A stretch of DNA of 16,785 bases, from NCBI GenBank assembly GCA_024710825.1, contig JANJUA010000439.1, forward strand, positions 1-16,785, given 5' to 3'. The notes under the pieces are model-generated. The model saw only the letters and a list, made by a program, of their open reading frames with translations. It made no database searches and was not told the DNA's origin. The DNA is from Solirubrobacteraceae bacterium. Lineage in GTDB: Bacteria > Actinomycetota > Thermoleophilia > Solirubrobacterales > Solirubrobacteraceae. Position numbers and translations under genes: made by a program. Positions 1 through 16,785 of the stretch are shown piece by piece; position 1 is the stretch's first letter, and every line of letters begins with the position of its first letter.

Positions 1-1025
1 ACGCCGACGTACTCCGATGTCACCCAGTCGCCCAGGTCCGACCAGAAGTACGGCGGCTCGTCGTGCACGACGGAATCGCCGCACATGCCGGCGGCGACCG
101 TCCGGCCGTGCGCGGACGCGACCTCCCAGTGCTCGACCCGAGCCGGAGCGCCCCCGTGGGGCGGCGAGTCCCACTCGCACATGTCGCCGGCCGCCCACAG
201 CCCGTCGAAGCCCCTGACGCGCAGGCCCGCGTCGCAGGAGACGCCGCCGAGCGCCCCGATCGGCAGCCCCGCCGCCCTGGCGAGCATCACGTCGGGCACG
301 GCGCCCGCGGCGACCACGACCATCGACGCCGGCAGCTCGGCGCCGGATTCCGTCCGCACCGCCCGCACGCGCTCCTCGTCGTCTCCCACGAACGCCGCCA
401 GGGAGTCGCCGGCCACGAAGCGCACGCCATGCCCCTCCATCAGCCGCTGGAACCACGCGCCCGCGCGCGCCCCGTAGGCGCGCTCCAGCGGCACGTCCTC
501 GAGCATGAGCACCGTCACCCGCTTGCCCATCGCGGTCAGCGAAGCCGCCAGCTCCGTCCCGAGGTACGAGCCGCCCACCACGACGACCTCCTCTCCCCAC
601 CCCGCCGAGGCGTCCTCGCGGATCGCGTCGGCGTTGCCGAGCGCGCGCAGGTAGTGGATCCCGTCGAGCTGGGCGCCCTCGACGGGCAGCCGGCGCACGT
701 TCGCGCCCGTGGCGATCAGCGCGCGCGAGAAGGACACCTCCTCCTTCGTCGACAACCGCGCCACCCGCGCGTCCGCGTCCAGCTTGAGCACGCTGGTCCG
801 GGTCAGCACCTCGACGTCGTCGGGCATCGCCAGGTACGTGCTCTCGCGCTCCCGGTCGCCGCGCAGGTAGTCCTTCGAGCACGGCGGCCGATCGTACGGC
901 GGGTCCAGCTCGCGGCCCACCAGGAGCACCGAGCCGGGGAAGCCCCGGGCGCGCAGCTCGACCGCGCAGGCGTGTGACGCGGCGCCGCCGCCCACGAGCA
1001 GCGCGTCGACGGTCCGGTCAGCCAA
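1..1025 (-). CDS. FAD-dependent ferredoxin/rubredoxin reductase-type oxidoreductase (3' end outside window)
   Basis: Pyridine-nucleotide-disulphide oxidoreductase of the ferredoxin-reductase group (BphA4/rubredoxin reductase/AIF-like), expected to pass electrons from NAD(P)H through FAD to a small redox protein in the cytoplasm. The 341 visible residues show an N-terminal FAD-binding GGGAAS (12-17), the YDRPPCSKDYLRG segment typical of this group (44-56, with Cys where Leu is usual), a second NAD(P)-binding GGSYLG (151-156), AAGD (278-281) and the VEHWEVA...PYFWSD stretch (297-330) that opens the reductase C-terminal domain. The window edge removes the rest. I chose the TTG at 1025 because GAGGA lies 5 nt upstream and because later starts would destroy the first Rossmann motif. 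It overlaps the upstream RCK gene by 8 bp, so it is probably co-transcribed with the transport genes. The redox partner and physiological role cannot be read from here. Confidence 0.85.
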   Translation of the reverse strand, partial: MADRTVDALLVGGGAASHACAVELRARGFPGSVLLVGRELDPPYDRPPCSKDYLRGDRERESTYLAMPDDVEVLTRTSVLKLDADARVARLSTKEEVSFSRALIATGANVRRLPVEGAQLDGIHYLRALGNADAIREDASAGWGEEVVVVGGSYLGTELAASLTAMGKRVTVLMLEDVPLERAYGARAGAWFQRLMEGHGVRFVAGDSLAAFVGDDEERVRAVRTESGAELPASMVVVAAGAVPDVMLARAAGLPIGALGGVSCDAGLRVRGFDGLWAAGDMCEWDSPPHGGAPARVEHWEVASAHGRTVAAGMCGDSVVHDEPPYFWSDLGDWVTSEYVG

Positions 1026-1686
1026 ACCCGTCCTCGGTGAACTGCGGCGTGATGAGCTCCTCGAGACCGGGATCGAGCACGAGCAGCACCTCGTCGCCGC
1101 CCTCGACGACCGTGTCCGCCTTCGGCACGAAGCCCTCCCCTCCGCGGAGCACCGAGATGATGAGCGACCCCTCGGGAAGCCGGATGTCCTGCACCCGCAT
1201 GCCCGCGGCGGCCGAGCCCTCCGCGACCTCGAGCTCGATGATCTCCAGCTTCTCCTCCTCGAGCGCCAGCAGGTGCACCAGCCCGTAGCGCGGGACCTCG
1301 TGCTCGATCAGGCGCAGGATCAGATCCGTGGCGCTCACCGCCGGCTGGATGCCGAGCAGCTTGAAGTGCTGGAGGTTGCGCGGGTTGTTGACCCGGGCGA
1401 TGATCCGGTCGACCAGGTACTTCTCCTTGGCGACCTGGCAGACGAGCATGTTGTCCTCGTCGTCGCCGGTCACCGCGATGACGAGGTCCGCTCGCGCGAT
1501 CCCCGCCCGCTCGAGGACCCACAGCTCCGTCGCGTCGCCGTACTGGACGGCGTGCTCGAGCTCCTGCTCGATCACGAGGTAGCGGCGGCGGTCCTCCTCG
1601 ATGAGCGTGACCTCCTCGCCCTTGTCCATCAGCTCGCGGGCGAGGTTCCAGCCCACCTTGCCGCCGCCGATCACGATGACGTACAT
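1018..1686 (-). CDS. TrkA-family RCK protein with RCK_N and RCK_C domains (CeoC-like)
   Basis: A 222-aa cytoplasmic potassium-transport regulator. Residues 1-120 form an RCK_N Rossmann domain: GGGKVG (7-12), an acidic IEED ending the second strand (29-32), GDATE (50-54) and the AVTGDDEDN segment (71-79). Residues about 145-213 match an RCK_C (TrkA_C) domain, the module that in other RCK proteins binds ligands such as cyclic di-AMP. RCK subunits gate or control K+ channels and transporters in response to NAD(H), ATP or other ligands. Its ATG shares one base with the stop of the upstream RCK gene (TGATG), giving translational coupling. The order (two RCK genes beside an APC-type permease) resembles mycobacterial ceoB-ceoC. 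A longer frame upstream of this ATG only shadows the neighbouring gene. The substrate of the partner transporter is inferred. Confidence 0.88.
   Translation of the reverse strand: MYVIVIGGGKVGWNLARELMDKGEEVTLIEEDRRRYLVIEQELEHAVQYGDATELWVLERAGIARADLVIAVTGDDEDNMLVCQVAKEKYLVDRIIARVNNPRNLQHFKLLGIQPAVSATDLILRLIEHEVPRYGLVHLLALEEEKLEIIELEVAEGSAAAGMRVQDIRLPEGSLIISVLRGGEGFVPKADTVVEGGDEVLLVLDPGLEELITPQFTEDGFG
1031..1035 (-). promoter_or_regulatory. Ribosome binding site for the flavoprotein TTG start
   Basis: GAGGA on the minus strand, 5 nt upstream of the TTG at 1025 and inside the 3' end of the preceding RCK gene. It is the main evidence for the non-ATG start. Confidence 0.6.
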
Positions 1687-2108
1687 CAGCGGATCTCCAG
1701 CGCCTGCCGGAACATCTGGATCGCGTGCGCCGTCGGGGAGATCGTCTCGAGCCCCTGCTCCGCGTACCACGCGGCCCGGTACGGGTCCATGACGCGCACG
1801 ATGACGCGCCCGACCTCGAAGCGCTTCGCCGCGATCTGCGCGATCACGAGGTTCGTGTTGTCGCCATGGGTCGCGGCGATGAAGGCGTCCGCCTCCTCGA
1901 TGCCCGCCTCGATCAGCGCGTCGATCTCCAGCGCGGTCCCGACGGTGAAGCGGCCGCCGCGGTCCTCCCACGTCCCGTCGCCGCCGACGTCGAGGCGCTC
2001 GTGCGAGAGCGGGTCCTCGTCGAGGACCGAGACCTCGTGCCCGGCGGCCACCGCGACCTTCGCCACCTCCGACCCCACACGGCCTGCACCGACGATCAGA
2101 ATGAACAC
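1686..2108 (-). CDS. RCK_N-only TrkA-type protein, no RCK_C (CeoB-like)
   Basis: A 140-aa RCK_N Rossmann protein with GAGRVG (7-12), an acidic LDEDP ending the second strand, GTALEID, and an AATHGDNTN segment that parallels AVTGDDEDN in the neighbour. It stops soon after the last Rossmann element, so the RCK_C domain found in typical proteins of about 220 aa is absent. Together with the full-length RCK protein encoded downstream it may form an asymmetric regulatory assembly (inference). The start is GTG at 2108, 22 nt after the stop of the APC-Usp gene, and no clear Shine-Dalgarno sequence precedes it. The ATTCTGATC-type N-terminal coding sequence (MFILIV) fits a first beta strand, which supports this start. 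Confidence 0.85.
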   Translation of the reverse strand: MFILIVGAGRVGSEVAKVAVAAGHEVSVLDEDPLSHERLDVGGDGTWEDRGGRFTVGTALEIDALIEAGIEEADAFIAATHGDNTNLVIAQIAAKRFEVGRVIVRVMDPYRAAWYAEQGLETISPTAHAIQMFRQALEIR

Positions 2109-2130
2109 GAGCGGGAAGCTAGCGGATCGC

Positions 2131-4050
2131 CTACTCGGGCTCGTTCGCCGGCGGGGCGGTCAGGATCACCGGGCAGGCGGCCTTCGTCACGACGTACTTC
2201 GTGACGTCGCCGAGGAAGTTGTCGCGCGGCCCGGCGCGCCCGCCGAGCAGCGCCCCGCCGCGGATGCGGGACGGCTCCTCGGCGGCCATGACGATCGCCT
2301 CCACCCCTCGCCGGCGCGCCTCCTCGACGATCGCCTGGCCGGCCCGCCGCGCCCGCACCGTGGCCGTGGCCACCTCGACGCCCTCGTACTCCTCGCCCAC
2401 CGCCTTCGCGCGCGCCAGCGCCGCCCGCGCGCGCTTGAGCTGCTCGTCGGGCAGCCGCGCGTCGATCGGGAGGGCCATCGGGACCTCGAACACCCACAGC
2501 GCCTCGATCGTCGGCCCCTCCCCCGTAGCCTCGTCGACGACCTCCTCGGAGGCCAGGCGCCCGGCCGTCTGCACGATGTCGTCGTCCAGGGCGGCGCCGA
2601 AGATCGGCACGAGGATCGAGCCGTAGGCGGTGGTAAGCCGCGTGTCGGCCCGCAGCGCGGCGGCGGGGACCGTCACCCGCCTGAGCACGGGCTTGCCCTC
2701 GGTGGTGCGGTAGACGAGGTACAGGGCGATGCCGACGAGCATCCACCCCGCCCCGACGTAGCGCGCCGAGTCGTGGAAGACCAGCACGCTGACGAACAGC
2801 GCGGCCGAGATGACCGCCCCCAGCGCAGCGGGCACGGGAAGCCGACCCACCGAGAGCGGCATCCGGTACGGCCGTCGCCGGTCCGGCTCGGAGAAGCGCA
2901 GCTTCACGACCGACAGGTGGGCGATGGTGAACGCGAGGGTCGCCCCGAAGGCGTAGATGCCGATCAGCGTCGCCACGTCCGCGGGGATGACGAGCGCGCA
3001 GGCGAGCACGGCGGAGATCCCGATGACGACGTATGGGGTCGAGCGCGTCGGGTGCAGGCGGCCGACCACGCTCGGGATCTGACGGTTCGTCCCGAGCTGA
3101 TATGCGAGCCGCGACAGCCCGAGCATCGCCGCCTCCGCCGCCGCGATCAGCGTGATCGTCGCGACGACCGCCACGACGTAGCGCATGGTGTCCGCCAGCC
3201 AGGCCGGTTCGAGCTGCCCGATCACGCCGAGCACGGGCGCGTCGAGGAAGCGGTCGGCGAGCAGCGTCTGGCCGTCGGTGACCGGCAGGGCGCTGACCGC
3301 CACCAGCGCGATCCCGAAGTACACGAGCGTCACGGTCGCGCTCGCGCTGCCGACGAGCCGCTTGAGCCCGGCGCGGCCCACGCCCACCTCGCCCGCCAGC
3401 CCGGAGGCCGACTCGAGGCTCGTGAACGCGACGGTGGCGATCGTCAGCGCGAAGACCAGCTCGTCCCAGCGCGGCGCCGTGCCCAGGTCGATCTGGCGCG
3501 TGACGAGCTCCGCGTCGAAGAACAGCGCGAGGCCGAGGCCGATGAGCAGGAGCTGGATCGCGATGTCCGCGACGACGAGGACGAGCACCCGGTGCGACCG
3601 CCGCAGGGAGAAGCCGCGAACGCTGCGCACGGCGACCCAGCCCACGATCGCCATCGCCACGACCACCTCGAGCAAGCCGTCCGCGAGCGGCCGCCAGAAC
3701 GCCTGCAGGTAGTTCGTGGCCGACAACGCGCAGATCGCGATGAGGATCACGTAGTCGAGCAGCACGGCCCAGCCGGCGACGAAGCTCGTCAGCTCGTCGA
3801 AGGCGTAGCGCGCGAACACCGTCGCACCGCCGCGGTCCTGGTGCAGCGAGGCGCCCTCGACGTACGTCATCGCGGTGAGCACGAAGTACAGGCCGGCCGC
3901 GAGGAAGACGAACGGCGTCATGCCGAGCGCGTGCAGGGCGACGACGCCGAGCGAGAAGTAGATCGCGCTGGCGATCGGCGTGTAGATGATCGCGAACAGC
4001 CTTGGGGAACCCAGCGAGCGCTCGACGATCCGCCGCTCGCCCTCGCGCAT
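2131..4050 (-). CDS. APC-superfamily transporter with C-terminal UspA domain, second copy
   Basis: A 639-aa inner-membrane protein. Residues up to about 450 carry roughly twelve hydrophobic segments of APC type; from about 476 (YGSILVPIF) to 630 there is a cytoplasmic universal-stress domain. It is a diverged paralogue of the upstream 637-aa transporter: both keep the TM1 pattern IYx(S/A)LG, a Tyr at the equivalent TM1 position, a TM6 Thr-x-x-Glu and a loop RLHPxxxTP. Here the classical APC sequence after TM6 (AEE...IP) is lost. The ATG at 4050 is chosen over a GTG at 4074 because GGAGGA lies 7 nt upstream and because the ATG shares one base with the preceding stop (TGATG). Automatic annotation would probably say amino acid permease. 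The Usp fusion and RCK neighbours instead suggest a KimA/KUP-like cation transporter (inference). Confidence 0.87.
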   Translation of the reverse strand: MREGERRIVERSLGSPRLFAIIYTPIASAIYFSLGVVALHALGMTPFVFLAAGLYFVLTAMTYVEGASLHQDRGGATVFARYAFDELTSFVAGWAVLLDYVILIAICALSATNYLQAFWRPLADGLLEVVVAMAIVGWVAVRSVRGFSLRRSHRVLVLVVADIAIQLLLIGLGLALFFDAELVTRQIDLGTAPRWDELVFALTIATVAFTSLESASGLAGEVGVGRAGLKRLVGSASATVTLVYFGIALVAVSALPVTDGQTLLADRFLDAPVLGVIGQLEPAWLADTMRYVVAVVATITLIAAAEAAMLGLSRLAYQLGTNRQIPSVVGRLHPTRSTPYVVIGISAVLACALVIPADVATLIGIYAFGATLAFTIAHLSVVKLRFSEPDRRRPYRMPLSVGRLPVPAALGAVISAALFVSVLVFHDSARYVGAGWMLVGIALYLVYRTTEGKPVLRRVTVPAAALRADTRLTTAYGSILVPIFGAALDDDIVQTAGRLASEEVVDEATGEGPTIEALWVFEVPMALPIDARLPDEQLKRARAALARAKAVGEEYEGVEVATATVRARRAGQAIVEEARRRGVEAIVMAAEEPSRIRGGALLGGRAGPRDNFLGDVTKYVVTKAACPVILTAPPANEPE

Positions 4051-4223
4051 CAGCGGGTCCTCCGGGCGATCCACAGCCGCCCGACGCCCACGGCGACGAA
4101 CATGACGCCGAGCAGCACGCCGATCGCGACCGGCCCTCCGCCGGCGGTCAGGGTGCGGACGACGAGCGCGAATCCGAGGACGACGAGCGCGACGGACAGG
4201 ACGTTCGTGGCGGCGCCGTGCAT
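4050..4223 (-). CDS. 57-aa two-helix membrane protein between the two transporters
   Basis: Not recognised as a named family. The 57 residues hold two hydrophobic helices: about 8-23 (VLSVALVVLGFALVV) and 33-50 (AIGVLLGVMFVAVGVGRL). A short Gly-rich turn (TAGGG) lies between them and a basic end (WIARRTR) follows, predicting a helical hairpin with a positively charged cytoplasmic tail. The ATG follows the preceding transporter stop by 2 nt, with a purine-rich GAAGGG about 6 nt upstream, and the stop shares a base with the next ATG (TGATG). GC-rich third positions and coupling on both sides argue that it is real. A regulatory or stabilising subunit of one or both transporters is a reasonable guess; nothing in the sequence proves it. 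Confidence 0.72.
   Translation of the reverse strand: MHGAATNVLSVALVVLGFALVVRTLTAGGGPVAIGVLLGVMFVAVGVGRLWIARRTR
4058..4063 (-). promoter_or_regulatory. Strong ribosome binding site deciding the APC-Usp start
   Basis: GGAGGA on the minus strand, 7 nt before the ATG at 4050. It lies downstream of the competing GTG at 4074 and so favours the shorter protein. Confidence 0.7.
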
Positions 4224-4225
4224 CG

Positions 4226-6139
4226 TCAGCCCTTCGCCGCCGCGGTGAGGAGATCCTCGTCGAGCCCGGCCGACCCGGGCGACGACGCGACGATCACGCG
4301 GCACGGCCGCTCCGAGAGGACCGTCTCCACGGTCCTGCTGAACAGCGTTCCGCCGCCTCGCGGCGTGAGCGCCATGACGATCGCCTGGGCCCGCATCGCC
4401 CGTGCCTCGGCGACGAACATCGAGCCGGCCTGGCCCGCCCGCACCTTGACCCAGTGGCCGGTGACACGGCGCCCACCCTGCAGGCGCGCCCGCTCGACGA
4501 GCTCCTGCGCGGCCATCTCCTGCTCGGGCAGCGACGCGCCGATCGGCGACGACTGCGGCACGACGATCGCCACGAGCACGTGGATGCCCCGCCGGCGCCG
4601 TGCGGCGAGCCGGATCGCCGTCCCCATCGCCGCCTGGCTGTAGGTCGGCGTGTCGAACGCGACGAGGATCGAGTCGTACTCCGCCTCGTGGTCGACGACC
4701 GGCTGCGGGATGGCGATCTTGCGGGTGCTCGTCAGGTCGAGCCCCTGGCGCCGGCGGTAGACCACGTAGACGACGATGCCGGTCGCCAGCCAGGCGGCGG
4801 CGACGATCGTCACGACCGGGTTGCGCACCGCCAGCACGGTCAGCGCGGCGAAGGTGACCAGGCCGCCGACGACGGCGAAGAGCGGCACGTCGTAGCCGCG
4901 GATCGTGACGTTGCCGGGGCCTCTGTAGGGCCGCTCGACGTCCTTGACCTTGCCGCGCAGGCGGATGAGCGCGACGTGCGCCACGGTGAAGGAGAGCATC
5001 GCCCCGAAGGCGTAGATGTTGCCCAGGAACACCGCCTCGCCGGGGACGACCATCAAGCAGGCGAGGGCGCCGAAGATCAGGATCCCCAGCCACGGCGTCC
5101 CGTAGCGCGGGTGCAGCCGGCGCAGGCGGTCGGGCACCTGGCGGTGGATGCCCATCGAGTACACGAGCCGCGAGACGCCGATGACGCCCGCGTTCGTCGC
5201 CACGATCAGGATGGTCGCGGCGAGGACGCCGACGTACAGCTCGGCGGGCGTCTGGAGGAAGCCGAGGTCCATGTTGGAGACGACGCCGAGGATCGGGTTG
5301 TCCGCGAACCCGCCGTCCTCGCCGGACTCACCCAGCAGGGTGAAGTGCTCGCCGTCGGCACCCTGCTGGACGGGCAGCGCGGACAGCGCCACGAACGGCA
5401 GGATCGAGTAGACCGCGAGCACGGCGACGACGACCCGCTTGATCGCGGCCGGGATGGTCTTGCGCTCGTCCTTGGCCTCCTCGGCCATGTTCGAGATCGT
5501 CTCGATGCCCGTGTAGGCGAGCATGCACAGCGGGATCGCCAGGAAGAAGTCGCCCCACGACGGAGCGACGCCGAGATCGACGTTCTCGACGAGCGTCTCG
5601 GGCGAGAGCACGAGGAAGACGCCGAGCGCCACGAGCAGGATCTGCGTGCAGAAGTCGATGACCGCGAGGGCCACGTTGACGCCCGAGGACTCCTTGACGC
5701 CGCGGACGTTGACGAGGCTGAGAACGACGATCACGCCGATGCCGAAGAGGACGTCGCCCGGCGCCCGGGCCAGGTCGTCCCAGAAGACGCCGCCCAGGTA
5801 GTGCGCGACGAAGAACGCCGACGTGGCGATCGTCGCCGTGTACGTCAGCAGAGAGCCCCAGGCGGCGAAGAAGGAGGCGAACTCGTTGAAGGCGCGGCGG
5901 GCGAACGAGCTGGAGCCGCCGGCCTCCGGGTACATCGCGGTCGCCTCGGCGTAGGTCGCGGCGGTGAGGATGAAGATGAAGCCGCTGACGAGGAAGACGA
6001 TCGGCGTGAGGCCGAGCGCCAGCGACGCCACGAGGCCGAGCGCGTAGTAGATCGACGACCCGACGTTGCCGTAGGCGGTGGCCGAGAGGGCGTTGACGCC
6101 CAGGACCCGCTGGAGCCCGTGGAGACGGCGTTCGGCCAT
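4226..6139 (-). CDS. APC-superfamily transporter with C-terminal UspA domain, KimA-like
   Basis: A 637-aa inner-membrane transporter. About twelve hydrophobic segments occupy residues 12-462 and a cytoplasmic UspA-type domain runs from about 488 (YDSILVAFDTPTYSQAA) to 620 (CRVIVASS). TM1 reads NALSATAYG (16-24) and TM6 reads AYTGIETISNMAEEAKDERK (208-227), the conserved APC signature. The UspA fusion, the length near 600-640 aa, and the Tyr23 and Thr210-x-x-Glu213 positions parallel the potassium/proton symporter KimA of Bacillus subtilis (comparison from memory). The Asp expected in TM1 is Asn16 here. Amino acid transport remains possible. The ATG at 6139 lies 14 nt after the stop of the 85-aa gene, without a Shine-Dalgarno sequence. 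A TAGCAT there overlaps that stop and could be a -10 element for a nearly leaderless transcript. Confidence 0.88.
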   Translation of the reverse strand: MAERRLHGLQRVLGVNALSATAYGNVGSSIYYALGLVASLALGLTPIVFLVSGFIFILTAATYAEATAMYPEAGGSSSFARRAFNEFASFFAAWGSLLTYTATIATSAFFVAHYLGGVFWDDLARAPGDVLFGIGVIVVLSLVNVRGVKESSGVNVALAVIDFCTQILLVALGVFLVLSPETLVENVDLGVAPSWGDFFLAIPLCMLAYTGIETISNMAEEAKDERKTIPAAIKRVVVAVLAVYSILPFVALSALPVQQGADGEHFTLLGESGEDGGFADNPILGVVSNMDLGFLQTPAELYVGVLAATILIVATNAGVIGVSRLVYSMGIHRQVPDRLRRLHPRYGTPWLGILIFGALACLMVVPGEAVFLGNIYAFGAMLSFTVAHVALIRLRGKVKDVERPYRGPGNVTIRGYDVPLFAVVGGLVTFAALTVLAVRNPVVTIVAAAWLATGIVVYVVYRRRQGLDLTSTRKIAIPQPVVDHEAEYDSILVAFDTPTYSQAAMGTAIRLAARRRRGIHVLVAIVVPQSSPIGASLPEQEMAAQELVERARLQGGRRVTGHWVKVRAGQAGSMFVAEARAMRAQAIVMALTPRGGGTLFSRTVETVLSERPCRVIVASSPGSAGLDEDLLTAAAKG

Positions 6140-6153
6140 GGCGGCGGGTGATG

Positions 6154-6411
6154 CTAGCCGCGGGTGCGGCGAGCTCGCTCGAGCGTGTCCACCTGCTCCT
6201 GCTTGCGCATGATGACGTGCTCCCGGCGGTGCTCGAGCGCCTGCATCTCGAGCTCCACGAGACAGGCGTCGTCGAGCGCGCGCCCGACCACACCGGAGAG
6301 CAGGTCTGCGCGCGTCGCGTACGCGAAGCCGACGAGCGACCCGGCCGCCAGCGCGTAGGCGTCGGCGGAGCGCAGCTGGAGCGGGAGGGCGTCCATCGGT
6401 TCCCTGGCCAT
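6154..6411 (-). CDS. Hypothetical 85-aa protein
   Basis: Not recognised. A small soluble protein: an N-terminal hydrophobic or amphipathic stretch (ADAYALAAGSLVGFAYA, about 16-32), then a long charged helical region rich in Glu, Gln and Arg (QALEHRREH, MRKQEQVDTLERARR) that could form a coiled coil. Third codon positions are almost all G or C, like its neighbours, so I think it is translated. Two starts compete: ATG at 6411, and ATG at 6396, which has AGGGAA about 4 nt upstream. The 6411 start is given. The 14-nt gap to the transporter gene suggests co-expression with it. Confidence 0.6.
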   Translation of the reverse strand: MAREPMDALPLQLRSADAYALAAGSLVGFAYATRADLLSGVVGRALDDACLVELEMQALEHRREHVIMRKQEQVDTLERARRTRG

Positions 6412-6453
6412 CCCGGATGGCTACCCGGGACCGCGGGTCGGCGGACGGACGGC

Positions 6454-6476
6454 CGCGCGCGTTTGCCCCGCGCGCG
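6454..6476 (-). terminator. Candidate stem-loop after the Ig-repeat surface protein gene
   Basis: An 8-bp CGCGCGCG stem (6454-6461 with 6469-6476) around a 7-nt TTTGCCC loop, starting about 24 nt beyond the stop at 6500. There is no U-tract, which is common for actinobacterial terminators but makes the call weak. The rest of 6412-6499 shows only a short ACCCG/CGGGT dyad near 6423-6438 and no gene. Confidence 0.35.
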
Positions 6477-6499
6477 CCGCTCGACTCGGCCGGGGCGGG

Positions 6500-8209
6500 T
6501 CAGCGCCGGTCGCGCTTGCCCCTCTTGCCCTTGGCCTTCTTGGTGCTCTTGGCCCTCTTCGCCACCTTCACGGTCCGCACGTGCGTCGACGACCTCGTGC
6601 CGCTGCGGCCGACCGCGGAGATCGAGATCCGGTACCTGCCGGCCCTCTTCATGCCCAGGCGCGCGCTCACCGTGCCGGCCGCCTTCGCCTCGACGGTGAC
6701 CGTCCGCACGACCTTCCACCTGCGCTTCACCCGCCGGCGCACGGTGAACGTGACGGTCGACGGCTCGGAGACGCGCAGCGACGCGCGGCCGTTGCGCCGA
6801 ACCCTCACCGTGTCGAGCGCGGGCGCGGTCGACCCGCGCTCGCTCGCCGACGCGGCCGGCTGCGCCGGCACCACGGGACCGGAGCCGCCGCCCGCGCCAC
6901 CTTCGTCCGGCTTCGGCGTGGACACGACGGAGCCGAACGCCAACGGGACCGACGCGCTCTGGTCGACGTCCGCCATCCCGTGGGCGCGCATCGTCGAGAC
7001 GTAGCACTGCACGACGGTGCAGTTGACGACGTTGCCGGAGGCGTCCGTGTAGGTAGGGCGCACGGTCAGCGTCGTGGCGAACGTGCCGGTGGCCGACAGC
7101 CCGGTCCCGAGCGACAGCCACTTCGAGTCGCCGTACGCGCCGGGGTTGGTGTTGCCCGACTGCGGCCCGAACACGACGTAGATGCCGGGAGCGGTGGGTG
7201 AGTAGCCGACGCCCTGCACCGTCACCGTCGTCGGCGCGGTGGTCGACAGGTTGGAGATCGGCGTGGCCGCGAGGCCGATCCCGCCCGGTCCGGGCCCGGG
7301 ATCGGGCCCCGGCCCCGGCCCGGGTCCGGAATCCGGCTCGCCGAAGGCGATGTCCTGCGTGACGATCAGGTGCCCGTCGACGGGGTTGGAGTGCGCGGGC
7401 CAGGCGATGACCTGACAATCGGTGACCCCGCAGTCGACCGCGCCGCCGTCCAGCGTGCCCGTCAGCGCGATGCTCGCGCTGAACGCGCCCGAGGGCGACA
7501 GCGGCGCCTGGCCTGCGGTCTCCGACGGAGCCGCGGGGTTGATCCACTTCGATGCGCCCGTGACGATGGCGCCACCTCGGACCGCGGCTTGGGCCACGTA
7601 GAAGCCCGGTTGGGGGAGCGGCGCGCCGGAACCGGGCGCCGGCGGGTACGACTGCTCGAAGTCGTCACCGGAGACGGTCACGGTCTCGCCCGCCGGATCG
7701 AGGTCCGTGCTCTTGCTCAGCCACAGCGGGGGGCCGAAGGCAAGCGGCTCCGTCGCCTCGATGAGCGCGCCGTCGACCGGGTTGGAGTGTGCCGGCCAGG
7801 CGATGACGAGGCAGTCCGCGACACGACAGTCCACCGCGCCCTCGTCGAGAATCCCCGACAGCGCGAGGCTGGCGCTGAAGTCCCCGGACGGCGCCAGCGG
7901 CGCTTGCGTGGCGGTCTCGCTCGAGGCGCCCGGGTTGATCCACTTCGCCGTACCGGTCACCACGGTGCCGCTCACGATCGCCCCCTGGGCGATGTAGAAG
8001 CCGGGCGTCGGAGACGGCGGCCCCGCGGCGGGCGTGTACGACTGCTCGAAGCCGGTCCCGGACACGGTCACGGTGACGCCGTTCGGGTTCAGCGCGCTGC
8101 CGACCGACACGGCAAGCTCCGGAGCGGCCGACACCGCCGTGGCGGCGGTCGCCAGGGCGGCCAGGGACAGCAGCAGCGCGAGCAGGGCGCGCCTGATTCT
8201 GTGAAGCAT
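6500..8209 (-). CDS. Secreted protein with three Ig-like repeats (Cys-X4-Cys each) and basic tail
   Basis: A 569-aa exported protein. Residues 1-28 are a Sec signal peptide (RIRR, a Leu/Ala core, then AVSA). Repeats 1 (about 31-159) and 2 (161-291) are clear duplicates: VTVSG.GFEQSY, PGFY(I/V)AQ, KWINP, SETA..APL.PSG.FSAS, then AVDC..(A/T)DC.VIAWPAHSNPVDG. A Pro-Gly linker (295-310) precedes a more divergent repeat 3 (311-427, VTVQGVGYSP...NCTVVQCYV). Each repeat has one Cys pair (128/133, 260/265, 397/402), likely a disulphide. The pattern recalls neocarzinostatin/Ig-like beta-sandwiches that accompany HtaA domains in actinobacteria. Residues 467-550 look like another beta-rich domain, and 550-569 is a Lys/Arg tail. 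There is no LPXTG or membrane anchor. GAAGGA lies 4 nt before the ATG. It is divergent from the HtaA-type gene and shares its putative iron-box region. A ligand cannot be named. Confidence 0.85.
   Translation of the reverse strand: MLHRIRRALLALLLSLAALATAATAVSAAPELAVSVGSALNPNGVTVTVSGTGFEQSYTPAAGPPSPTPGFYIAQGAIVSGTVVTGTAKWINPGASSETATQAPLAPSGDFSASLALSGILDEGAVDCRVADCLVIAWPAHSNPVDGALIEATEPLAFGPPLWLSKSTDLDPAGETVTVSGDDFEQSYPPAPGSGAPLPQPGFYVAQAAVRGGAIVTGASKWINPAAPSETAGQAPLSPSGAFSASIALTGTLDGGAVDCGVTDCQVIAWPAHSNPVDGHLIVTQDIAFGEPDSGPGPGPGPDPGPGPGGIGLAATPISNLSTTAPTTVTVQGVGYSPTAPGIYVVFGPQSGNTNPGAYGDSKWLSLGTGLSATGTFATTLTVRPTYTDASGNVVNCTVVQCYVSTMRAHGMADVDQSASVPLAFGSVVSTPKPDEGGAGGGSGPVVPAQPAASASERGSTAPALDTVRVRRNGRASLRVSEPSTVTFTVRRRVKRRWKVVRTVTVEAKAAGTVSARLGMKRAGRYRISISAVGRSGTRSSTHVRTVKVAKRAKSTKKAKGKRGKRDRR
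7280..7327 (-). repeat. Pro-Gly low-complexity linker
   Basis: Alternating Gly-Pro codons between Ig-like repeats 2 and 3, a flexible extended spacer. It is a coding low-complexity tract and not a regulatory repeat. Confidence 0.7.
7337..8119 (-). repeat. Tandem internal duplication (about 390 bp unit, two copies)
   Basis: The two copies cover about 7733-8119 and 7337-7729 and encode Ig-like repeats 1 and 2. They are related at both protein and DNA level, for example a shared GGGTTGGAGTG followed closely by GGCCAGGCGATGAC near 7383 and 7781. A third, more divergent unit lies at about 6929-7279. Confidence 0.75.
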
Positions 8210-8233
8210 CCGGTCCTTCTCGGGGTCGGTTAG

Positions 8234-8247
8234 TTAGGTGGCCCTAA
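8234..8247. promoter_or_regulatory. Iron-box-like palindrome 1 (DtxR/IdeR-type operator)
   Basis: TTAGGTGGCCCTAA is a perfect TTAGG-N4-CCTAA dyad. An extra TTAG directly precedes it (8230-8233), nearly giving the tandem half-sites of the 19-bp DtxR/IdeR consensus TTAGGTTAGGCTAACCTAA, whose bases 6-19 have the same TTAGG-N4-CCTAA form. It lies 24 bp upstream of the ATG of the Ig-repeat protein. The regulator is not encoded in this window, so iron control is inference. Confidence 0.65.
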
Positions 8248-8271
8248 GTCGAGGCGCGGGACCGTAGCACG

Positions 8272-8285
8272 TTAGGGTTGCCTAA
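8272..8285. promoter_or_regulatory. Iron-box-like palindrome 2 overlapping the HtaA-type start codon
   Basis: TTAGGGTTGCCTAA is a second perfect TTAGG-N4-CCTAA dyad, 38 bp centre-to-centre from the first. Its last base is the A of the ATG at 8285. A bound repressor would cover the start of transcription or translation. Confidence 0.65.
8273..8278 (+). promoter_or_regulatory. Possible -10 element for a leaderless HtaA-type mRNA
   Basis: TAGGGT fits the actinobacterial -10 pattern TANNNT and ends 6 nt before the ATG at 8285, the usual geometry for leaderless transcripts. No convincing -35 is visible. The same bases contain AGGG, 7 nt from the ATG, which could instead be a weak Shine-Dalgarno sequence. 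Confidence 0.35.
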
Positions 8286-9319
8286 TGCAGACACGCATCC
8301 CACTGGCCGCCATCGCCGGCGCCGCGCTCGTCGCGGCCACCCCGGCGGCGGCCGATACCACCCTGAAGCTCGACCGCGCCGCGGGCTCGCCCGTGCGCGC
8401 CGTTGCTCCCGCCACCGCCGACGGCCGCACCGTCACCCTGCCCGTCGCCTCGACCTCCGGGCCGAACGCGAAGGGCGTCGTCAACGTGCGCCACCGGGGC
8501 GGGCTGCGCATCGGCGGCACCCGGCTCACGGCCGTCCGGGCGCGCATCACCGACGGAGGCGCGCGGATCAGCGCCAAGGTCGGCAAGCGCCGGGCGCACG
8601 TCTTCGCCGTGCGCGGCGGCAAGGTCACCATCGGCGACGACGGCGGCGTCGAGCTGCGTCGTGGGGCGCTGCGCCTCACGCGCGCGGGCGCCAAGGCCCT
8701 CGACAGGCGCGCCGGCCGGCGCGTCGGCACCGTCACGGTCGAGAGCGCTCCCGCCGTCCCGGACACGGCGCGCGCCGTCACCGGCGGCCAGCTCTCGTGG
8801 GGCTACAACCCCACGCTGCGCAACTCCTTCGGGCGGATCTTCGAGCCGCAGCTCGGCGGCGGCGTCGCGGTCGCGGCCGACGGCACGTACACGTTCCCGG
8901 TCACGGGCACCACATACGATCCGGAGTCGCGCAAGGGCACCATCACCAGCGCGGGCAGCAGCCTCCGCATCGGCTACACGGCCGGGCCGGCCCAGCCCAC
9001 CGAGGCGAACGGGATCTGGGTGACGCTGCGTGACGTCACGGTCAACCTCGACGGCGCCGACGGCACCATCGAGGCCGTCTCGGACTCCGGCTTCCACGGC
9101 AGCGCTCCGGTCGCCCAGGCGAAGCGGACGATCGCCACGCTCCGGGTCGGCGAGCCGACGGTGAGCGGCTCGACCTACACGTGGACGGCGGTGCCGGCCA
9201 CGGTCGCGCCCGGCGGCATCGAACTGGTCTCCGAGTTCAAGGACATGCCCGGGCGGCCGCCGCTGGGCGACGTCCGCGCGCTGGACCCGGTCACGATCAC
9301 CGCGACGCTCGCTCCCTGA
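8285..9319 (+). CDS. Secreted HtaA-domain (haem-binding-type) protein
   Basis: A 344-aa exported protein. The signal peptide is residues 1-23 (QTR, a hydrophobic core, then PAAA). Residues 165-340 resemble an HtaA domain: GGQLSWGYNPTLRNSFGRIF (167-186), TYTFPVTGTTYD, KGTITSAGSSLRIGY (218-231) and ATLRVGEPTVSGSTYTW (285-300). Residues 24-152 look like an incomplete HtaA-like beta region with VVNVRHRGGLRIGG (65-78). HtaA proteins of corynebacteria bind haem at the cell surface through a conserved Tyr. Here the Tyr position of the usual SFRxY motif appears to be Ser181, and the His of the usual GHxG segment is missing in the main domain, so haem binding is uncertain. There is no membrane anchor or LPXTG motif. 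It is the only plus-strand gene in the window, divergent from the Ig-repeat protein and probably under the same operators. Confidence 0.82.
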   Translation: MQTRIPLAAIAGAALVAATPAAADTTLKLDRAAGSPVRAVAPATADGRTVTLPVASTSGPNAKGVVNVRHRGGLRIGGTRLTAVRARITDGGARISAKVGKRRAHVFAVRGGKVTIGDDGGVELRRGALRLTRAGAKALDRRAGRRVGTVTVESAPAVPDTARAVTGGQLSWGYNPTLRNSFGRIFEPQLGGGVAVAADGTYTFPVTGTTYDPESRKGTITSAGSSLRIGYTAGPAQPTEANGIWVTLRDVTVNLDGADGTIEAVSDSGFHGSAPVAQAKRTIATLRVGEPTVSGSTYTWTAVPATVAPGGIELVSEFKDMPGRPPLGDVRALDPVTITATLAP

Positions 9320-9325
9320 CGGTCG

Positions 9326-9364
9326 CTGTCGAGTCTGCGTCGCCATGCGACGCAAACTCGACAG
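9326..9364 (+). terminator. Strong hairpin after the HtaA-type gene
   Basis: A 39-nt inverted repeat 7 nt after the stop: a 9-bp outer stem CTGTCGAGT/ACTCGACAG, one C-A mismatch, an 8-bp inner stem TGCGTCGC/GCGACGCA and a 3-nt CAT loop. No U-tract follows. Position and stability suggest a terminator or 3'-end protector for the plus-strand transcript. Confidence 0.65.
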
Positions 9365-9398
9365 TCACCCCGCCGCGCGCTCGGGCGCGGCGGGGTGA
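9365..9398 (-). terminator. Strong hairpin after hppA
   Basis: A perfect 14-bp stem TCACCCCGCCGCGC/GCGCGGCGGGGTGA with a 6-nt loop (GCTCGG), 10 nt beyond the hppA stop on the minus strand. It abuts the preceding hairpin with no base between them. Both could act on either strand. Confidence 0.65.
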
Positions 9399-9408
9399 CG
9401 CCGTCCGA

Positions 9409-11460
9409 TCAGGTGATGATCGGGATGATGAGGATCGCGACGATGTTCGCGACCTTGATCATCGGGTTGATCGCCGGGCCGGACGTGTCCTTGAACGGAT
9501 CGCCGACGGTGTCGCCGGTGACCGACGCGGCGTGGGCCTCGGAGCCCTTGCCGCCGAACGCGCCGTCCTCGATCAGCTTCTTCGCGTTGTCCCACGCGCC
9601 GCCGCCGGCGGTCATCAGGACGGCGAAGAAGAAGCCGACGACGATCACGCCGATCAGCAGGCCGCCCAGCGCCTTCACGCTGATGATGCCCACGATCACC
9701 GTGAAGACGATCGGGATCAGCGACGGGACGATCATCTCCCGCTGCGCGGCGGCCGTCACGAGCGCCACCGAGCGCTCGTAGTCCGGCTCCTCGGTGCCGT
9801 CCATGATGCCCGGCTTCTCGCGGAACTGGCGGCGGACCTCCTCGACGACCGCGCCCGCGGCACGGCCGACGGCCTCCATCGACATGGCGGCGAACAGCGT
9901 CACCATCATGCCGCCGATCAGCAGACCCATCAGGACCGGCGGGTCGTCGATGCCGAAGAAGATCTCCTGGCCCTCGGCCGCCAGCTCGTAACGGAACGCC
10001 GCGAACAGCACGACCGCGGCGAGCACCGCCGAGCCGATCGCGTAGCCCTTCGTGACCGCCTTCGTCGTGTTGCCGACCGCGTCGAGCGGATCGGTCACGT
10101 TGCGGACGCTCTCCGGCAGCTCGGCCATCTCGGCGATGCCGCCGGCGTTGTCGGTGATCGGCCCGAAGGCGTCCAGCGCCACGATCAGGCCCGTCAGCGA
10201 GAGCTGACCCATGACGGCCACGCCGACGCCGTAGACGCCCGCCAGCTCCCACGCGCCCCAGATGCCGAGCACGAGCACGAGCGCCGGCAGCGCCGTCGCC
10301 TGGAGCCCCTGGGCGAGGCCCTGGATGATGTTCGTCGCGTGGCCGGTCTGCGACGCGGCCGCCGTCTTCTTCACCGGCCCGAAGCGGGTCGACGTGTAGT
10401 AGTCGGTGAGCACGAACAGCAGCGCGGTGACCGCGATGCCGATCAGCGAGCAGAGGTACAGGTCGCCGACGCTCGGCGAGTCGCTCGGGACGCCAGCGGC
10501 CTTCAGCGTGACGCCGTCCATGATCCAGTGCGTGACCGGGTAGAACGCCGCCGCGGCGATGATGCCCGAGACGATGAGCCCCTGGTAGAGCGCGCGCTCC
10601 ACGTTGGAGCCCTTCACGGCGAACGTGCCGATGATCGAGGCGACGATCGCGACCGCGCCGAGGATCAGCGGGTACATCGCCACCGCGGTCTGGTCGTTGA
10701 ACGTCAGGACGCCGAGCAGCATGACCGCCACCGCGGTGACCGCGTAGGTCTCGAACAGGTCGGCCGCCATGCCGGCGCAGTCGCCGACGTTGTCGCCGAC
10801 GTTGTCGGCGATGACCGCCGGGTTGCGCGGGTCGTCCTCCGGGATGCCGGCCTCGACCTTGCCGACGAGGTCGGCGCCGACGTCGGCGGCCTTGGTGAAG
10901 ATGCCGCCGCCCAGACGGGCGAAGACCGAGATCAGCGAGCCGCCGAAGCCGAGCCCGATGAGCGCGTCGACGGCGTCCTTCTCGCTGACGTCGAAGAACG
11001 CGGTCAGGATGCCGTAGTAGCCGGCCACGCCGAGCAGCGCGAGGCCGACGACCAGCAGGCCGGTCACGGCGCCGCCGCGGAACGCCACGTCGAGGGCGCG
11101 CGGCACCCCGTCGCGGGCCGCCTCGGCGACGCGCGCGTTGGCCCGCACCGAGACGTTCATGCCGATGTAGCCGGCGGCCGCCGACAGCACGCCGCCGACG
11201 AGGAAGCCGATGGCGACCTCGATGTCCTGCACGAAGATCAGCGCGACGAACAGCACCGCGCCCACTACCGCGATGATCGAGTACTGACGGTTCAGATAGG
11301 CGCGAGCGCCCTTCTGGATGGCCCCGGAGATGAACTGCATGCGCTCGTTGCCCGGGGAGAGAGCAAGCAGCGATCGCGCTGTGACGATGCCGTACAGCAC
11401 CGCGAGCCCTGCGCAGACGAGGGCGACGACGACCCCGTGGTCGGTCAGGAAGTCACTCAA
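9409..11460 (-). CDS. hppA: K+-independent proton-translocating membrane pyrophosphatase
   Basis: Hydrolyses cytoplasmic pyrophosphate and pumps H+ across the membrane. The 683 residues, a normal family length, show the substrate-site motif [11 protein letters not shown] (193-203), DNVGDNVGD (219-227), the second acidic set [12 protein letters not shown] (620-631) and [19 protein letters not shown] (649-667). About 16 membrane helices are expected. GNTTKAVT (463-470), with Lys467 and Thr470, is the signature of the K+-independent H+-pumping class; K+-dependent enzymes have Ala and Gly there. The start is TTG at 11460, supported by GGAGGA 7 nt upstream and by the absence of any other in-frame start after the previous gene's stop. 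It has its own 111-bp leader and ends in a convergent double-hairpin region. Confidence 0.96.
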
Positions 11461-11467
11461 GGAAGGT

Positions 11468-11473
11468 TCCTCC
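11468..11473 (-). promoter_or_regulatory. Ribosome binding site deciding the hppA TTG start
   Basis: GGAGGA on the minus strand, 7 nt before the TTG at 11460. The rest of the leader (11474-11571) has no convincing terminator. A TATGCT (plus positions 11544-11549) could be a -10 box, but no -35 is apparent. Confidence 0.7.
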
Positions 11474-11571
11474 GAAGGTTTTTCACGGGGTACGGCCCGG
11501 CACGGACGAGCCGACGACCTAGCCCCGGTCGGAAAGCGGCCGGAGCATATCCGCTGTAGAGGCGGGAAGGC

Positions 11572-11970
11572 CTACTGGCCCGGGACCCAGAGTCGCCCGG
11601 ATGACTGGGCGGGGCCCGGCTGACCCGGTTCGGGCGGGCTCTCCGCCGGCTGCTCGGAGCCGCTCGCGCCGCGCCCCTGGGCGTAGGCGAGCTGAAGCTG
11701 GCTGAGCGCGTTACGGACCTGCTCGACGTCGCCGCCGAGCGTCCCCTCGACCATCGGCAGGAGGGCCCGGACCGCCTCGATCGCCTGCCGCAGCTGCTCG
11801 AGATCGCGCTCGTCCTCGCTGCCCGGCACCAGCCCGGCCTTGCGCCCGGCGAGGTTGACGAGCGACACGACCGTCTGCGCGAGCACGTCCTCGACGCGCA
11901 CCCGCTTCAGCTCGGCCTCGTAGGCCGCGCGCAGCTCCTCCTCGGTGGGTGGACGTCCCTGGTCGCTCAT
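11572..11970 (-). CDS. DUF1844-like hypothetical protein
   Basis: A 132-aa soluble protein. Residues about 20-98 form a helical domain (RVEDVLAQTVVSLVNLAGRK, then LEQLRQAIEAVRALLPMVE, then VRNALSQLQLAYAQG) resembling the DUF1844 family (PF08899), whose function is unknown. The N-terminus is charged (TEEELRAAYEAELKR) and the last 35 residues are a Pro/Gly/Ser/Glu-rich disordered tail. Its ATG overlaps the stop of the ligase gene by 4 bp (ATGA), so it is translationally coupled as the last gene of the operon. The family assignment is by pattern memory only. Confidence 0.72.
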   Translation of the reverse strand: MSDQGRPPTEEELRAAYEAELKRVRVEDVLAQTVVSLVNLAGRKAGLVPGSEDERDLEQLRQAIEAVRALLPMVEGTLGGDVEQVRNALSQLQLAYAQGRGASGSEQPAESPPEPGQPGPAQSSGRLWVPGQ

Positions 11971-13100
11971 GATCCGCAGCTCACCGCCTCCGAAGCATAC
12001 GTGGCGCGCGTCTCGGCCACAGTGTGAGCGAAGACCTCCTCCATCGGCGTGCCCACGGCGATGAGCCGCCGCTGCCGCTGGGCGCCGTTGAGGTCTCCGA
12101 ACGCGACGTCGCAGCCGCTCCAGCGCTGCAGCCGCTCGACGGCCTCCCGCGCCGGGATCACCTCGGCGCCCCGCTCGAAGTCGATCAGCTCGCCGTCCAT
12201 CCCGTGGCGGATGGCGCGCCAGACGTTCTCCTCCACGAGCCGCGGCGCCGGGTCATCGAACGGGACGCCCTCGTCGACGTCGCGCGCCGCGGCAAGCACG
12301 CAGGCCGTGACGAGCGTCGTCAGCGCCTCGGACTCCCCCGCCGTGATCTGCGCGTCGCAGATGCGGACCTCGACGGTCCCGAACGTCAGGTGCGGGCGCA
12401 CCGACCACCACACCTGCGTGTACTCGACGATCGAGCCGGTCCGGCGGAGCAGGTCGAGGTAGTCGCGGAACGCGATCCAGGAGCCGAACGCGTCCGGGAC
12501 GCCGCAGCGCGGGAAGCTCTTCGTGAACGACTGCGTGCGGGCGGAGTGCAGGCCGGCGTCGCGCGCGTCGAGGTACGGCGAGGAGGCGCTCAGCGCGAGC
12601 AGCGTCGGCAGCACCGGCCGCAGTCGGTCGCAGACGCGGACCGCGCGGTCGATGCCGCGCACGCCGACGTGGACGTGCAGCGAGAACGTGTTGTTGCGCT
12701 TGGCGACGTACTGGAGCGAGTCCGCCACGCGGCGGTAGTGCTCGGTGTCGATGAACTCCTGCTCGCGGTAGTCCGACCACGGGTGCGTCCCGGTCGCGCC
12801 GAGCGCGACGTCGTGTGCCGCGGCGTGCGCGAAGAGGCGCCGCCGCGCCTCCCGCTGGCGGGCGATCGCGTCCGCCAGGTCCTCGCCGCGCCCGGAGACG
12901 ATCTCGATCTCGCTCTTGATTAGCTCACCGGTGATGTGGTCGGCGAGCGCCGGGTCGGCCGTGTCACGCAGCTCCTCGAAGCGCGGCGTGAGCGCGAGCG
13001 TGGTCGGGTCGAGGATCTGGAACTCCTCCTCGATCCCCACGGTCGCGTCGACGCTGTCGGCGAACACCGCCTCGGAGCGGTCGAAGTCGATGGGGCTCAC
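11967..13100 (-). CDS. YbdK-type carboxylate-amine ligase / glutamate-cysteine ligase 2
   Basis: A 377-aa cytoplasmic ATP-grasp-related ligase of the GCS2 family (PF04107). It joins glutamate to cysteine or another amine through gamma-glutamyl phosphate. Visible motifs are VGIEEEFQILD (21-31), GTHPWSDY (104-111), NNTFSLHVHVG (136-146), SFPRCGVPDAFGSW (195-208) and SVRPHLTFGTVEVRICDAQ (233-251), all at family-typical spacing. The start is GTG at 13100, which overlaps the rex stop by 4 bp (GTGA); no Shine-Dalgarno is visible, so coupling is likely. Placement after a glutaredoxin-like gene and rex suggests a thiol or redox role. YbdK homologues have weak or uncertain gamma-glutamylcysteine activity, so the true substrate is open. 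Confidence 0.9.
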   Translation of the reverse strand: MSPIDFDRSEAVFADSVDATVGIEEEFQILDPTTLALTPRFEELRDTADPALADHITGELIKSEIEIVSGRGEDLADAIARQREARRRLFAHAAAHDVALGATGTHPWSDYREQEFIDTEHYRRVADSLQYVAKRNNTFSLHVHVGVRGIDRAVRVCDRLRPVLPTLLALSASSPYLDARDAGLHSARTQSFTKSFPRCGVPDAFGSWIAFRDYLDLLRRTGSIVEYTQVWWSVRPHLTFGTVEVRICDAQITAGESEALTTLVTACVLAAARDVDEGVPFDDPAPRLVEENVWRAIRHGMDGELIDFERGAEVIPAREAVERLQRWSGCDVAFGDLNGAQRQRRLIAVGTPMEEVFAHTVAETRATYASEAVSCGS

Positions 13101-13738
13101 GTCAGGTAGAAGTAGAGCGCGTAGAGCAGGTCGACCGCGGGGCTGGAGGTGTGCACCGTGACCTCCGGCGGGACGTGCAGCAGGGCCTCGGAGTAGTTGA
13201 AGATGATCTTCACCCCGGCCTCCACCAGCGCGTCGGCCAGCGGCTGGGCGGCCGCCCCCGGAACGGCGAGCACGCCGACGACGATGTCCTCCTCGTCGAC
13301 GGCCTTCTTCAGGTCGCTGACCGCCCGGACCTCCACGTTGCCGACCTTCTGGCCGATCTTCGTCAGGTCGTTGTCGAAGATCGCCACGACCGTGAAGCCG
13401 TGGTCGGCGAAGATGTGGCTGGAGGCGATCGCCCGGCCCAGGTGCCCGGCGCCGAACAGCGCGATGTTGTGCTGGCCGGCGGTGTGCAGGATCTTGCGGA
13501 TCTGCGAGACCAGCGAGTCGACGTTGTAGCCGACGCCGCGCTTGCCGAACTTGCCGAAGCCCGAGAGGTCGCGCCGGATCTGCGTCGAGTTGACGTGCGT
13601 CCACTCCGACAGCTCCTGTGAGGAGATCGTCTCGCGGCCCTCCTTCTTCGCCTGCGTGAGGACCTGGAGGTACCTCGCCAGGCGCGCGGCGACGCCAAGG
13701 GAGAGGCGCTCGGGCTGTGTCATGACGCCGGAAGTCAT
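13097..13738 (-). CDS. rex: Redox-sensing transcriptional repressor Rex
   Basis: A 213-aa homodimeric repressor that senses the NADH/NAD+ ratio and controls respiratory and fermentative genes. The N-terminal winged helix-turn-helix includes SSQELSEWTHVNSTQIRRD (39-57) and GFGKFGKRGVGYNV (60-73). The Rossmann domain has ALFGAGHLGRAI (93-104), a dinucleotide-binding acidic segment FDND (121-124) and GVLAVP (155-160). The domain-swapped C-terminal helix is VDLLYALYFYL (202-212). The ATG at 13738 overlaps the stop of the glutaredoxin-like gene (ATGA); an internal ATG at 13723 is less likely. In Streptomyces, rex heads a rex-hemA operon. Here no haem gene follows and a YbdK-type ligase takes that place. 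Autoregulation would need a Rex site upstream, and I see none in this packed region. Confidence 0.94.
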   Translation of the reverse strand: MTSGVMTQPERLSLGVAARLARYLQVLTQAKKEGRETISSQELSEWTHVNSTQIRRDLSGFGKFGKRGVGYNVDSLVSQIRKILHTAGQHNIALFGAGHLGRAIASSHIFADHGFTVVAIFDNDLTKIGQKVGNVEVRAVSDLKKAVDEEDIVVGVLAVPGAAAQPLADALVEAGVKIIFNYSEALLHVPPEVTVHTSSPAVDLLYALYFYLT

Positions 13739-13983
13739 GCGTGCGGTGAAGATAGCGCCGAGACCAGCGCATCCTCGTCGACGAACAGCTCGAAGCGCTC
13801 CTCCCCGTCGACGGCCACGACGGGGATCCGCTCGAGATAGCGCTTGAAGAGCTCGTCGTCGCGCTCGATGTCGACCTCCACCAGCTCGAACGGCACGCGG
13901 CCGGCGGCGCGCGCCACCACGGCCCGCGCCTCGTCGCACAGGTGGCAGCCCGGCCGCCCGTACAGCGTGAGGACCGGCGTCAC
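13735..13983 (-). CDS. Glutaredoxin-like thiol-disulphide protein
   Basis: An 82-aa thioredoxin-fold protein (DUF836/glutaredoxin family) with a CHLC redox centre at residues 13-16 (YGRPGCHLCDEA). The cis-Pro region is RIPVVAVDG and a C-terminal helix follows. Such proteins reduce disulphides or act as small redox partners in the cytoplasm. The GTG start at 13983 overlaps the tsaD stop (GTGA) and its own stop overlaps the rex ATG, so expression is coupled on both sides. A glutaredoxin-like gene directly before rex is also found in other actinobacteria (from memory). Confidence 0.86.
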   Translation of the reverse strand: MTPVLTLYGRPGCHLCDEARAVVARAAGRVPFELVEVDIERDDELFKRYLERIPVVAVDGEERFELFVDEDALVSALSSPHA

Positions 13984-14963
13984 AGCCCGCGCTCGCCGCT
14001 GGCGTACGCGTCGAGCCCCAGGTAGGCGGCCGGCAGCAGCGGCGTCGCATAGCGGGCGGCGCTGGCGATCATCGCGGCGTTGTCGGTGCAGAGCGCGTGC
14101 GGCGGGATGTGCGTCTCGACGCCGATCCCCGTCAGCCGCGCGCGCAGCGGACCGTTCGCGGCGACGCCGCCGCCGACCGCGAGCCGCTCCAGGCCCGTCT
14201 CGCGCAGCGCCCGCTCCGTCCGCACGGCGAGCTGCTCGACGATCGCGTGTTGGTAGGACGCCGCCAGATCGGCGCGATCGGAGTCCGGCCGATCGCGCAG
14301 CGCATAGAGCAGCGCCGTCTTGACGCCCGCGAACGAGAAATCCAGCCCCGCGACGCCGTCGGCGGTCGGGAAGCGGTGCGCGTCCGGGTCGCCGCCCTCG
14401 GCGAGCCGCTGGAGCGCCGGGCCGCCGGGGTAGCCGAGCCCGAGCATCCGAGCGCCCTTGTCGAACGCCTCGCCGGCCGCGTCGTCGAGCGTCGAGCCGA
14501 GCACCCGGAACGCGTCGCGCCCGGTGACGTGCGCGATCAGGGTGTGGCCGCCCGACGCGATCAGGCAGACGAACGGCGGCTCGAACGGGTCGGGGGCGAG
14601 GAAGTTCGCCGCGACGTGGCCCTGGAGGTGGTCGACGGGCGCCAGCGGGAGATCGCGGGCCGCGGCGATCGCCTTCGCCTCGCTCAGCCCGATCAGCAGG
14701 GCGCCGACGAGGCCCGGCCCCTGCGTGACGCCGACGAGCGACACGTCCTCCAGCCCGACGTCCGCCTGCGCGAGCGCGTCCTCGACCGCCACGTCGACCA
14801 GCTCGAGGTGATGGCGCGCCGCGATCTCCGGCACCACGCCGCCGTAGCGGTCGTGGATGCTCTGCGACGAGATGACGTTGGAGAGGATCCGCCCCTCGTG
14901 GTCGACGACCGCCGCGCAGGTGTCGTCGCAGCTCGTCTCGATGGCGAGGATCACGCCGCTCAT
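13980..14963 (-). CDS. tsaD: tRNA N6-adenosine threonylcarbamoyltransferase TsaD
   Basis: The 327-aa catalytic subunit that transfers threonylcarbamoyl from threonylcarbamoyl-AMP to A37 of ANN-decoding tRNAs. It belongs to the ASKHA fold. Motifs: AIETSCDDTCAAV (7-19), GGVVPEIAARHH (41-52), TQGPGLVGAL (80-89), the metal-binding HLQGH (112-116), SGGHT, GEAFDKGARMLGLGYPGG, DFSFAGVKTA, GGGVAANGPLR and CTDNAAMIA. Length and order match bacterial TsaD. The ATG at 14963 shares one base with the rimI stop (TGATG). TsaB and TsaE, its partners in the t6A complex, are encoded upstream in the same transcript. Confidence 0.97.
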   Translation of the reverse strand: MSGVILAIETSCDDTCAAVVDHEGRILSNVISSQSIHDRYGGVVPEIAARHHLELVDVAVEDALAQADVGLEDVSLVGVTQGPGLVGALLIGLSEAKAIAAARDLPLAPVDHLQGHVAANFLAPDPFEPPFVCLIASGGHTLIAHVTGRDAFRVLGSTLDDAAGEAFDKGARMLGLGYPGGPALQRLAEGGDPDAHRFPTADGVAGLDFSFAGVKTALLYALRDRPDSDRADLAASYQHAIVEQLAVRTERALRETGLERLAVGGGVAANGPLRARLTGIGVETHIPPHALCTDNAAMIASAARYATPLLPAAYLGLDAYASGERGL

Positions 14964-15460
14964 CAGCGGGGCGGCGCGGCGTTGGGGACGTCGTCGAGGT
15001 GGCCGGCGAGCGTGCCGGGCGTGCGCCACATGATGAGCGCGTCCTCGCCGTTGTCCTGGTAGTAGCGCCGCCGCAGGCCCGCGGCGCGGAAGCCGAAGCG
15101 CTCGTACAGGTCGATCGCCGCGGCGTTCGACGGCCGCACCTCGAGCGTCACCCGCGCCTGCTCGTCGCCGATCCGATGCAGCAGCTCGCCGAGCAGCGCG
15201 GTCGCCAGCCCCTCGCGGCGGTGCGACGGGTCGACCGCGATGTTCATCAGGTGCCAGACGACGTCGTAGCGCGAGCAGATGCAGTAGCCGACGAGCCGGC
15301 CGTCGCGCACCGCCGCCAGGCAGACGCCGCCGGGCTTGCTGAGCTCGAGCACGAACATGGCGAGCGACCACGGCGTCGGGAACGCACGCCGCTCGACCGA
15401 CACGACCTGCGGGAGGTCGGCGTAGGCGAGGCGTCGGATCTCTAGGGCGGTGGTCGCCAT
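14963..15460 (-). CDS. rimI: Ribosomal-protein-alanine N-acetyltransferase RimI
   Basis: A 165-aa GNAT acetyltransferase, expected to acetylate the N-terminal alanine of ribosomal protein S18 or other protein N-termini. It has the IRRLAYADLPQVVSVE start and PTPWS (28-32) typical of RimI. Motif A is NIAVDPSHRREGLATALL (acetyl-CoA pyrophosphate loop), and LEVRPSNAAAIDLYERFGF and RRRYYQDNGEDALIM follow, the last being the RimI-type YY.....D.L.M end. ATG at 15460 is given; a GTG at 15469 overlapping the tsaB stop (GTGA) is a realistic alternative adding three residues. The tsaB-rimI-tsaD order is widespread in bacteria. Confidence 0.94.
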   Translation of the reverse strand: MATTALEIRRLAYADLPQVVSVERRAFPTPWSLAMFVLELSKPGGVCLAAVRDGRLVGYCICSRYDVVWHLMNIAVDPSHRREGLATALLGELLHRIGDEQARVTLEVRPSNAAAIDLYERFGFRAAGLRRRYYQDNGEDALIMWRTPGTLAGHLDDVPNAAPPR

Positions 15461-15465
15461 GACGG

Positions 15466-16185
15466 TCACGACTCGGGGCGGTTCAGGAACGCCATCTCCG
15501 CATCGGGCAGCCGCAGGTACTCGGGCACCACGCTCGTGCGCTCCGCCGGCTCCCCCTCGGCCCCCAGCCGGCACAGCACCAGCGGGTCGACCCGGTGCAG
15601 CGGCGACTGGTCCGACGGGACCGACAGCCCCAGGGGCTCCAGAACCTCCCGGAAGCGTATCGCCCCGTCCCCCACCGCCAGCCACAGGCGCCGACGCCCC
15701 ACACCGCCCTCCCTCGCGATCTCGCCCACCCGGTCGGGCGCCACCGCCCGCGGCAGCACCACGAGCTGCCCGGCGCGCCAGGCCGCGACGAACACCTCCC
15801 CGCGGCGGGCGTCCAGCACGGGCGTCACGACGGTGTCGCGACCGACCCCCTTCTCCGCGGCGACGGCGAGCACCCGCAGCGTCGAGACCCCCACCAGCTC
15901 GGCCTCGGCCGCCAGCGCCAGCGCGCGGGCGGTGGCCAGCCCGATCCGCAGGCCGGTGAACGAGCCGGGGCCGGTGCCGACCACGACGCGGTCGACGTGG
16001 GCGAGCCGCAGGCCGGCCTGCTCGAGCGCGTCGGTCGCCAGCACGAGGAGCTGCTGCGCGTGGCGGGGCCGCTCGCCGGGCCTCGGGTCGTCGCGGCGGA
16101 CGATCGGGTCGTAGATCCCCGGCCCGGTGAGGCCCACGACGGTCGCGGCCGTGGCGGTGTCGAAGGCGAGCACGACGTCGCTCAT
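15466..16185 (-). CDS. tsaB: t6A-complex scaffold protein TsaB
   Basis: A 239-aa ASKHA-fold pseudo-enzyme that dimerises with TsaD and is needed for t6A37 synthesis. Motifs: VLAFDTATAATVVGL (5-19), RHAQQLLVLATDAL, the hallmark GTGPGSFTGLRIGLATARAL, VTPVLDARRGEVFVAAW and the C-terminal VPEYLRLPDAE. The ATG overlaps the tsaE stop by 4 bp (ATGA). Length is typical. Confidence 0.95.
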   Translation of the reverse strand: MSDVVLAFDTATAATVVGLTGPGIYDPIVRRDDPRPGERPRHAQQLLVLATDALEQAGLRLAHVDRVVVGTGPGSFTGLRIGLATARALALAAEAELVGVSTLRVLAVAAEKGVGRDTVVTPVLDARRGEVFVAAWRAGQLVVLPRAVAPDRVGEIAREGGVGRRRLWLAVGDGAIRFREVLEPLGLSVPSDQSPLHRVDPLVLCRLGAEGEPAERTSVVPEYLRLPDAEMAFLNRPES

Positions 16186-16643
16186 CCCCGGATCACCTCG
16201 ATCTCGCGTCGATCGCCGCCGGCGTGGCTCAGCACGACGCGCGCGGCGATCGGACCGAGGTGCTCGACATCCGCGGCCGGCGGCCACTCCACGAAGACGA
16301 TCCGCTCGCCGGTGAGCTCGTCGGTCAGCAGCGAGGGGTCCTCGCCGTCGAGGCCCGCGTCGCCGAGCCGGTAGAGGTCGAGGTGCGAGACGGCGACCCG
16401 GCCGCCCTCATAGCGGTTGACGAGCGTGAACGTGGGGCTCGTCACCCGACCGTCGTGGCCGAGCGCGCGCACCGCGCCGCGCACGAACGTCGTCTTGCCG
16501 CTGCCGACATCGCCGGAGAGCAGCACCACCGCGCCCGGCTCGAGCTCGCGGGCCAGCGCCGCGCCGAGCGCCTCGGTCTCCTCGGGGCCGGCCGTCGCGA
16601 CGACGGGCGGCTCGCCGTCTACCGCCTCAGGGTCGGTGCCCAT
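16182..16643 (-). CDS. tsaE: t6A-complex ATPase TsaE
   Basis: A 153-aa P-loop ATPase that recycles the TsaBD complex during t6A synthesis. Motifs: GDVGSGKTTFVRG (Walker A, about 44-56), SPTFTLVNRYEG, SHLDLYRLGD and IVFVEWP (family VEWPE-like). The ATG at 16643 gives a normal length; a GTG at 16670 would add nine residues and lie deeper inside the upstream gene. It overlaps the end of the LPXTG gene by 17 bp. Bases 16515-16553, just before the Walker A codons, are repeated inverted at the window edge. Confidence 0.94.
   Translation of the reverse strand: MGTDPEAVDGEPPVVATAGPEETEALGAALARELEPGAVVLLSGDVGSGKTTFVRGAVRALGHDGRVTSPTFTLVNRYEGGRVAVSHLDLYRLGDAGLDGEDPSLLTDELTGERIVFVEWPPAADVEHLGPIAARVVLSHAGGDRREIEVIRG
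16515..16553 (+). repeat. Inverted repeat, arm 1 (inside tsaE)
   Basis: 39 bases inside tsaE, covering the codons for RELEPGAVVLLS just upstream of Walker A. They are identical to the reverse complement of 16747-16785. Identity continues for five more bases (through 16559) after one mismatch. Confidence 0.9.
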
Positions 16644-16785
16644 CGACCGTGCGCAGCCGCAGGCCGACACCCGCCGTCAGCAGGCCGACGCCGAGCAGCG
16701 CCAGCACCGGCGCGTCCAGGCCCGTCCGCGGCAGCTCCGCGCGCTCGCCCGCGAGCTCGAGCCGGGCGCGGTGGTGCTGCTCTCC
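16627..16785 (-). CDS. C-terminus of an LPXTG (sortase-anchored) surface protein, partial
   Basis: The last 52 residues of an open frame entering from the window edge. It shows an LPRTG pentapeptide (residues 18-22 of the fragment, positions 16720-16734), a hydrophobic helix (LDAPVLALLGVGLLTAGVGL) and a short positively charged tail (RLRTVDGHRP): the three-part cell-wall sorting signal. A class A or E-type sortase would cleave between Thr and Gly. The frame ends in TGA at 16627, inside the first codons of tsaE. The first 13 residues fall in the 39-bp inverted repeat (16747-16785) and may not be genuine; the sorting signal itself lies outside it. Confidence 0.6.
   Translation of the reverse strand, partial: GEQHHRARLELAGERAELPRTGLDAPVLALLGVGLLTAGVGLRLRTVDGHRP
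16747..16785 (-). repeat. Inverted repeat, arm 2 (window edge)
   Basis: Exact inverted copy of 16515-16553, separated from it by 193 bp and cut by the window end. Read on the plus strand from 16741 it spells ALARELEPGAVVLLS, the same peptide as TsaE. It is either a genuine inverted duplication or a fold-back/assembly artefact at a contig end. Confidence 0.9.

Follow-up and report, generated by a model that had tools for sequence, protein, structure and literature searches.

The window, that is, the whole stretch of 16,785 nucleotides analysed here, contains a divergent pair of genes for predicted secreted proteins, one of the HtaA family and one with three neocarzinostatin-fold domains, and between them two perfect TTAGG-N4-CCTAA dyads (Table 1). 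Seven other window proteins that were scanned are of housekeeping types. Two adjacent amino-acid permeases (2131-4074 and 4226-6139) each carry a fused universal stress protein domain, with at least one TrkA-type regulator beside them.

Table 1. Features of the divergent locus, and the perfect dyads found elsewhere in the same genome
Feature	Position	Strand	Remarks
Predicted secreted protein, 569 aa	6500..8209	-	Three neocarzinostatin-fold domains, followed by one more beta-domain and a basic tail
First neocarzinostatin-fold domain	7733-8122	-	
Second neocarzinostatin-fold domain	7340-7732	-	
Third neocarzinostatin-fold domain	6932-7273	-	
Dyad 1, putative IdeR/DtxR-type half-site	8234..8247	.	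TTAGGTGGCCCTAA; upstream of the neocarzinostatin-like gene
Dyad 2, putative half-site	8272..8285	.	TTAGGGTTGCCTAA; overlaps the HtaA start codon
HtaA-family predicted secreted protein, 344 aa	8285..9319	+	PF04213, E 4.9e-15; above curated cut-off
Dyad elsewhere in the genome	contig C183		4 bp from the start of the second HtaA gene (minus strand); common to a divergent PNPOx/DUF2470 (HugZ-like) gene
Dyad elsewhere in the genome	contig C371		8-14 bp upstream of the start (GTG or ATG) of the third HtaA gene
Dyad elsewhere in the genome (exception)	C172:7472-7485 (L009)		Between rpsD and a lytic-transglycosylase-like gene

The intergenic gap and its half-sites

From start codon to start codon the gap spans 8210-8284. 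Both dyads are present exactly as the initial annotation had given them, and its placing of them within the gap holds for dyad 1, but dyad 2 runs one base further and at its end shares 8285, the first base of the ATG, with the HtaA start codon. At up to two mismatches they are the sole matches in the window, for which chance gave a mean of 0.38, two matches being reached in 11 of 200 shuffles. Actinobacterial -10 elements take the form TAnnnT, and dyad 2 includes TAGGGT (8273-8278), a possible -10 element just upstream of the HtaA ATG, which would fit a leaderless HtaA transcript starting at about the ATG, with an operator covering its -10 element. A scan of 8150-8350 for strict sigma-70 consensus promoters gave no match, and no terminator was found in the same region.

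IdeR of Saccharopolyspora erythraea is described as able to bind a half-site as one dimer, for which a 14-bp consensus, TTAGGNNNNCCTAA, has been proposed; the half-site reported there belongs to a target predicted at the nuo cluster (PMC8464063). The window dyads, two CCTAA repeats 4 bp apart, are identical to the consensus as printed in that source. The full 19-bp iron box has four CCTAA repeats (TTAGGTTAGSCTAACCTAA), and in the better direction the dyads at 8234 and 8272 differ from it by 7 and 6 mismatches respectively. Over 25 dyads the mean is 6.08 mismatches (range 4-8, two with 4), compared with 6.43 when flanks and spacer are random; as their surroundings match the box on average no better than random sequence does, the dyads are half-sites, and a full iron box at the window dyads was rejected. 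The likeness to the DtxR/IdeR iron box that had been noticed initially is thus a likeness to the one-dimer half-site, in which it is complete, and not to the full box, which is absent.

Occurrence of the dyad and candidate regulators

The expectation that the motif would be clustered rather than frequent at random sites was borne out in the genome's own assembly (3,038,914 bases, 444 contigs, 90.22% complete), which contains five perfect dyads, with none for a backward control, four of them at HtaA gene starts and two of these four in the window. With one mismatch allowed, 11 sites were found and 5 in the control, hence in this genome the perfect form alone is informative. At five dyads per 3.04 Mb the chance of a dyad in one given 100-bp stretch is about 0.00016, and all three HtaA genes that the PF04213 profile finds in the genome have a perfect dyad at their start. 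The second HtaA gene shares its dyad with the HugZ-like gene, the product of which matches its NCBIfam profiles below their curated cut-offs. Beside the fifth dyad, the lytic-transglycosylase-like protein has a signal-peptide-like start, and no obvious iron gene lies around.

For comparison with relatives, 20 HtaA loci from 17 genomes of the class (14 of the same family, 3 of the same order) were hand-picked from places with HtaA, ignoring the motif, L103 being taken for its neocarzinostatin-like domain. They hold 18 perfect dyads spread over 11 loci, compared with a mean of 0.10 and a maximum of 2 sites for 29 permuted arms of the same letters, which agrees with the conservation in relatives that the reading of the initial annotation requires, as does the gap of the same-genus genome described below. 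One-mismatch dyads weigh little as evidence: there are 39 of them in 19 of these loci (permuted arms: mean 1.24, worst 12 sites, worst 8 loci), and 17 in 11 of the 16 loci outside the class that carry the neocarzinostatin-fold domain (worst permuted arm 12 sites, worst 9 loci), in which two dyads are perfect. When the loci were pooled, together with the five own sites and one locus picked for its FecCD genes, 25 dyads had a spacer of 4 and none was found at any other spacer from 0 to 11.

The same-genus genome G053 retains the divergent pair, the frame opposite its neocarzinostatin-like gene matching the N-terminus of an HtaA relative (P0015), and the gap contains TTAGGTGACCCTAA and TTCGGGTGCCCTAA. 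Another perfect dyad of this genome ends on an ATG that may start a FecCD permease gene, and in relatives the dyad turns up again at loci for HtaA, for transporters and for HugZ-like proteins. At L103, where they begin at 6754 and 6768, and at L124, L136 and L137, half-sites that are perfect or have one mismatch come in tandem twos or threes with starts 14-34 bp apart, an arrangement that looks as though a number of single dimers stood in for a two-dimer box.

A DtxR/IdeR homologue, which the initial annotation had proposed to look for, exists in the sense that the genome encodes three DtxR-family proteins, on contigs C70, C142 and C148, but none of these has the Met10 and Cys102 of the IdeR-type metal site in the roughly 90%-complete assembly. 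Nor does the pair occur in any of the 31 sequences that were examined, out of 37 places in 13 genomes of this family, and a canonical IdeR was discarded as the regulator within this set. According to the passages on metal sites in a 2023 review, sulfur ligands go with iron preference, and Asp or Asn together with Glu goes with MntR (PMC10317159). Aligned to IdeR, the C70 protein carries Asp10 and Glu102, the set tied to manganese sensors; in the C142 protein, which resembles IdeR most closely in sequence, positions 10, 102 and 105 are Gln, Asp and Ala, the primary site being eroded; and the C148 protein has lost nearly all metal ligands. One or other of these paralogues presumably binds the dyads.

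The residues bear on an alternative in which a manganese sensor of MntR type within the DtxR family recognises the dyads, and the gene pair is a surface module under the control of manganese or of mixed metals. Of the 31 sequences, 26 combine Glu at 102 with Asp, Asn or Glu at 10, 15 of them having the exact MntR-tied set (Asp or Asn with Glu), and the C70 type is present in all 13 genomes examined, both genomes of the window's genus among them. As the proteins examined have no IdeR-type Met/Cys site, the attribution to iron rests on the genes controlled, and those under the dyads, namely HtaA, HmuUV-type, HugZ-like and FecCD permease genes, argue against manganese, as do the near-complete 19-bp iron boxes in the same divergent layout of the Micromonospora-like genome G485, and no manganese transporter was noticed at a dyad. 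We therefore hold manganese control to be quite unlikely and prefer an iron-responsive repressor.

On contig C148, the short DtxR-family protein with eroded ligands (L014:455-943), which is also found in G053 (L176), has a recognition helix reading SAPTVHE, and the neighbouring frame (L014 965-1438) looks Fur-like by eye; judged by its residues, the protein could be a metal-blind regulator and a possible reader of the same half-site. In G260 (C1:276934) and G248 (C26:6865), both of genus g19, the DtxR gene most like that of C142 lies about 11-13 kb from an HtaA-Hmu locus.

The predicted secreted proteins and their gene company

The window HtaA, which belongs to the HtaA (CR domain) family by its PF04213 profile and CR fold, has at its N-terminus a degenerate region resembling a CR domain, and at its C-terminus a CR domain that lacks the axial tyrosine. 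In the account of PMC12494546, this residue in helix alpha-1 of the CR domain ligates haem. Its column holds Ser in the window HtaA, Ala in the same-genus orthologue (P0015/L121) and Tyr in 87 of the 94 domain rows covering it; the CR domain of the third HtaA of the genome (contig C371) bears the Tyr. An alignment with the CR chain of ChtA (9o0k) likewise sets its Tyr against this Ser, although the match is weak (E 0.022). Of the initial designation as an HtaA-type haem-uptake protein, the family stands but the haem-ligating tyrosine is missing, which places the domain outside the haem-binding CR domains as defined by that residue. The pair might then act without haem ligation of its own, the HtaA gripping the surface of a haemoprotein like the same-fold corynebacterial haemoglobin receptor HbpA, or binding another iron complex, a reading that we regard as rather doubtful.

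The partner, initially described as an Ig-repeat protein of no named family, has to be reassigned to the neocarzinostatin family, both by its match to PF00960 (25 bits at a cut-off of 25) and by its fold, the family coming top with VIA-align. The neocarzinostatin fold is known chiefly from antitumour antibiotic carriers. With the enediyne apoproteins neocarzinostatin and macromomycin (PF00960) the partner has in common the fold and one Cys pair, which aligns between them; it differs in being multi-domain, in lying in haem loci and in a conserved His, present in 30 of 41 domains, where the aligned residue of neocarzinostatin is Ala.

PF00960 alone is a poor detector, the window's own protein having been missed in the class search and the G111 protein giving no match, and the domain profile A3 was used instead, which includes three domains from the Curtobacterium locus and for that reason leans towards such relatives. 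Among 299 genomes of the class A3 matches 3 and HtaA is found in 46, so most HtaA systems do without the domain; among 396 genomes of the phylum A3 matches 16, PF04213 matches 22, and 12 have both. The domain is thereby placed in 17 actinobacterial genomes (16 of the phylum search and G111 of the class search), and in 14 of them, a raw count in which related genomes are not independent, it is in frame with or adjoins HtaA and/or shares one locus with HmuTUV-type genes. HmuTUV-type genes accompany it in 11 genomes (G111, G485, G494, G447, G528, G637, G421, G557, G504, G543 and G610), as called by similarity to one Curtobacterium set with scores that do not distinguish haem from other FecCD-type cargo, and HtaA alone in three (G000, the window's own genome, G053 and G397). 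It stands apart from such company in G561, G618 and G615, the last being a weak match for which the locus was not fetched. In G618, a full-length iron box, TTAGGTAAGGCTAACCTAA (L113:8969-8987), lies at the neocarzinostatin-like gene, and the 16 kb retrieved there contain neither HtaA nor HmuTUV-type genes.

A more sceptical view would take the neocarzinostatin-like protein for a generic secreted scaffold or adhesin that shares the promoter by chance, the iron link being HtaA's alone. The PF00960 match lies just at the cut-off, Ig-like folds are common, a full-length Foldseek search of the partner returns generic multi-domain Ig-type proteins, and dyad 1 could also act on the HtaA gene. PF00960 itself matches in five of the 299 class genomes, and four genomes with such matches, G083 above the cut-off and G130, G191 and G201 below it, have neither an HtaA nor an A3 match, nor a dyad at up to one mismatch in their 3-kb loci. 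Against this view stands, besides the linkage in 14 of 17 genomes, the fusion of HtaA and the domain in one frame in seven genomes; in addition, among the 120 listed of 124 database matches to the G485 fusion, 18 have both PF00960 and PF04213, of which 13 are named HtaA domain-containing protein, five are unnamed or hypothetical, and 10 are from Micromonospora. The divergent two-box layout also recurs, in G053 and in G485, where two near-complete 19-bp iron boxes lie between a neocarzinostatin-like gene and a divergent HtaA fusion, and in Curtobacterium sp. PhB115 (L031) HmuTUV, two neocarzinostatin-like proteins and one HtaA fusion are encoded in a single gene run. A chance neighbour is consequently improbable in our judgement, and we favour a partner that takes part in the same process as HtaA. 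No paper linking the neocarzinostatin fold with HtaA or bacterial haem uptake was found among those listed from the open-licence literature, which for haem and iron acquisition were judged by title.

Haem uptake by HtaA/ChtA and HmuTUV under DtxR control is established in corynebacteria. For Streptomyces coelicolor, a htaA-hmuTUV locus predicted to be controlled by DmdR1 appears in PMC12161575. The window shares with both a secreted CR-domain HtaA and metal-repressor boxes at the promoter, and partners of the HmuTUV and HugZ type, as in those systems, are present in relatives of its genome; it differs in that half-sites take the place of 19-bp boxes, that the partner has the neocarzinostatin fold, that HtaA is without the axial Tyr, and that no clear HmuUV was found in the assembly. 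The initial annotation had seen no linked transporter and surmised that one might lie elsewhere. Against this, the roughly 90%-complete assembly yielded no clear HmuUV, and HmuTUV elsewhere in the genome was set aside, the sole strong FecCD permease gene looking vitamin-B12-like (best NCBIfam profile BtuC, 258 bits, below the cut-off of 461). This permease may nevertheless have a haem role, as HmuU-type permeases too share 40-43% identity with it. It neighbours a binding-protein-like gene product (27% identity to HmuT across 313 residues, no Pfam or NCBIfam match) and a frame that is CobB/CbiA-like by eye, and its contig has no dyad at up to two mismatches. In G111, HtaA, a neocarzinostatin-like protein, an HmuV-type ATPase, a FecCD permease, a binding protein and a HugZ-like protein form one gene set with four perfect dyads, the binding protein matching haem-binding IsdE best in NCBIfam, at scores which in this set are below the curated cut-offs.

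A candidate haem-acquisition module

Taken together, the gap is probably a divergent promoter region in which a metal repressor of the DtxR/IdeR family acts through two operators, each for a single dimer, on a surface pair for haem acquisition. With iron plentiful, one dimer would occupy each half-site, covering the HtaA -10 element and start at dyad 2 and lying shortly before the neocarzinostatin-like gene at dyad 1; with iron scarce, both operators would be freed, and HtaA and the three-domain neocarzinostatin-fold protein would be exported as the surface parts of a route for haem or a haem-like tetrapyrrole. The two other HtaA proteins and the HugZ-like enzyme, whose genes elsewhere in the genome also carry the dyad, may belong to this route as well. 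Metal repression, haem as the cargo and any haem binding by the neocarzinostatin-fold domains are what we infer from motif, domains and gene company. The observation of the initial annotation was right, and its regulatory reading is mostly right.

More tentatively, the neocarzinostatin-fold domains might be a widespread, so far unrecognised haem module of Actinomycetota, in which the cleft occupied by the enediyne in the antibiotic apoproteins, with the conserved His near its rim, would bind haem or hand it on among HtaA, HmuT and the cell; the antibiotic carriers would have been recruited from such domains, and the partner would have taken over haem ligation from the Tyr-less HtaA in the window's genus. 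This extended proposal is possible but less likely than not.

The 2023 review states that the occurrence of half-sites in other species is still to be investigated, and the present data bear on the question it raises, namely IdeR half-sites in other genomes and their role (PMC10317159). In contrast to S. erythraea, with its half-site at the nuo cluster, the motif recurs here at the haem loci of relatives, in genomes where the examined DtxR-family proteins are devoid of the IdeR Met/Cys ligands. From sequence comparison, the half-sites look like a working operator at haem genes in this bacterial family, and seem to serve there with no canonical IdeR. Of more interest is the neocarzinostatin-fold partner, close relatives of which sit with haem-uptake genes: stand-alone neocarzinostatin-fold proteins gain a hypothesis for their job, and the gene company suggests that the fold of the enediyne-antibiotic carriers may also serve bacterial haem uptake.
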